64,000 nt of DNA, taken from Cytophagales bacterium (GTDB lineage Bacteria; Bacteroidota; Bacteroidia; Cytophagales; Spirosomataceae). The stretch covers positions 186,001 through 250,000 of the forward strand of contig JAAFJP010000001.1 in the NCBI GenBank assembly GCA_013298125.1, written 5' to 3'. Under the pieces are notes generated by a model. That model had not been told where the DNA came from, ran no database searches, and saw nothing but the letters and a program-made list of their open reading frames with translations. This document shows positions 1 to 64,000 of this stretch, one piece after another (position 1 is the first letter of the stretch; each line of letters begins with the position of its first letter). The position numbers were made by a program, and so were the translations under genes.

Positions 1-349
1 CTTCGGAACTTGTAATATTCCCAATTGTTAGATTTGGACTAAGCCCACTGCTGAAACTTCCCGAAGTAACTTGAACCGTATAATCCGTTCCATAAACAAA
101 ACTCTGGATATTAGGAATGGAAACATTGATGGGACTCGAAGTAGCACTGGCAGTATTGATTATGGTTGTCCCTTTTCTGAGAGTAACAGTATAGGTTGTC
201 CCAGTAACAAACCCCGTAGTAACAAAAGGAACTGTAATATTATTCCCTGCACAGTAGTTAGTCGAGGAAAGCGAACTAAGGGTAATTGTCTGTGAAAAAA
301 CGTGTTCTGAAACGAACAAAAAGATAATAGCGAGTAAAAATTTTTTCAT
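1..349 (-). CDS. Secreted Ig-like/adhesin-type protein, 5' part only (runs off left edge)
   Basis: An open frame reads leftward from an ATG at 349-347 and stays open to base 1, so only about 116 N-terminal residues are visible. It begins with a clear signal peptide (MKKFLLAIIFLFVSEHVFSQ) followed by a Ser/Thr-rich beta-type domain with a conserved Cys-Ala-Gly start (NYCAGNNITVPF). This domain resembles the one at about residues 345-435 of the 505-residue secreted protein at 21211-22728 (GFCRANAFNIPF, then the xIxxxIPNI pattern). Both therefore look like members of one cell-surface protein group. Function unknown; surface adhesion or a T9SS cargo role is inferred only from domain type. The C-terminus is outside the window. 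Confidence 0.75.
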   Translation of the reverse strand, partial: MKKFLLAIIFLFVSEHVFSQTITLSSLSSTNYCAGNNITVPFVTTGFVTGTTYTVTLRKGTTIINTASATSSPINVSIPNIQSFVYGTDYTVQVTSGSFSSGLSPNLTIGNITSSE

Positions 350-590
350 GGGATATGAATTTATAGATTATGGAATAGTAATTTATACTCAAATTAATCA
401 ATTCTTTTTGATGATACAACCCTCATTCTGCAAACGGTAAAAAACAAGGCTAAATCAAGCAATTTAAAGCACTTAGACTTTGTTTACGGTACTTTCCTAA
501 GTTTTTATACCCCAAAAAACAGAAAATAAGCCTCCTCGTTTGCCATATAATTTTAAAGAATAATTTTACATAAAAAATAACAAAATCACC

Positions 591-1148
591 ATGGGAACAA
601 CACTACAATATCAATTAGAGAATTTTTATGAAGTGAACGGCTACGGAGAAGAAGGAGGAATCAATAATAAATGGATTTGGTTGAAATTTAAGTATTTTTC
701 ATTACCAATTCCCAATGTAAAAGGACGGCGAGAAAATGTTTGGCGACATGATATGCTACATATTCTCTTGGACTATCCGCCCACATGGAGAGGAGAAGGT
801 CAAGTGGCAGGTTGGGTTTTGGGATCTGGTGGTTGGGGAAAGTTTTATGTAGCTTGGCTTTTTTGTTTATCAATCTTTGCTGTTGGGTTTGTTTTCTTTC
901 CAAAATCTACTTTCGAGGGATTCGTCAGAGGTCGAAATACGTTGAGTCCGTATCTGTTGGGTATAGAAAAAGAAAAATTATTTACAGCTGATATAGAAAT
1001 TTTGAAAAAAGATTTTTTGTTCGATAAACCCAATTTTGAAGAAAAACCGATTGATAAAATACTTTTCGCAGCTTGGATATTAGTAACAATACTTTGGTAT
1101 AGCCTCCCAATTTTGGCACTAATCTTAGCCTATATTGCATTCAAGTAA
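591..1148 (+). CDS. Coq4-like protein with HDxxH-x11-E metal motif
   Basis: A 185-residue protein. It carries H53-D54-x2-H57 followed by E69 exactly 11 residues later, which is the HDxxHx11E zinc motif characteristic of the Coq4 family (ubiquinone biosynthesis in eukaryotes and proteobacteria). Hydrophobic segments occur at about residues 85-103 and 160-183, so unlike typical soluble Coq4 it seems to have membrane segments. Bacteroidota normally make menaquinone, so a role in ubiquinone synthesis is unlikely and the substrate is unknown. It stands alone between a secreted-protein gene and a LytTR gene. Family assignment rests on the spaced motif and a local hydrophobic context; I could not run a profile search. 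Confidence 0.5.
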   Translation: MGTTLQYQLENFYEVNGYGEEGGINNKWIWLKFKYFSLPIPNVKGRRENVWRHDMLHILLDYPPTWRGEGQVAGWVLGSGGWGKFYVAWLFCLSIFAVGFVFFPKSTFEGFVRGRNTLSPYLLGIEKEKLFTADIEILKKDFLFDKPNFEEKPIDKILFAAWILVTILWYSLPILALILAYIAFK

Positions 1149-1238
1149 AAATAACTGATTTTATAACCTATTTTGTTACGAAAAATTTTATACTTGCGAC
1201 TAATAGGCAGTGACTTGATAGCGTTCAAAAAGTCACAG

Positions 1239-1283
1239 CGTAAAAATACGGATTTTTTACCATTAGGTAATTTTACGCTAAAA
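1239..1283 (+). promoter_or_regulatory. Bipartite AT-rich element shared with the region upstream of the gene at 53586
   Basis: Two blocks, CGTAAAAATACG (1239-1250) and the 22 bases at 1262-1283 (starting ATTAGGTAATTTTAC), reappear at 53494-53505 and 53511-53532 with one mismatch in each block. The element ends 79 bases before the LytTR start codon and contains the inverted pair GCGTAAAA/TTTTACGC. A binding site for a transcription factor, possibly the LytTR protein itself, is an inference. Confidence 0.4.
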
Positions 1284-1362
1284 TGAGACATTTATGCTTA
1301 GTTACTTTGTATCGTTAAAACGAACGGAACAGCCCGTAACCCGTCTTATCTCTAAATAAAAT

Positions 1363-1752
1363 ATGAACGCATCAGTACAAAGTTTTTCTTATCCAACCGC
1401 CAATTTTAGAACCAATTTTCATCCCGTTATTTACACGGATAGAATGAAAACTTCCATCGTAATCAAAGATGTGATGATGTTGGAAGGCGAAGGAAATTAT
1501 ACTCATATTCATTTGAGTAATGGAAAGAAGATTTTATTATCAAAGACTTTAAAAGAATTTTGCGATACATTCAGTCAGTATGATTTTGCAAGAATCAGAA
1601 AGTCTTACCTCATTAACCTTAATTTTTTGAAAGAAGTAGATTTGTTGGGTGATGTGTCGGTAACGATGAAATCTGGACAAAAAATCGAAATTTCGAGACG
1701 AAGAAAAAATGCTTTTCAACAACAATTAAAGAGCTTTAAACAGAAGAATTAA
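1363..1752 (+). CDS. Single-domain LytTR DNA-binding regulator
   Basis: 129 residues. From about residue 30 to 125 the protein is a LytTR DNA-binding domain: the LEGEGNYTHIHLSNG strand region, RKSYLINL, and the C-terminal basic IEISRRRK block are typical. There is no receiver domain; the first 25 residues are unrelated and short. Such receiver-less LytTR proteins are common in Cytophagales. A paralog lies at 13377-13697 (both contain the ISRRRK ending and RI-K-YL-N pattern) and is also close to genes for large secreted proteins. An intrinsic terminator follows directly. A conserved element upstream at 1239-1283 may be its operator. Confidence 0.85.
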   Translation: MNASVQSFSYPTANFRTNFHPVIYTDRMKTSIVIKDVMMLEGEGNYTHIHLSNGKKILLSKTLKEFCDTFSQYDFARIRKSYLINLNFLKEVDLLGDVSVTMKSGQKIEISRRRKNAFQQQLKSFKQKN

Positions 1753-1753
1753 T

Positions 1754-1801
1754 AAAAAGCCTTTACCTTTTTAAGGGGTTTTGAAGGTACTGGCTTTTTT
1801 T
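1754..1801 (+). terminator. Intrinsic terminator after the LytTR gene
   Basis: Two-part stem: AAAAAGCC pairs with GGCTTTTT, and TACCTT pairs with AAGGTA inside, followed by a T run. It begins two bases after the stop codon. Confidence 0.75.
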
Positions 1802-1979
1802 AAAGATAAACTATTTTAGTGGTTAGGTGAATAGCAGACAGTTTCCTGAATTTTTCGGGGAACTGTTTTTTTTGCAACCACATAGAGTGCATAGGTTACA
1901 GAGGAAAATTATATGAGTCCATTTTTTACTTGAACATTTTAAGCGGTACGCTGCCCGATTGAACATTGAAAATCACTTT

Positions 1980-2912
1980 TTATTTCTTTAAATATCTCTC
2001 TCTCATCAGTTTCATCATATACACATTAATTTCCCATTGATTCGCAAGCGGCATTTGGGTATATGGCAACGTTGGCAGATAGCTTGGAGGTCCAAATTCT
2101 GTTAGCATCGTGAGCGGCTCGCCCGCCTTCATTTTCATTTCTACTACTCTGTCCCACCAACCTAAGTGTGCCTTCACGGCGTTTGCCCATTCAGGGGCTC
2201 TTGGGTCATTCACTTGCGGACCTTCTTCGTGACCTATGCGTGTATGTATGTGTCCCGTTCGTTCGAGGGCAGCCTGGACTACTTCGGGTTGATCGCTCAA
2301 AAGTGATTCGTGGACATTACACCAATGCGAAATATCCAACGTCAATCGTAAATCAGGATTTTTATCCATAAAATTTTTGGCGATATGACCTGCAAAAAGC
2401 ATTCGCCCACGGTGCGTTTCGTGGTAAATCGGAATGCCCGTTTTTTTATTTACTTCGGTTGTAAGGTTGATGAAAAGTTTATTTTCTTCGTATGTAAAAT
2501 AGTCCTTTCCGCTGTGGCAATTGATGTATGTAGGCTTTTGAATCGTCTGGGAAGTGGCTTCTAAAAGGTTTTTCTTGAAATTCTCTAAATTTTTAGCAGC
2601 ATCTCTGTTAGAATCACCTACCAAAAAACCTACTTCTAATTGATGCTTTTTCAAGGCAGCAAATAAATCATCCTGTCCTTGTTTTGATGAATTCCACCAA
2701 ACTTCAATACCTTCATACCCCTCACTTTTTGCCTTCGCACAGAACGCATCCATACTCCCTGAAAACCCCCAATTGGTGGCAAATATTTTTAAGGAAAACC
2801 CTGCGGTAGGTTCAAAATTTAAAGGATTTTGTAGGGTTAAATTTTCCATTGATGTAATGAGTCCTACGCTTGCGAGGGTTGTGGTTTTACTCATAAAATT
2901 TCTTCTGTTCAT
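1980..2912 (-). CDS. Secreted sugar phosphate isomerase/epimerase-like TIM-barrel protein
   Basis: 310 residues. The start (MNRRNFMSKTTTLASVGL) resembles a Tat-type leader with the RRNF motif, as in many Bacteroidota periplasmic TIM-barrel proteins. The remainder matches the xylose isomerase-like superfamily (AP endonuclease family 2 fold): GYEGIEVWW near residue 65, YINCHSGKDYF, a metal-site type stretch ISHWCNVHES, and TEFGPPSY near the C-terminus. These proteins usually act on sugars or inositol derivatives; the exact substrate cannot be read from sequence. A second protein of the same superfamily is at 11809-12672. Monocistronic. Confidence 0.75.
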   Translation of the reverse strand: MNRRNFMSKTTTLASVGLITSMENLTLQNPLNFEPTAGFSLKIFATNWGFSGSMDAFCAKAKSEGYEGIEVWWNSSKQGQDDLFAALKKHQLEVGFLVGDSNRDAAKNLENFKKNLLEATSQTIQKPTYINCHSGKDYFTYEENKLFINLTTEVNKKTGIPIYHETHRGRMLFAGHIAKNFMDKNPDLRLTLDISHWCNVHESLLSDQPEVVQAALERTGHIHTRIGHEEGPQVNDPRAPEWANAVKAHLGWWDRVVEMKMKAGEPLTMLTEFGPPSYLPTLPYTQMPLANQWEINVYMMKLMRERYLKK

Positions 2913-3249
2913 GGGATTGTCTTAAATTTTTATACAATTTAGAATTTATTTCTAAAATCTCTGTACGTTATTATAGACTGCGACATAACTTATCGGAATT
3001 AGATTTGCCAACTTTTTTGAAAGTTGGCAAATCTTGGTACATTTATTCCTCTATAAATTCTAATATGTTTTATTGTTCTCTATGACATTTGGGAGGATTT
3101 TTTTTATCTTACAAAAAAAACTTCTTGATAAAATTTTGCCAAAAATGGTTAAATTTCGACAAAATGGCACTTTTTTGCACATTTTATTTTGAAATATAAG
3201 TCATTATTTCCGAAAAATCGCTTTGGCTTAGATATTGAAGAATATACAT
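2913..3249. other. Intergenic region, AT-rich, no gene seen
   Basis: This stretch lies between divergent genes and must hold the promoters of the TIM-barrel gene (minus) and of clpB (plus). A short inverted pair around AACTTTTTTGAAAGTT (3010-3025) is visible. I see no open frame worth calling. A palindromic repeat follows at 3250. Confidence 0.5.
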
Positions 3250-3328
3250 AGCCCCCTAACCCCCAGAGGGGGAATTGTTCTACGAATGGATGTAGTACAA
3301 AGTTCCCCCTTTTGGGGGTTAGGGGGCT
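3250..3328. repeat. REP-like long palindrome in front of clpB
   Basis: The outer arms are AGCCCCCTAACCCCC and GGGGGTTAGGGGGCT, exact reverse complements. Each arm folds further into its own hairpin (CCCCCagaGGGGG, CCCCCttttGGGGG), and the centre holds a further near-match, TTGTTCTAC/GTAGTACAA. The element ends five bases before the clpB ATG and is translated in frame with clpB, which makes the longest open frame start falsely early. It may shape the clpB leader mRNA. Confidence 0.8.
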
Positions 3329-3333
3329 TCGTT

Positions 3334-5934
3334 ATGAAATACACAACTAAAACCCAAGAGGTAATTCAGCAAGCCGCTTCAATTGCCTCAGCCAATGGTC
3401 AGCAAGCCATCGAAACGGGGCATTTGCTCAAAGCCATCATCGAAGAAGAACCCAACACCGCCCAGTTTTTGATGAAAAAATTGGGGGTTAATCAATCGGT
3501 TTTTATCCCAAAATTAGAAGATATCGTAAACGGCTATCCCAAAGTTTCGGGCGGTGGGCAACCCTACCTTGCCAATGATGCTCATACCGCTATGACCAAA
3601 GCCGAAAGCCTGATGAAGGAATTTTCGGATGAATATATTTCCGTTGAATTATTGATATTAGCCCTTTCTTTGGGTAAAGATTCAGTCGCTAATTTATTGA
3701 AAGACAACGGATTTAAAGAAAAAACTGTTAAAGAAGCCATCAAAGAATTAAGAGGAAACACAACCGTGAAAGATCAAAACGCAGAAGCGACTTATCGTTC
3801 CTTGGAACGCTACGCCATCAACTTAAACGAACGTGCCAAAACTGGGAAAATAGACCCCGTGATTGGTCGTGATGAAGAAATCAGAAGAGTCTTACAAATT
3901 CTGTCTCGTAGAACCAAAAATAATCCAATGTTAGTCGGTGAGCCAGGGGTCGGGAAAACCGCCATTGTGGAAGGACTTGCTCAGAGAATTGTGCAAGGAG
4001 ATGTTCCCGAAAACCTAAAATCTAAAACTATTTACACCTTAGATTTAGGACTTTTGATTGCGGGAGCAAAATATAAAGGTGAATTTGAGGAACGCTTAAA
4101 GGCTGTCATTAAGGAAGTTACGGATTCGGATGGCGATATTGTTTTATTCATCGACGAAATCCATACGCTCATAGGTGCGGGCGGAGGCGAGTCTGCGATG
4201 GATGCTGCCAATCTGTTGAAACCCGCTTTGGCTCGTGGAGAATTGCACGCCATCGGAGCAACGACTTTGAAGGAATACCAAAAATATATCGAAAAAGATA
4301 AGGCTCTTGAAAGACGTTTTCAGATGGTCATTGTGGATGAACCTGACGAAACCGATGCGATTTCGATTTTGAGAGGGATTAAAGAAAAATACGAATTGCA
4401 TCATGGGGTGCGTATTCAGGATGATGCTGTGATTGCGGCAGTTCAATTGTCAAGTCGTTATATATCAGACCGTTATCTACCCGACAAAGCTATTGATTTG
4501 ATGGATGAAGCCTCCGCTAAAATGCGAATGGAGATAGATTCCGTTCCAGAAGAAATTGATGATTTACAAAGAAAAATCATGCAATTGGAGATTGAACGTG
4601 AGGCAATTCGTAGAGAAAATAATGTAGAACGTGAGAATATTATCAGTCGTGAATTGGCTGAATTGACCGATAAAAAAACTGATTTAATGGCAAAATGGCA
4701 AGCCGAAAAAGACGTTCTGGACGGTGTACGCAAGGAAAAGGAGAATATTGACCGCCTAAAATTAGAAGCTGAACAAGCCGAACGCTCGGGCGATTATGGA
4801 AAGGTTGCTGAGATACGTTACGGAAAATTGGTGGAGGCAGAAGCCAAATTAGCTCAAGCCCAAAAATCAACGGCGGAACATCAAGAGTCCACCATGTTAC
4901 AAGAAGAAGTAACGGCTGAAAATATCGCTGAAATCGTAGCAAAATGGACGGGAGTTCCAGTCTCAAAAATGATGCGAGCCGAACAAGAAAAACTCCTGCA
5001 CATGGAGTATGAATTGGGCTTGCGAGTAGCTGGACAGGCAGAAGCCATCGAAGCAATTTCGGATGCAGTTCGTCGCTCACGGGCGGGTATGCAAGACCCA
5101 AAACGCCCCATTGGCTCGTTTATTTTCTTAGGAACAACGGGCGTAGGTAAGACAGAATTAGCAAAAGCCTTGGCGGATTATCTGTTTAACGATGAAAATG
5201 CGATGGTCAGAATTGATATGTCTGAATACCAAGAACGCCATGCCGTCAGTCGTATGATTGGCTCGCCTCCTGGCTACGTGGGTTATGACGAAGGCGGACA
5301 ATTGACCGAGGCAGTTCGTAGAAAACCGTATTCAGTAATTCTCTTGGACGAAATCGAAAAAGCCCACCCAGACGTTTGGAATATACTTTTACAGGTTTTG
5401 GATGATGGTCGTTTGACAGATAACAAAGGTCGGATTGCGAATTTCAAGAACACCATTATCATTATGACTTCCAACATCGGTAGTCACATTATCCAAGAAA
5501 AAATGGGCGAAATGGAAGGTTGGAACAATCATATCGTGATGGAAAAAGCGAAAGAAGAAGTGATGGTTTTATTGAAGCAAGTGGTTCGTCCAGAGTTTTT
5601 GAATCGGGTGGATGAAATTGTGATGTTTGAACCATTGTCGAAGGAAAATTTACGACAAATTGTACAAATACAATTCCGTCAAATTCAAGACCGTTTGAAA
5701 GAACAGGGCATATTGTTGGAAGCAACCGAAGAAGCCCTTATGCACATAGCCGAAGAAGGCTACGAACCCACGATGGGAGCAAGACCCCTGAAACGAGTGA
5801 TGCAGAAACGGATTTTGAACGAATTATCGAAACAGATTCTCGGAAATTATATCACCAAAGATTCGGTGGTAATGATGGAGTTGGGGGATGATGGTAATTT
5901 GAGGTTTGAGAATTTGAAGGTGGATATTTCTTAA
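3334..5934 (+). CDS. clpB: Chaperone ClpB (AAA+ disaggregase)
   Basis: 866 residues from the ATG at 3334, the usual ClpB length and N-terminus ([15 protein letters not shown]). An in-frame ATG at 3235 exists but would translate the palindromic repeat, so it is rejected. Order: Clp N-terminal repeat domain (1-145), first AAA+ module with Walker A GEPGVGKT at 202-209, the ClpB coiled-coil middle domain around 400-525 (which separates ClpB from ClpA/ClpC), second AAA+ module with Walker A GTTGVGKT at 600-607, and the C-terminal D2 small domain. ClpB works with DnaK to resolubilise aggregated proteins after heat or other stress. Monocistronic, with its own terminator. Confidence 0.97.
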
Positions 5935-5956
5935 AATGAGGAAATTTCCATTTGTT

Positions 5957-5988
5957 AAAAGCTAATCTGGAAACGGGTTAGCTTTTTT
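5957..5988 (+). terminator. Intrinsic terminator after clpB
   Basis: AAAAGCTAA pairs with TTAGCTTTT across a 12-base loop, followed by further T residues, 22 bases after the stop codon. Confidence 0.75.
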
Positions 5989-6089
5989 GTTAAGTTTGTT
6001 GTAAAATTGAAATAATATTACTGCAAGAAAAAATAATATAAAATATACGATATGATTTTCCTGAATCTTGTAAAAAAAAATATTGACAA

Positions 6090-6875
6090 ATGACTTGGCT
6101 AACCAATAAAAAAATCGTCATCATCGGTGGCACTACGGGCTTGGGGCTTTCTGCTGCAAAAGCATTTATTGACAACGGTGCAAAAGTCATTATAGTAGGC
6201 AGAAGTCTGGAAAGTTGCCAAAAAGCGGAGGCTGAATTAGGCGAAAATGCTAAGGCTTTTCAAGGTGATGCTTCACACGAAAATACAGCAAAAGAGGCTA
6301 TTGAGCTTTGCATCGGCACTTTTGAAGATTTTGACGGACTCTATCACGTGGCAGGTGGCTCAGGCAGACGTATGGGCGACGGACCTTTGCATGACATCAC
6401 GCTCGAAGGTTGGAATTTTACTTTCGAGTTGAACCTAACTTCGATGTTTCTTTCAAATCAAGCGGCGGTTCGTAAGTTTTTGGAATTGAAAAAGGCTGGT
6501 ACAATCTTGAATATGGGTTCGGTTTTGGGATATTCTCCTTCGCCCAAATATTTCACAACACACGCCTACGCAACCACCAAAGCCGCCATTATTGGCTTCA
6601 CAAAATCAACGGCGGCGTATTATGCCCCTCACAATATACGTATCAATGTGATTGCCCCTGCACTGGTAGAAACGCCCATGTCGCAACGAGCATCGGGTGA
6701 CGAAGTCATCATAAATTTTATCGAAACCAAACAACCCTTAGACGGTGGCAGAAACGGAAAACCCTCTGATTTAGACGGTGGAGCGGTTTATTTTATGTCG
6801 GACTATTCAAAATTTACGACTGGGCAGGTGCTGGCGGTTGATGGTGGATGGAGTCATACGGAGGGGCAGTATTAG
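6090..6875 (+). CDS. Short-chain dehydrogenase/reductase (SDR)
   Basis: 261 residues, the typical classical SDR size. The N-terminal nucleotide-binding motif is GGTTGLG (residues 13-19), the acidic/basic switch region reads VGRSLES, the catalytic serine lies in NMGSVLGYS, and the YxxxK catalytic pair is YATTK. The C-terminal segment GQVLAVDGGW is the usual SDR ending, typical of FabG-like oxidoreductases. Substrate unknown. The ROK-family sugar kinase that follows 117 bases later on the same strand hints at carbohydrate metabolism, but the intergenic region contains decayed repeats and co-transcription is uncertain. Confidence 0.9.
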   Translation: MTWLTNKKIVIIGGTTGLGLSAAKAFIDNGAKVIIVGRSLESCQKAEAELGENAKAFQGDASHENTAKEAIELCIGTFEDFDGLYHVAGGSGRRMGDGPLHDITLEGWNFTFELNLTSMFLSNQAAVRKFLELKKAGTILNMGSVLGYSPSPKYFTTHAYATTKAAIIGFTKSTAAYYAPHNIRINVIAPALVETPMSQRASGDEVIINFIETKQPLDGGRNGKPSDLDGGAVYFMSDYSKFTTGQVLAVDGGWSHTEGQY

Positions 6876-6985
6876 CTGTCGGTTTTCGGTGATGAGCAAT
6901 CGGCGATCATTTTTACCAAAAATTAATTACCAAAATCATATTCTTTACATTTTGCTGACAGCCGAAAGCTGACAGCCGAAAGCCA
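6873..6985. repeat. Decayed short repeats between the SDR and ROK genes
   Basis: The block GCTGACAGCCGAAAGC occurs with a partial second copy directly next to it (6953-6983), and an inverted, diverged form, AGCTGTCGGTTTTCGG, lies at 6873-6888. Together they form an imperfect hairpin between two genes. This looks like a degenerate REP-type element. Confidence 0.5.
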
Positions 6986-6992
6986 AAAACCA

Positions 6993-7889
6993 TTGAAAAA
7001 TATAATCGGCATTGACCTCGGCGGCACTTGGATAAAAGCCGTTTTGATGAATCCTTCGGGAGAAATTGTCTTCCAAGAATATCACCCAACCCATGACGAC
7101 GAATCGGGGACAAATAACTGGAAGAAAGCTATCTTCGACACGGTGCAAGAATTGAAGGCAAAAAGTGGCGATACGCCCATTGCTTCCATCGGTTTATCTG
7201 CCCCAGGACTTCCCAACGACAAAAATACCTGCATTGCCTATATGCCAGGGCGTTTGCAGGGTTTGGAGTTTTTTGATTGGTCGAAATATCTTGGGCAACC
7301 CGTCCACGTACTCAACGATGCCCAAGCCGCCACGATGGCAGAAGTACAATTCGGAGCAGCGAAAGGCATTAAAAATGCTATCTTGCTGACTTTGGGAACG
7401 GGCGTTGGCGGTGGTTTGGTTTTGAACGGGCAAATTTACCAAGGACTTTTTCAGAAAGCGGGGCATTTTGGGCATATTACCGTAGAAAATCAAGGCGAGC
7501 GAGATATTACCAATATCCCTGGCAGTTTAGAGGATGCCATCGGTAATTCGACCATCGAAAAACGCTCTTTTGGTAGATACAAAACCACTTACGAACTCAT
7601 CGAAGCCTATCACGCCCACGACCCTTTTGCTTCATGGCTCTGGTTAGATTCTGTCCGTAAATTAGCCATTGGAATAGCATCACTAACTAATAGTCTATCT
7701 CCCGAAATCGTCATTTTAGGGGGAGGAATTGCCCAAGCCGAAGAAGGGCTTTATAATACTTTGGCAGAATTTATGGAACTTTACGAGTGGCGACCAGGTG
7801 GACACGCTACACCAATCGTACAGGCTCATTTTGGCGACATGGCGGGAGCAATTGGGGCAGCGAGTTTTGCGTTGAGTAAAATCAGTTAG
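6993..7889 (+). CDS. ROK-family sugar kinase
   Basis: 298 residues, starting with TTG at 6993 (MKNIIGIDLGGTWIKAVL); no better ATG lies upstream in frame. The ATP-binding phosphate loop IGIDLGGTWIK, the sugar-binding LNDAQAA region with the catalytic Asp, the GTGVGGG loop, and the C-terminal adenosine motif IVILGGGIAQA define a ROK kinase, probably a glucokinase or a related hexose or amino-sugar kinase. The cysteine-rich zinc motif (CxCGxxGCxE) that normally follows the GHIxxE segment is absent; here the sequence is GHITVENQGERDI. A zinc-independent variant is therefore likely. Convergent with the gene at 7946. Confidence 0.85.
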   Translation: MKNIIGIDLGGTWIKAVLMNPSGEIVFQEYHPTHDDESGTNNWKKAIFDTVQELKAKSGDTPIASIGLSAPGLPNDKNTCIAYMPGRLQGLEFFDWSKYLGQPVHVLNDAQAATMAEVQFGAAKGIKNAILLTLGTGVGGGLVLNGQIYQGLFQKAGHFGHITVENQGERDITNIPGSLEDAIGNSTIEKRSFGRYKTTYELIEAYHAHDPFASWLWLDSVRKLAIGIASLTNSLSPEIVILGGGIAQAEEGLYNTLAEFMELYEWRPGGHATPIVQAHFGDMAGAIGAASFALSKIS

Positions 7890-7938
7890 TTGTTAGTTAT
7901 TTGGGAATTGTGTAAGCCAATTTCCAAATAACTAACAA
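7890..7938. terminator. Hairpin between convergent genes
   Basis: TTGTTAGTTATTTGG and CCAAATAACTAACAA are exact reverse complements around a 19-base centre. The hairpin lies between the stop codons of two convergent genes (7889 and 7946), so a bidirectional terminator is plausible, although the T run is short. Confidence 0.5.
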
Positions 7939-7945
7939 CCAGCCT

Positions 7946-8944
7946 TTAATATCTCCGAACTTTCAAAGACTGCAAACCGCCTTCAAATTTTAGGGTAATT
8001 CTCTTAGTCGATTTGTCATAATTTGGTGTTTCCCAATGACCATTTTTCTGAATGAATCCATCAAAATCTTTGTCATTCAAACCACCGTCAATGTCTATAC
8101 GACAACCTACCGACTCGGGAACATTAAATTTGATAGATGTTAGGCCCGATTCGATATTTACATCCAAATTATCAACTTTATCACCCAATTTTACGTCTGT
8201 TTCTGTTAATCCTGTTTTGATAGACAGATTTTTGACTTTGTATTCACTCAAATCGAAGTCAGCTTTACCTGCCCCAAATTCAAAATTCATATCCCAAAGT
8301 ACCGCAGGATTTAGTTTTAGGTTGATTTTATTGTCATTATCATCTCCCAAATCAATGTTATCCTTCTTTCCTCTTAAAGCAAAATCAAGCGTTGGGTTGG
8401 TAGAATCTCCCGTTTTTTTCAAGGAAATATTGCCAAAATCAAGCTTTGCTTCTGCCTCAACTAAATCTTTGGAAGTACCAGAGATTTCAAATTCAGCCGC
8501 CCCTCCCGAGAAGTTAAATGATGCACTTTTGATGGCAGCATTCATGGGTGAATTCAACTTTTGTTGAGAGCCTTTAAAACTGGTATCTCCGTCATCGTCA
8601 TTATTATCGTCATTGTCGTCACCATCTTTATTGTCGTCATTATCATCGTCATCATCATCCAAATCAATGTGAATGCCGTCTTTATCAAATGCTGTTTCTA
8701 CTTTTTCTTGACAACTTCTCACCAAAACCGTCGGAATAGCGATGCAGAGTAATACAATTGTAATGACCGTTGCGGAGTTACTGGTTTTACCCAACAATGC
8801 TACCAAACCAAGGTATATCAATAAGAGAGGCCACAAACGAGATATTTCGTGCCAATTAATGTTAAACCAACCCCATTCTTTTCCTAAGAACAAGATACCG
8901 AGTAAGATTAAAAATCCTCCCGTGAATAGACTTTTTGAGTTCAT
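7946..8944 (-). CDS. LiaI/LiaF-like membrane protein with acidic Asp/Asn tract
   Basis: 332 residues. The N-terminus has a LiaI-LiaF-type transmembrane unit (GGFLILLGILFLGKEWGW) with about three hydrophobic helices in residues 8-75. Next comes a striking low-complexity run of Asp, Asn, Gly and Lys at about residues 95-125, then a C-terminal beta-rich adhesin-like domain of the DUF4097/LiaF type (residues about 135-332). LiaF-type proteins take part in envelope stress sensing. It lies downstream of a PspC-domain gene on the same strand, 124 bases apart across a repeat, so the two probably act together. The acidic tract might bind cations; that is inference. Confidence 0.7.
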   Translation of the reverse strand: MNSKSLFTGGFLILLGILFLGKEWGWFNINWHEISRLWPLLLIYLGLVALLGKTSNSATVITIVLLCIAIPTVLVRSCQEKVETAFDKDGIHIDLDDDDDDNDDNKDGDDNDDNNDDDGDTSFKGSQQKLNSPMNAAIKSASFNFSGGAAEFEISGTSKDLVEAEAKLDFGNISLKKTGDSTNPTLDFALRGKKDNIDLGDDNDNKINLKLNPAVLWDMNFEFGAGKADFDLSEYKVKNLSIKTGLTETDVKLGDKVDNLDVNIESGLTSIKFNVPESVGCRIDIDGGLNDKDFDGFIQKNGHWETPNYDKSTKRITLKFEGGLQSLKVRRY

Positions 8945-8948
8945 ATTT

Positions 8949-9060
8949 TAGTTACTGGTTTATCGGTCACCGGAAACTGGTTAGTGGGTACTGGTAAGAG
9001 TTAGTGATAGTTGAAACTACGAATAACTAATTTCCAATAAACCAATAACCAGTAACCAAT
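8949..9060. repeat. Imperfect inverted repeat between the LiaF-like and PspC-like genes
   Basis: TAGTTACTGGTTTATCGGT on the left and CCAATAAACCAATAACCAGT on the right are near-complementary, with extra internal ACTGGTTAGT units. It fills almost the entire intergenic gap, so it would be transcribed between the two genes and could attenuate expression of the second. Confidence 0.55.
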
Positions 9061-9068
9061 CCCCAGGT

Positions 9069-9509
9069 TTAGAGGTTATTTTTATCGTTATTAAAATCAA
9101 TTTTGTCTTTGTCTCTAAAAATGATGTAACCACCTACGGCTATCAAAATTAGGGGCCAGAATTTACCAAAATCGAAATCTGGTATCCATTCGTCTAAAAG
9201 GAAAATTGTACCGAGGACTATCAAAATAATCCCCCAAACCTTGTTTGAATCTTTTCTCATGTTCGTTAGTGTTTCGTTAAAAGTTGAGTCGGTTGTGGCA
9301 TCCGCTGATGCAGTTTGCCAAGAATGTTGTACAGGTAATGATGCCCACAAGATAATATAAATCCAGAAGAAAATACCATGTGTGAATATTAATCCAAAAA
9401 ATAAAATTACTCTCATTACTGACAATTCAATGCCAAAACGTTCTGCTAATCCTGCTGCTACACCTCCCAATTGTCCTTTTGAAGGTATGCGATATAAGGT
9501 CTGATTCAT
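9069..9509 (-). CDS. PspC-domain envelope stress protein
   Basis: 146 residues. The N-terminal PspC domain is clear (LYRIPSKGQLGGVAAGLAE, then the hydrophobic VILFFGLIF segment, residues 4-60). A second membrane unit at about 93-130 (VWGIILIVLGTIFLLDEW) resembles the LiaI-LiaF module in the neighbouring downstream protein, so the two gene products share a domain type. PspC proteins sit in the inner membrane and respond to envelope stress. It is likely the first gene of a two-gene unit with 7946-8944. No alternative start is needed; ATG at 9509 is followed by the canonical PspC start. Confidence 0.85.
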   Translation of the reverse strand: MNQTLYRIPSKGQLGGVAAGLAERFGIELSVMRVILFFGLIFTHGIFFWIYIILWASLPVQHSWQTASADATTDSTFNETLTNMRKDSNKVWGIILIVLGTIFLLDEWIPDFDFGKFWPLILIAVGGYIIFRDKDKIDFNNDKNNL

Positions 9510-9754
9510 GGTTGTGATTGTTTAAATGTTATTTAACTTATTGATTTAGAGAAAAATACAAAATGTAATACCAGACTTGACAACTTAGAAATTTAATAAT
9601 TTAACTACTGTCTAATACATAGTACCTTGTTTGATGAATCAAAGTTATACGGACTTTTATGAATGGCAATCAGCAAATAAATGAACGGTATGTAGGAATT
9701 AAGAATGGTAATTTTTGATTATGAACTTTTACAAAGAAAACTTGTTGAAAAAAT

Positions 9755-10606
9755 ATGAATAATAAAATAGCACTCATTACAGGAGCAAACTCGGGTGTAG
9801 GGTTGGCAACTGCCAAAGGATTAGCTTCTGCGGGCTTCGATTTGATATTTTTGGTTAGAAGTATTCAGAAAGCGGAATCTACCAAAGCGGAGATTTTGAA
9901 ACAATTTCCGAATGTAAAAATTGACTACGAAATCGCTGATTTAGAGGATATCAAATCGGTTTTGAAAGCTACCGAAAATATCAAAAAACGTTATATTAAA
10001 ATTGATAGACTCATCAATAATGCGGGCTACTCGCCTGATGTGGTTGCGTTTACGAAAGAAGGTTATGAGAAATCATTTATCGCTAATCATTTAGGGCATT
10101 TTGTGCTGACTATCAATCTATTAGACTTATTAGAGGCTTCGGGCGAAGGAAGAGTAATTAGCTTGTCCTCGGCAGCACACGCACTTGGAAAAGTGAGTAG
10201 AATGTTCTTGAAAAATAATAAAAACACCAATATCTTAAAAGCGTACGGAGATGGAAAATTAGCGAATGTTTTATTCACAAAAGGTTTATCAAAACGACTT
10301 GTTGGAAAGCCCGTTTTAGCCTTTTGTCTACACCCTGGCGTGGTAGGAACAAACTTTGGAGGCAACTTTACGGGTATCAGTGGGCTTTTGGTTAAATTGG
10401 CTCACCCCTTTATGATTTCATCTGAAAAAGGAGCAATGACTTCTCTGTTTTTAGCCACAACTCCTTTTGAAAATATCCAACGAGATGGGGGTAAATATTT
10501 TGATAAAAGTAAGGTCAAATCAACGATGAATAATGACATCACGAATGATAATATTGAATGGTTTTGGCAGAAGAGTTTGGAGGCTGTGGAGGAGATGCTA
10601 CTATAA
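9755..10606 (+). CDS. SDR-family oxidoreductase, retinol dehydrogenase-like
   Basis: 283 residues. NAD(P)-binding motif TGANSGVGLATAKG at residues 9-22, arginine after the second strand (LVRS) pointing to NADP(H) preference, NNAG at about 88-91, catalytic serine in ISLSSAAH. The expected YxxxK is replaced by the segment KAYGDGKLAN, which supplies Y and K with the right YxxxK spacing (YGDGK). The arrangement and length match the retinol dehydrogenase/WWOX-like SDR subgroup. The substrate is not predictable. Note that the window also encodes a retinal-forming enzyme, but that gene is 47 kb away, and a functional link is speculative. Confidence 0.85.
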   Translation: MNNKIALITGANSGVGLATAKGLASAGFDLIFLVRSIQKAESTKAEILKQFPNVKIDYEIADLEDIKSVLKATENIKKRYIKIDRLINNAGYSPDVVAFTKEGYEKSFIANHLGHFVLTINLLDLLEASGEGRVISLSSAAHALGKVSRMFLKNNKNTNILKAYGDGKLANVLFTKGLSKRLVGKPVLAFCLHPGVVGTNFGGNFTGISGLLVKLAHPFMISSEKGAMTSLFLATTPFENIQRDGGKYFDKSKVKSTMNNDITNDNIEWFWQKSLEAVEEMLL

Positions 10607-10620
10607 TTTGTACGAGACTA

Positions 10621-10722
10621 TCATCCCGACGAATCGGATCGCCGAAGCGGGAGGGAACTGTTGAAATCTCTCAAAATTACGACTTAACGTAATAAATAAC
10701 AGTTCCCTCCTTCGTCGGGATG
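10621..10722. repeat. REP/MITE-like palindrome, 102 bp
   Basis: The ends TCATCCCGACGAA and TTCGTCGGGATGA are exact reverse complements, and the inner arms GGAGGGAACTGTT and AACAGTTCCCTCC are too. A short spacer in the left arm (tcggatcgccgaagc) makes a small extra hairpin. No coding capacity. Located between an SDR gene and an aldo/keto reductase gene. Confidence 0.8.
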
Positions 10723-10807
10723 ACAAATCCCTGTAAATCATGTAGAACTATGAGGGAGTAATTTTAGTAGTAAGTTGCCTTTAAATATTTGAAAAATAAA
10801 CAAAAAA

Positions 10808-11794
10808 ATGAATTACAGAAAATTAGGAAAAACAGAGTTTAATATCTCAGAAATCAGCCTCGGCACATGGCAAGTTGGCGGGAAATGGGGGGATGATTTT
10901 AGCCATCAAACAGCTGACAAAATCTTGAATACAGCGATAGATTCAGGCATTAATTTCATAGATACTGCCGACGTATATGGTGGTGGCGAAAGTGAAAAAG
11001 CCGTTGGAAAGTTTGTCAAATCTCGTTCAGAAAGAATTTACGTAGCTACAAAATGTGGTCGTCAATTAAATCCCCACATAAATCTGGCTTACCAACCCGC
11101 AGTTTTACGGAAATTTGTAGAAAATAGCCTCAAAAATATGGGTCTCGAAACCTTGGATTTGATTCAATTGCATTGTCCGCCTACGGAAGTTTATTATCGT
11201 CCAGAGATATTTGAATTGTTTGATAGATTGAAAGATGAAGGCAAGATTCTGAATCTCGGAATTAGTGTCGAAAAAGTCGAGGAAGCATTGAAAGGCATTG
11301 AATATGAGAATGTTACGACGGTACAAATTATTTTTAATGCCTTTCGTCAACGCCCTGCCGAATTATTTTTTGAGCAAGCACAAAAGAAAAATGTGGGCGT
11401 AATTGTAAGAGTTCCTTTGGCGAGTGGTTTATTGACGGGTACATTTTCTACTAATTCTACTTTTACTGCTGGTGATCATCGAAACTTCAATCGCAACGGC
11501 GAACATTTTGATAAAGGTGAAACCTTTTCGGGTATAGATTACGAAACGGGTTTGAAGGCGGTGGAAGAATTGAAAACAATTTTTCCAAATGATAATAACT
11601 TAGCACCCATGGCTTTACGTTGGATTTTACAACATGAGGCAGTGAGTACCATCATCCCTGGGGCATCAAAACCTGAGCAAGTTTTGGCAAATTTATCATC
11701 GCTCAATTATCCAAATTTAGATGCAGAACAATTGTCTAAAATTGATGCTGTTTACGAGAAGAACATTAAAAAATTAGTCCATCAATTATGGTAA
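10808..11794 (+). CDS. Aldo/keto reductase
   Basis: 328 residues, full length for the family. Catalytic tetrad elements are visible: Asp and Tyr in IDTADVYGGGESE, Lys in YVATKCG, and His in DLIQLHCPP. The C-terminal NADPH-binding region contains IIPGASKPEQVLANL. The protein starts with MNYRKLGKTEFNISEISLGTW, typical of the AKR11/13-like bacterial group that reduces aldehydes or sugar-derived ketones. The downstream sugar isomerase gene follows immediately (its start is 15 bases past this stop), so the two form an operon and likely act on a common sugar substrate. Confidence 0.92.
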   Translation: MNYRKLGKTEFNISEISLGTWQVGGKWGDDFSHQTADKILNTAIDSGINFIDTADVYGGGESEKAVGKFVKSRSERIYVATKCGRQLNPHINLAYQPAVLRKFVENSLKNMGLETLDLIQLHCPPTEVYYRPEIFELFDRLKDEGKILNLGISVEKVEEALKGIEYENVTTVQIIFNAFRQRPAELFFEQAQKKNVGVIVRVPLASGLLTGTFSTNSTFTAGDHRNFNRNGEHFDKGETFSGIDYETGLKAVEELKTIFPNDNNLAPMALRWILQHEAVSTIIPGASKPEQVLANLSSLNYPNLDAEQLSKIDAVYEKNIKKLVHQLW

Positions 11795-11808
11795 AACAAT
11801 TAGAATCC

Positions 11809-12672
11809 ATGAAAAAAATCGTTAGCTTTTCAATTATTCTTTTGTCGATTTTGACAATTCAACAAGACCTTTTTGCACAGAAAAAAACAAAGAAAGTCTT
11901 TAATGCCCCTTTTGGCGTACAGGCATGGACGTTCAGAAAAGAATTTCCAGCAAATGGTGCGGAAAAAACGCTTGATATGATTCAAAAAATGGGTATCACC
12001 GAAATTGAGGCAAGTGCAGCAAAGGGGACTACCAATGAGCAATTCAAGAAAATGTGTAATGACCGAGGCATTACGATTCCATCGACAGGAAGTAGTTTTG
12101 ATGAACTTGAAAAAGACCCACAAAAGATTATCAAAAATGCCAAAGAATTAGGTTCAAAATTTGTGATGTGTGCGTGGATTCCTCACAAGGGCGATTTTAC
12201 GATTGAAGATGCTAAAAAAGCTGTGGAAGTTTTCAATTCGGCAGGAAAAATTTTGAAAGAGAACGGTATCACTTTTTGTTATCATCCACATGGTTTTGAG
12301 TTTGTTCCTTATGCAAATGGAACACTTTTAGACTACATTTTTCAAAATACCAATCCCGAAAATGTATCTTTTGAAATGGATGTCCTTTGGGTACTTCACG
12401 GAGGCGGCAATCCTGTAAAATTACTCGAAAAATATGGGAGTCGCTGGAAATTAATGCACGTAAAAGACTTGAAAAAAGGCGTGGTTGGAGATTTTTCTGG
12501 TGGAACACCTGCCGAAAATGATGTAGTTTTAGGAACGGGTCAAGCCGATTGGAAAAACATTTTCAGAGTCTCAAAAAAGATAGGCATCAAGCACTATTTC
12601 ATTGAAGACGAAAGCGAACATGAAGTTGAAAATGTGCCTTTGAGCATTGAGTATTTAAAAAATTTGAAATAA
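11809..12672 (+). CDS. Secreted sugar phosphate isomerase/epimerase-like protein
   Basis: 287 residues from the ATG at 11809, where a good signal peptide begins (MKKIVSFSIILLSILTIQQD, then LFAQ). An in-frame ATG at 11788 overlaps the preceding gene by 7 bases but would add seven residues in front of the leader, so it is less likely. The body is an AP-endonuclease-2-like TIM barrel: FGVQAWTFRKEF, ITEIEAS, CYHPHGFEF (metal-site type His), FEMDVLWVLHGG, LMHVKDLKKG and a final HYFIEDE. Periplasmic enzymes of this type are common in Bacteroidota carbohydrate operons. It pairs with the aldo/keto reductase upstream. Substrate not known. Confidence 0.85.
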   Translation: MKKIVSFSIILLSILTIQQDLFAQKKTKKVFNAPFGVQAWTFRKEFPANGAEKTLDMIQKMGITEIEASAAKGTTNEQFKKMCNDRGITIPSTGSSFDELEKDPQKIIKNAKELGSKFVMCAWIPHKGDFTIEDAKKAVEVFNSAGKILKENGITFCYHPHGFEFVPYANGTLLDYIFQNTNPENVSFEMDVLWVLHGGGNPVKLLEKYGSRWKLMHVKDLKKGVVGDFSGGTPAENDVVLGTGQADWKNIFRVSKKIGIKHYFIEDESEHEVENVPLSIEYLKNLK

Positions 12673-12716
12673 AAGTATCAGTAATATTTTATCAAACCAA
12701 TAACTCTTTTTTTAGT

Positions 12717-12758
12717 ATCCCCCAGCCAATGATAAAACAATGGCTGGGGGATTTTTTT
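12717..12758 (+). terminator. Strong intrinsic terminator
   Basis: ATCCCCCAGCCA pairs perfectly with TGGCTGGGGGAT across a 12-base loop, followed by a run of T. It ends the aldo/keto reductase-isomerase operon. Confidence 0.9.
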
Positions 12759-12841
12759 GTTACATCATTTACGGGTAAATCAGTCCTACGCCCCCTTCAC
12801 AAAACTCCAAAACGTAGTAAAATCTCTCCAAAAACACAAAA

Positions 12842-12894
12842 CTACTGTCCAGACAGTAGGAAAAAACGTGAAAAATACTGTCAAGTCAGTATTT
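12842..12894. promoter_or_regulatory. Pair of ACTGTC-centred dyads 33 bp apart
   Basis: Dyad 1 is CTACTGTCC/AGACAGTAG (12842-12859); dyad 2 is AAATACTG-N6-CAGTATTT (12873-12894). Their centres are 33 bp apart, about three helical turns, and they share the TACTGTC core. They lie in a 463-base gene-poor region before the HTH/LytTR cassette. An operator pair is possible but unproven. Confidence 0.35.
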
Positions 12895-13056
12895 CAAAAG
12901 CATATCGTCTCTGGTAATTTTGGGTCATTAAAAAGCTATTTCATTGAGTTTATTTTTTATTCTGACAAATGCCATTTTTTATCAAAAAAAAGTTTTAGTC
13001 AAAGGGTATTTTAGGCACTTGTCTGTGATGTTTTCCAATGAAATTTTCAAAATACA

Positions 13057-13078
13057 AAATCACCCAATTGGGTGATTT
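13057..13078. promoter_or_regulatory. Perfect 22-bp palindrome upstream of the HTH/LytTR cassette
   Basis: The half-site AAATCACCCAA is followed directly by its exact reverse complement TTGGGTGATTT, with no spacer. The palindrome ends 57 bases before the start codon of the HTH gene at 13136, a typical operator position. A dimeric HTH factor, possibly the gene's own product, is the obvious candidate ligand; this is inference. Confidence 0.55.
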
Positions 13079-13135
13079 ACAGATGTTTATACAATTCGTT
13101 TCTTTGTAAAACCCAATATACCACCAAAAAATTCC

Positions 13136-13351
13136 ATGAGCCTTAAACAGGAAAAATTGAATCTCCTGACACCCCGTGAAAAAGAGATTCTCAACTTGCT
13201 ATTAACGAACCATTCTAATCGACAAATAGAGAAAGAACTCTTTATTGATTATGAAACTATACGCTCGCACAGGAAGAATATTTATCGAAAATTGGAGGTC
13301 AAAACGATTCTCGAATTGGCGATGGAATACTATGTGCCAAAGTTCGAGTGA
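13136..13351 (+). CDS. Stand-alone LuxR/GerE-type HTH protein
   Basis: 71 residues, almost all of it a LuxR-family helix-turn-helix: LTPREKEILNLLLTNHSNRQ (start of the domain at residue 11) followed by the recognition-helix region TIRSHRKNIYRKL. There is no sensor or receiver domain. It is followed 25 bases later by a LytTR-only protein, so two different DNA-binding domains without sensors are encoded in tandem directly before a very large secreted-protein gene. Probable transcription regulator of the adjacent surface locus. A perfect palindrome lies upstream. Confidence 0.85.
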   Translation: MSLKQEKLNLLTPREKEILNLLLTNHSNRQIEKELFIDYETIRSHRKNIYRKLEVKTILELAMEYYVPKFE

Positions 13352-13376
13352 TTCAATTACCCTAATTTAAGCTATT

Positions 13377-13697
13377 ATGCAAACACACATCACTAATTAT
13401 TTTGGAACGCCCTTAATCATCGGCATCCGAACCAAGCTGTATTCCAACGAAATTCTCTTTTTTGAAGGAGAAGTTAATTACGCACGAGTACACTTCAAAT
13501 CAGGCAAACAGAAAATGATTGCCCGCACACTCCTATATATCCAGAACAAAATCAATACCGAAAATTTCATCCGTATCAACCGTAAATATTTAGTCAATCG
13601 CAAGTTTATTGTGGAGGTCGGGGACGACTTTGTGGTGCTGACGGATAAGACGGTTTTGCCGATTTCGAGACGGCGGAAGCGGGGGGTGCTTGTTTAA
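13377..13697 (+). CDS. Single-domain LytTR DNA-binding regulator
   Basis: 106 residues; a LytTR domain covers nearly the entire protein (ILFFEGEVNYARVHFKSG, then FIRINRKYLVN and the terminal LPISRRRKRG). It is a paralog of the regulator at 1363-1752. It forms an apparent operon with the small HTH gene 25 bases upstream. The 3' end is GC-richer than its surroundings. It lies 66 bases before the 5.5-kb secreted-protein gene, which is the likely target, but no direct evidence of regulation is visible. Confidence 0.85.
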   Translation: MQTHITNYFGTPLIIGIRTKLYSNEILFFEGEVNYARVHFKSGKQKMIARTLLYIQNKINTENFIRINRKYLVNRKFIVEVGDDFVVLTDKTVLPISRRRKRGVLV

Positions 13698-13763
13698 GGA
13701 TGAGTATATCTATTTTAAACTTTTCAATTATATATTTTTCATAAAAATTAACCCAACCAAGAA

Positions 13764-16700
13764 ATGAAAAATCTTCACTGCTTATTGCTCATATTAATTT
13801 TTTTTACAAAGAATATCTCCGCACAGGTCATTACTTCAACTAATCCTGTGATATGTGGAACTAATACCAGTGCTACTTTGAGTGCAAGCCCAACAGGCAC
13901 TTATCAGTGGTCGTTCTGTGCCACTGAGTTTGGAACTTATGCAAATATCTCTGGGGCTACTTCGAGTACATATACTACTACCAGTCTGGGTTTTTATAAA
14001 GTTTTAGTAAATAGTACGTTATCACCTGCATTTAGGGTGAGACAAGGCGGTACGGCTACATTGGTAAGTACATCTCCAACCGCCATTTCTGCGGGGCAAA
14101 GTACTACGTTGAGCATGACATTTACAGGTTCAGGACCTTGGTATTATACAGTTTCATCTACTGATGGAGTTTATAAAAAAGATTTTTCTTCAAATAACCC
14201 ATCGGCTACACTTTCAGTTTTACCGTTGAGGTCAAGTTATTACCAAATAAGTACCCTTTATGATGCAAACGGTATAGGATGCACCACAGGCTTGCCTTCA
14301 GTAACTGTAAATCCTACAGCAAGTTTCACATTACCTACACCTACTATTACGTCAGCTTGTGCAGGAAGTATTCTCGATATACCTATTACTTATTCTGGAA
14401 CTTGGGGAAGTGCAGGGAGTATTCCAAATAGCATTTATATTAGAACTAAATTGACTACCACTGCTGGAGTAACTGTAAATGGTACAGAGCAATATTGGAT
14501 GAATGGAAGTACATTGAAATATGTAATTCCTCCTGGAACAGCCACTGGTCAGTATAAAATCAGTGCTATTGCTGAATATCCAAGTACTGGGACTGTTTTA
14601 TCAAGCTATAATATATCAGTAGTGAATACTGGATGTAGTGTCATAAAGCCAATAATTAATATGTATAGTAACGGCTGTGATGCAAATCTTTATGCTAATC
14701 CACAAGGTTCAGGATATACTTACCAATGGTATAAAGATGGTGTTGCTATTCCCAATTCCAATTTTTACATCTACACGGTTAAAAGAACCTCTGAAAATGG
14801 TAATTATACTGTTGCTGTAACAAATAGTTCAATAAATTATAATAGTACCTCAGATGCAAAAACAGTTTTGGTAGGTGGGTCAGCAACATCTGTTACTAGA
14901 AATGGAAGTAATTTATGTGGTCAAGTTAGTTTAAGTAGTAATTACACAGGCTCGGGATTTACCTATCAATGGTATCGGTCTGATTTTGTAAGTGTTAATT
15001 CAAGGATTCCCTTAGTTGGAGAAACTAATCCAACAATTAATGTAACTCAACAGGGAAATTATATGGTAAAAGTTTGGGATGGAAGTTGCCAAAGTGAATC
15101 TGATGTACCAGCCGTATTTGATTGCCCACCCCAAATCACAAGTATAAACCCAATAATTTGTGGAGCAAATACGCAAGCTACACTCACAACAAGTGCCACA
15201 GGTACTTATCAATGGTCTTATTCGAGTTCACAGTTTGGTACTTATGCAAATATCTCAGGGGCTACCACAAATACTCATATTACCAGTACCATAGGGTTTT
15301 ATAAAGTTACGGTCAATGGTATTGTATCAAATCCATTTAGTGTAGCATCATCCTCTTATGCTATTGTTAATAATGCCAGTGGGAATACTAATCCAATCCA
15401 GATAGCGGCAAGTGGTGGAAATGCAGATTTACACATCAGTTTTTATGGTGCACCGCCATTTACGGCCACTTTGAGTAATGATAATATCTCAACTACTATT
15501 ACAAGTTCTACAAATTTAAAAATAATAAATGTGGCACCCGAAACCTCGAGATTTTACAATGTCAATAGTGTTCAAGGAAGTTGTGGTAGTAGTGGTAATG
15601 GAAGTAGTATTCTTGTAAACGTAGGACCTAATCCAGTTTTGGCTTATGCTACGCCTACCATGACAACTGTATGTCCAGGTGGGGTAATTACAATACCCTA
15701 CACCCTAACAGGAAACGGAGGTACAAATCGAAATTTATACGCTCAATTATATACAAGTGGTGGAACTTATGTCAATAATAGTTTCATAGGTAATTTTTCA
15801 AGTAACCCAATATATTATCAGATTCCAACCACAACAGCGGCTGGTACTTACAAATTCGCCATTGGTGGTAATTTACCATATATCAGTGGTACTGGACTTA
15901 GCCCTTATACTTTTGATGTTGTTACCACAGGCTGCCCAACTATACCACAGGCAGTTATTCAGTCTTATGTAAATTCTTGTAGTAATATTTCAATGAGTGC
16001 CATTCCAAGTGGTTCAGGCTATGCCTTTCAATGGTATAAAGACAATTTGTTAATCTCAGGAGCAACTTCTTCTAATTATACTGCAAGTTTAAGTGGTGCA
16101 TATAAAGTAGTAGTAACCAATACTACTACAAGTTATAATTCTACTTCGGCAGATAAAAATCTTACTATTGCCCCAAAGCCAATTTTGACTTCGCCTAATC
16201 CAGTTATTTGTGGGTCAAATACCTCTGCAACTATCTCTACGGCTTCTACGGGTGCGGGTTATACTTATCAATGGAAAAAATATAATACGACTACTTTTGT
16301 ATATGATAATTTGAGTGGACAAACCAGTTCATCTATCACTGTTACCGCCGCAGGAACATATCGTTTAGAAATGTTTGATGGTAGTTGTACTGTTACCTCA
16401 GATAATTTTGTCGTTTCAACTACTTCAAGTGGTGTATTAAAAAATTCTTCTGGAAATAACAATGCAGTAAATCTAAACCCTGGACAAACCGAAAATTTAC
16501 AACTTACACTAAGTGGCGTGGGTCCTTGGACTTACACGTTGTACGGTGGTGTGAGTAGTGTTACAAGTACGACCTCGACCTCGCCAGTAACAATACCTGT
16601 TTCACCCGAAGTTTCAAGAAATTATAGTGTTGGGCTTAATTCAAGTGGTTGTGGTTCTGGTAATGTTTCTGGTAGTGTTACAGTTAATATTTCGCCAAAC

Positions 16701-19238
16701 CCTTCATTTACTTTTGGTACAGTAGCCACAACAGCTTGCCCAGGAGGGTTTCTTGAAGTACCGACAACCCGAGTAGGAAATTGGGGAGTGAGTGGCTTTG
16801 AGAAAGTAGGGGTTACTCTATATACAAGTGCGGGTGCTTATGTATCATATATAGGGGAGTATTCAAGCCCAACAATGCTTGTGGCTATTCCATCAAGTGT
16901 AACGGTTGGTAATGCGTACAAGTTATATATTTCACCCTCTACCCCCTATATGTCAGGGAGTTATACGCCAAACTTCACTATCACAAGTACTTGCCCAGCA
17001 CCACCCAATGCGGTTATAGAAGAACAAAATAGTATCTGTTCTCCTCCAACTCTGAAAGCCTTACCATCAGGCTCTGGTTATACTTTTCAATGGAAAAAAG
17101 CTGGTGTAGATATTGTTGGAGCAACCTCTCAGACTTATAGCCCTACTCAGTCAGATAATTATTCAGTGGTTATACAAAATACAAGTTTGAGTTATAATTC
17201 TACTTCCCCAACAAAAGCAATAACGGTCAATGCCACAACGCCTACCCTTTCTTGCCCAAATACTATTTTGTGTAGTCCAAATACTTCCACAACTATTACT
17301 TCCAACTATACAGGGGTGGGCTTTACTTATAGTTGGAGAAAGGATTATGTAGTCATAGCTGGTGCTACAGGTTCATCAATTACTGTTACAGATGCTGGGC
17401 AGTATGATGTAACTATCGTAAATAATATTGGATGTACTTCCAGTTCAACTCAATTAAGGATTAGTTATAGTGGAAATGGTACATTACTAAATTCAAGCGA
17501 TAATAATAATGCTGTTTATATGGTTTCACCTCAAACAACAGAAAACCTAAAAGTAAACCTGACAGGAACAGGTCCTTGGGAGATTGGCTTGAATGATGGA
17601 AATACTTTACGTACCTATACAGCCAATGCAACTCCTTTTATAATTCCAGTTTCTCCAACTTCTTTGACAGTCTATTCTATAGGCTATGTGGCGAGTAGTT
17701 GTGGCATAAATAGGAATAATGTTGGTTCTGTCTCTGTTGGTATTGCTCCAACACCCACTATGACTTTTCCAACGCCTTCAAATTTGACTATTTGTAGAGG
17801 TAATATTATTGATGTACCATATACGGTTACTGGAAATGTAGGCAATAAATTGCAGATTGGTATATTATTAGGAGACCCAACTGGTGGTGAATCAAGGGAT
17901 GTTTATACCTATCAAAATGTAATTTTAGAACCTTTTCAAACATCTGGTACGATTCCAGTTTATATTCCCACGGATATTGCTTTGGGTTCTTATGCTATTC
18001 TCTTTTTTGCCAATAGCCCCTTTTTTAGATTAAGTCCTACTTATGATGGAGCATGGACAAGCTATGCAATAAATGTAGTTAATACAAGCTGTCCTGCACA
18101 ATCTGCACCCACAATTTCAGGGCTTTCGAGTGGATGTGAGTCAGTCTTTTTATCTGCAACCCCTTTCACAGGCTTTGGCGGTGCGGGAAGTAATACTTAC
18201 CAATGGTTTAAAAATGGCGTAGCCATGACGGGCAAAACATCATCTTCATTAACAGTCTATGAATCAGGCAATTATACCGTACAAGTTATCAACGGAGCAT
18301 ATAACCAAACGTCGGCAGCTAAAACAGTAACAATCAATCGTATTATTCCTACCATTACGTCTACCAATGCCGTTTTGTGTACTGGAAATACAAGTGCAAC
18401 ACTCACTACAAGTTTTACAGGTTCGGGCTATACACATCAATGGTACAAAGATGTAACATTCAGCAACGGTTCAGTTGAACAAATACCGCTTTTTGGCGAA
18501 ACAGCTTCTTCGCTTACAGTTTCTACTATTGGGGGCTACTCTATCAGAACTTGGGATGGGTCATGTTTGCAAAACTCAAAATCAAGTAGCGTGGATGTTA
18601 CAGGAAGTTTAGTACCAACACCCGCTTTTGCCGTTACTTCGTGCGTAGCATCTGCACCCGAAATCAACCTCAAAGGCAATAACGTAAGTATCATAAGCGG
18701 AGATATAACCCCAAGCACTACCGACCATACAGATTTTGGTTCGGTTTACATGGCATCAACTCCTATTGTTAGAACATTTACCATAGAGAATTTAGGTACA
18801 GCAAATTTAACGCTATCGGGTAGTCCATTGGTGAGTATTACAGGAACAAATGCCAGTGATTTTACGCTAACTACTCTTCCAACAAGCCCAGTAGTAGCAT
18901 CTGGAAGTACAACTTTCCAAATCACTTTTAATCCATCAGGAGCAAGCGTGCGTTCGGCAACGCTTAGTATTGCTAATAATGATTCTGACGAAAACCCTTA
19001 TACGTTTGCCATACAAGGTACTGGTATTTCATGTACTCTGAATACCAGTCAATCTTCGGGCAACTGGGGGACGGCAGGAGTTTGGTCATGCGGACACGTT
19101 CCGTTAGTAACCGAACCCGTCCAAATTTCATCAGGACATACCATAACACTTGACGTAAACGGCACAGCAAAAAGTTTGGATTTGAGAGGAATCTTGAATA
19201 AACAAGCGACGAAGATTTTGTTGATTCAGGGGAATTAG
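13764..19238 (+). CDS. Giant secreted Ig-repeat protein (1,824 aa) with G8-like C-terminal module
   Basis: Signal peptide MKNLHCLLLILIFFTKNISA is followed by about 4.5 copies of a composite unit. Each unit starts with an ICGxNTxATL Ig-like domain (starts near 13850, 15157, 16206, 17268 and 18373), then a GPWxYTL domain, a CxGxxxxIP domain and a GSGYxxQWYKDG Ig domain. Units are about 350-435 residues. After the repeats comes a HYDIN/ASPM-like choice-of-anchor D domain (DFGSVYMAS to FAIQGTG, about residues 1650-1755). The last 60 residues (NWGTAGVWSCGHVP to the final IQGN) resemble the start of a G8 domain and are nearly identical to the end of the protein at 21211-22728. No ordinary T9SS C-terminal domain is seen. 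Probable cell-surface adhesin; function inferred. Confidence 0.85.
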   Translation: MKNLHCLLLILIFFTKNISAQVITSTNPVICGTNTSATLSASPTGTYQWSFCATEFGTYANISGATSSTYTTTSLGFYKVLVNSTLSPAFRVRQGGTATLVSTSPTAISAGQSTTLSMTFTGSGPWYYTVSSTDGVYKKDFSSNNPSATLSVLPLRSSYYQISTLYDANGIGCTTGLPSVTVNPTASFTLPTPTITSACAGSILDIPITYSGTWGSAGSIPNSIYIRTKLTTTAGVTVNGTEQYWMNGSTLKYVIPPGTATGQYKISAIAEYPSTGTVLSSYNISVVNTGCSVIKPIINMYSNGCDANLYANPQGSGYTYQWYKDGVAIPNSNFYIYTVKRTSENGNYTVAVTNSSINYNSTSDAKTVLVGGSATSVTRNGSNLCGQVSLSSNYTGSGFTYQWYRSDFVSVNSRIPLVGETNPTINVTQQGNYMVKVWDGSCQSESDVPAVFDCPPQITSINPIICGANTQATLTTSATGTYQWSYSSSQFGTYANISGATTNTHITSTIGFYKVTVNGIVSNPFSVASSSYAIVNNASGNTNPIQIAASGGNADLHISFYGAPPFTATLSNDNISTTITSSTNLKIINVAPETSRFYNVNSVQGSCGSSGNGSSILVNVGPNPVLAYATPTMTTVCPGGVITIPYTLTGNGGTNRNLYAQLYTSGGTYVNNSFIGNFSSNPIYYQIPTTTAAGTYKFAIGGNLPYISGTGLSPYTFDVVTTGCPTIPQAVIQSYVNSCSNISMSAIPSGSGYAFQWYKDNLLISGATSSNYTASLSGAYKVVVTNTTTSYNSTSADKNLTIAPKPILTSPNPVICGSNTSATISTASTGAGYTYQWKKYNTTTFVYDNLSGQTSSSITVTAAGTYRLEMFDGSCTVTSDNFVVSTTSSGVLKNSSGNNNAVNLNPGQTENLQLTLSGVGPWTYTLYGGVSSVTSTTSTSPVTIPVSPEVSRNYSVGLNSSGCGSGNVSGSVTVNISPNPSFTFGTVATTACPGGFLEVPTTRVGNWGVSGFEKVGVTLYTSAGAYVSYIGEYSSPTMLVAIPSSVTVGNAYKLYISPSTPYMSGSYTPNFTITSTCPAPPNAVIEEQNSICSPPTLKALPSGSGYTFQWKKAGVDIVGATSQTYSPTQSDNYSVVIQNTSLSYNSTSPTKAITVNATTPTLSCPNTILCSPNTSTTITSNYTGVGFTYSWRKDYVVIAGATGSSITVTDAGQYDVTIVNNIGCTSSSTQLRISYSGNGTLLNSSDNNNAVYMVSPQTTENLKVNLTGTGPWEIGLNDGNTLRTYTANATPFIIPVSPTSLTVYSIGYVASSCGINRNNVGSVSVGIAPTPTMTFPTPSNLTICRGNIIDVPYTVTGNVGNKLQIGILLGDPTGGESRDVYTYQNVILEPFQTSGTIPVYIPTDIALGSYAILFFANSPFFRLSPTYDGAWTSYAINVVNTSCPAQSAPTISGLSSGCESVFLSATPFTGFGGAGSNTYQWFKNGVAMTGKTSSSLTVYESGNYTVQVINGAYNQTSAAKTVTINRIIPTITSTNAVLCTGNTSATLTTSFTGSGYTHQWYKDVTFSNGSVEQIPLFGETASSLTVSTIGGYSIRTWDGSCLQNSKSSSVDVTGSLVPTPAFAVTSCVASAPEINLKGNNVSIISGDITPSTTDHTDFGSVYMASTPIVRTFTIENLGTANLTLSGSPLVSITGTNASDFTLTTLPTSPVVASGSTTFQITFNPSGASVRSATLSIANNDSDENPYTFAIQGTGISCTLNTSQSSGNWGTAGVWSCGHVPLVTEPVQISSGHTITLDVNGTAKSLDLRGILNKQATKILLIQGN
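19059..19238 (+). repeat. 180-bp C-terminal coding module, copy 1
   Basis: By hand alignment this 180-base segment, including the stop codon, differs from 22549-22728 at 22 positions (about 88% identical) with no gaps. Flanking coding sequence is unrelated. Recent duplication or gene conversion of the 3' end is likely. Confidence 0.85.
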
Positions 19239-19332
19239 GAGAGCCTTTTTTTAACTAATTAGACATTGACGATTTCCTAAAATTAATAACAAACAATCTT
19301 TTATATTTTTCACAAATAACCATAACAAAAAA

Positions 19333-20529
19333 ATGAAAAAATCACTCTTCATAGCCCTTGCCTTAGTATTGATGGCAAACCTGAGCAATGCCCAAACCAT
19401 TTACCATTGCAACAACGACCCTTACGTAACACTATCGCCCAATATGTTTCGTACCCTACAAGCCGCCCACGATGCCGCCAGTGCTGGGGATATTATTTAT
19501 GTTGAGCCTTCGTATAATAGTACGTCTTATGGTGGATTAACTTGTACAAAAACTTTGAGAATTATTGGGAATGGGTATGACCTAACGCCAAATACAAGCA
19601 TTACACAGCCTTGGAATAAAAGCGAATCATTACTTGGAGGAAGTAATAGCACATTTACTATCATTATTAGGAAAACTGCCCCAAATACAGTATTTGAGGG
19701 ACTAAATTTAAGTTTAAGTGGGGCTGATTTATTAGTTGAAGCACAAAACGTAACATTTTCAAGATGTAAAATCTATGTAGCGTCAGGTTCTTATTTTCAA
19801 TTGATAAGAAAAAATACAGGAGAAAATGCGAGTGGGGCGATAATTACAAAATGTAGATTAGGAGGAGGAGGAAGTGGACTGTATATATATGCGAATGGCT
19901 ATGATGACTTCAATGCAACAACTTGTGCTTATACACCTTATCAAGTTCAAAATGTAACGATTAGTAATAATATTGGTTTCGGTGGAGTTTCTGTAAATAC
20001 AAGTACCTTGCCTCCGTATAATTTTACCATAAGACAGGGTGGTAGCTGTACACCAGCCACAGCTCCTGTTTCAGTTCCTCACGCTAATAATTTCACGATT
20101 ATAAATAATGTAACCTATAGTACTTTGGGAATTAATAGTTGCCAAAATTGTACAGTTCAGAGTAATATCATTGATGGCGTAATTCAATCCCAACTTTTTA
20201 GCACTATTGTCGCAGGAAATAATGTATGTACCTCTACCTGTGGATTTGGTTCAAATAATGTGCAAAATATACTTTTATCTTCTATTTTCTTAGGGGCGGG
20301 TCAATGGAATACTACTGACGAAGATTTTAGATTAAAAGTCGGTTCTCCCGCCATCGGTGCAGGCGTGGGAGGCGTTGATGCAGGAGCGTTTGGCACAAAT
20401 AACCCCTACCGTATTTCAGGTTTAGCCCCCATTCCCCAAATAACGAGTTATTCAAAAAATGCTTCTTCGGGGGTTTATACCACTACTACGCCCATGACGG
20501 TAACGATAAGTGTGCGGGGGAATAATTAG
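19333..20529 (+). CDS. Secreted right-handed beta-helix protein
   Basis: 398 residues with signal peptide MKKSLFIALALVLMANLSNA. The mature protein starts with a pattern typical of parallel beta-helix proteins: FRTLQAAHDAASAGDIIYVE, then GLTCTKTLRIIGNGYD, and repeated short turns rich in Asn (NVTISNNIGF, FTIINNVTY, CTVQSNIIDG). The end (SPAIGAGVGGVDAGAFG) matches the usual closing turn of bacterial beta-helix proteins. These fold like pectate lyases, but catalytic residues cannot be confirmed. It lies 94 bases after the giant Ig-repeat gene and probably belongs to the same surface locus. No known C-terminal sorting domain. Confidence 0.8.
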   Translation: MKKSLFIALALVLMANLSNAQTIYHCNNDPYVTLSPNMFRTLQAAHDAASAGDIIYVEPSYNSTSYGGLTCTKTLRIIGNGYDLTPNTSITQPWNKSESLLGGSNSTFTIIIRKTAPNTVFEGLNLSLSGADLLVEAQNVTFSRCKIYVASGSYFQLIRKNTGENASGAIITKCRLGGGGSGLYIYANGYDDFNATTCAYTPYQVQNVTISNNIGFGGVSVNTSTLPPYNFTIRQGGSCTPATAPVSVPHANNFTIINNVTYSTLGINSCQNCTVQSNIIDGVIQSQLFSTIVAGNNVCTSTCGFGSNNVQNILLSSIFLGAGQWNTTDEDFRLKVGSPAIGAGVGGVDAGAFGTNNPYRISGLAPIPQITSYSKNASSGVYTTTTPMTVTISVRGNN

Positions 20530-20535
20530 GAGGGA

Positions 20536-20724
20536 TTATTTTGAGAAGAAACCTTCTGGAAATTTCATTTTACTGAGTTTTTCTTTGGCACGGGCGTTTT
20601 TTTCAGCAAAAGGTTCGTAACCTTCTGGGAATTTCAAATCAGTTTTACGTTCCACAAAAATGGCTTGGGGTAACGTATCTATTTTTTGTTTCTGTAACAT
20701 CATTTTAAAATTATTTTGATTCAA
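20536..20724 (-). CDS. Small uncharacterised protein, second gene of an inverted pair
   Basis: 62 residues, hydrophilic and Lys-rich. It contains a short internal duplication: LKFPEGY at about residue 31 and MKFPEGF near the end. Not recognised. Its start lies 2 bases after the stop of the gene at 20727-21167, so the two are translationally linked. The pair is inverted relative to the secreted-protein genes on either side and converges with the beta-helix gene, leaving only 6 bases between stops. The tight spacing with the DUF6934-like gene suggests a functional pair; toxin-antitoxin function is only a hypothesis. Confidence 0.6.
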   Translation of the reverse strand: MNQNNFKMMLQKQKIDTLPQAIFVERKTDLKFPEGYEPFAEKNARAKEKLSKMKFPEGFFSK

Positions 20725-20726
20725 AA

Positions 20727-21167
20727 TTAGAACAATTTTCGGATTAAAAAAGATTCATAAGATTTATCTTTTTGGAAAGGTTCAGGTTCACCTTCGATTA
20801 GTCCAAAAATCTCATAAGTCGGTATTAGCCTTTCATAGTAACGATTTATGATTCTTTGGTATAGTTGAGTTCTGACTGAATCACTACCTTCAATATAAAT
20901 ATAAGACATGAGATTTTCTGAAAGAAATTTTACTGCAATGCTAATTACAGTAGCCAAAACTTTTACAATGTCACCATTATCTGAAACAGCCGTATAACTA
21001 ATTAACTCGGTTTGATAGTCGTAATCACCAAATCCGAAATTATAGATATTATCATCCATTTCAGAGAACATTACGACCTTAGTTATTATACCTTGTGGAC
21101 CGATACTCTCAAAAACATATCTGTCTTTTTCTGGTACATATTCAATTTTATAAGTGGGTTGAATCAT
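20727..21167 (-). CDS. DUF6934-like protein
   Basis: 146 residues. The N-terminus (YKIEYVPEKDRYVFESIGPQ) and the following VVMFSEMDDNIYNFGFGDYD and SDNGDIVKVLATV stretches match my memory of the Bacteroidota family DUF6934. The C-terminal half contains an amphipathic helix (YQRIINRYYERL). No enzymatic motif is evident. First gene of a two-gene unit with the small protein at 20536-20724. It is divergent from the 505-residue secreted-protein gene, only 43 bases apart, so both promoters must overlap. Family assignment is moderately sure; function is unknown. Confidence 0.55.
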   Translation of the reverse strand: MIQPTYKIEYVPEKDRYVFESIGPQGIITKVVMFSEMDDNIYNFGFGDYDYQTELISYTAVSDNGDIVKVLATVISIAVKFLSENLMSYIYIEGSDSVRTQLYQRIINRYYERLIPTYEIFGLIEGEPEPFQKDKSYESFLIRKLF

Positions 21168-21210
21168 TAGTGGATTAAATTTTCACAAAGCTAAAAACAT
21201 TTTTAAGGAA

Positions 21211-22728
21211 ATGAAAAAATATATCATTTGTACCATTGCTATTTTGTGTGTCATTGGTTCAATAAATGCCCAAAACATTACAAAAATAGAATATTACATA
21301 GACACCGACCCAGGATTTGGCGTGGCTACTGATGTTCCCATCACCGCTACAACGCCCATCAATAACCTAAACGTAACCGTCCCCATGATGGGGCTAACAG
21401 ATGGTTTTCATCAGTTTTTTGCAAGGGCAAAAGATGCTACGGGAGCGTGGAGTATGGTGTCAAGCCATCAGTTTTTGAAGGTTACGCCCAGCAATCCACC
21501 TGCCGCCACAACGCCCAATATCACAAAAGTGGAGTATTATATTGATATCGACCCAGGTTTTGGCGTGGCAACTGATGTACCTATTTCGGTAGGAAATTCC
21601 ATCAATAATCTGAACATCAATTTACCCATGACAGGGCTAACGGATGGTTTTCATCAGTTTTTTGCAAGGACGAAAGATGCCAATGGAGCTTGGAGTATGG
21701 TATCGAGCCATCAGTTTTTGAAGGTAACGCCCAGCAATCCACCCGCCGCTGCAACGCCCAACATCGTGAAAGTGGAGTATTACTTAGACACTGACCCAGG
21801 GTTTAACTTGGCTACGAATGTGCCTATCACGGTAGGAAACCCTATCAATAATTTGAACATCAATTTACCCATGACAGGGCTAACGGATGGTTTTCATCAG
21901 TTTTTTGCGAGGGCAAAAGATGCTAACGGGATTTGGAGTATGGTTGCGAGTCATCAGTTTTTGAAAACGACAGTAGTCATTACGCCCTCTGCGACAATCC
22001 CCAACATCGTCAAAGCGGAGTACTTTATAGACACAGACCCAGGTTTTAATAGTGGCGTGAATATTCCGCTTACGGCAGGTACACCCATTACCAATCTGAA
22101 TGCCACCATCAATATTTCATCATTAGCGGGAGGGACACATCAGGTTTTTATCAGAACAAAAGATGCTTTGGGGGGGGGGAGTATCGTCAACACCCAAACC
22201 TTCACGATTGCCAATAATGCCATGTTGGTAGGAGCAGTTCCCACGGGTTTTTGTAGAGCAAATGCTTTTAATATTCCTTTTGTGGCAGGTGGAACTTTCA
22301 ATGCGGGTAATATTTTCACGGCTCAATTATCGGATGTCAATGGGAGTTTTTCGAGTCCCACCGTCATAGGTACACTCACAGGAACAAGCTCAGGGACGAT
22401 TTCAGCCACTATCCCGAATATCACGGCGGTAGGGACAAATTATAAAATCAGGGTAATTTCGAGTAACCCAGCCCTTACCAATGTAGATGAAGAGCCGTTT
22501 GCAGTTTTATTGCTTTGCCAATGCCTCAACAACATTTCCTTAATGACAGGCAACTGGGGAACGGCAGGCATCTGGTCATGCGGACACGTTCCGTTAGCGA
22601 CAGAACCCGTCCAAATCTCATCAGGACATACCATAACGCTTGACGTAAACGGAGCTGCAAAAAGTCTGGATTTGAGAGGAATTTTAAATCAACAAGCGAC
22701 TAAGGTTTTGACGATTCAGGGGAATTAA
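21211..22728 (+). CDS. Secreted tandem-repeat protein with G8-like C-terminal module
   Basis: 505 residues, signal peptide MKKYIICTIAILCVIGSINA. Residues about 22-340 are four repeats of exactly 81 residues, each beginning N-I-x-K-x-E-Y-x-I/L-D-x-DPGF and containing GFHQFFARxKDAxGxWSMV; the fourth is more diverged. A Cys-Arg-containing beta domain follows (about 345-435), similar to the domain in the partial protein at 1-349. The last 60 residues are nearly identical to the C-terminus of the giant protein at 13764-19238. A run of ten G residues (22170-22179) lies inside the fourth repeat. Probable surface protein; role unknown. The PorP/SprF gene follows downstream. Confidence 0.85.
   Translation: MKKYIICTIAILCVIGSINAQNITKIEYYIDTDPGFGVATDVPITATTPINNLNVTVPMMGLTDGFHQFFARAKDATGAWSMVSSHQFLKVTPSNPPAATTPNITKVEYYIDIDPGFGVATDVPISVGNSINNLNINLPMTGLTDGFHQFFARTKDANGAWSMVSSHQFLKVTPSNPPAAATPNIVKVEYYLDTDPGFNLATNVPITVGNPINNLNINLPMTGLTDGFHQFFARAKDANGIWSMVASHQFLKTTVVITPSATIPNIVKAEYFIDTDPGFNSGVNIPLTAGTPITNLNATINISSLAGGTHQVFIRTKDALGGGSIVNTQTFTIANNAMLVGAVPTGFCRANAFNIPFVAGGTFNAGNIFTAQLSDVNGSFSSPTVIGTLTGTSSGTISATIPNITAVGTNYKIRVISSNPALTNVDEEPFAVLLLCQCLNNISLMTGNWGTAGIWSCGHVPLATEPVQISSGHTITLDVNGAAKSLDLRGILNQQATKVLTIQGN
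21274..22245 (+). repeat. Four tandem 243-bp coding repeats
   Basis: Repeat starts at 21274, 21517, 21760 and 22003 are spaced by exactly 243 bases each. The first three are close to identical over long stretches (for example CATCAGTTTTTTGC in each); the fourth is diverged. In-frame repeats of this type readily expand or contract. Confidence 0.9.
22170..22179 (+). repeat. Homopolymer run of ten G within a coding region
   Basis: Ten consecutive G residues in the fourth repeat of the 505-residue protein gene. The frame is intact as given. Such tracts are prone to slipped-strand changes and to sequencing error. Confidence 0.9.
22549..22728 (+). repeat. 180-bp C-terminal coding module, copy 2
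   Basis: Gap-free match to 19059-19238 with 22 differences by hand count. It encodes the same NWGTAG(V/I)WSCGHVP to IQGN ending. Confidence 0.85.
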
Positions 22729-22877
22729 TTTGATTTGAGTATTCACAATCAAATCACACGCAGTACCCGTGATTGCTGCTAATTCAATCACACTTTTGTT
22801 ATCGTGTGTTATTCTGTTTTTTAAATATAGATATAGAGAAACGGTTTAATTTCAGATTTTTTGATTCATAATAATAT

Positions 22878-22915
22878 AAAAAGCCTTGTTCTGGTTATAG
22901 GAACAAGGCTTTTTT
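22878..22915 (+). terminator. Intrinsic terminator after the 505-aa gene
   Basis: AAAAAGCCTTGTTC pairs perfectly with GAACAAGGCTTTTT across a 9-base loop. It sits between the tandem-repeat gene and the PorP/SprF gene, so the latter probably has its own promoter between 22916 and 22946 or is reached by readthrough. Confidence 0.85.
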
Positions 22916-22946
22916 CGTAAATTGGGTTTTTAAAGAAAACGAAACC

Positions 22947-23888
22947 ATGAACAGAACATTCAAATATCTATTAACAATCCTATTATTCTCACAGGCGTTT
23001 CAAATACAAGCACAACAAGACCAGTTGTATATCACCTACCCCTTCATGCCCCTCAGTGTCAATCCTGCCTATGCGGGTAGTCGTGAGGTAATTAGTATTT
23101 CGGGTATTTTTCGTAAACGTCCTTTATTTACTTCATTGAGTGGACTTCAAGTTGCTTCAACAACTCAGCAATATTTCAGCTTCGATATGCCAATTGCCCA
23201 AGACAAAATGGCAATTGGTTTTCAAGCCTACAATGCCGAACAGGCTTTGGGAAATGCCAGCGGGGCAATCTTAGGAAATTTAGGTTTATACGGAAACTTT
23301 GCCTACCGAATTGCCTTACCAAATGACGGAAAACTTGCCATAGGTGTACAGTATGGCGTTACGCAAGTTCCTGCATTTTTTAGCACTACGGGTGGAGGCA
23401 TCGGTTCAACAGGTTTCAATTCAAGTCTCGGAGGAGGTATTTATTACAACAATGACGATGCTTATGCGGGTGTATCAATGCTAAACATCAATGCCACAGA
23501 CAGTTACAATCGCCCAATTTTCTTCACGGCGGGCTACGTCTTCACGATTGACGATGAATTTAAAATCAAAACAGGAGCATTGGTCAGAAAACAATCTACC
23601 AATGCGGGAGGAAAAACCGACTTTGACCTCAACGCAACTGGTTGGATAAAAGACAAGTACGGAATAGGTATTTGGTATCAAAATACAGGTTCTGATGTAT
23701 CGAGCAAAGCCTCTATTTTAGGTTCATTTCAAATACAAGTCAAAAAAGCACAAATTGGTTATTCTTATGATTTCTCAGGTTCGGGTACTACAACAGGAGC
23801 TGGTTCTTCCGAAGGTTTCCACCAGTTTATGCTTCGCTACGAAATTGATGCAGGAAACGGTAAATCAAGCGTTTTTAGGTATTTCTAA
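22947..23888 (+). CDS. PorP/SprF family type IX secretion system membrane protein
   Basis: 313 residues with a signal peptide (MNRTFKYLLTILLFSQAFQI, QAQ). The beginning QDQLYITYPFMPLSVNPAYAGSR has the NPAYAGS motif that defines PorP/SprF proteins, and the rest alternates beta strands of an outer membrane barrel, ending in FMLRYEID and a terminal Phe. In Flavobacterium, SprF is required for secretion and surface display of the adhesin SprB, encoded just upstream, and PorP/SprF proteins are associated with T9SS cargo having type B C-terminal domains. Here it follows three secreted-protein genes of the same strand, two of which share an unusual C-terminal module. Its stop overlaps the convergent Ada-like gene by 4 bases. 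Confidence 0.92.
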   Translation: MNRTFKYLLTILLFSQAFQIQAQQDQLYITYPFMPLSVNPAYAGSREVISISGIFRKRPLFTSLSGLQVASTTQQYFSFDMPIAQDKMAIGFQAYNAEQALGNASGAILGNLGLYGNFAYRIALPNDGKLAIGVQYGVTQVPAFFSTTGGGIGSTGFNSSLGGGIYYNNDDAYAGVSMLNINATDSYNRPIFFTAGYVFTIDDEFKIKTGALVRKQSTNAGGKTDFDLNATGWIKDKYGIGIWYQNTGSDVSSKASILGSFQIQVKKAQIGYSYDFSGSGTTTGAGSSEGFHQFMLRYEIDAGNGKSSVFRYF

Positions 23889-24730
23889 ACTTCATTTGCC
23901 CGAGAACTCTCCCATCCTAAAATGGCTTTTTTACGATATTCACCCCAACGATAATTGCCCGTAGTTCCTACTTTTTGGATAACCCGATGGCAAGGAATCA
24001 AATAAGCAATGTGGTTTGAACCAATCGCCGTTCCAACTGCCCTTTGGGCTGTGGGTTGCTCAATCAATTTGGCAATATCTTCGTAACAGGCTAATTTTCC
24101 AGACGGAATTTTCAAGAGAGCCTCCCAAACTTTTATCTGAAAATTAGTCCCTCGTACCAATAAAGTCAAAGGGCTTTTGTGGTCAGTTTCTACAAAAATT
24201 TGATTGATAAAAACGGAGGTATCTTCTTGATTTTCAATAAATTCAGCTCTTGGGAATGTATTTTTCAAACTAATTAATTCATCAATAGCTTCATGTTCAG
24301 AAAGGAAAGTTAATTCCAAAATCCCTCTTGTGGTAACGGCAATAAACGCATATCCAAAAGGCGTTTCGTGAGTACCATACGAAATCCTCAGACCTTCCCC
24401 TTTACGCTTGAATTCGGCAGGGGTAATTGCTTCAAAAGTCACGAAAAGGTCGTGCAAACGAGACGAACTCGAAAGCCCCATTTGTACCGTAGTGTCCAAT
24501 AAATCTTTGGTTTGAGTCAATACATCTTTGGCGTATTCTTTCGATAAAAAACGCATGAATCTTTGTGGGGAAGTCCCCGCCCATTTCGTAAACATTCTAT
24601 CAAAATGGAACTCCGAAAGATTGACTTCCTCAGCGATTTCTTTCAAACTCGGCTGACGTTGAAAATTATCTTCAATAAATCGAATAGCTTGCTCAATTCG
24701 TTGATAATCAATATGTTGTTGTATGCTCAT
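23885..24730 (-). CDS. Ada-like AraC/O6-methylguanine-DNA methyltransferase
   Basis: 281 residues: AraC-type HTH at about 8-107 (PSLKEIAEEVNLSEFHFDRM) followed by a ribonuclease-like segment and a methyltransferase domain with the active-site PCHRV at residues 246-250 (Cys247 is the methyl acceptor). The DNA-binding motif TAQRAVGTAIGSN precedes it. The N-terminal Ada zinc domain, which senses methylphosphotriesters, is absent, so it is a two-domain Ada variant. It repairs O6-alkylguanine and may regulate its own operon. The 2OG-Fe(II) oxygenase gene lies upstream in the same operon with an 8-base gap, which supports an alkylation-damage role. Confidence 0.93.
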   Translation of the reverse strand: MSIQQHIDYQRIEQAIRFIEDNFQRQPSLKEIAEEVNLSEFHFDRMFTKWAGTSPQRFMRFLSKEYAKDVLTQTKDLLDTTVQMGLSSSSRLHDLFVTFEAITPAEFKRKGEGLRISYGTHETPFGYAFIAVTTRGILELTFLSEHEAIDELISLKNTFPRAEFIENQEDTSVFINQIFVETDHKSPLTLLVRGTNFQIKVWEALLKIPSGKLACYEDIAKLIEQPTAQRAVGTAIGSNHIAYLIPCHRVIQKVGTTGNYRWGEYRKKAILGWESSRANEV

Positions 24731-24738
24731 TGTTTTAG

Positions 24739-25428
24739 TTACTTAGCGTCGTGAAAAATAATTCCCAAAGTATGCCTAATCCCTGAACGCACTTTGGAAA
24801 CGCCGTGTCGCATATTGGTTCTGTAATATCCCTTCGTACCTTTAACGGGTCTGAAATTAGTGGTAAAAATTAATATATCCCCTTGTTGAGGAGTCAAAAC
24901 CTCGGGTACAGACTGCATCCGTGGGCGTTGTTCTACCAACACAAACTCGCCTCCCGTAAAATCAATTTGAGGTTTATTCAAAAAAATCACCATCTGAAAC
25001 GGAAACCAAACATCTCCATACAAATCTTGATGAAGTGTATTATAGCCCCCTTCGGTATATTTCAAAATCAAAGGCGTGGGGCGTAATTGTTCATTTTGAT
25101 GACAAATTTCTAATAAATCTGGATGACTTTCTGGAAATAACGTGCTGATATTCAATACATTCATCCAATGATTTGCCACTTTTGCCAAATGCGGATAAAC
25201 CTCCGTACGAAGTCGCTGAACCAAAAGGGGGAGAGGGTAATTGAAATATTTATATTCGCCCAATCCAAACTGATACCGTGCCATATTGATAGTTGAACGA
25301 TAGATGGGCTGATTATACAGAGCAATCAATTCTTCACATTCCGAAGCGTTCAGGACAGATTTTAGATTTACAAATCCTTTTTCAGAAAGTTCTTCGGAAA
25401 CTTCCTGCCAATTGATATTTTCGAGCAT
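24739..25428 (-). CDS. 2OG-Fe(II) dioxygenase linked to Ada
   Basis: 229 residues. The iron-binding triad appears as H133-x-D135 (in NTLHQDLYGD) and distal H208 (MRHGVS), and Arg218 in SGIRHTLGIIF is the likely 2-oxoglutarate-binding residue. A second HD-type tail (IIFHDAK) closes the protein. It belongs to the double-stranded beta-helix oxygenases. Because it is first in an operon with an Ada-like methyltransferase, a role in reversing alkylation damage, as with AlkB, is likely, although the sequence is not a standard AlkB. The substrate (DNA, RNA or protein) is not determined. Confidence 0.85.
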   Translation of the reverse strand: MLENINWQEVSEELSEKGFVNLKSVLNASECEELIALYNQPIYRSTINMARYQFGLGEYKYFNYPLPLLVQRLRTEVYPHLAKVANHWMNVLNISTLFPESHPDLLEICHQNEQLRPTPLILKYTEGGYNTLHQDLYGDVWFPFQMVIFLNKPQIDFTGGEFVLVEQRPRMQSVPEVLTPQQGDILIFTTNFRPVKGTKGYYRTNMRHGVSKVRSGIRHTLGIIFHDAK

Positions 25429-25462
25429 ATTGTTAGATTTTACAGATTTTCAAATGTTTTTA

Positions 25463-25659
25463 GTAGGGACGAATAGTATTCGTCCACGTGTCCATTTGAG
25501 AGTGGACGAATGCTATTCCAATGCTGTCAATTTAAGGTTTTACTTTTGTCAAAATATATTTAATAACCTCGTTTGAACGCTGGTAGGGTTTTGAACCCTA
25601 CCAGCGTTAGTCGGACAGATTTCTTAAGTTGACAGCATTGGAATGCTATTCGTCCCTAC
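25463..25659. repeat. Palindromic repeat family A, copy 1, split by an insertion
   Basis: The outer sequence is GTAGGGACGAATAG at the left and CGTCCCTAC at the right. If the inner element (25518-25641) and one 9-base duplication are removed, a 64-bp double hairpin remains that closely matches the intact copy at 41333-41394. Each arm is itself a hairpin (GACGAATA/TATTCGTC). The rest of the 496-base intergenic region 25429-25924 is AT-rich, with a hairpin around AAGCCTTCAAGATTG/CAAAGGCTTTTC (25750-25780) that may end the oxygenase-side or 25925-26599 transcription. Confidence 0.85.
25518..25641. mobile_element. 124-bp MITE-like element with 13-bp inverted ends and 9-bp target duplication
   Basis: The ends CCAATGCTGTCAA and TTGACAGCATTGG are exact 13-bp inverted repeats. 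AATGCTATT occurs immediately outside both ends (25509-25517 and 25642-25650) and only once in the expected uninterrupted repeat A, so this is a target-site duplication of 9 bp. The interior contains a perfect 15-bp-arm hairpin (25576-25608). There is no transposase gene; a transposase elsewhere in the genome would have to mobilise it. Confidence 0.85.
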
Positions 25660-25924
25660 CACAAAATCTCAAATGCCATTTTATTCAACAAAGTTACCCC
25701 ACAATCTGAAAATATTTAATCTGAATTTTGCGGAATCCAAAACAAGAAAAGCCTTCAAGATTGAATCTCAAAGGCTTTTCTTGTTCTATCAATAAATTCA
25801 ATCTAAGTATTCGTTGAAAATGGTGTACTTAAAATACAAACTTATCTATAACTATTTAATAATCAGGTTTTTTTGTATATTTTCAACTTAATAACTTAAC
25901 AACTTGAAACTTAACGACTACTTA

Positions 25925-26599
25925 TCACTTCGGTACTTTCGCTTTTGCTTCTTCTACTTTTTTCATTTGAGCATTTACCGCTTCTCCCATCGAAATTTGG
26001 TCTTTTTTGTTTTGCTCAACATCAGTCAAAAGTTTTTCGAGTTCCAATTTGTTCTCCTCGATTTTCTTTAACAATTTTTCTTTGTCCTTTTTGTTATCCT
26101 CAATCGAACGAACCAATTTATCGCCCGTTTTGATGGTCTTCTTTTGTTTATCAGCAACATCCTCCATTACTTTCTCTTCTGTTCTTACGCCTTCTTGAAG
26201 ATTGATAACCTCCACAAAATCATTCAAGATTTTCTCAGCGGCGGCATATTTTGGATGCGTTCCGCCTACATAAACCTCTTCGCCCATACCAATTGACATA
26301 AATATTTTGGTACGTCCTTTTTCAGTAGTGATTCTACTTGCTAACATTACGGGGTCACTACTAACTGTGGGCATCGTAGCATTATTCACTCGGTAAGAAT
26401 TCCCTTTTCCCGATTCAACTTTGCCATATTTTGCCATCTCAACTTGCCATGCTTGTTTGACATATTTGTCATCAACGGCAACAGATGTATAAAGACCTTC
26501 CTTGTTTGCTTTCTCAATTTCTTGTGTTCCAGAGAAAACTTGTGCATTAACTGACTGAAAACCAGTCAATAACATAGCGGCTAAAATTAACTTTTTCAT
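25925..26599 (-). CDS. Periplasmic coiled-coil protein, uncharacterised
   Basis: 224 residues. Signal peptide MKKLILAAMLLTGFQSVNAQ; residues about 25-150 form a mixed domain containing repeated beta segments (ASRITTEKGRTKIFMSIGMGE), and residues about 150-222 are a long Lys/Glu-rich coiled coil (DKEKLLKKIEENKLELEKLL). I do not recognise a named family. It is probably periplasmic or envelope-bound. The gene is monocistronic and divergent from the nucleotidyltransferase gene at 26699. Confidence 0.75.
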   Translation of the reverse strand: MKKLILAAMLLTGFQSVNAQVFSGTQEIEKANKEGLYTSVAVDDKYVKQAWQVEMAKYGKVESGKGNSYRVNNATMPTVSSDPVMLASRITTEKGRTKIFMSIGMGEEVYVGGTHPKYAAAEKILNDFVEVINLQEGVRTEEKVMEDVADKQKKTIKTGDKLVRSIEDNKKDKEKLLKKIEENKLELEKLLTDVEQNKKDQISMGEAVNAQMKKVEEAKAKVPK

Positions 26600-26698
26600 A
26601 AAATGTTTTTAAAAATTTAGATTAATGATATATTGCAAATTAAACAACAATGATATGACTACCAAAGTTTTTCAAAGTAACGTTAAAAACTGTTAAAA

Positions 26699-27283
26699 AT
26701 GAAATTATCCATACTAATACTTGCCGCAGGAAATTCGAGTAGATTGGGGCAACCCAAGCAAATGGTAGAATTTCGTGGACAAACTTTAATTGAAAGAACC
26801 ATCACAATCGCCAAAACTATTTCTGATGAAATTTTGGTTGTGTTAGGAGCAAATGCCGACTTGATAGAATCACACATTGTATCATTTTCAACCACTACCC
26901 AAACTATCCACAACCCCGATTGGCAGGCAGGTATGGGTACTTCCATACGTGTAGGCGTTGAAATTTTAGCCCAAAAATCAGATAAAATCCTAATTCTTTT
27001 GTCAGACCAACCATTTATTTCACAAGAATTTTTGCAAAAAATGGTGCAAACTTTTGCAGAATCAAGCAACCCTATTGCGGCTTCTTGCTACGAAAATGAA
27101 TTAGGAGTACCTATGATTTTTGATAAAACCATCTTTCCAGAACTTCTAAAACTAAATGCTGAAAAGGGAGCAAAGTCTTTTCTGAATAAGTATAAGGATA
27201 GCGTTTCAATCATCAATTTTCCAGAAGGCATAATTGATATAGATACTCCCGAAGATTTAGATAAGTTATTGAAAATGAAATGA
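26699..27283 (+). CDS. MobA/MocA-like nucleotidyltransferase
   Basis: 194 residues. N-terminal nucleotidyltransferase signature ILAAGNSSRLGQPKQ (residues 7-21), with the following DWQAGMGTSIRVGVE and LLSDQPFIS (metal-binding Asp), as in MobA-like NTP transferases (MocA, PucB). Members add CMP or GMP to the molybdenum cofactor or act in purine-degradation enzyme maturation. No other molybdenum-cofactor gene is in the window, so the exact role is uncertain. A hairpin follows the stop codon. Confidence 0.85.
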   Translation: MKLSILILAAGNSSRLGQPKQMVEFRGQTLIERTITIAKTISDEILVVLGANADLIESHIVSFSTTTQTIHNPDWQAGMGTSIRVGVEILAQKSDKILILLSDQPFISQEFLQKMVQTFAESSNPIAASCYENELGVPMIFDKTIFPELLKLNAEKGAKSFLNKYKDSVSIINFPEGIIDIDTPEDLDKLLKMK

Positions 27284-27304
27284 TTATATTGAGAATAAAA
27301 CAAA

Positions 27305-27330
27305 AAATCCGAAGATTTCTCTTCGGATTT
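27305..27330 (+). terminator. Hairpin after the nucleotidyltransferase gene
   Basis: AAATCCGAAG pairs with CTTCGGATTT around a 6-base loop, 21 bases after the stop. The T run on the right is short (TTT), so termination may be weak. Confidence 0.6.
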
Positions 27331-27774
27331 CAGTGAAAGTTTTTAATTAATTATCTCTAATTTTAAATTCAAGACAATTGCTAATGGTTCTTTCGATTTT
27401 TAGAATATAAATTGTGGTTAAGTATTTAGTTTGTGGTCAATTTTAAAAAAGTGATTATGTATCAAGGAGTTTTGTTTCGTGTATCTACACATATATTTAC
27501 TTGTATATACATATATTACATTGCAAAATTCCGCATATCTATAAAAAAAACAAATAGCCAATTTGGCTAATTTCTGACAAAAATCATTAAATTTGCAAAA
27601 TAAATCCCTTCAACCACTTCGCTAATTTATGGTAACTTTTTTAAAAATTAAGTAGTAGGCAGTTATTAGTTTGCAGTATTTAATTCCAACGAAAATTCGA
27701 TAATTAATTGATAATCAATGGATTATTATTGCCTACTGCAAACTACTTTACTAAATACTTATTAGTAATTTTTC
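27331..27774. other. Long AT-rich intergenic region without a gene
   Basis: Contains short runs such as TATACATATATTAC and a loose inverted pair around TAGTTTGCAGTA (27670-27681) and TACTGCAAACTA (27735-27746). It precedes the LuxR-type regulator gene and must hold its promoter. No open frame worth calling was seen. Confidence 0.5.
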
Positions 27775-28578
27775 ATGGCAAACCCACCAAATCACTCGGT
27801 AGAGCAATTATTACGAAAATGTTTAGAAGCTGTTAACCAGATTTCGGGCGAAAGCTCAGAGAAATCTGCGGAAAAGTATTTGCAAGAGATGGGGTTCTTT
27901 AATAAAGATACTACCTACCTAAATGCTGTTTACGGAATCATGGATTTGACTAACCTAACATTCAAATATATTACAAATACTGATGTGTCTTTGGGGATTG
28001 CCCCTGAAAAATTTATGAAGGAGGGGTTTTCTCAATACCTCAAATCGATGACTCCCGAGAAAGAAAATGTCTCCGCAATTCCTACACTTTTTAAATTTAT
28101 GATTGACTCTATCCGTGAAGCTCCTGATGAAATAAAACAAAACTTTGTGGCGTACGGATATGGGATGAAACACTTTCGCCCAAGTGGAAGATCTTTTCAT
28201 ACGATGGTTCAAATCTTTGGATTAGAATATAATGAAAAAGGCTATCCGACTCTCTGTTTTATCGTAGATCAAGACGTTGAACACCTCATCAAATCAACTG
28301 ATCATTATATGGGTCGGTTAAGTTTTAATAATGGCGAATTTGTTACCACTTTTTCTTCAAAAGATATGCAGTTGAAGAAGAATGACGTTTTTTCTGACCG
28401 TGAAATTGATGTTCTGAAACTTTTGATGAAAGGATATGAATCGAAACAGATAGGAGACAAACTATTTATTAGTTCAAATACGGTAGATAATCACCGTAAA
28501 AATATGATACGTAAATTAGATGCTCGTGACACGACGGCATTAGTACAAATATCCAAACAATTAGGAATTCTTCGGTAA
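27775..28578 (+). CDS. LuxR-type transcriptional regulator with unknown sensor domain
   Basis: 267 residues. The C-terminal LuxR/GerE HTH starts at about residue 206 (FSDREIDVLKLLMKGYESKQ, then SSNTVDNHRKNMIRKL). The N-terminal 190 residues are a PAS-like region (YGIMDLTNLTFKYITNTDVS resembles the beginning of a PAS fold) as in many Bacteroidota PAS-LuxR regulators. No phosphorylation site of a receiver domain is present, so it likely senses a ligand or partner. Monocistronic; a terminator follows. Confidence 0.85.
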   Translation: MANPPNHSVEQLLRKCLEAVNQISGESSEKSAEKYLQEMGFFNKDTTYLNAVYGIMDLTNLTFKYITNTDVSLGIAPEKFMKEGFSQYLKSMTPEKENVSAIPTLFKFMIDSIREAPDEIKQNFVAYGYGMKHFRPSGRSFHTMVQIFGLEYNEKGYPTLCFIVDQDVEHLIKSTDHYMGRLSFNNGEFVTTFSSKDMQLKKNDVFSDREIDVLKLLMKGYESKQIGDKLFISSNTVDNHRKNMIRKLDARDTTALVQISKQLGILR

Positions 28579-28620
28579 AACTATCCACTATCCAACATTT
28601 TACCTCAGCTTAATTTAACC

Positions 28621-28654
28621 AAAGTCGGTTTTCTTGAAAGAAACCGACTTTTTT
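28621..28654 (+). terminator. Intrinsic terminator after the LuxR-type gene
   Basis: AAAGTCGGTTTTCTT pairs with AAGAAACCGACTTT, followed by TTTT. Confidence 0.85.
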
Positions 28655-28719
28655 GTTTTAAGCGAAAAAGGACTATTTATCTATAAATGCAACATTAATA
28701 ATTAGTTGCGTTAATAAAA

Positions 28720-28750
28720 CCCTTGCAAGCGTTTCAAACGCTTGCAAGGG
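28720..28750. repeat. Perfect 31-nt hairpin element
   Basis: CCCTTGCAAGCGTTT, one central base, then AAACGCTTGCAAGGG. No T run, so it is not an obvious terminator. It resembles the hairpins at 33821-33855 and 46937-46969 in layout. Confidence 0.75.
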
Positions 28751-28785
28751 CTAATTTATCTTAAAAACGTCTGTATCCATAAAAA

Positions 28786-28818
28786 AAAGCCCTGCAATTT
28801 TGTGCATTACAGGGCTTT
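28786..28818 (-). terminator. Intrinsic terminator for the minus-strand gene at 28839
   Basis: On the minus strand, AAAGCCCTG pairs with CAGGGCTTT and is followed by a run of eight T. It begins 20 bases beyond the stop codon of the small membrane protein gene. Confidence 0.85.
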
Positions 28819-28838
28819 CTAAATTGATTTCAAGAAAG

Positions 28839-29027
28839 TTAATCAATCAATTTATGCTTTTCATTATAAGCAAATACAAAGATGATTATCTCGCCAATAA
28901 TTCCTACAACGGCGGTGAATGTATCTCCCAGCCAAACTAAAAGAAATGAGAAAATGCAAAATAATAAAATCATTTGTGCGGTTGAAAGTTCGTTGCTTTC
29001 GTCGTGTTGTTCTTTTGATGCTGACAT
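28839..29027 (-). CDS. Small membrane protein, uncharacterised
   Basis: 62 residues: a charged N-terminus (MSASKEQHDESNEL) and then two closely spaced hydrophobic segments (about 19-37 and 40-55) separated by a Gly-Asp turn. The C-terminus is charged. Not recognised. The strong terminator directly downstream on the same strand supports it as a real gene. Confidence 0.6.
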   Translation of the reverse strand: MSASKEQHDESNELSTAQMILLFCIFSFLLVWLGDTFTAVVGIIGEIIIFVFAYNEKHKLID

Positions 29028-29137
29028 GGTATTTTGGTTTAAGTTCTGTATTCTTGGTTCTGAGTTTCAATTTACTTATTTTTAAGGATTCAAAAGGAAA
29101 GAATCAGAACTCAAAAGGATTTATTTTGCACTAAGGT

Positions 29138-30235
29138 ATGAACAAATATAAAAATATCAAGCGATTTTTGATTATTCTATCAATATTTTTTTGTGAGAAT
29201 AAGCAAATCTTCGCTCAATATACTGACAAATGGATTTCGTTGAAGTACGAATCTGTCAGACATAAACCCAATCGTTTTTATTTTGTAAAAGTCATTGATG
29301 AACGAAAAGATAAGTCAAAAATTGGAGTAGTTTATGGTTTGAATCAAGTAGAAAAGTCACTAAAACTGAGTGGTGGGACGGTAAAATCTTTGCAAAATTA
29401 TTTCTTAAAATCTATTCAAAAAGATACTTCTTGCTATCCTATTATATTCAGAATCAAAGAGCTAATAGTTGATGAAAACGTTAGCAATCAGAAGATTACG
29501 GGGAAATGTAAAATCAAGGTTTCGTACAGTTTTTTGAGGGACACAACCGAATTAGAACTGACTGATTTTCAAACGTTTATAAATTATTCTCGCACCTTTG
29601 GCGACTACAATAATTATGAGACATTATTGAGCAAAGTAGTCGAAAAATCGGTAATATTCTTTGGAGATTGGATGCGTGAAAATTATGATAAAAATGAGAA
29701 GTTAGTCAAATCATTAAACCTCATCGTAAAGTCTGATTATGAAATAGATAATCCCGAAAAAGGAGATACTATTTTCTGGTCACCCACTCGTAAAATCTCT
29801 TGGGCGGATTTCACAGGTTCGATGCCCAGAACGACTAAATATTCAGCCCAAATCTTCAATAATTTTGAATATTCAGCTCCTTTGAGAATAGAAAATGGGG
29901 TCTTGCAAATAGCTCTTCAAATGAAAGTCTATATGCTAAAAAGTGCCTCTTGGACATCCTCAACGAGCCTTTCTGAGTATAGTCTTGGACACGAACAATT
30001 GCATTTTGATATTGCAAAGTTAGTGGTAGAACGATTCAAACAAAAAGCAAAACAAATACTGACCGTGGATAATTATGATAGTCAATTACAGATACTTTTT
30101 ATTGATATGTATCGAGAAATGAACCGTTTACAAAGAGAATATGATGATGAAAGTAATCATAGTATCAACATCGTAGGGCAACAAAGATGGCAACAAATAG
30201 CCAATGAGGAATTGAGGCAAAACGGTGTACGGTAA
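29138..30235 (+). CDS. Predicted secreted HExxH zinc protease, DUF922-like
   Basis: 365 residues with an N-terminal signal peptide (about residues 1-28, ending IFAQ). The C-terminal region has a zinc-metallopeptidase motif H285-E-Q-L-H289 (GHEQLHFDIAK), preceded by ISWADFTGSMP and an AQIFNNFEY beta-strand stretch typical of DUF922-type predicted secreted Zn proteases. The N-terminal 180 residues are a separate domain I do not recognise. Likely acts in the periplasm or outside the cell; the substrate is unknown. The RNA methyltransferase gene follows 36 bases later. Confidence 0.65.
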   Translation: MNKYKNIKRFLIILSIFFCENKQIFAQYTDKWISLKYESVRHKPNRFYFVKVIDERKDKSKIGVVYGLNQVEKSLKLSGGTVKSLQNYFLKSIQKDTSCYPIIFRIKELIVDENVSNQKITGKCKIKVSYSFLRDTTELELTDFQTFINYSRTFGDYNNYETLLSKVVEKSVIFFGDWMRENYDKNEKLVKSLNLIVKSDYEIDNPEKGDTIFWSPTRKISWADFTGSMPRTTKYSAQIFNNFEYSAPLRIENGVLQIALQMKVYMLKSASWTSSTSLSEYSLGHEQLHFDIAKLVVERFKQKAKQILTVDNYDSQLQILFIDMYREMNRLQREYDDESNHSINIVGQQRWQQIANEELRQNGVR

Positions 30236-30271
30236 TTTCTGTATATTTGTGAGAAATTAAAATGAATTTTA

Positions 30272-30805
30272 GTGAAAAAACTATCAATGGACGAGCTAAA
30301 TCGTCTATCCACAGAAGAATTTAAAGAAACCGAAAAGTTCCCGTACATCCTGATTTTAGATGATATTCGGAGTATGAATAATATCGGTTCGGTATTCAGA
30401 ACTGGCGATGCCTTTAAGGTCGAAAAGGTGTATTTATGTGGAATAACGGCAACGCCACCGCACCGTGAAATCCAAAAAACTGCCTTGGGTGCAGACGAAA
30501 CCGTAGCGTGGGAATACGTACAGGACGTGCTGGAATTGGTCAAAAAACTCCAATCTGAGGGTGTAATTGTAGCGGCAGTTGAGCAAGTTGAAAATAGCGT
30601 TTCGTTATTAGATTTTATTCCTGAGAAAGATAAAAAATACGCCTTCGTGTTCGGGAATGAGGTTTTTGGCGTAAATCAGGTAGTAGTAGAAACTTCGGAT
30701 TTTGTCTTAGAAATACCTCAATATGGTACGAAACACTCATTGAATATCTCGGTTACAGCGGGTGTAGTGGCTTGGGATTTTGTTAGTAAAATATCAAAAA
30801 CTTAA
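30272..30805 (+). CDS. TrmH/SpoU-family RNA 2'-O-methyltransferase
   Basis: 177 residues from GTG at 30272 (an in-frame ATG at 30287 is the other possible start). The three SPOUT motifs are present: motif 1 RSMNNIGSVFRTGDAF, motif 2 FVFGNEVFGV, and motif 3 IPQYGTKHSLNISVTAGV, which form the knot that binds S-adenosylmethionine. It is a catalytic-domain-only member without the extra N-terminal substrate-binding domain of longer SpoU enzymes. Likely 2'-O-methylates a tRNA or rRNA nucleotide; the target is not predictable. Confidence 0.92.
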   Translation: MKKLSMDELNRLSTEEFKETEKFPYILILDDIRSMNNIGSVFRTGDAFKVEKVYLCGITATPPHREIQKTALGADETVAWEYVQDVLELVKKLQSEGVIVAAVEQVENSVSLLDFIPEKDKKYAFVFGNEVFGVNQVVVETSDFVLEIPQYGTKHSLNISVTAGVVAWDFVSKISKT

Positions 30806-30889
30806 CACAAAAAATTTTCAAGAGTAAAACCTTATTCATACATTGCACGAAATATTTAATATTCTCTTAACAATTAAATAATATTAACA

Positions 30890-31318
30890 ATGAAATCAGA
30901 TAACAAAAGCCTCGCCAATGACATTTCAGCCGCCATTCTGGGTAAATTGCATGGCTTAAACGCTAAAAGTGCAAAGAAATTAGTCAAAGCCGTTGATGAA
31001 TGTTCAAAGGATATTGTCAAGAAGTTTGCAAAATTGCAAAAAGACGAAGAAAATGAGCAAGAAAAAGATGCGAAAAAGGCAACAAAAAAAGCGGCTGAGA
31101 AAGCTAAAAAAATAGCCAAAGCCAAAGAAAAAGCGGCTGAAAAGGCAGCATTAGATGCTAAAATTGCGATTGTTACGAAAGATAAAACAGTTGCTCCAAA
31201 ATCAGCCCCTGCAAAATCAGCTCCTGCAAAAAAACCAGTAGCGAAAAAACCAGTAGCAAAAAAGCCAGCTCCAAAACCCACTGTTGTGAAGGCTGACCCT
31301 ACTGTGACAGCGGAATAA
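30890..31318 (+). CDS. Histone H1-like Lys/Ala/Pro-rich protein
   Basis: 142 residues. The first 60 residues form a short folded domain (NDISAAILGKLHGLNAKSAK). The remaining region is very rich in Lys, Ala and Pro, with the motif AKKP/VAKKPVA repeated, as in eukaryotic H1 tails and in bacterial Hc1 or H1-like proteins. Such proteins bind nucleic acid or condense the nucleoid. Internal repetition makes the length variable between strains. It is monocistronic with a strong terminator. Confidence 0.75.
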   Translation: MKSDNKSLANDISAAILGKLHGLNAKSAKKLVKAVDECSKDIVKKFAKLQKDEENEQEKDAKKATKKAAEKAKKIAKAKEKAAEKAALDAKIAIVTKDKTVAPKSAPAKSAPAKKPVAKKPVAKKPAPKPTVVKADPTVTAE

Positions 31319-31337
31319 TTACCGATTATCCAATTAA

Positions 31338-31384
31338 AAAGAGCGTTTGTCAAAAATCGAAATATTTTTTGGCAAACGCTCTTT
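31338..31384 (+). terminator. Intrinsic terminator after the histone-like gene
   Basis: AAAGAGCGTTTGTCAAAAA pairs with TTTTTTGGCAAACGCTCTTT, a 17-19-bp stem with one G-T pair. It ends in TTTG and TTTT. Confidence 0.85.
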
Positions 31385-31420
31385 GTTTTGTACCATCAAT
31401 GAATACCAAAACTGCAAACT

Positions 31421-32344
31421 ATGTCTAACATTTTAGAAGCTCAGCACGTAGTAAAACGCTATGCTGAACACACTGCCCTAAATGATGTCAGTATCGAAGT
31501 ACCCACAGGCTCAATTTTTGGATTATTAGGTCCAAACGGAGCGGGTAAAACTTCGCTCATTCGCATCATCAATCAAATCACCGCACCTGACGAAGGGCAA
31601 ATTATTTTGAATGGTGAACGTCTCCAACCCAAACACATCGAAGACATCGGCTATTTGCCCGAAGAACGTGGACTTTACAAGAAAATGAAAGTCGGCGAAC
31701 AGCTTTTGTACCTTGCCCAACTCAAAGGCATGAAAAAAGCCGAAGCAATGGAAAAATTGAAGGCTTGGTTCATCAAATTTGACATCAAAGATTGGTGGGA
31801 TAAAAACGTGGAAGACCTCTCGAAAGGGATGCAACAAAAAACGCAATTCATCGCTACCATCGTCCACGAGCCTAAATTGATTATTTTGGATGAGCCTTTC
31901 TCTGGTTTCGACCCTATCAATGCCAACTTACTGAAAGATGAAATTTTGGAACTGAAACAACGTGGCACGACTATTATTTTCTCAACTCACCGCATGGAAT
32001 CGGTGGAGGAATTGTGTGATAATATTGCCTTGATTAATAAGTCGAAAGTGGTTTTGCACGGAGGTAAAAAAGAAGTAAAAAATCGTTTTAAAGATAATTC
32101 TTATACGATTCAATTTACTGGAAATTTACCTAATGACAATGGAGTATTTGAAGTATTGAATACGCAAAACTTAGAAGATGGTATCATACAGGCACATATT
32201 CGCAACACACAAGAAGTTCCTGTAAATCAATTGATTAACTCACTGATTCAGAAAGTAGAACTCAAATCTTTCAACGAAAACATCCCTTCTTTCAACGACA
32301 TCTTTATTAAAGTTGTAGGCGGAGAAGCTAACGAATTATTGTAA
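31421..32344 (+). CDS. ABC transporter ATP-binding protein (NatA-like)
   Basis: 307 residues. Walker A GPNGAGKTSL (about 38-47), ABC signature LSKGMQQK (LSGGQ variant), Walker B LIILDEPFSGFDP and the H-loop STHRMESVEELC, then a C-terminal DUF4162-type tail (about 225-307). This is the cytoplasmic engine of a NatAB-type export system. The permease gene follows on the same strand after 104 bases that contain an inverted repeat. Typical substrates of the subfamily are sodium ions or drugs; the actual one is unknown. Confidence 0.93.
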   Translation: MSNILEAQHVVKRYAEHTALNDVSIEVPTGSIFGLLGPNGAGKTSLIRIINQITAPDEGQIILNGERLQPKHIEDIGYLPEERGLYKKMKVGEQLLYLAQLKGMKKAEAMEKLKAWFIKFDIKDWWDKNVEDLSKGMQQKTQFIATIVHEPKLIILDEPFSGFDPINANLLKDEILELKQRGTTIIFSTHRMESVEELCDNIALINKSKVVLHGGKKEVKNRFKDNSYTIQFTGNLPNDNGVFEVLNTQNLEDGIIQAHIRNTQEVPVNQLINSLIQKVELKSFNENIPSFNDIFIKVVGGEANELL

Positions 32345-32352
32345 ATCCTCTC

Positions 32353-32428
32353 GTACCACGGGAATCTTTCCCGTGAGTCTGGCGACAGCAATCGCATACA
32401 TTATACACGGGAAAGATTCCCGTGATAC
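32353..32428. repeat. Palindromic repeat inside the ABC transporter operon
   Basis: The arms GTACCACGGGAATCTTTCCC and GGGAAAGATTCCCGTGATAC (each 23 bases long with the adjoining bases) match as reverse complements with one mismatch; each arm also folds alone (CACGGGAATCTTTCCCGTG). It ends 20 bases before the permease start, within its leader. Confidence 0.8.
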
Positions 32429-32448
32429 AAGTGAAACAAAATAACATC

Positions 32449-33774
32449 ATGGACAAAATATTACTAATTATACAAAGAGAGTACCTCACACGTGTAAGCA
32501 AAAAATCTTTCTGGATTGCCTCAATCCTCGTTCCTTTTTTGATAGCGGGCATTTATGCGATTCCTCTTTATTTTGCTTTAAATTCTAATGACACCAAAAC
32601 CGTGGAGATTGTAGATGAAAGTGGTTTGTTTAAAGATAAAATCAAATCCAAAGGAGACATTACCTACAAATTCATTAACGATTCTTACAAAGTTGCTAAG
32701 GATGGCTTAGAGAAAAGTAAATCTGACATATTGGTGAGCATTCCAAAGGATATTTTGACAAATCCTGATGGCGTAAAAATTGTTGGAAAAGAAAGCGTAG
32801 GATTTGGCATTCAAAATGATATTGAAAATGCTATCCAAACCGAATTACGCAATATTAAACTCAAAAATGCCAATATTGATTTGAAGGTTTTGGAGGATAA
32901 TAAAGTGAGTGTAAGTGCCAGTACTTTCACCTTGAAAGATGATGGCAAAGAGGAAAGTAGTAGTTCGAAAGGAGCTATTATTCTTGGGGGACTATTTGGT
33001 TTTATCCTGTATATGTCTGCCTTTTTATACGGCTCACAGGTAATGAATGGCGTTATTGAAGAAAAAAGTAACCGTATTATTGAGGTAATGATTTCGTCAG
33101 TAAGACCTTTTCAGTTAATGATGGGTAAGATTATTGGCGTGGGATTAGTTGGAATTACACAGTTTTTATTATGGGGCGTTTTGACTTTTGGTGCTTCTAC
33201 TGCGACAACAGCTATAATGTCGGGGAAAATAGAAGCAAAAGCAAAAGCCATGACACAAAGTGGTGCTACGAAAGCCGAGGTTACAAAAATGGAAAAAGAC
33301 TTAAGTAGTAAGAATCCTTTATCGGAGGTTTCTCAAACCATCGAAAGTGTCTCATTAGCTAAAATAATCTTATGTTTTTTATTGTTTTACATTGGAGGAT
33401 ATTTGATTTATAGCTCGCTTTTTGCGGCTGTTGGGGCAGCCGTAGAAAATGCTTCGGAAGCTCAACAATTTTTACTTCCCGTTACAATTCCCATTATAGT
33501 TTCTTTTTTATTATTTACTGAAATTATGGAACATCCAAACGGTAACTTAGCTTTTTGGGCTTCAATGTTTCCGCTTACTTCGCCCATAGATATGATGATT
33601 CGTTTACCTTTTGGTGTTCCAAATTGGCAAATTGCATTGTCGTTATTTTTCTTGATTTTAGGTTTTATAGGAACAACTTGGTTAGCTGGAAAAATCTATC
33701 GAGTAGGTATTTTGATGTATGGCAAAAAAATATCTTGGAAAGAAATTGCGAAGTGGGTCGTTTATAAAGGGTAG
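32449..33774 (+). CDS. ABC transporter permease (NatB-like)
   Basis: 441 residues from ATG at 32449 (MDKILLIIQREYLTRVSKKS); an in-frame ATG at 32422 would translate the end of the repeat and is unlikely. Topology fits the ABC-2 family: one N-terminal membrane helix (about 20-42), a large external domain (about 45-175), then five or six helices from 185 onward (LGGLFGFILYMSAFLYG, IILCFLLFYIGGYLIYSSLF, TIPIIVSFLLFTE). The conserved VMNGVIEEKSNRIIEVMISS segment is the typical coupling helix. Partner of the ATPase at 31421-32344. Confidence 0.92.
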   Translation: MDKILLIIQREYLTRVSKKSFWIASILVPFLIAGIYAIPLYFALNSNDTKTVEIVDESGLFKDKIKSKGDITYKFINDSYKVAKDGLEKSKSDILVSIPKDILTNPDGVKIVGKESVGFGIQNDIENAIQTELRNIKLKNANIDLKVLEDNKVSVSASTFTLKDDGKEESSSSKGAIILGGLFGFILYMSAFLYGSQVMNGVIEEKSNRIIEVMISSVRPFQLMMGKIIGVGLVGITQFLLWGVLTFGASTATTAIMSGKIEAKAKAMTQSGATKAEVTKMEKDLSSKNPLSEVSQTIESVSLAKIILCFLLFYIGGYLIYSSLFAAVGAAVENASEAQQFLLPVTIPIIVSFLLFTEIMEHPNGNLAFWASMFPLTSPIDMMIRLPFGVPNWQIALSLFFLILGFIGTTWLAGKIYRVGILMYGKKISWKEIAKWVVYKG

Positions 33775-33820
33775 GGTAACTGGTTGAATAAGTCACACCC
33801 TTGGGAGGATTTTATGAACT

Positions 33821-33855
33821 AACCCTCCCAAGGGTTTTAAACCCTTGGGAGGGTT
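33821..33855. repeat. Perfect 17-bp-arm hairpin after the ABC permease gene
   Basis: AACCCTCCCAAGGGTTT, one base, then AAACCCTTGGGAGGGTT, followed by TTT. A third, partial copy of CCCTTGGGAGG lies just upstream (33798-33808). It can act as a terminator for the transporter operon and also belongs to the group of hairpins with GTTT apex. Confidence 0.8.
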
Positions 33856-33914
33856 TTTGATGTGTATAGCTCAACCAATCAGTACACTTAATTCCTCAAA
33901 TATATTTTTATAGA

Positions 33915-34475
33915 ATGAAAAACGAAATTATTTTAGCTTTACTCTGGATTGGTTACGGAATAATCCATTCTGTTTTAGCCTCATATTCTATTAAAAAAAT
34001 ATTTACCACACAATATTACCGCCTGATTTACAATGGATTAGCCATATTTTTGTTGATTCCGATAGTGTATTTTCAACTTACTTCTGACTCAAAAAGATTG
34101 ATGGAAGATTCTATTTTCAATCAGATTTTGGGAGGAATTATGATGGCTTCGGGGATATTTGTGATGTATGTTTCTTTCAAAAATTACGATTTGAAAGAGT
34201 TTATTGGAATAGATTTTCAAAATAAAAAACAACCTGAACTCACGACAGAAGGCTTATCGGAGTTTGTGAGACATCCACTTTACGTAGGAATTTTACTTTT
34301 TATTTGGGGAAGTTTTGGCTTTTTTGCAACGGAATTATTCCTCACAACTGCCTTATTTTTAAGTATTTATATCCGAATTGGGATTTATTTTGAGGAGAAG
34401 AAATTGGTGAGAACATTTGGCAAAAAGTACGAAGAATATCAGAAAAATGTACCGATGTTGATTCCGAGGTTGTGA
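33915..34475 (+). CDS. ICMT-like membrane methyltransferase
   Basis: 186 residues with five hydrophobic segments. The C-terminal part carries the isoprenylcysteine carboxyl methyltransferase/PEMT-type pattern: RHPLYVGILLFIWG, then GIYFEEKKLVRTFGKKYEEYQ and VPMLIPRL. These membrane enzymes methylate small or lipid substrates with S-adenosylmethionine. The bacterial substrate is usually unknown. Monocistronic. Confidence 0.8.
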   Translation: MKNEIILALLWIGYGIIHSVLASYSIKKIFTTQYYRLIYNGLAIFLLIPIVYFQLTSDSKRLMEDSIFNQILGGIMMASGIFVMYVSFKNYDLKEFIGIDFQNKKQPELTTEGLSEFVRHPLYVGILLFIWGSFGFFATELFLTTALFLSIYIRIGIYFEEKKLVRTFGKKYEEYQKNVPMLIPRL

Positions 34476-34483
34476 AATCTCTC

Positions 34484-34582
34484 TGTCTAAACTATGATTC
34501 ATAGGATTTAAGGATGATAAGATTGAATGAGAATATTATTAAAATCTTAACATCCTCTAATCCTAAAAATCTTAGTTTAGAC
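34484..34582. repeat. Imperfect inverted repeat, TGTCTAAACT family
   Basis: Left TGTCTAAACTATGATT and right AATCTTAGTTTAGACA flank a 99-base element with long AGGATT-type arms. The pattern resembles the element at 60114-60195 (GTCTGAATCAGGATT), so both may be copies of one dispersed REP family. Located between convergent genes. Confidence 0.65.
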
Positions 34583-34588
34583 AATTTC

Positions 34589-35029
34589 TCAACAAGGAAT
34601 TTTATCAATTCTCAACTGATGTCTGCCACCTTCAAATTCAGTTTCTAAAAAAACATTAGTAATTTCGATTGCTTCTTCCAATGTTACAAATCGGGCGGGA
34701 ATTCCTAAAATATTTGCATCATTATGCTGACGTACGAGTGAAGCCACTTCTGTATTCCAAGCTAATCCTGCACGAATTTTTTGATGTTTATTGGAAGTAA
34801 TCATTACACCATTGGCACTTCCACACAATAGAATTCCGAATCTAAATTCTTGATTTTCAACGGCTAAGGCTACTGGATGAGCAAAATCTGCATAGTCGCA
34901 CGAGGCAGTGCTGAAAGGTCCGAAATCTTTGACCTCATAACCTTCGGCAGTTAGTAATTTTATTAGTTCTGATTTGTATTCAAACCCTGCGTGGTCGCCT
35001 CCGATTGCTATTTTTTTAATATTTTCCAT
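34589..35029 (-). CDS. rpiB: Ribose-5-phosphate isomerase B
   Basis: 146 residues, full RpiB length. Typical segments: IGGDHAGFEYKSEL (residues 8-21), ASCDYADFAHPVA, LCGSANGVMITSNKHQKIRA and DANILGIPARFVT. RpiB interconverts ribose 5-phosphate and ribulose 5-phosphate in the pentose phosphate pathway. Monocistronic and convergent with the methyltransferase gene. Confidence 0.96.
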   Translation of the reverse strand: MENIKKIAIGGDHAGFEYKSELIKLLTAEGYEVKDFGPFSTASCDYADFAHPVALAVENQEFRFGILLCGSANGVMITSNKHQKIRAGLAWNTEVASLVRQHNDANILGIPARFVTLEEAIEITNVFLETEFEGGRHQLRIDKIPC

Positions 35030-35093
35030 AAAAAATGTAAGTATTTTAAACTACTGAACGTTTTTTTTTGTTATTTCATTCCGTCAGACTATA

Positions 35094-35152
35094 AACGTAC
35101 CACAGACTTTAGTCTGTACAACGAACAAACAGACTGAAGTCTGTGGTACGTT
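35094..35152. repeat. 59-bp palindromic repeat
   Basis: Arms AACGTACCACAGACTTTAGT and ACTGAAGTCTGTGGTACGTT (24 bases each with adjoining bases) are reverse complements with one mismatch around an 11-base centre. Each arm has an internal palindrome (ACAGACTTTAGTCTGT). Lies between rpiB and a divergent gene. Confidence 0.8.
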
Positions 35153-35254
35153 ATTCTGTACAAAATTACGGAACAAAACTTTAAGTGTTGGGTCAGAGGA
35201 ATTTAATATTTCTTCCAACAATTCAACAAATCAAATTTCAACAAATCAATTACT

Positions 35255-35986
35255 ATGACAGATAGAGAAAGCGTACGATTATTAAGTGATGATGAAAAAA
35301 TCAAAAAAGCCTTTGTAGATCACACATGGGCAGAAATCCATTCGGAAGAATCTTGGAGAATTTTCAAGGTAATGTCTGAATTTGTAGAAGGCATCGACAA
35401 ATTAGCTAAAATTGGTCCTTGCGTGTCCATTTTTGGGTCGGCAAGAACAAAACCCGATAATCCGTACTACATAATGGCAGAAGAAATTGCTGCTAAATTA
35501 GTACGTCATGGTTACGGTGTTATCACGGGCGGAGGTCCAGGTATCATGGAAGCGGGGAATAAAGGAGCAAAATTACAAGGCGGGAAATCAGTGGGTTTGA
35601 ACATTGAATTACCTTTTGAGCAAAAACCTAACGACTACATTGACCGTGATAAAAGTATAGATTTCGATTACTTTTTTGTTCGTAAAGTAATGTTTGTAAA
35701 ATACTCACAAGGCTTTATCATCATGCCTGGGGGCTTCGGAACATTGGATGAAATGTTTGAGTCATTGACCTTGATGCAAACCAAAAAAATCGCCACATTC
35801 CCAGTTGTTTTAGTGGGTAAAAAATATTGGGGAGGGCTATTCGAGTGGGTAAAAAATACCATGCTCGACCAAGGCTACATCAGTCCCGATGATTTGAATT
35901 TAGTAGCTCTTGTGGACACACCCACCGAGGCAGTGAAGGTGATTGATGATTTTTATGCGAAGTATCTATTGAAGCCTAATTTCTGA
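35255..35986 (+). CDS. LOG family protein (TIGR00730; cytokinin riboside phosphohydrolase-like)
   Basis: 243 residues. The LOG hallmark PGGxGTxxE appears as MPGGFGTLDE, preceded by ITGGGPGIMEAGNKGA; both bind nucleoside 5'-monophosphate. N-terminal 45 residues are an extra segment seen in the bacterial subgroup often called lysine decarboxylase-like (a misnomer). Hydrolyses the N-glycosidic bond of nucleotide monophosphates. Monocistronic, ending in a bidirectional terminator. Confidence 0.9.
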   Translation: MTDRESVRLLSDDEKIKKAFVDHTWAEIHSEESWRIFKVMSEFVEGIDKLAKIGPCVSIFGSARTKPDNPYYIMAEEIAAKLVRHGYGVITGGGPGIMEAGNKGAKLQGGKSVGLNIELPFEQKPNDYIDRDKSIDFDYFFVRKVMFVKYSQGFIIMPGGFGTLDEMFESLTLMQTKKIATFPVVLVGKKYWGGLFEWVKNTMLDQGYISPDDLNLVALVDTPTEAVKVIDDFYAKYLLKPNF

Positions 35987-36030
35987 GAGGAGAAAGGAGG
36001 AAGGAAGAAAGGAAAACAGGGTGTAAGATT

Positions 36031-36077
36031 AAAACGAAAAAGCCTCTCAAATTTGATTTTGAGAGGCTTTTCGTTTT
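36031..36077. terminator. Bidirectional terminator between convergent genes
   Basis: AAAACGAAAAAGCCTCTCAA pairs with TTGAGAGGCTTTTCGTTTT around a 9-base centre. It serves both the LOG gene (plus) and the Zn peptidase gene (minus); it overlaps the 3' end of the latter by two bases. Confidence 0.85.
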
Positions 36078-36765
36078 AGTCATTTCTTCGTCCTGTGAGC
36101 ATACTTGCGTAATAAAGCAACTGAGCGAGCATACCCAAAGCCGCAACCACGTATGTAGATGCTGCCCAAAATAAGGCATCTTTTGCCATTTTGTGTTCTG
36201 GGGCGGTTACAATATTTTTCGATTCCATCCAATTTAAGGCTCTTCTTGAAGCATCAAATTCTACGGGTAATGTCACAAAACTAAATAAGGTTGCTATGCC
36301 AAAGAGTGCAACACCAATTGTCAAAAGCAAAGGATTTTTCATGTAAATTAATGCCATCATTCCACCCATCAATAATAGCGGCGTAAAATTATTAGCAATG
36401 TTTAAAACAGGCACCATCGCACTTCTGAATTGTAGCATCGAGTACGCCGTAGCGTGTTGCACAGCGTGTCCGCACTCATGTGAAGCAACAGCGGCAGCCG
36501 AGGCACTACGACCATGATACACATCTGGGCTGAGGTTTACTGTTTTGTCGCCTGGGTTGTAATGGTCGGTCAATTGACCTTCTACCGATACGATTCTTAC
36601 ATCAAAAATGTTATTGTCTCTCAACATTTTTTCGGCAATTTCTTTGCCCGAAAGTCCATTCGTCAGACCAATCTGCGAATATTCTTGAAACTTACTTTTC
36701 AAACGCCATTGCACGAACATTCCGAGTCCTGCAAAAATCATGGAGATTACATATATTCCCATCAT
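36076..36765 (-). CDS. Membrane zinc metallopeptidase (YugP-like)
   Basis: 229 residues. The catalytic HECGHAVQH motif (SHECGHAVQH, about residue 91-100) with a second H, and a GLSGKEIAEKMLRDN segment, match the YugP family of membrane zinc proteases. Three or four membrane segments: near the N-terminus and in the C-terminal half (LLMGGMMALIYM, ITIGVALFGIATLFSFVTLP, YVVAALGMLAQLLYY). Cellular substrate not known. Together with the four genes upstream it forms a minus-strand run with gaps of four bases or less, except for 64 bases before panD. Confidence 0.9.
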   Translation of the reverse strand: MMGIYVISMIFAGLGMFVQWRLKSKFQEYSQIGLTNGLSGKEIAEKMLRDNNIFDVRIVSVEGQLTDHYNPGDKTVNLSPDVYHGRSASAAAVASHECGHAVQHATAYSMLQFRSAMVPVLNIANNFTPLLLMGGMMALIYMKNPLLLTIGVALFGIATLFSFVTLPVEFDASRRALNWMESKNIVTAPEHKMAKDALFWAASTYVVAALGMLAQLLYYASMLTGRRND

Positions 36766-36769
36766 AGCT

Positions 36770-37246
36770 TTAAATTGATTTTATTTTTTCTATTATTGAA
36801 GTTGTTGAATAACCTTTAACCAAAGCAATTGTTTTGACTTCGCCTCCTTTTGCTATAACGAAATCTGCCCCTACAATAGTTTCAATTGAATAATCATCAC
36901 CTTTTACTAAAATATCGGGTTTAATCATTTCGATTAATTCTAAGGGTGTTGGTTCGTCAAAAAGTACCACACAATCCACAAACTCAAACGCTGACATCAT
37001 CCTCGAACGTGCGTATTCGTTTACGACAGGGCGAGCTTCTCCTTTCAGTCGTTTCACAGAAGCATCTGTATTGAGACCTAAAACTAATTTATCTCCTAAA
37101 TTACGAGCCTTTTCTAAATAATCAATATGTCCTAAATGCACAATGTCAAAACAACCATTGGTAAATACTATTTTTTCACCTTTTGCTTGCCATTTCTCTA
37201 CTTGTTCTTGGGCTGATTGACGTGTATGTATTTTATTTTCAGTCAT
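36770..37246 (-). CDS. D-glycero-beta-D-manno-heptose 1-phosphate adenylyltransferase (RfaE2-like)
   Basis: 158 residues. Nucleotidyltransferase signature [19 protein letters not shown] with the HxGH motif (HLGH), followed by [14 protein letters not shown] and [13 protein letters not shown], as in the C-terminal half of HldE/RfaE. It activates heptose phosphate to ADP-heptose for LPS inner core. It is a stand-alone protein, so the kinase domain must be encoded elsewhere. Its start overlaps the upstream flippase-like gene by 8 bases, so they are translationally coupled. Confidence 0.92.
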
Positions 37247-38231
37247 TTATTGTTTTTTTACTCATAAAAATAGAAATCAAAAATATAATCCCTCCCACAA
37301 TCAGAGTAGCTAACATCTGCGAACTCTGAATAAACGTCGAGAGTGTACCTGCATCCTCTTTTGATAGTCCGTACATAGACACCAACACGGGCGAAACGAT
37401 GGCTGTAACAGTCCCTGCACCCCCAGGCGAAGGCAAAATCATCGCCAAAGCACCTGATACTAAAACCGTTAAACCAGCTAATGGAGATAAATCCGCAAAT
37501 TTAGGAATGGCTAAGAAAAGCACATAGCCCATCGCCCAATACATTACCCAAATCAGAATACTATAAAAGATAAAAAGTTTAGGATTTTTGAGATTACGAA
37601 TACTTAAAAGTCCATCTAAGAGTCCTTTAAGTTTTTCGATAATCGTTTGAACGATAGGGATTTGTAAAATTTTATTTCTGAAAATAAAAAGAATAATTCC
37701 TCCCAAAACCATCAATCCTAAAAGCACAAAAATCAAGTTTGATTTACCTCCTTGATTTCCTCCGCCTTGGGCTAATTGTTGATTGACAAATGCCCAGAGT
37801 TTATCAAAATCAATGATAAAGTGGATAACCAAAAGAATGAATAAAGTAACTACATCAAAAATCCTATCTGTCACAACCGTTCCCAATGATTTCTCGACAG
37901 GAATATTATCGCTTTTATACAACTGACTGCAACGGGTAACTTCGCCCAAACGTGGGACTAAATTATTGGCAAAATAGCCTAACCAAACGGCATTATTTAC
38001 ATTAAAAAATGAAGGTTTATAGCCCAAAGGTTCAAGCAATAGTTGCCATCTCGCCGCCCGACTCCCATGTGCAACTGCCATCAAAAGCACCATCACACCC
38101 ACCCAAAGCAAATTGGCGTGCGAGACATCTTCCCAAAGTTTAGAAGGATTTATAATTCCCGAGGCAATGGAATACCAGATAAGTCCACCCCCAATGCCTA
38201 AGAAGAGGAGGTATTGTAATGTTGTTTTCAT
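37239..38231 (-). CDS. Lysylphosphatidylglycerol synthase-like (UPF0104) membrane protein
   Basis: 330 residues with about eight hydrophobic helices. It has the UPF0104/AglD flippase-like features: [33 protein letters not shown]-like segments, [13 protein letters not shown] (the conserved charged loop), [20 protein letters not shown] and [15 protein letters not shown]. The domain is the transmembrane part of MprF without the aminoacyl-transferase half, so it probably moves or flips a lipid-linked substrate. Its stop codon region is overlapped by the heptose adenylyltransferase start. Confidence 0.82.
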
Positions 38232-38234
38232 GAA

Positions 38235-38585
38235 TTAGACAACCAAATGATTATTACTATCAGGAAAAACCAATCTTGGCGTATGGTCTTTGGCTTCTTC
38301 GGGAGTCATTAATCCGTAGGCAATGATGATAACAATATCTCCCACCTGAGCCCTACGAGCGGCTGCACCGTTCAGACACACCGTACCCGAACCTCGCTCC
38401 CCCTTGATAACGTAAGTCTCAAAACGTTCACCGTTATTATTATTGACAATCTGTACTTTTTCGTTTTCGATAAGATTGGCAGCATCCATCAAGTCTTCGT
38501 CGATGGTTACACTTCCTACATAGTTCAACTCCGCTTGCGTGATGCGTACACGGTGGAGTTTAGATTTCATTACGTGAATAAACAT
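38235..38585 (-). CDS. panD: Aspartate 1-decarboxylase
   Basis: 116 residues, typical proenzyme length. The self-cleavage site Gly-Ser occurs in [16 protein letters not shown] (Gly24-Ser25-type), which yields the pyruvoyl cofactor. [22 protein letters not shown] and [11 protein letters not shown] are conserved. It makes beta-alanine for pantothenate. It follows panC by 64 bases and is followed by the flippase-like gene after 3 bases. Confidence 0.97.
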
Positions 38586-38649
38586 AAAATGATGTTGTTA
38601 AATATTTTCACAAAGATATTTAGAATTTAATCCCCCACAGCAAACAGTC

Positions 38650-39489
38650 CTAAATAATCACATTATCAATCAAGCGAGTCTTACCCATAAAAGCTGCAAT
38701 ACACAAAGCCGTTTTTCCTTCTAAATATTCATCAATGGGTTGTAAGGTATCAAAATTTGAAATCTCAAAATATTCTAATTCAATGCCATCTACGGCAGAT
38801 AATTGCTTAGAAACGAATGACTTAGCTTTTTCAGAAGATTCTCCTGATTTCAAAATTCCACTTGCTCCTTGCAGGGCTTTATAGATTGCAGGAGCATTTA
38901 AGCGTTGTTCAGGTGAGAGGTTTCTATTGCGAGAAGACATCGCCAGTCCATCTTTTTCACGTAACGTTGGGCAAATATTTAGTTTCAAAGAAAAACTCAA
39001 ATCCTTCACCAAGCGATTAATGACGGCACATTGTTGTAAATCCTTTTGTCCAAAATATGCGGCATCGGGCTGTACGATATTGAACAATTTTGAAACCACA
39101 ATTCCTACACCGTTAAAATGCCCAGGTCTGAATTGTCCTTCCATGACACGCTCCAAATCGCCAAAATCAAATTTTAGATTGGGTAAAGTCGGGTACATTT
39201 CCTCAGCACTTGGAGCAAAAACTACATCACATCCTACTGATTCAAGCATCTCACAATCAGCCTCTAAGGTACGTGGATAAACTGCCAAATCGTGAGGATT
39301 ATTAAATTGCGTAGGATTAACAAAAATACTACAAACGGTAAGGTCATTTTGAGATTTTGATGTTTCAATCAATGACAAATGCCCTTGATGCAATGCCCCC
39401 ATCGTAGGTACAAAGCCCACCGAATGACCAAGCAAACGTTGTGATTTTAGGAAATTTTGCAAAGAAGTTATTGTATGAAAAATCTGCAT
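38650..39489 (-). CDS. panC: Pantothenate synthetase
   Basis: 279 residues. Family features: VGFVPTMGALHQGHLSLIE (ATP-binding HxGH), SIFVNPTQFNNPHDL, YFGQKDLQQCAVI and MSSRNRNLSPEQR. It joins pantoate and beta-alanine with ATP to form pantothenate. First gene of the panC-panD minus-strand operon, divergent from a MarR-family gene. Confidence 0.97.
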   Translation of the reverse strand: MQIFHTITSLQNFLKSQRLLGHSVGFVPTMGALHQGHLSLIETSKSQNDLTVCSIFVNPTQFNNPHDLAVYPRTLEADCEMLESVGCDVVFAPSAEEMYPTLPNLKFDFGDLERVMEGQFRPGHFNGVGIVVSKLFNIVQPDAAYFGQKDLQQCAVINRLVKDLSFSLKLNICPTLREKDGLAMSSRNRNLSPEQRLNAPAIYKALQGASGILKSGESSEKAKSFVSKQLSAVDGIELEYFEISNFDTLQPIDEYLEGKTALCIAAFMGKTRLIDNVII

Positions 39490-39612
39490 TTTGATTTTGA
39501 GTTCTTGGTTATGGCGATTAAATTATTGAAAATTACGAAAACTAAAATAAAAATTAGTAATTTGGACGCAATAATTGCTAAAACAATAATTTCATAATCA
39601 AACTCTTGGATA

Positions 39613-40059
39613 ATGACTCCAAATACGGCTGATAATAGGGCATATTTTTTCAAAATTGATACTACCATCAAAAAAATTCGTCAAGGATTACAAAAAAAAT
39701 TAGACGACCACAATGTCGATTTGACCGTTGATCAATGGGTACTTTTAGACCATATTTTTAGGTACGAAGCCAATGGCGTTAGTCAAAATGAATTGGCTGA
39801 AATGACTGTAAAAGATGCCCCAACCGTTACCAGAATTATTGATTTATTAGTCAAAAAAGGGCTTGCAGGGCGAACCATGGCAGAAAGTGACCGCCGTAAG
39901 TTTAATATTTCCCTCACGGATGCAGGCAGGGATAAATTCCATGAAGCCTATCCAATTGTGGCAGAAGTTCGTAGAAAAGGTTGGGGGGAATTGAATGATG
40001 ATGATTATCAAACTTTTGTGCGAATTTTGGATTCGATTTATTCAAATATTACTGGTTAA
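39613..40059 (+). CDS. MarR-family transcriptional regulator
   Basis: 148 residues. Winged HTH with SQNELAEMTVKDAPTVTRII and the MAESDRRKFNISLTDAG wing, typical of MarR. Start at ATG 39613. It precedes the fumarylacetoacetase gene with an 8-base gap, so the regulator and enzyme are likely co-transcribed and the regulator may respond to an aromatic ligand. Confidence 0.9.
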   Translation: MTPNTADNRAYFFKIDTTIKKIRQGLQKKLDDHNVDLTVDQWVLLDHIFRYEANGVSQNELAEMTVKDAPTVTRIIDLLVKKGLAGRTMAESDRRKFNISLTDAGRDKFHEAYPIVAEVRRKGWGELNDDDYQTFVRILDSIYSNITG

Positions 40060-40067
40060 AAATAAAG

Positions 40068-41321
40068 ATGCAATCATACATAAATATCCCACCAAATTCC
40101 GATTTTTCAATTCACAATCTCCCATTTGGAATATATACTACTGAAAATGAGTTGGTTAAACGAATCGGTGTCGCTGTTGGAGAACATATTTTAGACTTAC
40201 AATTTTGTCAAAATATGGATTTTTTCTATGATTTAGATTTTGACAAAAAAGTGTTTTATGCTCAAAATCTAAATTCACTAATGGCTTTGGGGAGAGCAAC
40301 AAATCGGATTATTAGAAATCGAATTCAAGAAATTTTATTAGAGGATTTTGGGTTTGAAGGTTTGATTCAAGATTATGGATTGGTCAAACAGTCGGAGGCA
40401 ACCATGCACTTGCCTATCCAAATTGGGGATTACACTGATTTTTATTCCAGCATCGAACACGCTACAAACGTTGGCAAAATGTTCCGTGACCCTGACAATG
40501 CTCTTCTTCCCAACTGGCGACATTTACCCGTAGCCTATCATGGACGAGCTTCTTCGATACATATTTCGGGTACAAATTTTCATCGTCCCAAAGGTCAAAT
40601 TTTATCAGAAGATAACAAAACGCCCATTTTCTCAGCTACAAAAGCCTTAGATTTTGAGTTAGAAATTGCTACAATTATTGGTTCGTCTTCAAAGATTGGA
40701 GAGAGTATAAGTATTTCAGAATCACAAGATTATATCTTTGGTTTTGTGCTTTTCAACGATTGGTCAGCACGAGACATTCAACGTTGGGAATATCAACCAC
40801 TTGGTCCATTTTTGGGTAAAAATTTCTTTTCGTCAATCTCTCCGTGGGTAGTTACGATTGATGCCTTAGAGCCTTTTAGAGTAGAAAGCCCAATTCAAAA
40901 CCCGCCCGTTTTAGATTATTTAAAATTAGAAGGATTACGAAATTTTGACATACATTTATCCGTTGCCATTCAACCTGAAAATGAGGAGGAGACTATCGTT
41001 TGTCGAGCCAATTTTAAGGAAATGTACTGGAATGTTGCCCAACAAATTGCTCATCATACCGTCAATGGCTGTAACTTAAATACAGGAGACCTATTAGCAT
41101 CTGGAACAATATCTGGCTCAGAATCAGGCACTTATGGTTCACTATTAGAACTTTCTGAAAATGGTAAAAAACCGATTCAATTGGCAAATAATCAAACAAG
41201 AACTTTTTTAGAAGATAACGATACAGTTATAATGAGAGGCTGGGCTGAGAAAGATGAGGTTAGGGTTGGTTTTGGAGAAGTTAAGGGGAAGGTTTTGGGG
41301 ATTAGGATTGAGCTTGTTTGA
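40068..41321 (+). CDS. fahA: Fumarylacetoacetase
   Basis: 417 residues, the eukaryotic-type FAH length. The N-terminal SH3-like domain and C-terminal catalytic domain are present: YTDFYSSIEHATNVGKMFRD (metal-binding Asp and catalytic His), ARDIQRWEYQPLGPFLGKNF, and GTISGSESGTYGSLLEL with the typical GTxSG motif. It cleaves fumarylacetoacetate to fumarate and acetoacetate, the last step of tyrosine/homogentisate breakdown. Gene order MarR-fahA-flavin reductase suggests an aromatic degradation unit. Confidence 0.95.
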   Translation: MQSYINIPPNSDFSIHNLPFGIYTTENELVKRIGVAVGEHILDLQFCQNMDFFYDLDFDKKVFYAQNLNSLMALGRATNRIIRNRIQEILLEDFGFEGLIQDYGLVKQSEATMHLPIQIGDYTDFYSSIEHATNVGKMFRDPDNALLPNWRHLPVAYHGRASSIHISGTNFHRPKGQILSEDNKTPIFSATKALDFELEIATIIGSSSKIGESISISESQDYIFGFVLFNDWSARDIQRWEYQPLGPFLGKNFFSSISPWVVTIDALEPFRVESPIQNPPVLDYLKLEGLRNFDIHLSVAIQPENEEETIVCRANFKEMYWNVAQQIAHHTVNGCNLNTGDLLASGTISGSESGTYGSLLELSENGKKPIQLANNQTRTFLEDNDTVIMRGWAEKDEVRVGFGEVKGKVLGIRIELV

Positions 41322-41332
41322 TAGTTTTTGAT

Positions 41333-41394
41333 GTAGGGACGAATAGCATTCGTCCACAGGATTATCGGAGTGGACGAATACTATTCGTCCCTAC
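41333..41394. repeat. Palindromic repeat family A, intact copy (62 bp)
   Basis: Arms begin GTAGGGACGAATAG and end TATTCGTCCCTAC; the 25-base arms are reverse complements with one mismatch, and each arm folds into its own hairpin (GACGAATAGCATTCGTC). It is nearly the same size and sequence as the disrupted copy at 25463-25659. Located 11 bases after fahA. Confidence 0.85.
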
Positions 41395-41447
41395 ATAAGT
41401 CATTCATAAAAACTATCAGAGAACCAGTATTTATAAAAAGAACAAAT

Positions 41448-42284
41448 ATGACAATAGATTTACAAAATACAGACCCAAGAGTTTTTTACTCCTACGCTAC
41501 GAGCGTAATAGCCCCACGCCCGATTGCTTTTGCCTCCACAATTGATAAAGCTGGAAATGTCAATCTAAGTCCATTTAGTTTCTTCAATCTCATGGGTATT
41601 GACCCACCAATTTTGGTATTTTCTCCCAATAGAAGAGGGCGAGATAGTTCTCAGAAAAATACTACTGAAAACCTCCACGAAGTACCCGAAGTAGTCATTA
41701 ATCTCGTTGATTATCAGATGGTTGAACAAATGTCTTTGGCAAGTTGTGAGTTTCCAAAGGGAGTAAATGAATTTCAGAAATCGGGATTTACCGAAGAAAA
41801 ATCTTTAAAAATTCGCCCGCCAAGAGTCAAAGAATCACCTGTACAGTTGGAGTGTAAAGTCTTAGAAATCAAGGAATATGGAACGGCTAATTTAGTGATT
41901 TGTGAAGTAGTGATGGCTCATTTTGCGGAACATTTACTAAATTCAGAAGGTAAAATCGACCAGAGAAAAACTGACTGGGTCGCACGTATGGGAGGAGATT
42001 GGTACGCCAGAATTACGACAGAGGTGATGTTTGAAGTTGCAAAACCCAATCAAAAACAAGGAATTGGCTTTGACCAAATGCCAGATTTTGTTAAATATTC
42101 TGAGCATTTGACAGGTAATGAATTAGGTAAATTAGCGAATGTTGAAAGATTACCAACTCTGGAAGAAATGAAAGAACACCTCGAAGAACTCATTGACTTT
42201 ACAGAAGACACTAAATTTGAGCTTGTTAAGACTTTGTTAGCACAAGGCTATCCTTTTAAGGCTTGGACGGTGTTGTTGAATTAA
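41448..42284 (+). CDS. Flavin reductase-like domain protein
   Basis: 278 residues from the ATG at 41448 (MTIDLQNTDPRVFYSYATSV). An earlier in-frame ATG at 41370 would translate part of repeat A and is rejected. The FMN-binding split-barrel appears as IAPRPIAFASTIDKAGNVNL, SPFSFFNLMGIDPPILVFSP, TTENLHEVPEVVINL, and CEFPKGVNEF. These proteins bind FMN and reduce flavin, often as partner of an oxygenase, or act as FMN-dependent oxidoreductases on aromatic compounds. Its placement after fahA fits that. Confidence 0.85.
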   Translation: MTIDLQNTDPRVFYSYATSVIAPRPIAFASTIDKAGNVNLSPFSFFNLMGIDPPILVFSPNRRGRDSSQKNTTENLHEVPEVVINLVDYQMVEQMSLASCEFPKGVNEFQKSGFTEEKSLKIRPPRVKESPVQLECKVLEIKEYGTANLVICEVVMAHFAEHLLNSEGKIDQRKTDWVARMGGDWYARITTEVMFEVAKPNQKQGIGFDQMPDFVKYSEHLTGNELGKLANVERLPTLEEMKEHLEELIDFTEDTKFELVKTLLAQGYPFKAWTVLLN

Positions 42285-42293
42285 GAACTTTCA

Positions 42294-43769
42294 TCAAAAC
42301 TGAAAGTAAATAAACTGTACAGGAGCATCGTACATTCCTAAGAAAAGTATCGCCATAACAATGCCATAGTACAACACCCATCGCACCAATAAAGGCTTCT
42401 GATTCAGGACTTCCCGAAGGCTTTGTCCACGTTGCAGAATATGCATAATTTCCAACACTATCAAAGCAAAAAGTACCATCGCAAAATTGGTAACGCCTTG
42501 CCCAAGAAAGATATTCTTTTCGATAAACTCTTTATTACCAATGAGTTGTAATTGATTTCCTAAGTCAGCAAATAGATTTGTGGCGATATACCAAGCCGAT
42601 TTAAAGTCTCTTGCCCGAAAGAAAATCCAAGCGAAAGAAGTCAAGCAAAAGATGGTGATGATTTGAATTATCTTGTAAAAATTGGGCAATTTTGTTAGTC
42701 CAATTACTTCTACAATTTTATTCCTAAATACGGCAGTTTGGTTTGCAAATACTAAATAAAATCCGTGAATTCCTCCCCAAATCACGAAGTTCCAACTTGC
42801 TCCATGCCAAATTCCTGATACTAAAAAAACAATGAAAAGGTTGTATTCTCTTCGCCATTTTGAGACTCGATTTCCACCCAGAGTGATGTACAAATAGTCT
42901 CTAAACCAAGTAGATAGCGAAATGTGCCAACGTTTCCAAAATTCTGAAATAGTTTTGGAATAATAAGGACGGTCAAAGTTTTTCATCAACTTAAAACCCA
43001 TGACTTCGGCAGACCCCAAGGCTATATCTGAATAACCCGAAAAATCACAAAAAATTTGGATAGAAAAACACGCCGTTGCTACTAAAAGCGGGATTCCTTT
43101 TTGCTCGTAAGGGTCGTTATACACGTAATTTACCATCACTGAAAGCCTATCTGCAATGACTACTTTCTTAAACATTCCCCAAGCCATCAATTTCAATCCA
43201 TCCGTAACTCGCTGATAATCAAAGTCATAATTTTCTCTGAATTGATGCAAAACATTTTGTGGTCGCTCAATTGGTCCAGCAACCAATTGCGGATAAAACA
43301 TCACATATAAGGCATAAATCCCGAAATGATGTTCAGCTTTCTGATTGCCTCGATAGACTTCAATCGTGTATGACATTGCCTGAAAAGTATGAAAAGATAG
43401 CCCGATTGGAAGTAATATTTGAAGAAATGGAACTGGATTTTTTAGAGAAAAACCTTCTAAAAGCCAAGTCAGATTAAGATTTAGAAAGTTGAAATATTTA
43501 AAAATTGCCAGTACCCCAATATTTGCAATGAGACTCAATATCAGATAATATTTACGTTTTTGTCCAGTAGATTTTTCTATATAAATGCCCGCATAATAAT
43601 CAATTAAGATAGTGAAGCCTAAAATTAAAATATAAATTGGTTTGAAAGCCATGTAAAAATAACAGCTCGCTACCAACAGCAAAGCCCAACGAAAACGATA
43701 AGGAATTACGAAATAAAGTATCGTAACGATGGGAAAAAAAAGTAAGAATTCTAAGGAGTTGAAAAGCAT
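42294..43769 (-). CDS. MBOAT-family O-acyltransferase (AlgI/PatA-like)
   Basis: 491 residues with about eleven membrane helices. MBOAT features: EFWKRWHISLSTWFRDYLYI and the catalytic-His segment VSGIWHGASWNFVIWGG. It transfers an acyl group across the membrane to an extracytoplasmic glycan, as AlgI for alginate or PatA for peptidoglycan. Last gene of a minus-strand operon with two SGNH-like proteins and a NamZ-like muramidase; spacing to the gene upstream is 3 bases, so tight coupling is clear. The context suggests peptidoglycan or related cell-wall O-acylation, but the substrate is unproven. Confidence 0.93.
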   Translation of the reverse strand: MLFNSLEFLLFFPIVTILYFVIPYRFRWALLLVASCYFYMAFKPIYILILGFTILIDYYAGIYIEKSTGQKRKYYLILSLIANIGVLAIFKYFNFLNLNLTWLLEGFSLKNPVPFLQILLPIGLSFHTFQAMSYTIEVYRGNQKAEHHFGIYALYVMFYPQLVAGPIERPQNVLHQFRENYDFDYQRVTDGLKLMAWGMFKKVVIADRLSVMVNYVYNDPYEQKGIPLLVATACFSIQIFCDFSGYSDIALGSAEVMGFKLMKNFDRPYYSKTISEFWKRWHISLSTWFRDYLYITLGGNRVSKWRREYNLFIVFLVSGIWHGASWNFVIWGGIHGFYLVFANQTAVFRNKIVEVIGLTKLPNFYKIIQIITIFCLTSFAWIFFRARDFKSAWYIATNLFADLGNQLQLIGNKEFIEKNIFLGQGVTNFAMVLFALIVLEIMHILQRGQSLREVLNQKPLLVRWVLYYGIVMAILFLGMYDAPVQFIYFQF

Positions 43770-43772
43770 TTT

Positions 43773-44714
43773 TTATAAGCGGGATTTCATTTGTAAAATT
43801 TTCAATTGCTCAATAAGTCGTTCAGTGTTCTTTTGTCTACCGTCTTTTCCGAGGTGATAATTTGTGTCATAAAAAAGTGTATCTGGATATACTTTATCTT
43901 TTATATCATTGATAATCAGACAATTAACCTCTAATTTAATTTGCTTTTCGTAAAACTCTAAACTGGATTTATTGTGTAAATATCCCGTAACTGAATAGGA
44001 TGGGAAAGCCCAAATCACTTTCGCTTCTCTCGCATTAACTTCTTTTATAAACCAATTTATCAACTTTATTTCTTCGGAATAGTCTTGTTTTTGGAAGGTT
44101 TCTAAGTCTTTGAGTGGTCTTTTAGGAGAATTATTGAGATGTGAAAGTAAGTCTCCTTTTTCTGAAAAACCCTTTCTGAAATAATCAGAGGAGTTATCTT
44201 CTATTAGCTGAGATTTTCTATTGGAATAGAAGATTAAATTTCGACAATAACGAATGTAGAACGATAATTTCTTTTTCAAATCAACATCCCAATCTTCTTG
44301 TTCTAAAAATGCATTTGCATTTGGATAGAAAAAACGGACCGTTTGTTTGGTGAATTCCTCCCCCTCTTTTTTGAGATAAAACTCAGGACATAAAATCACT
44401 AAATCTCCTTTTTTTACTTCTGAAAGAGTTTCTTTCAAAATAAGATCTAACCCCAAACCAGCGTATAATCCTAAGTTTACGACAGGGCGTTGCACTTGTT
44501 TTTCAATAGAATCTGAGTCAATACCAAAAGCTAAATTTGAGCCACCCGTAAGGATTATTTTGGGTTGAGTAATTGATTGAGCGTACTGGTGTTTATCAAC
44601 AATTGTTGCAAGATAATGACGTTCAATATCATCTCTAAAAAGGAATAATATCCCAAAATACGTTAGGATGATGAGTGTAAAAAAGTAGAATATTTTGAAA
44701 TAAAATTTCTTCAA
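43773..44714 (-). CDS. Membrane-anchored SGNH-like (DltD-type) protein
   Basis: 313 residues; one N-terminal membrane helix (about 5-27) and an extracytoplasmic domain. A GDSL-like nucleophile region reads LTGGSNLAFGIDS (Ser59), and the C-terminal catalytic dyad region reads FYDTNYHLGKDGR (Asp283 and His287). These fit the acyl-ester processing partner seen beside MBOAT proteins (DltD, PatB or AlgX-type). Likely accepts acyl groups from the MBOAT partner encoded 3 bases downstream. It is a paralog of the next upstream gene. Confidence 0.75.
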   Translation of the reverse strand: MKKFYFKIFYFFTLIILTYFGILFLFRDDIERHYLATIVDKHQYAQSITQPKIILTGGSNLAFGIDSDSIEKQVQRPVVNLGLYAGLGLDLILKETLSEVKKGDLVILCPEFYLKKEGEEFTKQTVRFFYPNANAFLEQEDWDVDLKKKLSFYIRYCRNLIFYSNRKSQLIEDNSSDYFRKGFSEKGDLLSHLNNSPKRPLKDLETFQKQDYSEEIKLINWFIKEVNAREAKVIWAFPSYSVTGYLHNKSSLEFYEKQIKLEVNCLIINDIKDKVYPDTLFYDTNYHLGKDGRQKNTERLIEQLKILQMKSRL

Positions 44715-44729
44715 TTGATTTTATGAATT

Positions 44730-45701
44730 TCAAACACCTTCTTGTTCCAATAACTGTAACATTCTGGAAGTGAATATTTTACGACCTTGTGAATTTAGAT
44801 TATATTCATTGTTAAAAAACAAAGCATCGTCTAATACTGAATTTTGGGCTGTTCCGACAATGCTAAATTTTGCCTTTTGTCTGACCTGTTCTTCAACTTT
44901 TTGAATAGTAATCATATTTTTCTCAAACCCGCTTTCTGAGTAACTCGCAAAAGTAAATATGATTTTTATATCCCGTTTTTTGGCAAAAATATCCAATTGA
45001 TTTAGGTCATTTATTTGCTCACTAAAATCTGTATTTTGGGGTAAAGTTGAAGCGATAAATTTGACATTTGGATTGTTTAAATGGCTAATCAAATCTCCAT
45101 TTTCATCAAATGCTTTTCTGAAATAAAGAGATGTTTTATCCTGACTATTTTGATAAGAATTGTGCGTAAAAAGTAGTTTTATTCCCTCAAATTTATGTCT
45201 AAAAAAGGCAGTAACAGGTTCAAAAAACGATTGATACATTATCCATTCACTGGCTGGTTCGTAAAAATCTGAAACCAATAATTTTCTCTCGTTATCGCCT
45301 TCTGATGTAATGTCATAATCCAACGTAATCAATACAACATCACCTTTTTTAGCCTTACTTTTCAATAGATTTATCATAAAATAAGAGCCTAAATTACCAT
45401 CCAAGGCTAAATTTACGACGGGCATTTCTAACTCTCTCGAAAGTAAATCACTATCAACCCCAAACGCCACACTTTGCCCTCCCATCAGGATTAACTTTGG
45501 CGTTTTGATAGAGTCTGCCAAATTCATTTTGTCGATGATACTCGCTAAATAATGATTTTTTGCCTTGGGATTATACGCTAAATCAATCTTTCGGAATCCT
45601 ATCAATAAAAGGAAAATAGCAAGGCAAGCAATTGCCACAAACAGCATTGCTTTAAGGTATTTTAAAGGAATAATTGTGGTTAGGTCAAATTTACTATTCA
45701 T
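44730..45701 (-). CDS. SGNH-like paralog with degenerate active site
   Basis: 323 residues; N-terminal membrane helix about 17-36. It is clearly homologous to the gene at 43773-44714 (GGxxxAFGxDSD, ATLPQNTDFSEQI against the paralog's similar segment, YFRKAFDENGDLISHLNNP). The nucleophile Ser is replaced by Gln76 (LMGGQSVAFG) and the His by Asn301 (FNNEYNLNSQG), so a hydrolase/transferase function seems lost; a scaffolding or substrate-binding role is likely. It overlaps the upstream NamZ-like gene by 8 bases. Confidence 0.7.
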   Translation of the reverse strand: MNSKFDLTTIIPLKYLKAMLFVAIACLAIFLLLIGFRKIDLAYNPKAKNHYLASIIDKMNLADSIKTPKLILMGGQSVAFGVDSDLLSRELEMPVVNLALDGNLGSYFMINLLKSKAKKGDVVLITLDYDITSEGDNERKLLVSDFYEPASEWIMYQSFFEPVTAFFRHKFEGIKLLFTHNSYQNSQDKTSLYFRKAFDENGDLISHLNNPNVKFIASTLPQNTDFSEQINDLNQLDIFAKKRDIKIIFTFASYSESGFEKNMITIQKVEEQVRQKAKFSIVGTAQNSVLDDALFFNNEYNLNSQGRKIFTSRMLQLLEQEGV

Positions 45702-46875
45702 ACATTAAGTACTTCTGACGGATATTTTTATATTTATCCAAATCGCCTTTCCAAGAAGCTCGAATCTGCGTTTCTGTCATTCCAGCGATGATTTGCTTTC
45801 TTAAAGTATCGCTTCCAGCCAATTTATCGAAGAAAGATGGACTACTGAAAAACTTGTCTTTGTTGTCAGATTTTTGATAAAAATCAATCAAATATTTCAA
45901 GCTAAATGCCTGAGAACGAGCGTCTATTTTTGACAAATCTAAGCCATAACAAAGTTTGTCTTTTTGGGGCGGATTTTTTGCTCCAGGTTTATCTTCTGGG
46001 GTAAATTTAAAATCTCCATTCTTTGGATTGGGCGAACCAATTACTTGAAATTGCTTATCCGTTCCACGTCCAACGCTCACGTCCGTACCTTCAAAAAAAC
46101 AAATAGAAGGATATAAAAGCATGGATTGAAGATTGGGTAAATTAGGTGATGGAGCAATCGGTGGAGCGTATGGCGTTGTATGTTTATAATTCAAACACTT
46201 GATTATCTGTACGTTACATTTTTTGCTTCCAGTTAACCACCCTTCTCCATTAATCATCTGAGCCAATTCGCCTACGGTACATCCATGCACCACAGGTACG
46301 GGATTGAGTCCTACGAATGAAGCAAATTTCTTATTCAAAACCTGACCATCCACATAGTGACCGTTGGGATTTGGTCTGTCCAAAATCAATAATTTCTTCG
46401 ATTGTTCCGCACAGGCTTCCATGACGTAGTGCATCGTGGAGGTGTAGGTATAAAACCTCGCCCCAACGTCTTGAATATCAAAAATAACAACATCAATGCC
46501 TTCTAATTGAGCCGCAGAGGGCTTTTTGTTTGAACCGTACAAGGAAACGATAGGCAATCCAGTCTTTTTGTCAATGCCATTGGCTACGTGTTCGCCCGCA
46601 TCGGCAGTACCTCTAAAACCATGTTCAGGAGCAAAAATAGTCTTGATTTTTACGCCCAAAGAAATCAACGAATCCGCCAAGTGGGTTTTACCAATTGTTG
46701 AAGTATGATTCACGACCAAAGCAATGGTTTTTCCTTTCAAATCTGAAATATACAAATTCGTTTGTTCTGCCCCTGTTTTTAGGCTTTTGGGAGCATCTGT
46801 TTGTGTGGATGCACAGGCAGAAAGGACGATGAAACACACAAAGAAGAAGCTATTTTTTATGGGATTCAAATTCAT
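45694..46875 (-). CDS. NamZ-like exo-N-acetylmuramidase lipoprotein (DUF1343)
   Basis: 393 residues. Lipoprotein leader with lipobox LSAC (Cys21). Conserved DUF1343/NamZ segments: ALVVNHTSTIGKTHLADSL, IFAPEHGFRGTADAGE, VVIFDIQDVGARFYTYTSTM, LDRPNPNGHYVDG, PVVHGCTVGELAQMINGEGW and CFFEGTDVSVGRGTD. NamZ releases MurNAc from the non-reducing end of peptidoglycan fragments. Likely at the periplasmic side of the envelope. First gene of the operon; a 61-base-scale gap upstream holds a hairpin. Confidence 0.92.
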   Translation of the reverse strand: MNLNPIKNSFFFVCFIVLSACASTQTDAPKSLKTGAEQTNLYISDLKGKTIALVVNHTSTIGKTHLADSLISLGVKIKTIFAPEHGFRGTADAGEHVANGIDKKTGLPIVSLYGSNKKPSAAQLEGIDVVIFDIQDVGARFYTYTSTMHYVMEACAEQSKKLLILDRPNPNGHYVDGQVLNKKFASFVGLNPVPVVHGCTVGELAQMINGEGWLTGSKKCNVQIIKCLNYKHTTPYAPPIAPSPNLPNLQSMLLYPSICFFEGTDVSVGRGTDKQFQVIGSPNPKNGDFKFTPEDKPGAKNPPQKDKLCYGLDLSKIDARSQAFSLKYLIDFYQKSDNKDKFFSSPSFFDKLAGSDTLRKQIIAGMTETQIRASWKGDLDKYKNIRQKYLMYE

Positions 46876-46936
46876 GGTTTAATTTTTAATTTTGTGAATG
46901 AATATATTTGATTTAACTATGATTTATAAGTGAACT

Positions 46937-46969
46937 AACGTCGTGGAGGTTTTGAACCTCCACGACGTT
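46937..46969. repeat. Hairpin AACG-N8-GTTTTGAAC-N8'-CGTT, copy 2
   Basis: AACGTCGTGGAGGTT, TTG loop, AACCTCCACGACGTT. Perfect 15-bp arms. Ends and apex match the hairpin at 25576-25608 while the inner 8 base pairs differ in a compensated way. Confidence 0.8.
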
Positions 46970-47101
46970 TATACTCGAATTACATTTCCATACAAATCAT
47001 ACATGAATCACTTATTTTAAAGCAAAATCATCGTAATTTGTATCAAAATCGCTTCTCCTTCGTTGAGAAACATAATAATTACCAAATTTACAAAATACCG
47101 C

Positions 47102-48322
47102 ATGAATTTTCCCTATTTCATTTCACAACGCATTCAAAATACTAAAACTTCTTCTTTTTCGGGAACAGTTACCAAAATCGGTGTGGGAAGCATTGCCATA
47201 GGTTTGGCGGTGATGATTTTGGCTTTTGCGGTTTTGTTTGGGTTCAAAAATGCTATCAATCAAAAACTTTTTAGCCTTGCGGGACATATCAAAGTTGCCA
47301 AATTTTCTGCCAATGAATCTTACGAAGAATATCCCATCACGAAACAAACAGATTTATTCAAGCATCATAAAAATATCTCAGAAATAGCTCATTTACAGAC
47401 TGTTATCCAAAAGGCTGGCATTTTAAAAACCCGCCAAGATATTCTGGGAGTTGTGATGAAAGGCATTTCAAAAGACTTTGATTTTCAGCGATTTGAACCT
47501 AATATTATCGAAGGAAAACAGATTGAGTTTACAGATTCAACTTATTCAAAAGATATTCTTATTAGTAAAATTATCGCCAATAAATTAGAGTTAAAGGTAG
47601 GCGATTCACCTATTATTTATTTCCTCAATGCCCCTGACCGCCCTCGAAAATTGAATGTAAAAGGAATTTATGAAACCAGTTTGGAAGAATTTGATAAGAC
47701 CCTCATCATTGGCGACATGGGTTTAATTCAACGTATCAACGCTTGGGGGGTAGATTCACTAGGTAGTTATGAAATTTATGTGAAGGATTTTGAACAATTG
47801 AACGCTACTGCCAAAATTGTTCAAGATAAATTACAACCTGATATGAAATTAGAAAAAATCACAGATACCTTTATGGGACTTTTTGATTGGTTGGGGATGT
47901 TGGACAGAAACATGGTCATTTTCTTGACCTTGATTCTCTTCGTAGCAAGTTTCAATATGATTTCAATTCTTTTGGTTTTGATGTTGGAACGAACTCCGAT
48001 GATTGGTGTTTTGAAAGCCTTGGGAGGTAGTGATTGGCAAATCCGTAAAATCTTTCTTTGGAGCGGTTTCCAGATGATTTTCAGAGGCTTAGCTTACGGA
48101 AATATTTTGGGAATTGGCATTTGTTTACTCCAAAAATATTTCAAAATTATCCCTTTGGATGCAGCAAATTATTACATGAACACCGTACCAATTAGTTTGA
48201 ATTGGTGGGTGATTTTGTTACTGAATCTTGCCACGGTTTCTTTGGTGATATTGGTTTTAATTATACCCACTTTCGTTATTACACGTATTGAGCCTGTGAA
48301 GGCGATTGTGTTTAGGAAGTAA
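47102..48322 (+). CDS. LolC/LolE-like ABC transporter permease
   Basis: 407 residues from ATG at 47102 (MNFPYFISQRIQ); an in-frame ATG at 47063 adds 13 residues and is less likely. FtsX/MacB-type topology: an N-terminal helix (IGLAVMILAFAVLFGF), a large periplasmic domain (about 55-270), and three C-terminal helices (VIFLTLILFVASFNMISILL, IFRGLAYGNILGIGI, LATVSLVILVLIIPTFVIT). The cytoplasmic loop MLERTPMIGVLKALGGSDWQ is characteristic of lipoprotein-releasing permeases (LolC/E). No ATPase gene is adjacent. Confidence 0.88.
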   Translation: MNFPYFISQRIQNTKTSSFSGTVTKIGVGSIAIGLAVMILAFAVLFGFKNAINQKLFSLAGHIKVAKFSANESYEEYPITKQTDLFKHHKNISEIAHLQTVIQKAGILKTRQDILGVVMKGISKDFDFQRFEPNIIEGKQIEFTDSTYSKDILISKIIANKLELKVGDSPIIYFLNAPDRPRKLNVKGIYETSLEEFDKTLIIGDMGLIQRINAWGVDSLGSYEIYVKDFEQLNATAKIVQDKLQPDMKLEKITDTFMGLFDWLGMLDRNMVIFLTLILFVASFNMISILLVLMLERTPMIGVLKALGGSDWQIRKIFLWSGFQMIFRGLAYGNILGIGICLLQKYFKIIPLDAANYYMNTVPISLNWWVILLLNLATVSLVILVLIIPTFVITRIEPVKAIVFRK

Positions 48323-48325
48323 TAA

Positions 48326-48916
48326 TTAGAAAGTTTTTAGGATATGATGCCATGTACCCAAAATCATAGATAAGTCAGTAATTGTTTTGTTATCAATGTA
48401 AAACATATTGTTTTCAAACTTGATAAAACGCCACTCTATACCGTCTGTAGCACAACCATAGATAATGGGAATATTTTTCCCTTCCATATCATTATAGCAT
48501 TTTGCACCATACATTTGAGCTGCACATTGAGCAATACCCCATTCCATGTCTTCATCTTTGCTCTCTGCCAATGAAATAATTGGGGCTTCAATATATAATT
48601 TAGGAACTTGGAGAGAAAAGAAAAAATCACAAGGACCAGACAAATCATCCTCCGAACTAACATTGATGTCTTCGCCAGAAAATAAAGAGATTTTATCCCG
48701 ATATTGTCTTGCTACTTCTAATAAAATCGGAGATACTATTCTTTCTGATTTTGATTTTTCGTTGGTAAGAGGTGCCATTTCAGCAATTTCCAGCGTTTCG
48801 AGTAACCACGCACTTGGCTTGACAGTTTCTACTTGTTCAAACAAATTAACTAATTGCATATCAAGATTGAATTTCTTGACTACGTTTTTTATTTTTTTAT
48901 AATTACTATATCCCAT
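48326..48916 (-). CDS. Predicted PD-(D/E)XK nuclease-like protein
   Basis: 196 residues. The segment SGPCDFFFSLQVPKLYIEAP (Asp97 in CDF) followed by SLAESKDEDMEWGIAQCAAQM (Glu118-x-Lys120) fits the catalytic arrangement of PD-(D/E)XK nucleases and resembles a family common in cyanobacteria and Bacteroidota (pattern EAK followed by GxGQCxAxM). No partner gene (methyltransferase or helicase) lies beside it. It converges with the LolC-like gene with 3 bases between stops. Function not known; a DNA-end or defence role is only a guess. Confidence 0.6.
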   Translation of the reverse strand: MGYSNYKKIKNVVKKFNLDMQLVNLFEQVETVKPSAWLLETLEIAEMAPLTNEKSKSERIVSPILLEVARQYRDKISLFSGEDINVSSEDDLSGPCDFFFSLQVPKLYIEAPIISLAESKDEDMEWGIAQCAAQMYGAKCYNDMEGKNIPIIYGCATDGIEWRFIKFENNMFYIDNKTITDLSMILGTWHHILKTF

Positions 48917-49121
48917 TTCGTATTGAAATTTATTATCAAATATACGTTAAAAATATAAAAACATAAGAAATGATTTACACCAACGCCGCCCCAAAAAACT
49001 GCATTATCTCCCAAAAGTGGTTTTATGGTGGGTGATGTCAGTTTTTTATTACCTGAAATAACAAGTCTGGGAATGATTTGTTTGTTTTAATCGTCAAAAT
49101 ACAGTTTTCAAACACTATTAA

Positions 49122-49784
49122 CTAATCCACACATTCCATCATCAACAAATTCCCGTCTTTATACGTAATTTTCACCATTCCATCTTCCAAAACTTCATTG
49201 CTACTTCCAGTTCTGTAACCAATTGTAAGGCTTTCATTATCAAGCGAATATCTTAAATTTTTTGTTGTAATACCATCTACTTTCCCTACGGGTATGAGTG
49301 ATATAGGCGTGCCTGCAACATACCATTTTTCGTAGCTTTTGGGCAATACAAAAATCTTGGAATAATCGTCAATCAGTACGATTTTGAGTTTATCCTGATA
49401 GCGGACAATGTTGGTGATATTCGTGATGGTATGGTCGGCACGTCTGCCCGTAGCCCAAACTACATTGACGGCAGGAAAGCCTCTACCGATGAGATAATCG
49501 AAGGCTTTTTCAAGGTCGGTTTTATCTTGGTCGGGCGTGTGGACGATTTCGATAGGATATTGTTCTTCTCTGATTTTTTCAGCATCAAAATCTCTGTCAA
49601 AATCACCCAAAAGCACATCTACTTTTATACCCAAATCCAAAACCCGATGAATGGCAGAATCCAGAACTATCACCAAAGGCGACCATTCCAATAATTCTCC
49701 CATCAACTCAAAACTGCACGCTTCGCCATTGGCAATGATGAGTGCAGGTTCTTGTTCGTCTCTGATTACGTGATGTGATGACAT
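49122..49784 (-). CDS. Thiamine pyrophosphokinase
   Basis: 220 residues. Characteristic segments: VDVLLGDFDRDFD, TPDQDKTDLEKAFDYL (metal-binding Asp and Thr), ATGRRADHTITNI and a C-terminal beta domain with GITTKNLRYSL and SNEVLED. The enzyme transfers pyrophosphate from ATP to thiamine. Monocistronic. Confidence 0.92.
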   Translation of the reverse strand: MSSHHVIRDEQEPALIIANGEACSFELMGELLEWSPLVIVLDSAIHRVLDLGIKVDVLLGDFDRDFDAEKIREEQYPIEIVHTPDQDKTDLEKAFDYLIGRGFPAVNVVWATGRRADHTITNITNIVRYQDKLKIVLIDDYSKIFVLPKSYEKWYVAGTPISLIPVGKVDGITTKNLRYSLDNESLTIGYRTGSSNEVLEDGMVKITYKDGNLLMMECVD

Positions 49785-49798
49785 GGTTTTACAAAATT

Positions 49799-49832
49799 AA
49801 TCCTATAAGGTTTCCAAAAACCTTATAGGATT
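49799..49832. repeat. Perfect 15-bp hairpin upstream of the thiamine pyrophosphokinase gene
   Basis: AATCCTATAAGGTTT, 4-base loop (cc aa), AAACCTTATAGGATT. It sits between the start of the pyrophosphokinase gene and the stop of the symporter gene (both minus), so it can end the symporter transcript. Confidence 0.7.
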
Positions 49833-49864
49833 TAATACACTGATTATCAATATTTTAAATAAAA

Positions 49865-51100
49865 TTATTTCGCCATATTCAACTCCCCTTCCCACTTCGC
49901 CACAACAGCCGTTGCAACGGCATTACCCGCCACAGACGTAGCTGAACGTCCCATATCCAACAACCAATCTACGGCAAAAAGTAGAATCAAACCTTCGGCA
50001 GGAAGATTGAACATTGACATCGTTCCCGCAATCACCACCAAGGATGCACGAGGTACGCCCGCAATGCCCTTGCTCGTAACCAAGAGGGTTAGCATCATCG
50101 TAACTTGTTGAGCAATAGTGAGTTCTATGCCGTACGCCTGTGCAATAAAGCCCACAGCGAAGGTCATATACATCATCGAACCGTCCAAATTGAAAGAATA
50201 TCCCAACGGCAAAACGAAACTCACGATGCGTTCTGAAACTCCAAATTTCTTCAATTGCTCAATTTGCAAAGGCATTGAAGCCTCCGAACTTGCGGTACTG
50301 AATGATAAGAAAAGAGCATCTTTTACATAAGATAATAACTTCCAATATGGCACTTTTACAAAGACACATATAGCGGGCAAGACAACCAGAATAAAGAATG
50401 CCAAAGTGGCGAAAAAGCAAATAATCAAGTAAAAATATCCCCCCAAAATGCCTAAGCCTTTCTGAGCAATAACGGCTGCAACAGCTCCAAAAACGCCATA
50501 AGGAGCAAATCCCATGACGTAAGAAACAATTTTGAACATCACTTCCGAAACCGCATCTAAGCCTTTGATGATGATTTTTCCGTGGTCACCGATGGCAGCA
50601 GTTGCTATACCGAAGAATACTGAGAAAACTACGATTTGGAGGATTTCGTTGGTAGCTAAGGCTTCAAAAAAACTTTGTGGAAAAAGGTGTGTGATAAAAT
50701 TTTCCATCGTCATTTTCTTGGCTTCGATACCCGTATCTGCCCCTGCAGCAGGCAACGGAATTTGCATCATTTTGCCTGGACGAAGGATATTCACCGCAAC
50801 CAGTCCCGTCAAAAGGGAAAGGATAGTCGCAAAATAAAAATAGCCCAAGGTCTTTGCTCCGATACGCCCTACTAATTTAAAATCGCCTAATTTGGCAATT
50901 CCGACGGTCAAAATAGAGAAAATCAGTGGTCCGATAATCATTTTAATCATTCTGAGGAATATTTTACTCAAAAGATTAAGGTAGGTACTCGCAGAACTGA
51001 GTGCATCAGCATCGCCTTCAAATTTCCTGTTTAGAATATATCCGACAATGATACCAAGGCTCATGCCGATAAATATTTTCCAAGTAATGTTTAATTTCAT
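49865..51100 (-). CDS. Dicarboxylate/amino acid:cation symporter (DAACS)
   Basis: 411 residues, eight helices plus re-entrant loops. Signature segments of the GltP/DctA family: LSKIFLRMIKMIIGPLIFSI, SFSTASSEASMPLQIEQLKK (serine-rich loop), FVLPLGYSFNLDGSMMYM, TSKGIAGVPRASLVVIAGT and VDWLLDMGRSATSVAGNAVA. Imports acidic amino acids or C4-dicarboxylates with sodium or protons. Monocistronic. Confidence 0.96.
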   Translation of the reverse strand: MKLNITWKIFIGMSLGIIVGYILNRKFEGDADALSSASTYLNLLSKIFLRMIKMIIGPLIFSILTVGIAKLGDFKLVGRIGAKTLGYFYFATILSLLTGLVAVNILRPGKMMQIPLPAAGADTGIEAKKMTMENFITHLFPQSFFEALATNEILQIVVFSVFFGIATAAIGDHGKIIIKGLDAVSEVMFKIVSYVMGFAPYGVFGAVAAVIAQKGLGILGGYFYLIICFFATLAFFILVVLPAICVFVKVPYWKLLSYVKDALFLSFSTASSEASMPLQIEQLKKFGVSERIVSFVLPLGYSFNLDGSMMYMTFAVGFIAQAYGIELTIAQQVTMMLTLLVTSKGIAGVPRASLVVIAGTMSMFNLPAEGLILLFAVDWLLDMGRSATSVAGNAVATAVVAKWEGELNMAK

Positions 51101-51141
51101 TGATTTTAGTTTGGTTGATTTATTTTCGTAAAACGAATTAA

Positions 51142-51184
51142 CAAAAAAAATCCTCCCCTTGCAAATTTTACAGGCATTGGGAGG
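51142..51184 (-). terminator. Intrinsic terminator for the minus-strand gene pair at 51195-52385
   Basis: On the minus strand TCCTCCCAATGC pairs with GCAAGGGGAGGA and is followed by eight T residues. It starts about 11 bases beyond the stop of the SRPBCC-like gene. Confidence 0.85.
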
Positions 51185-51194
51185 ACAATAAATG

Positions 51195-51629
51195 CTATTG
51201 AAACACCTTCCGATAAATCGGTTTACGATACAAAAATTGGAGGTACATCAATGGATAAAAAAGGTAATCCGTCAAAATTGTGGGTGTTTTGAAAGTAATA
51301 TCATCAATGATAATCGTACCACCTCCATCTTTTAACATACGGTGACGGTGTTGCCAATACGCCAGAAAAAAAGGAAGTTTCGTCCCTTTATCCACAAAGT
51401 AAATCTCTGACTCTGAGGCGTTTTGGTCGATAATATCCGAAATCCAATCTTGTTTAAAAAGTATAAAATTGAGTTCTAAATGTACTTTATCGCCTTTCAT
51501 ACAACCGCCAAAATGTTTGACAACAACAGGAGGAAAAGGAGGAGCTAATTTTGAAAATAAGTCCAAATTAAAGCCCTCCCAAACTTTGGGAAGGCTTTGA
51601 TTGACTTTGGTTGATATTTTAATTTGCAT
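51195..51629 (-). CDS. SRPBCC-fold (START-like) protein
   Basis: 144 residues with the pattern of a START/SRPBCC ligand-binding fold: ISTKVNQSLPKVWEGF at the N-terminus, then FSKLAPPFPPVVVKHFGG, HLELNFILFKQDWISDI, and a C-terminal helix (ILTDYLFYPLMYLQFLYR). No catalytic motif. It follows the BudA-like gene by 3 bases in an operon. Ligand unknown. Confidence 0.65.
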   Translation of the reverse strand: MQIKISTKVNQSLPKVWEGFNLDLFSKLAPPFPPVVVKHFGGCMKGDKVHLELNFILFKQDWISDIIDQNASESEIYFVDKGTKLPFFLAYWQHRHRMLKDGGGTIIIDDITFKTPTILTDYLFYPLMYLQFLYRKPIYRKVFQ

Positions 51630-51632
51630 GAT

Positions 51633-52385
51633 TTAATATTCTTCTAATTTAATCGCTTCTACGGCAATACTTTTTGAAATGGCTTCATTATCAGGAAAAT
51701 AAATTGCGATTTTTCCAAAAGTTTCAATCGTTTCCAATTGTCCACAAGTCATAGGACCAGACGTAATGGCATTTACAATCATTTTTTTATTGTATTCCGT
51801 AAAAATACCTTGATGATTTTCTGAGTAAAAACCTGTTATCATCACCATTGCCGCCGAATGCCACAATTCATGGGCAAACTGTCTATGGGTATCTGCCGTG
51901 TGTTCAATACCTGATTGCCAGTCGATTACGTGATAATTCATATTTTTTGTCCACGTTCTCGCCATGAAAGGGAAAGGTTTATTAACGTCAATTCCGTTTT
52001 CGGAAGCAAGCCTCTTTACTAATAACTCCAATTCTTCGAGATTGTTAATATCTTGTTCAATCGTAACGACTTTCCAATTCTTCACATACGCATATACGAG
52101 CATCGCCGCCCCGTGATTGAGCGTTGTATCAGTCGTAATGTAAGTATCTTTGATGGATGAGGTCAAAGATTTTCCGTTCACAATCGAGATTTGTCCTCGA
52201 AGGCTATCAACAACTCCAACGGCAAACAGATTTTCACGCTGAATGGTATCTAACTTAATTTTAGCGGACAAGTCAGCATCATGAATAATTTTTCGTAATT
52301 CCCCAGACGATTTTACTTCGGGATTTTGTGCAAAGATTGGAAGTACACCAAGTATTCCCAATAAAGAAAGCAATAGGAGTCGCAT
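51633..52385 (-). CDS. Acetolactate decarboxylase-like secreted protein, degenerate metal site
   Basis: 250 residues, signal peptide MRLLLLSLLGILGVLPIFAQ. The stretch LFAVGVVDSLRGQISIVNGK resembles the BudA/AlsD LxGxGxxxxLxGExxxLDGK start, followed by FPFMARTWTKNMNYHVIDW and GFYSENHQGIFTEYNKKMIV. In active acetolactate decarboxylases the last region contains several His metal ligands (FTHHD and HMH patterns as I recall); here they are replaced (FTEYN, IVN). So the fold may be retained and the activity lost or changed. Moderate confidence; the family is recalled, not searched. Confidence 0.45.
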   Translation of the reverse strand: MRLLLLSLLGILGVLPIFAQNPEVKSSGELRKIIHDADLSAKIKLDTIQRENLFAVGVVDSLRGQISIVNGKSLTSSIKDTYITTDTTLNHGAAMLVYAYVKNWKVVTIEQDINNLEELELLVKRLASENGIDVNKPFPFMARTWTKNMNYHVIDWQSGIEHTADTHRQFAHELWHSAAMVMITGFYSENHQGIFTEYNKKMIVNAITSGPMTCGQLETIETFGKIAIYFPDNEAISKSIAVEAIKLEEY

Positions 52386-52580
52386 AAGATGGTGTTGTTT
52401 GTGTGAAAGATTAGCGATTGGTTTCGGAGAGGTGAGTATCTTTCAACACTAACGACTATTTGCCAATAAAATAACGACAAATACGAATAATTATTTCGTG
52501 CTACACGACAAAGCAATTTCTGATATTTTATCAAAAACAATATCTATGCCAAAGTGTTGATTATGAGGGAATTGTGTAGG

Positions 52581-52681
52581 AGGTGTTAGGTGTTGGGTTT
52601 TAGGTGATAGGCTTTATAGGTTGTTTTTAGAAATATGGTTTTGAAGTTACTCTAACACCTAATACCAAAAACCTAACACCT
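52581..52681. repeat. Inverted repeat, AGGTGTTAGGTG family
   Basis: AGGTGTTAGGTGTTGGGTTT (52581-52600) is mirrored by a CCAAAAACCTAACACCT-type arm at 52665-52681. Imperfect hairpin in a 301-base intergenic region downstream of the gene at 52687 on the minus strand. The remaining region 52386-52580 holds no visible gene. Confidence 0.6.
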
Positions 52682-52686
52682 TTTTC

Positions 52687-53022
52687 CTAATTCGTAAAAA
52701 ACTTAATCAATGCAGTCAGAACTGTTTTACCCGCACTTGCAATGACATTCCCGAGAGCCTCCAAAGTATTTTTTAGAATTTTAGAAAACCACTGAACGAC
52801 AGATTTAGTAATTTGGCTTTCAGAAGGTTTTTCTGACTCTTTTTTAAGATTTGACTGATTATTGACAAGATGATATTGTGAGGCAGTCATTTTAGCTGAA
52901 TCAGCCTTCATTTGACGATTTTCACGCCCGTGCATAATGGTTGAGGATTCTAAAAATCCGAAGCCTGTCGAGGTAGTTAATACAACAACTGAAAAAATGA
53001 TGTAGAGGAATTTGTGTTTCAT
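52687..53022 (-). CDS. Small secreted or membrane protein with amphipathic C-terminus
   Basis: 111 residues. N-terminal hydrophobic leader (KFLYIIFSVVVLTTSTGFGF), a polar middle (about 35-70) and a C-terminal region beginning VVQWFSKILKNTLEALG and ending VLTALIKFFTN that looks strongly amphipathic. Not recognised. The C-terminal helices resemble membrane-active peptides, which is a guess. Monocistronic. Confidence 0.5.
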   Translation of the reverse strand: MKHKFLYIIFSVVVLTTSTGFGFLESSTIMHGRENRQMKADSAKMTASQYHLVNNQSNLKKESEKPSESQITKSVVQWFSKILKNTLEALGNVIASAGKTVLTALIKFFTN

Positions 53023-53096
53023 TTGTATGGAGGTTTGATTACTTTACAAACATAACAAACTTATTGATAGGTTGTTACAAAATTCGACGAAAAAAA

Positions 53097-53432
53097 TTAC
53101 GCTAATCTCGTACCGTTTGGGACAGGTCGTTCAATAGAAGAAAGTACGACTTCTCCATCGGGTAAAATAAAGCCTGTTACCAAGATTTCAGAGAGAAAAT
53201 TTGCAATTTGCCTTGGTGGGAAATTGGTTACGCACAGCACCTGTCTGCCCAATAAATCTTCTTTTGAATACAGCTTCGTCAATTGTGCCGACGACTGTTT
53301 TATGCCAATCTCTTCTCCTAAATCTACGACCAATTGATAGGCTGGTTTTTTAGCTTTTGGAAATTCTCTAACTTCCAAAATTGTACCAGCTCTCAGTTCT
53401 ACTTTTTCAAAATCTTGCCATGAAATTTCCAT
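53097..53432 (-). CDS. csaA: tRNA-binding domain protein CsaA-like
   Basis: 111 residues, exactly the CsaA size. The OB-fold tRNA-binding domain: WQDFEKVELRAGTILEVREF, KKPAYQLVVDLG, IGIKQSSAQLTKLYS and VTNFPPRQIANFLSEILV. CsaA is a chaperone-like tRNA-binding protein involved in export in Bacillus. Monocistronic. Confidence 0.95.
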   Translation of the reverse strand: MEISWQDFEKVELRAGTILEVREFPKAKKPAYQLVVDLGEEIGIKQSSAQLTKLYSKEDLLGRQVLCVTNFPPRQIANFLSEILVTGFILPDGEVVLSSIERPVPNGTRLA

Positions 53433-53493
53433 AAATTATTTTAATATTCTGATTATCAATGATTTGCATTATTTTATTAACAAATGATAATAA

Positions 53494-53553
53494 CGTAAAA
53501 TTACGTGTAGATTAGGTAATTTTACTCTAAAACCAATAAAAAAAAATTACGTG
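53494..53553 (+). promoter_or_regulatory. Repeat-rich regulatory element, second copy of the 1239-1283 element
   Basis: CGTAAAATTACG (53494-53505) and a 22-base block from 53511 (ATTAGGTAATTTTAC, T, CTAAAA) match 1239-1250 and 1262-1283 with one mismatch each. A second AAAATTACGTG follows at 53543-53553 (first at 53497-53507), and TTTGCATTAT occurs at both 53463-53472 and 53555-53564. The repeat set sits 22-92 bases before a 36-residue gene. Confidence 0.5.
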
Positions 53554-53585
53554 CTTTGCATTATCATTACCTCACACACAAGACT

Positions 53586-53696
53586 ATGTTTTTCGTAATT
53601 ATATTTCTTTTTGCTTTTTGCCTTTTAGGCTTCGGGACATTCTTATTATTGAATGTTTTGGGCATCAATTTGAGACAATTTTCCACTAAAAAGTAA
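53586..53696 (+). CDS. 36-residue membrane peptide
   Basis: ATG at 53586 to TAA at 53696: MFFVIIFLFAFCLLGFGTFL then LLNVLGINLRQFSTKK. Two-thirds is a single hydrophobic helix and the end is basic, so the peptide likely inserts in the inner membrane with the C-terminus inside. Too short for automatic calling, but supported by the shared upstream element. Function unknown. Confidence 0.45.
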   Translation: MFFVIIFLFAFCLLGFGTFLLLNVLGINLRQFSTKK

Positions 53697-53816
53697 TTTT
53701 TAGTTCAAAGTATAATCGTTGGAATTATAATCCTTATTTTTCAACGGATAACGATTGTAAATTAGTAGTTCGTTCACTCAATTCCCGCTTATAAATAGCT
53801 ATTTAGAAATAAGCAA

Positions 53817-53850
53817 AACGATGGTGTAAATTCGCAAATACACCATCGTT
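53817..53850. terminator. Bidirectional hairpin terminator
   Basis: AACGATGGTGTA pairs with TACACCATCGTT around a 10-base loop and is followed by T-rich sequence (CTTTTTTT). It lies 121 bases after the 36-residue gene and directly after the stop of the minus-strand DUF3298-like gene. Confidence 0.75.
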
Positions 53851-53856
53851 CTTTTT

Positions 53857-54672
53857 TTACTTCAAAATTCCCTTCAAATCCTCATACGGAATTTCTAATT
53901 CAGTCAGTCCCGCCGCATAAGGTTTTATTTCATAGACATTGAATAAAAACTTTACTCCGCTATCTGTCAATGTAAAATTATCATTCAGTATAAAACGTTG
54001 ATTTTCAAAGAAATAACCTGACTCTTCACTCAGTTTATCCGCTGGTTTTAGTTTTTCTTGTTTTCTAAAAATCTCTTCGGCAATCAATAAAAGTTTTTGG
54101 TCGTAACCTTTCTGAAATAAATCATCCAATGTAATTCGCTTAAAATTAGCACGATTATATACGTAATAATATTCCATACTGATTGCATGATTACCACCCA
54201 TAAACCAGTTAGTATTGGTATGGAGCATCAAATATTTTTTGGTCTGACGTGCTACCTTTGTGTATGCTTCCATGTACCAAGGCGTTGCCAAGAACCCTCC
54301 CGAATTTTGGGCATTGGCTTGATTGACAAAACTTTTTCCTTCTTTTAGTTTTAGGTCATAGTCGTTAACGAATGGCGTGGCTAATTCCTCAAAATTCTTT
54401 GGGCGAGATTTTGTAGTATCATTATCATCGTGATAGATATTCAAAATCTCATTTTTTATCACTTCATTGAAGCTGATCGACTCAAATTGAGGATATTGAA
54501 ACATGACCGTCGCACACAAAGAGTCTCTTTTTACACAATTCTGACTGTGTTTTACAAAACCTTTTATTGCATATTTTAAAGTATCGGTAGTTGAATCTAA
54601 ATCGTTTTTGGGGGAATTACCACAACTCCAAAGCAAAGCTAAAAAGGGAATAAAAAGTAGTTTTTTTTTCAT
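53857..54672 (-). CDS. DUF3298-type (RsiV-like) lipoprotein
   Basis: 271 residues from the ATG at 54672. Lipoprotein leader MKKKLLFIPFLALLWSCGN with Cys17. A longer in-frame start at 54726 lacks a leader and is rejected. The C-terminus FTLTDSGVKFLFNVYEIKPY and ELEIPYEDLKGILK is the DUF3298/RsiV signature, and the middle (YMEAYTKVARQTKKYLML) belongs to the associated DUF4163 unit. Periplasmic lipoproteins of this type are probably sensors or lysozyme-binding-like; the role here is unknown. Confidence 0.8.
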   Translation of the reverse strand: MKKKLLFIPFLALLWSCGNSPKNDLDSTTDTLKYAIKGFVKHSQNCVKRDSLCATVMFQYPQFESISFNEVIKNEILNIYHDDNDTTKSRPKNFEELATPFVNDYDLKLKEGKSFVNQANAQNSGGFLATPWYMEAYTKVARQTKKYLMLHTNTNWFMGGNHAISMEYYYVYNRANFKRITLDDLFQKGYDQKLLLIAEEIFRKQEKLKPADKLSEESGYFFENQRFILNDNFTLTDSGVKFLFNVYEIKPYAAGLTELEIPYEDLKGILK

Positions 54673-54699
54673 TATAATATTTTTAAAATGGTTAAATAT

Positions 54700-54775
54700 A
54701 TTCCTGCCACCAAGTCTCAGAGGCACGAAGAATTAATAAAACTTAGTGCCTTGGTGTCTTGGAGGCATTAATTTC
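54700..54775. repeat. Inverted repeat, CACCAAG family
   Basis: CCACCAAGTCTCAGAGGCA (54708-54726) and TGCCTTGGTGTCTTGGAGGC (54750-54769) form an imperfect hairpin in the leader of the lipoprotein gene. Related in style to the CACAGAG repeat at 58417-58520. Confidence 0.5.
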
Positions 54776-54779
54776 TTTC

Positions 54780-55169
54780 TTATTTTTCATAAAATTCAAT
54801 CGGTAAACCATCTGGGTCTTCCATAAAAAAGAAAGCCTTGTCCGTAAATTCATCAATCCTAATCGTCTCACAACCAATACTTTGAGAGACTAATTTTTCT
54901 CTGGTTTCAGTTACAGAATTTACTTCAAAAGCTAAATGACGTAATCCACAAGCCTCTGGACGAGATACCCGTGCAGGAGGGTTGGGGAAGGAAAATAGTT
55001 CAATTTGGTATAAACCATTCACCGATAAATCTAACTTATAAGATTGACGTTCAGCACGATAGACCTCACCAATGACCTTGAAGCCCAAAATTTCTGTATA
55101 AAAATGTTTAGACTTTTGATAATCAGAACAGATAATGGCAATATGGTGAATATGATTGATTTGAAGCAT
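54780..55169 (-). CDS. VOC/glyoxalase-like metalloprotein
   Basis: 129 residues. Vicinal oxygen chelate fold: INHIHHIAIICSDYQKSKHFY (first metal His), FKVIGEVYRAERQSYK, LRHLAFEVNSV (His) and AFFMEDPDGLPIEFYE (Glu). This matches the SMU1112c/GloA2-like small subgroup. Substrate unknown. Monocistronic. Confidence 0.9.
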   Translation of the reverse strand: MLQINHIHHIAIICSDYQKSKHFYTEILGFKVIGEVYRAERQSYKLDLSVNGLYQIELFSFPNPPARVSRPEACGLRHLAFEVNSVTETREKLVSQSIGCETIRIDEFTDKAFFFMEDPDGLPIEFYEK

Positions 55170-55285
55170 TGATAAAATTTAAGTCTTTTCACAAAGTTAG
55201 ATAAAGGGTTTTAGAAATTTGCTAACAACATGAACAGATTTAAGCTAACAGTATTATCTTTCAACAAAAAATTAAAAATCATCTT

Positions 55286-55633
55286 ATGTACACAATTCCA
55301 TTTACAAATATTGATTGGAGCAACGTTCCAAAAACAGAACACAAAGGCGATAAGGGGATGGCTTATTGGCAAACCCTCAATCTTGATGGACTCAGAGTCA
55401 GAATCGTAGAATACACCGCAGATTATTTAGCTGACCATTGGTGCGAAAAAGGACATATTGTGCATTGTCTCGAAGGAGAATTTATCAGCGAAATGGCTGA
55501 TGGACAAGAGTTTATATTAACAAAAGGCATGACCTACATCGTCTCAGATGATTTAAGTTCTCATCGTTCCAAAACGACCTCGGGGGTTAAACTACTGATA
55601 ATTGATGGAGGATTTTTGAAACCAAAACTTTAA
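55286..55633 (+). CDS. DHCW-motif cupin fold protein
   Basis: 115 residues. The family is recognised by IPFTNIDWSNVPKTEHKGD, GLRVRIVEYTADYLADHWCEKG (the DHWC motif), GHIVHCLEGEFISEM and GMTYIVSDDLSSHRSKT. Cupin fold, likely metal-binding through His residues. Function is unknown in the family. Followed 45 bases later by a small membrane protein gene. Confidence 0.9.
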   Translation: MYTIPFTNIDWSNVPKTEHKGDKGMAYWQTLNLDGLRVRIVEYTADYLADHWCEKGHIVHCLEGEFISEMADGQEFILTKGMTYIVSDDLSSHRSKTTSGVKLLIIDGGFLKPKL

Positions 55634-55678
55634 GACGTAGAATGTGTTTTATTTGTACACGTTCAAAACAATCTCCCC

Positions 55679-55882
55679 ATGAAAAATAAACTTGTCAGTA
55701 TTCTTTTAAGTATTTTTTACTTCGTATTCTGTGTTTTTGTCATTTTCCACAATGCCTCTTATCGTTTAGATTTATTATTTAGTGGCAAATATTTAGTATT
55801 TATGATGCTGAGTGTTGCAGTATTTTTTGTTTTGATGAAGGTCGTCAAAGAAATTTTTGATGAAAACGGAAACGATTTTTGA
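55679..55882 (+). CDS. Small two-helix membrane protein
   Basis: 67 residues with two hydrophobic helices (about 6-26 and 37-56) and a charged tail (KEIFDENGNDF). Not recognised. A strong bidirectional terminator follows, supporting a real transcription unit. Confidence 0.6.
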   Translation: MKNKLVSILLSIFYFVFCVFVIFHNASYRLDLLFSGKYLVFMMLSVAVFFVLMKVVKEIFDENGNDF

Positions 55883-55937
55883 AAACGAATCGTTAATACA
55901 ACTCACGCCCCTTTCGAGGATGTTATGGGTTGTGTTC

Positions 55938-55980
55938 AATAGAAAAAGGCAGGGAGTTCCATTCCCTGCCTTTTCTATTT
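55938..55980. terminator. Bidirectional terminator between the small gene and the rhodopsin gene
   Basis: AATAGAAAAAGGCAGGGA pairs with TCCCTGCCTTTTCTATTT around a 7-base loop with T and A runs at both sides. Confidence 0.9.
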
Positions 55981-56014
55981 TTAACTAAGAAGTTTACTGT
56001 GGTTGGTAATTAGA

Positions 56015-56773
56015 TTACGCAAGTTTCGCTTTATCAGCTGCTGTTGCATTTTTAGCGATTGTATAAACCACTAAACCAAAACCAATTTTGTTGATAGCAT
56101 CAGCAATGTTGTATGCTAAATCAACTGGTGAACTTTTTGTGAAGTCAGCACCTTCCACTAATCCGTGCAAGATGTTTCCTGGTAACATACAATACCCGAT
56201 TGGATAAATTGCCCAGCCTACTAATGTAAACCATCTCATCACTTTGTAACCTTCTGTTACCGCAGCATTGTTTGATGATGCTACCAATTTAGAAGCCTCT
56301 CCCATGTAGATTTCATAGATAATTACTGCCCAACCGATTGTTGAGATAATTCCCCACATTACATTACTTTCTACGCTAACTGCTTCTCCGATGTAACCAG
56401 CAACCAACATCAAGATTGAACCCGCTAACAAACGTACTAACATTCCACCTTTTGCACCTGCTGGCTTCAAAATTAAGAAATATTCAACGCACATTAGAGG
56501 CACAGTCAATGTCCAGTCAATATAACGGAACTGAGTTGGTGATGTACCTGTCTCTAACCATATACCTCTCATGTAGAAATAGTGTACGGCTGCGATGAAA
56601 GTAATTAAACCAGAAATGGTTAATGATGTTTTCCACTTGTCTGAAACTTGACCTCTTTCTACAAAGAAGAAGACCGAAGCTGCCAACATAGACATATAGC
56701 CCGTGAAAAATGTGAATCCGATGTAATCACCTGCTTGGAGATTACCATTCAAGAGGATGTTGAATGTGTTCAT
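56015..56773 (-). CDS. Proton-pumping proteorhodopsin (xanthorhodopsin-like fenestration)
   Basis: 252 residues, seven helices. Key residues by alignment to known rhodopsins: His64 (counterion partner), Asp86, Thr90 and Glu97 in RYIDWTLTVPLMCVE (the D-T-E motif of outward proton pumps), Met94 at the spectral-tuning site (green absorbing), and Schiff-base Lys229 in ADAINKIGFGL. Gly141 aligns with Trp138 of bacteriorhodopsin and the carotenoid-binding glycine position of xanthorhodopsin-type pumps, so a hydroxylated carotenoid could act as antenna. The adjacent upstream blh gene supplies retinal. Expression is on the minus strand; 127 bases separate the two genes. Confidence 0.96.
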   Translation of the reverse strand: MNTFNILLNGNLQAGDYIGFTFFTGYMSMLAASVFFFVERGQVSDKWKTSLTISGLITFIAAVHYFYMRGIWLETGTSPTQFRYIDWTLTVPLMCVEYFLILKPAGAKGGMLVRLLAGSILMLVAGYIGEAVSVESNVMWGIISTIGWAVIIYEIYMGEASKLVASSNNAAVTEGYKVMRWFTLVGWAIYPIGYCMLPGNILHGLVEGADFTKSSPVDLAYNIADAINKIGFGLVVYTIAKNATAADKAKLA

Positions 56774-56900
56774 AATGGTAAATGTTTGGTTTTAATGGAT
56801 TATTTAGATAAATAATTATATTATTACAACTATATAACAACGCCAATTTATTATTGTTTTCGATTTTGTTTATTTTTTTTAAAAAAATATTAAACAAACA

Positions 56901-57848
56901 TTATCTGGCATCGTGATTCATCTGATGTGCAATGATGAGATGAGGTAATGTAATGAGTGAAATAAAAATGAAAAGAATTGGAAACGGGTCAAAGTTTTGG
57001 GTGTAAATATGGCAATACCATAGAAACGTAAAAAGAAAAATAATGGATAGAATAGTTAGCGGTAATGTTTTGAAATAAACTAATTTAAAAGATAAAGATG
57101 GATGATCTTTCCGTAAATAATCGTGGATATTATCAAACGCACAGAGAGCGTGCCAACCTCCAAAGTATAGTGCAAAAGCGGGCAACAAGGGCAAAAAAGC
57201 GGATATAATCAAAATGATACACAAACGAAAAATTCTGATTTTATCAAATTGAATCAAAAATTCTGATTGTGCAACTATGAAAATAGTGATAAAGGATAAA
57301 CCCAGTAAGTAAAGTATTTGCTTGACATTCAAGGCAATAAAATTCAGAAAAGCCATTGCTGATTCTTGATTTCCAATCATTTTATCTACAATCGGGCGAA
57401 CTTCGTCAAGGTGAGTGAGTAGTATGAATGCTAAAATATAAAATCCATAAATCAACCTTGTAAATGACCAAATTAACGCATTTTGAGGAGCTTTTTCCAA
57501 ATCTGTTTCGCCAAAATGCCATGCTGAAATAAGTAGAAAAATCGCTAAACTCAATCCTGAAAACCAATACCAAGCTAAGCCATAAAGTGCCATTATCATT
57601 AAGTATTTCAACAAAAATAGCTTGGCATTATAAACACGATTCATTTTTTTGTCAGTAGCTTCCTGAATCACATGGTCTAATGCACCGTGCGGAATACCCG
57701 TTAGAAGTATTAGTGAAACAAAGAAAATGATTTGGATATTTTGTGGTAAACCTCCTTGAAAGTACTGCCAAGACAACAGCATCAAACCGATGAATACAGT
57801 TATCCAAGTAGGTACTTTTATGAGCGTATGGATTAGTTGTAGTTTCAT
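56901..57848 (-). CDS. blh: Brp/Blh-family beta-carotene 15,15'-dioxygenase
   Basis: 315 residues, about nine hydrophobic helices. Conserved His-rich motifs of Brp/Blh: TGIPHGALDHVI, ISAWHFGETD, LYFGGWHALCAFDNIHDY, and PHLIIAHQMNH. It cleaves beta-carotene into two retinal molecules, the rhodopsin chromophore. It lies upstream of the proteorhodopsin gene, the usual pairing in photoheterotrophic Bacteroidota. Carotenoid-synthesis genes are not in the window. Confidence 0.95.
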   Translation of the reverse strand: MKLQLIHTLIKVPTWITVFIGLMLLSWQYFQGGLPQNIQIIFFVSLILLTGIPHGALDHVIQEATDKKMNRVYNAKLFLLKYLMIMALYGLAWYWFSGLSLAIFLLISAWHFGETDLEKAPQNALIWSFTRLIYGFYILAFILLTHLDEVRPIVDKMIGNQESAMAFLNFIALNVKQILYLLGLSFITIFIVAQSEFLIQFDKIRIFRLCIILIISAFLPLLPAFALYFGGWHALCAFDNIHDYLRKDHPSLSFKLVYFKTLPLTILSIIFLFTFLWYCHIYTQNFDPFPILFIFISLITLPHLIIAHQMNHDAR

Positions 57849-57994
57849 TTTGTTTAATAAAGATAAGATATTATTTAAACAAAGACAAATTACTATTGTT
57901 TTAAATAATTTTTCAGCCCTTTGAAACGGATAAATTAATAAAAGACCTCTTGATTTTGTAACTTGCAGATAAATTAGAAAATAATCTAAAAACG

Positions 57995-58363
57995 ATGAAA
58001 CAAATCATATTTACAGAAAAAGCACCCGCCGCTATCGGTCCGTATTCACAGGCGATTTTATCAAATGGAACTTTGTATGTATCAGGTCAAATTGCTTTGG
58101 CATTGGTGGAGGCAGGAGCAAATATTGAAGACGAAACTCGTCAGGTAATGAAGAACCTTCAAGCTATTTTGGAAGCTGCCAACATGACTTTCGAGAACGT
58201 AGTAAAATGTACAATTTTCGTAAAAGACATGAATAATTTTGTTAAAATCAATGGCGTGTATGGAGAGTTTTTCCCAACAAATCCACCCGCAAGAGAGACA
58301 GTAGAAGTAGCTCGCTTGCCAAAAGATGTAAATGTTGAAATTTCTTGTGTTGCGGTATTATAG
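57995..58363 (+). CDS. ridA: RidA family enamine/imine deaminase
   Basis: 122 residues. Typical RidA segments: AIGPYSQAILSNGTLYVSGQIAL, VMKNLQAILEAANMTFENVVK, KDMNNFVKINGVYGEFF and PPARETVEVARLPKDVNVEI with the catalytic Arg. It removes reactive enamine intermediates from amino acid metabolism. Divergent from blh. Confidence 0.95.
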   Translation: MKQIIFTEKAPAAIGPYSQAILSNGTLYVSGQIALALVEAGANIEDETRQVMKNLQAILEAANMTFENVVKCTIFVKDMNNFVKINGVYGEFFPTNPPARETVEVARLPKDVNVEISCVAVL

Positions 58364-58416
58364 TTGTGAATAGAGAGAATATTAATATAAAAATTATAGT
58401 TTTATTTTCGGGTCTG

Positions 58417-58520
58417 AGGTTACACAGAGAGCCACAGAGATTAAAATGAGAACCACAGAGAGTTTCAGAGATTTGCTCTGTGGTTCTCTATTTTTACTTT
58501 GTGGCTCTCTGCGTAACCTT
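58417..58520. repeat. Nested inverted repeat, ACAGAGAG family
   Basis: Outer AGGTTACACAGAGAGCCACA (58417-58436) pairs with a TTTGTGGCTCTCTGCGTAACC-type arm ending near 58520. Inside, GAGAACCACAGAG (58448-58460) pairs perfectly with CTCTGTGGTTCTC (58476-58488). The two hairpins are nested in the leader of gltX. Confidence 0.75.
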
Positions 58521-58584
58521 AGTCCTGAATTTTATTCTAATTCTTTCATAAATACTCACAACTCACCAAATCAATTAAAAATAT

Positions 58585-60096
58585 ATGTCAAACAGACCAG
58601 TAAGAGTACGTTTTGCACCAAGTCCAACGGGTGGCTTGCACATTGGCGGTGTCAGAACAGCATTATATAATTATCTATTAGCCAGACAATTAGGCGGAAA
58701 AATGTTGCTTCGCATTGAAGACACAGACCAAACTCGGTTTGTGGAAGGTGCAGAAGAATATATCATCGAAGCCCTCTCGTGGGTGGGTATTACGATTGAC
58801 GAAGGCGTAGGCGTAGGTGGTCCACACGCACCCTATCGCCAGTCGGAACGCAAGGCGATGTACATGGATTATGCCATGCAATTAATCAATTCGGGAAAGG
58901 CATATTACGCTTTTGATACTTCCGAAGAATTGGATGCCATGCGTCAAACCCTTGAAAGTCAGGGTTCTGCGTTTCAGTACAATGCAGTAACGAGAACAAA
59001 ATTAAATAATTCTTTGACGCTCTCGGAGGGAGAAACAAAGGCAAAAATTGAGGCAGGTGTTCCCTACGTAATTCGTTTTAAAGTACCACCAAAAGAGGAA
59101 ATCCGTTTCAAAGATATTATTCGTGATTGGGTTTTGGTACATTCTTCGACTGTGGATGATAAGGTTTTGATGAAGTCGGACGGAATGCCGACCTATCACC
59201 TTGCACATGCCGTGGATGACCATTTGATGGAAATTTCGCACGTCATTCGTGGGGAAGAATGGTTGCCGTCAGCCCCTTTGCACGTTTTGTTATACCGTGC
59301 TTTTGGTTGGGAATCAACCATGCCACAATTTGCCCATTTGCCACTTTTACTAAAACCAGAAGGTAATGGCAAACTCTCGAAAAGAGATGCAGATACAGGC
59401 GGATTCCCTATTTTTCCACTTTCTTGGACAATGCCCGATGGTGCAAAAGCAATAGGTTTTAGAGAAGAAGGATATTTAAAAGAAGCCCTCGTGAACTTCT
59501 TGGCTTTCTTGGGTTGGAATCCTGGCACGGAGCAAGAAGTGTTCTCGATGGATGAATTAATTGCGGCTTTTTCTTTGGAAAGAATCAATAAGGCAGGAGC
59601 AAAATTTGACATCAATAAAGCCAAGTGGTACAACCAGCAATATTTAAAATCAGCTTCGGATGAAGATTTAGCAAAAACGTATTTGCCTGATTATGAATTA
59701 GATAGGGCATTAAAATTGACTCATTTATTCAAAGAAAGAGTAACGTTCCCACAAGAAATTGCGGAAGAAACTACGAAACTTCTGAAAACGCCAACGGCTT
59801 ATGATGAGACCATCGTAGCCTCAAAATGGAACTTGGATGCGAAGAATGGAATCACGGCTTTTCAACATATTTTACCAAATATAGAAAACTTTATTGCCGA
59901 CGAAATCAAGCACGCTTTGAGTGATGAATTAGAAAAAGCGGGTATCAAAATGGGGAAAATGATGCAAATGTTACGCATCGCTATTATGGGTACAGGTACT
60001 GGTCCAGACTTGATGCTTTCGATGGAAATTATGGGTAAAGAAGAAGTGAATTTGAGATTAGAAAAGGCTTTGGCGGAATTGCCTGAGATTGGGTAG
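58585..60096 (+). CDS. gltX: Glutamyl-tRNA synthetase
   Basis: 503 residues, standard length. Class I synthetase signatures: RVRFAPSPTGGLHIGGVRTA (HIGH-type motif) and the KLSKRDA (KMSKS) motif, with MPTYHLAHAVDDHLMEISHV between. Charges tRNA-Glu and, where GatCAB is present (gatC follows), often mischarges tRNA-Gln, which GatCAB then amidates. Alternative starts were not needed. Confidence 0.98.
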   Translation: MSNRPVRVRFAPSPTGGLHIGGVRTALYNYLLARQLGGKMLLRIEDTDQTRFVEGAEEYIIEALSWVGITIDEGVGVGGPHAPYRQSERKAMYMDYAMQLINSGKAYYAFDTSEELDAMRQTLESQGSAFQYNAVTRTKLNNSLTLSEGETKAKIEAGVPYVIRFKVPPKEEIRFKDIIRDWVLVHSSTVDDKVLMKSDGMPTYHLAHAVDDHLMEISHVIRGEEWLPSAPLHVLLYRAFGWESTMPQFAHLPLLLKPEGNGKLSKRDADTGGFPIFPLSWTMPDGAKAIGFREEGYLKEALVNFLAFLGWNPGTEQEVFSMDELIAAFSLERINKAGAKFDINKAKWYNQQYLKSASDEDLAKTYLPDYELDRALKLTHLFKERVTFPQEIAEETTKLLKTPTAYDETIVASKWNLDAKNGITAFQHILPNIENFIADEIKHALSDELEKAGIKMGKMMQMLRIAIMGTGTGPDLMLSMEIMGKEEVNLRLEKALAELPEIG

Positions 60097-60113
60097 AATA
60101 TCCGTGTAACCCA

Positions 60114-60195
60114 GTCTGAATCAGGATTAAAGGATTTTAAGATTTTCAGAATTTTATCACATTAATCCTTAAATCTTGTAAATCCTGATTCAGAC
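60114..60195. repeat. Inverted repeat GTCTGAATCAGGATT family
   Basis: GTCTGAATCAGGATT at 60114-60128 and AATCCTGATTCAGAC at 60181-60195 are exact reverse complements; the inner arms AAAGGATTTTAAGATTTT and ATCCTTAAATCTTG also match loosely. Same family as 34484-34582. Confidence 0.8.
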
Positions 60196-60272
60196 AAAAA
60201 TAATGGTTTCTAACCGATAGCTAATAATTTTCATTTTAACTACGGACAAGGCTGTCCGTAATACAAATCATT

Positions 60273-60413
60273 ATGCGATTGAACAAAAAATATTTGGCAT
60301 TAGGAATTATCCTCGGCTGTGCCGTTGGTGTTGCTACAAAAAATATTGGCGTTTGGCTTCCAGTAGGCATTGCTCTCGGAATTGCATTAGGCAGAAAGAA
60401 AAATAAACAATAA
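60273..60413 (+). CDS. 46-residue hydrophobic protein upstream of gatC
   Basis: ATG at 60273 to TAA at 60413: MRLNKKYLALGIILGCAVGV, then ATKNIGVWLPVGIALGIALG and a basic end. Two short Gly-rich hydrophobic segments (glycine-zipper-like). The next small gene starts 4 bases after the stop. Not recognised. Position in a gene cluster with gatC supports it. Confidence 0.45.
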   Translation: MRLNKKYLALGIILGCAVGVATKNIGVWLPVGIALGIALGRKKNKQ

Positions 60414-60417
60414 AACG

Positions 60418-60594
60418 ATGGCTAAGAAAAAAGAAAAGATAAAAGAAGACCTTCCAAAAGTTCACAAAGACCTTGAAGGCTTCGATATTTCCATAAACAC
60501 TTTCGGAGAAATCAATCGTACGATTGATATTGAGAAAATCAATGAGTTTTTGAATAAAAATATGGATGATAAGAAATTGAGAAATAGAGAATGA
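60418..60594 (+). CDS. 58-residue protein overlapping gatC
   Basis: ATG at 60418 to TGA at 60594: Lys-rich start (MAKKKEKIKEDLPKV), then HKDLEGFDISINTFGEINRT, and an acidic/basic tail. Its stop codon overlaps the gatC start codon (ATGA), which indicates translational coupling. Short conserved hydrophilic proteins are found upstream of gatC in related bacteria as I recall; no function is assigned. Confidence 0.5.
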   Translation: MAKKKEKIKEDLPKVHKDLEGFDISINTFGEINRTIDIEKINEFLNKNMDDKKLRNRE

Positions 60595-60878
60595 ATATAG
60601 ACAAAGAAGCCCTACAAAAAATAGCTCATCTCGCCCGTTTAGAGATGCCTGAATCTGCCGAAAAAGAAATGATGGATTCGCTAAATTCCGTCTTGACTTG
60701 GATGGAGGAATTGAACGAAATAAATACGGATAACGTAAAACCTCTTACTCACATGAGTTTGGAAATCAATGCTTTACGTGAAGATAAAGTCATTCCAAAT
60801 ATTAGCCGTGAACAAGGTCTAAAAAATGCTCCAAAGCAAGATGGGGAGTATTTTAGAGTTCCGAAGGTGATGGAATAA
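60591..60878 (+). CDS. gatC: Asp/Glu-tRNA amidotransferase subunit C
   Basis: 95 residues, standard GatC length. LQKIAHLARLEMPES, MDSLNSVLTWMEELNEINTD and the C-terminal segment with PKQDGEYFRVPKVME fit the family. Part of GatCAB, which converts misacylated Glu-tRNA-Gln or Asp-tRNA-Asn. gatA and gatB are not adjacent. Start overlaps the small gene upstream. Confidence 0.95.
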   Translation: MNIDKEALQKIAHLARLEMPESAEKEMMDSLNSVLTWMEELNEINTDNVKPLTHMSLEINALREDKVIPNISREQGLKNAPKQDGEYFRVPKVME

Positions 60879-60948
60879 ATTTCGGTACACGGTAAAGGAT
60901 GAACGGTAAAAGGATTATTTTCATCGTTTTTCGTGTACTGTTCGCCCT

Positions 60949-61980
60949 TTACCGATAATATTCCAATGCCTTCTTCATCTCCGCTTTTGATACAGAAATA
61001 TCATAAGTACATTTTCCTGCACCTTCCAAGAGTGAGAATCTCACTTCTTTTCCTTTATTCTTCTTGTCTTGTGCCGTCAGAGCAATGATTGGCTCAATGT
61101 CTGATTCCTTTATGGTTGCTTTTCCGTAAACTGAAAAAATAAATTCTTCGATGTTTTCCAAAGTCTTTTGGTCAATCATGCCACGTTTGAAAGAGATGAA
61201 GGCTTCACAAATCATTCCTGCGGCAATGGCTTCTCCGTGGAGTAAGTGGAGTTTTGGTTTTCCTAAAAAATAAGTCTCGATGGCGTGTCCGAGGGTGTGT
61301 CCAAAATTTAGTATTTTTCTAAGTCCTTTTTCTGTTGGATCGGCTTCTACAACGTGCTGTTTGATGTTTACAGAATGAGCAATTAAGTCCTTAAAATCTT
61401 GTTCTTCAAAATCTTTTTTGCGGATTTCTTCCCACTTTTTACCGTCCATGATTAAGCAATGTTTTACAATTTCTGCAAACCCAGAACGTAATTCACTGTA
61501 TGGTAAACTTTTTAGAAAAACATCATCAATCAATACAGTATTCGGAATCTGAAAAACACCAATATGATTTTTAAGTCCTTGAAAATCAATGCCTAATTTA
61601 CCCCCAACGCTGGCATCTACTTGCGAGAGTAATGTCGTTGGAATTTGAATAAAATCTATCCCACGCTTGTATGTAGAAGCACAAAAGCCTCCCATATCAC
61701 CAATGACTCCTCCACCCAGATCAATGACTAAACTATGGCGGTCAAGTTCGTTATCGGTCATAGCTTGCCAAATCTTCTGACAAGTATCTAAATTCTTCTC
61801 AGATTCACCTGATTTGATTTTGATTAAATTGTGTTTTCCTAAAAAGGGTTTAATCGTTGGGTAGCAATATTTGAAGGTATTTTCATCAACAATTACTTGA
61901 ATTTTTGTGTATGAATTGGCATTTAAAAATGCAGGGAGAGTTTCGGAAATTGGAGCAACTTGGACAGACATTTTTTTCAA
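60949..61980 (-). CDS. aroB: 3-dehydroquinate synthase
   Basis: 343 residues. Family signatures: VIDLGGGVIGDMGGFCASTY, QIPTTLLSQVDASVGGKLGI, LRSGFAEIVKHCLI, RKILNFGHTLGHAIETYF and LLHGEAIAAGMICE (zinc and substrate ligands). It catalyses the second step of the shikimate pathway. An in-frame ATG at 61971 would shorten the protein by three residues and is equally possible. Confidence 0.97.
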   Translation of the reverse strand: MKKMSVQVAPISETLPAFLNANSYTKIQVIVDENTFKYCYPTIKPFLGKHNLIKIKSGESEKNLDTCQKIWQAMTDNELDRHSLVIDLGGGVIGDMGGFCASTYKRGIDFIQIPTTLLSQVDASVGGKLGIDFQGLKNHIGVFQIPNTVLIDDVFLKSLPYSELRSGFAEIVKHCLIMDGKKWEEIRKKDFEEQDFKDLIAHSVNIKQHVVEADPTEKGLRKILNFGHTLGHAIETYFLGKPKLHLLHGEAIAAGMICEAFISFKRGMIDQKTLENIEEFIFSVYGKATIKESDIEPIIALTAQDKKNKGKEVRFSLLEGAGKCTYDISVSKAEMKKALEYYR

Positions 61981-62087
61981 TTAACAGTGAACAATTATCA
62001 ATTAACAGTTAGGAGAAAGTATTTCCCCAATCATCTAATTGAAGTGTTATCAAAATTAACATTTTTTTGTCAGACCATTTTCAAATT

Positions 62088-62831
62088 TTACAGAATAAAG
62101 CCCACTTTTGATTGATAAGATTCTAAAATTGTGTGGTCGGGAGAGAGTTCTGTGATGAGATAATCCACTTCTTCGAGCGAACATACTTGTAGGCGTAAGG
62201 TAGAATTGAGTTTTTCTGAAATAACAGGCGTAATTAATTGCTTGGAGGCTTTTACCATCGCTTTTTTTACTTGTACAACCTCATAATCTGAGTCGCTGAT
62301 ACCGTCACTATCAAAGCCATTGATACCCAAAATGCACAAATCAGCCTTGATTTCATTGATTTTGGCGACTACCTCACCGCCCACACTGATTTTAGAAGCA
62401 TTCGATAATTTTCCACCTAATAAAATGACCTCTGTGTTTGGATGTGTTGTTAGTTCTAAGGCAATCAATGGACTTACCGTAAAAAAGGTAACATTTAGAT
62501 TTTCAGGTAATTGACGAGCAATGGCTCTGATAGTTGTACCTCCACTACACAAAATGGTCATGCCGTCTTCTATCAAAGAGACGACTTTTTGGGCAATGAT
62601 ATTTTTTTCATCATACGCATAGGTTTCTTCTTGAGTAGCGGTAAAATTATATGATTTTGACAATGCTCCTCCGTGAACTTTCACAATTTTTTCTTCTTGA
62701 GCCAACTCGTTCAAATCCCGTCTGATAGTATCTTCCGAAACATTCAACTCCAAACTCAAATCAGACGACAACACTTTATTGTGCAGATTTATTTGCTTGA
62801 TAATATGCCCTTGTCGCTCTTTTTTGAGCAT
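62088..62831 (-). CDS. DeoR/GlpR-family transcriptional regulator
   Basis: 247 residues from ATG at 62831 (MLKKERQGHIIKQINL). A longer in-frame ATG at 62855 lies upstream but lacks the DeoR start pattern. HTH: VLSSDLSLELNVSEDTIRRDLNEL; C-terminal sensor with VSLIEDGMTILCSGGTTIRA (sugar-phosphate pocket) and ILLGGKLSNASKISVGGEVV. Such repressors bind phosphorylated sugars. It is divergent from the SusC-like gene across 254 bases of repeated motifs, so it is the likely regulator of that receptor locus. Confidence 0.9.
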   Translation of the reverse strand: MLKKERQGHIIKQINLHNKVLSSDLSLELNVSEDTIRRDLNELAQEEKIVKVHGGALSKSYNFTATQEETYAYDEKNIIAQKVVSLIEDGMTILCSGGTTIRAIARQLPENLNVTFFTVSPLIALELTTHPNTEVILLGGKLSNASKISVGGEVVAKINEIKADLCILGINGFDSDGISDSDYEVVQVKKAMVKASKQLITPVISEKLNSTLRLQVCSLEEVDYLITELSPDHTILESYQSKVGFIL

Positions 62832-62902
62832 TATTCTATTCTCGGTAATAATCATTGCGTGTTTGTGCGTGTTTTGGTTTTCTGCAAATTATGAAGTTTT
62901 AC

Positions 62903-63042
62903 GCATTTGTTTAACACAAATTGCAAAATATTGTGATAAAATTAAACAAATTTGTTGAAATTTATCTATTTAGTCGTTATTTTTGCTAAACAATTGCATG
63001 AATTTGCTTGTTTTAAATTAAAATTACTGAGTACAATTGCAT
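62903..63042 (+). promoter_or_regulatory. Predicted promoter and operator cluster for the SusC-like gene
   Basis: A Bacteroidota-type promoter is visible: TTG at 62955-62957 and TATTTTTG (TAnnTTTG) at 62978-62985, 20 bases apart. A perfect 12-bp palindrome AACAAATTTGTT (62945-62956) overlaps the -33 box. ACAATTGCAT occurs directly repeated at 62990-62999 and 63033-63042, and GCATTTGT/ACAAATTGC form a loose inverted pair at 62903-62924. DeoR-type binding sites are plausible. Confidence 0.55.
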
Positions 63043-63085
63043 AAAAAAGCAAACATTTAACCATTTAGAAATACCAATAATTATC

Positions 63086-64000
63086 ATGAAGAAAAAACTT
63101 ACCACATCTTTGTTGGGTGTTTTCAGTCTCCTGTTAATGTCGTTCGCCACATTAGCACAGAACTACACCATCAAAGGAAAAATTGCTGACTCCAACGGAC
63201 AGCCCATGATTGGAGCAACAGTTGTTTTGAAAGGAACTACTTTCGGGACGGCTGCCAATGCTAATGGAGACTATAGCTTGAATGCTAATGTGAAGGCTGG
63301 GAATTATGATTTAGAGATTCGTTCGGTTGGTTATGCTAATGTTACTAAAAAAGTTGCATTAGGTAGTGCTACTGAATTGAACATCAATGTTGCGATGACA
63401 GAAGACGGAATGAGCCTTGACGAAGTAGTTGTTATTGGTTCGACTTTGAAATCTACTCGCCGTGAGTTGGGTAACTCTATTTCAACTGTTTCAGCACAAA
63501 GCATCAAAAATGCTGGTACGGGTAATTTGGCGGGTGCTATCCAAGGGAAAATTGCAGGAGCTCAGGTTACTCAAAACTCAGGAGACCCATCAGGAGGTGT
63601 TACAATTCGTTTGCGAGGTATCAAATCACTATCTGGTAATTCTGATCCACTCTACGTTATTGATGGTGTTGTTATAAGTAATGCCTCTGATAACGTTTCT
63701 CAATTGGCTCCTTCAATTGGGTCGGCTAATGCTGCTCAAAATCGTTTGGCAGATATTAATCCAAACGATATTGAAACCTTTAGCGTTTTAAACGGTGCTT
63801 CTGCGGCAGCAATTTACGGGTCTCGGGCATCTAATGGCGTTGTAGTTATTACTACAAAAAGAGGTAAATCAGGTACTCCAAAAGTAACTTTTAGTACAAG
63901 TTTTAGTTCAAATGAATTACGCAAAAAAGTATTTGTTTCTACTTATGGAAAACAATTTGGTTTCGCAGGATTACGTTTGCATACGATTGGAGCAATTTCT
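63086..64000 (+). CDS. SusC/RagA-family TonB-linked outer membrane receptor, 5' part
   Basis: 305 codons are visible before the right edge. Signal peptide (MKKKLTTSLLGVFSLLLMSF, ATLAQ), then a carboxypeptidase-like regulatory domain (IKGKIADSNGQPMIGATVVL), a TonB-box-like DEVVVIGSTLKSTRREL, and the plug domain with SKNAGTGNLAGAIQGKIAG-like and GVTIRLRGIKSLSGNSDPLY, NPNDIETFSVLNGASAAAIY and SRASNGVVVITTK. Imports oligosaccharides or other nutrients with a SusD lipoprotein, expected downstream outside the window. Confidence 0.95.
   Translation, partial: MKKKLTTSLLGVFSLLLMSFATLAQNYTIKGKIADSNGQPMIGATVVLKGTTFGTAANANGDYSLNANVKAGNYDLEIRSVGYANVTKKVALGSATELNINVAMTEDGMSLDEVVVIGSTLKSTRRELGNSISTVSAQSIKNAGTGNLAGAIQGKIAGAQVTQNSGDPSGGVTIRLRGIKSLSGNSDPLYVIDGVVISNASDNVSQLAPSIGSANAAQNRLADINPNDIETFSVLNGASAAAIYGSRASNGVVVITTKRGKSGTPKVTFSTSFSSNELRKKVFVSTYGKQFGFAGLRLHTIGAIS

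Follow-up and report, generated by a model that had tools for sequence, protein, structure and literature searches.

A candidate C-terminal sorting signal for cargo of the type IX secretion system in a Cytophagales family

How two secreted proteins with unrelated bodies come to share one C-terminal end, and whether this end serves as a signal for the PorP/SprF-family protein encoded next to them, is the question raised by a surface locus of a Cytophagales bacterium of the family Spirosomataceae (GCA_013298125). The locus lies in the window, by which we mean the whole analysed stretch of 64,000 nucleotides from contig JAAFJP010000001.1, and all features described here are encoded on its forward (+) strand. 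The upstream reading frame (13764–19238) encodes a 1,824-aa protein that passes our signal-peptide rule and contains Ig-like repeats, a choice-of-anchor D domain (NCBIfam NF012200, E = 3.6e-25; residues 1632–1743, positions 18657–18992), and, a short way downstream of that domain, the first copy of the shared module (19044–19235), 64 residues that run to the stop codon. Choice-of-anchor domains come before varied C-terminal anchoring signals. Between both module proteins, a 398-aa protein is encoded (19333–20529) for which a signal peptide was recognised by eye, and in which we found no Pfam or NCBIfam match, no module, and neither a type A nor a type B sorting domain of the type IX secretion system (T9SS). 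The next reading frame (21211–22728) encodes a 505-aa secreted protein composed of about four repeats of ~80 residues (counted by eye) and the second module copy (22534–22725); its paralogue of 1,042 aa on contig C17 (46.7% identity over 338 aa) is module-tailed too.

Both module copies were delimited by alignment and by genome and profile searches. The last 64 residues of the 1,824-aa and 505-aa proteins are 84% identical, and the likeness of their DNA spans the module and stops at the stop codon. Reading frames and alignment thus bear out the common C-terminal end of about 60 residues reported in the preliminary description of this locus, and the bodies upstream of it are indeed unrelated, with no BLAST match between them at 1e-5. 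The final 180 bases align without gaps, as had been stated, but we counted 21 differing sites instead of 22. The gene downstream of that for the 505-aa protein (22947–23888) was also correctly named, as it encodes a 313-aa outer membrane protein of the PorP/SprF family (PF11751, E = 1.5e-36; TIGR03519, E = 1.2e-41). We treat it as a neighbour only, and not as a member of a joint system with the module.

Distribution of the module and its carrier proteins

The two window copies are part of a larger family of C-terminal domains that is spread across the genome and the taxonomic family. Since a single copy used as the query finds 35 matches in the window's own 5.85-Mb genome (E ≤ 10) and a profile of 27 rows finds 38 (E ≤ 1), the likeness of the modules is not due to chance. 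Positions were determined for 35 of the 38 profile matches, leaving out the three weakest; 32 of these end 0–14 residues before the stop codon and three are internal. All 32 C-terminal copies have two tryptophans and a proline in register near the end, and most copies other than those in the window are only 25–48% identical to copy 1. Close relatives of several of these module genes are found in Arcicella, which suggests that the window's genome lies near this genus within the Spirosomataceae. Among named genomes, which were searched with a five-row subset and a pattern demanding the W.CG core and therefore biased towards cysteine-bearing copies, 38 of 41 matches end 56–61 residues after the first tryptophan and three are internal. 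The named carriers are Spirosoma, Arcicella, Rudanella, Telluribacter, unnamed Cytophagales, and one Flavobacterium, and a Flavobacteriales MAG has an internal match only.

Within the window's family, module matches occur in 42 of 61 genomes, with up to 36 per genome if internal ones are included, and 29 of the 30 loci inspected from this search are C-terminal. The spread is patchy: 19 of the 61 genomes (14 of 55 of good quality), one of them belonging to the window's own genus, have no match, though SprA is present. In a trio of genomes from one genus, the match counts are 36, 25, and 0. Outside the family, only nine of 69 inspected matches are C-terminal, and these are spread over three genomes belonging to the same class; 42 of the 69 matches were picked partly by listing order and partly from the same class or order, so that the eight C-terminal ones among the 42 do not give a rate. 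A profile search of the phylum, with at most 15 candidates scored per genome, yielded matches in 127 of 395 genomes, a figure that should not be read as the number of sorting tails, because internal and C-terminal copies are mixed in it and the number of candidates was limited. The position at the extreme C-terminus that had been predicted for the module therefore holds in the window's family, but not beyond it, where 60 of the 69 matches are not C-terminal; the opposite case of a mostly internal module, which the preliminary description had also considered, applies in part, outside the family only.

The proteins that end in the module are diverse. According to a crude rule based on hydropathy, used here in place of a trained predictor, 30 of the 32 C-terminal module proteins of the window's own genome have a signal peptide; the rule also passes 42 of 50 type A and nine of 12 type B proteins, and none of the 32 has a lipobox. 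Their bodies, as judged from a Pfam scan of ten of the 32, include Ig repeats, DUF1501, a sialate esterase, M43 peptidases, and amylase-like and pectate lyase-like proteins. Our searches for the T9SS machinery covered SprA, PorP/SprF, and SprB repeats, and SprA (TIGR04189) was found over the cut-off in all 61 family genomes, including the window's own, and in none of 14 control genomes. In the own genome, type A accounts for 55 matches over the cut-off and type B for 14; the two sets overlap in part, and some of the TIGR04183 matches are cross-matches to type B domains. In the controls, TIGR04183 matched 13 of 14 genomes at E ≤ 1, but only one of 14 at the cut-off.

Comparison with known sorting domains and a tail exchange in DUF1501-like proteins

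Like the module, T9SS type A domains (TIGR04183, PF18962) are found at the extreme C-terminus of signal-peptide proteins in T9SS genomes, and in related DUF1501-like proteins they occupy the same position. The two nevertheless share no profile likeness (hhalign probability 0.5%), the module being about 60 residues long compared to 72 positions of the type A model and lacking the PNP and GxY pattern of the type A domains in its own genome. Solved type A domains are described as Ig-like sandwiches in PMC11285876, and neither a type A domain nor any other T9SS domain is among the four Foldseek matches of the module model. T9SS type B domains (TIGR04131, PF13585) are also C-terminal, they are found on large adhesin-like proteins, and they recall the window in that a PorP/SprF gene follows there. 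Again, no profile likeness to the module was detected (hhalign probability 0.1%). Moreover, type B domains have a cognate PorP/SprF, usually encoded by the next gene, whereas the module has no systematic PorP/SprF neighbour and, unlike type B, is carried by enzymes as well.

The module proteins of the window had no match to TIGR04183, PF18962, TIGR04131, or PF13585 in Pfam and NCBIfam. Conversely, the module was not found in the 62 proteins tested of the 69 type A or B matches over the cut-off in the own genome, the 35 module proteins tested have no type A domain, and type B appeared in module proteins not at the C-terminus but only as weak internal matches in one giant member. Canonical type A or B domains, whose discovery in these proteins had been named as an argument against a separate class, are thus missing from those tested apart from these weak, internal matches in one protein.

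Type C, described for ChiA of F. johnsoniae (cl41395, PMC10202324), is likewise a C-terminal class outside types A and B, and in that review its domain is given as about 100 residues in ChiA; no type C model is among the NCBIfam matches of the module, in a copy of the database that may lack such a model. Short C-terminal T9SS signals of 43–55 residues have been reported for Prevotella intermedia, but these retain motifs B, D, and E like the domains of other species (PMC11969387), whereas the module has no profile likeness to type A. A search of 38 members against NCBIfam gave single chance-level matches only and no fitting model, and neither the Pfam copy nor the NCBIfam copy that we searched has a dedicated model for the module. 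We also found no paper on it in the open-access literature, a search that did not extend to preprints and most subscription papers.

The preliminary description had further proposed that the module takes the place of a standard C-terminal domain, and the DUF1501-like proteins bear this out. In the window's own genome, one type A protein (contig C55) and one module protein (contig C34) are 48% identical over 447 aa, and this likeness stops at the boundary of the tail. We searched with the body of the module protein, as a Pfam DUF1501 search mostly gave another branch, whose 30 loci were left out, and obtained 107 matches at E ≤ 1e-20 in the 61 family genomes. Tails were inspected for 73 of the 107 matches, of which 71 were complete and two were cut off by the end of the fetched stretch. 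The complete tails comprise 50 assigned to type A by a local profile, two assigned to type A by eye, 18 modules, and one protein with no tail. NCBIfam placed seven of ten tails over the TIGR04183 cut-off and one just under it; those without a match are the protein that has no tail and one of the two that we had assigned to type A by eye. Among the 34 matches other than the 73 inspected, 29 lie in frames no longer than 459 aa (a contig end truncates one of them), which leaves no room for a tail, indicating that a tail-less branch exists too.

In a maximum-likelihood tree of 70 bodies, the 18 module proteins form one clade (support 100/100) among type A proteins (midpoint root; four long type A branches were flagged, with no module row among them). 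The tail changes once on this tree, compared to a mean of 16 changes after shuffling, and none of 500 shuffles was as low. Given a root among the type A proteins, this amounts to one replacement of type A, after which the module was kept; as a single event on the tree, the exchange is one strong case and not many. The 18 module proteins come from 15 genomes, 12 of which hold type A versions too, so that both versions are present in 12 of the 45 genomes inspected. Paralogues of two further families in the own genome seem to bear both tails, namely esterases (38.6% over 407 aa) and M43 peptidases (26.7% over 337 aa), but these are weaker cases, given the low identities and a Pfam scan that covered module-tailed members only.

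The exchange in the DUF1501-like family is the strongest evidence that the module may act as a sorting signal: it sits where relatives carry a known export tag and is thus probably an export tag that has gone unrecognised. Judging from sequence comparison, we consider it likely that the module is a sorting domain of T9SS cargo of about 60 residues and all-beta structure, distinct from types A and B. It probably represents a further, so far unrecognised class of T9SS C-terminal sorting signals that is common, but patchily distributed, in the family. The suggestion of a new sorting or anchoring class made in the preliminary description is therefore strengthened in one part, by the C-terminal position, the signal peptides of most carriers, the T9SS genomes, and the lack of type A domains in 35 proteins, but loses the other part, the link to the PorP/SprF of the window.

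Alternative explanations for the shared tail

This link would make the module the cognate signal of the neighbouring PorP/SprF, just as type B domains pair with theirs. It would fit the arrangement in the window, a second module gene of the same genome (contig C20) that lies ~2 kb from a PorP gene on the other strand, and the published type B pairs, which are often neighbours (PMC12618676). However, near relatives of the window PorP, defined by a score cut of over 140 bits and not by a tree, are found in 16 of the 61 family genomes with no association to the module (Fisher p = 0.54, 0.39, and 0.75 for genomes with at least 1, 4, and 10 modules, respectively). The module is absent from six genomes that have a window-type PorP, and such a PorP is absent from two genomes with 32 modules. 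None of the 15 PorP relatives outside the window has a module reading frame in the fetched stretch, and four of them (L329–L332) are preceded by a type B gene and another PorP, so that the relative is the second PorP there. At the 38 named module loci, no PorP was found in the flanks (the model used was derived only from the window protein and may overlook remote PorP proteins), and hence the anticipated proximity to PorP/SprF genes was not seen at these loci. A conserved partner of another kind was not found there either; the most recurrent neighbouring families, at five loci or fewer, surround one orthologous gene. With six PorP/SprF genes against 32 C-terminal modules in the own genome, and no profile likeness to type B, we regard the cognate pairing as very improbable. 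In F. johnsoniae, however, a single SprF-like orphan shuttle is reported to handle three orphan substrates (PMC12618676), so that a PorP acting in trans is possible.

The resemblance of the copies might instead be a trace of recent duplication alone and have no functional meaning. Copying has indeed occurred: between the 505-aa protein and its C17 paralogue, 50 of 77 fourfold sites differ in the body, but only six of 28 in the module (p = 1.2e-4), which points to recent copying of the module and not only to constraint at the protein level. The homogenisation by gene conversion proposed earlier is supported to this extent, as recent copying of the module in one paralogue pair. Duplication as the sole explanation is nevertheless scarcely credible, as it is already contradicted by a family that is diverged yet conserved, its members mostly sharing a quarter to half of their residues with copy 1 and still keeping the Trp/Trp/Pro pattern, and by the persistence of the DUF1501-linked copies across their clade.

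A more serious alternative, although an unlikely one, is that the module serves structure or adhesion (as a beta-solenoid stub, a fold cap, or a ligand-binding tail) and has no role in sorting, and that its carriers are exported by another route or signal. Relatives elsewhere in the phylum speak for it, where module-like sequence often opens long beta-solenoid-like domains; since this holds for many copies outside the family, the fold alone is no sorting signal. An AlphaFold model of copy 1 (19014–19235, alignment of 38 sequences; pLDDT 91.6, pTM 0.78) is nearly all beta, with seven short strands. Its best Foldseek match, to Amnionless (TM 0.57 by query length, E = 4.1), is too weak on its own, but agrees with a Pfam hint to Amnionless (PF14828; 12 of 38 members at E ≤ 1, best 5.5e-5). 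Similarly weak is the likeness to G8 (PF10162; eight of 38 members at E ≤ 1, best 3.6e-4), so that the G8-like character assigned to the module earlier receives weak support from both models in the family, but the window copies themselves have no G8 match. G8 and Amnionless are parts of larger extracellular proteins, and to our knowledge neither is known as a C-terminal sorting tail. We infer that the tail may be the first unit of a beta-solenoid of the G8/Amnionless type that is used alone. A disulphide bond between the cysteine of the W.C motif and an upstream cysteine was also considered but is not proposed here, as W.C is present in 12 of 16 C-terminal copies of the own genome with an upstream cysteine and in eight of 16 without (Fisher p = 0.27). 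What argues against a purely structural role is that the module replaces type A tails in the DUF1501-like family, that it comes last on bodies as different as peptidases, other enzymes, and Ig repeats, and that neither a type A nor a C-terminal type B domain was detected in the proteins ending in it.

Proposed export route and implications

If the module is a T9SS sorting signal, its carriers would enter the periplasm by means of their N-terminal signal peptide, and the T9SS would then read the tail and pass the protein across the outer membrane, with the SprA translocon as the putative reader. Our searches revealed no receptor. Because no paired neighbour gene was found, it may be a shared shuttle acting in trans, closer in kind to PorV than to a cognate PorP/SprF protein, and the module itself can move as a cassette when it is copied between genes. 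More tentatively, the module could represent a fourth class of T9SS signals, in which the first unit of a solenoid of the G8/Amnionless type, recruited as a tail on its own, is served by a specialised shuttle acting in trans and distinct from both PorV and any cognate PorP/SprF, spreads as a cassette among genes, and allows cargo to switch its export or anchoring route while the body remains unchanged.

As the T9SS sorting domains described in the literature consulted are those of types A, B, and C, cargo prediction from their models would miss the module proteins; should the module be a sorting signal, these models would overlook some 30 T9SS cargo proteins in the window's own genome alone, which has 32 C-terminal modules. 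In the 505-aa/C17 pair, a signal domain, as predicted here, would also be seen being copied between genes. The review PMC10202324 leaves open how the various signals are recognised by the T9SS and whether they direct cargo to distinct destinations. DUF1501-like relatives that bear either tail, in 12 genomes within one cell, would make this question of signal recognition directly testable.

Genes next to the module genes and arrangement of the PorP genes

Directly upstream of the gene for the 1,824-aa secreted protein (13764-19238, + strand), a domain search identified a 106-aa LytTR-domain protein (13377-13697), in which no domain other than the LytTR DNA-binding domain was recognised. The same type of search assigned the gene at 20727-21167, located on the - strand between the 398-aa (19333-20529, +) and 505-aa (21211-22728, +) protein genes, to DUF6934 (PF22028), a family of unknown function.

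Four of the 15 relatives of the window PorP (PorP/SprF family; 22947-23888, +) found outside the window (loci L329, L330, L331, and L332) share a gene order in which a type B gene is followed by a first PorP and then by the counterpart of the window PorP as the second. In the three of these relatives that were read gene by gene, the two PorPs are separated by a protein that is OmpA-like by eye.

Module copies in other contexts and giant open frames

Diverged copies of the module are found at the C-terminus in three genomes from the same class as the window genome but a different order: G091 (L060, L367, L369, L370, L372, and L373), G064 (L375), and G158 (L357 and L377). These copies perhaps represent an older or independent use of the module as a tail. 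At loci L035 and L038, module copies are internal to large proteins, and their flanks resemble RHS/YD repeats by eye.

The window's own genome (G000) also contains giant open frames of 11,690 residues (contig C34) and 12,797 residues (contig C45), which look like giant surface proteins. In the type A and type B searches, the C45 frame had a type B match over the cut-off, and the C34 frame gave weak type A matches only.

Module number within one genus

Module matches number 0, 25, and 36 in three genomes of the same genus (G427, G443, and G000, respectively), and this spread within a single genus points to fast gain or loss of the module. The trio is well suited to a search for the receptor by gene content.
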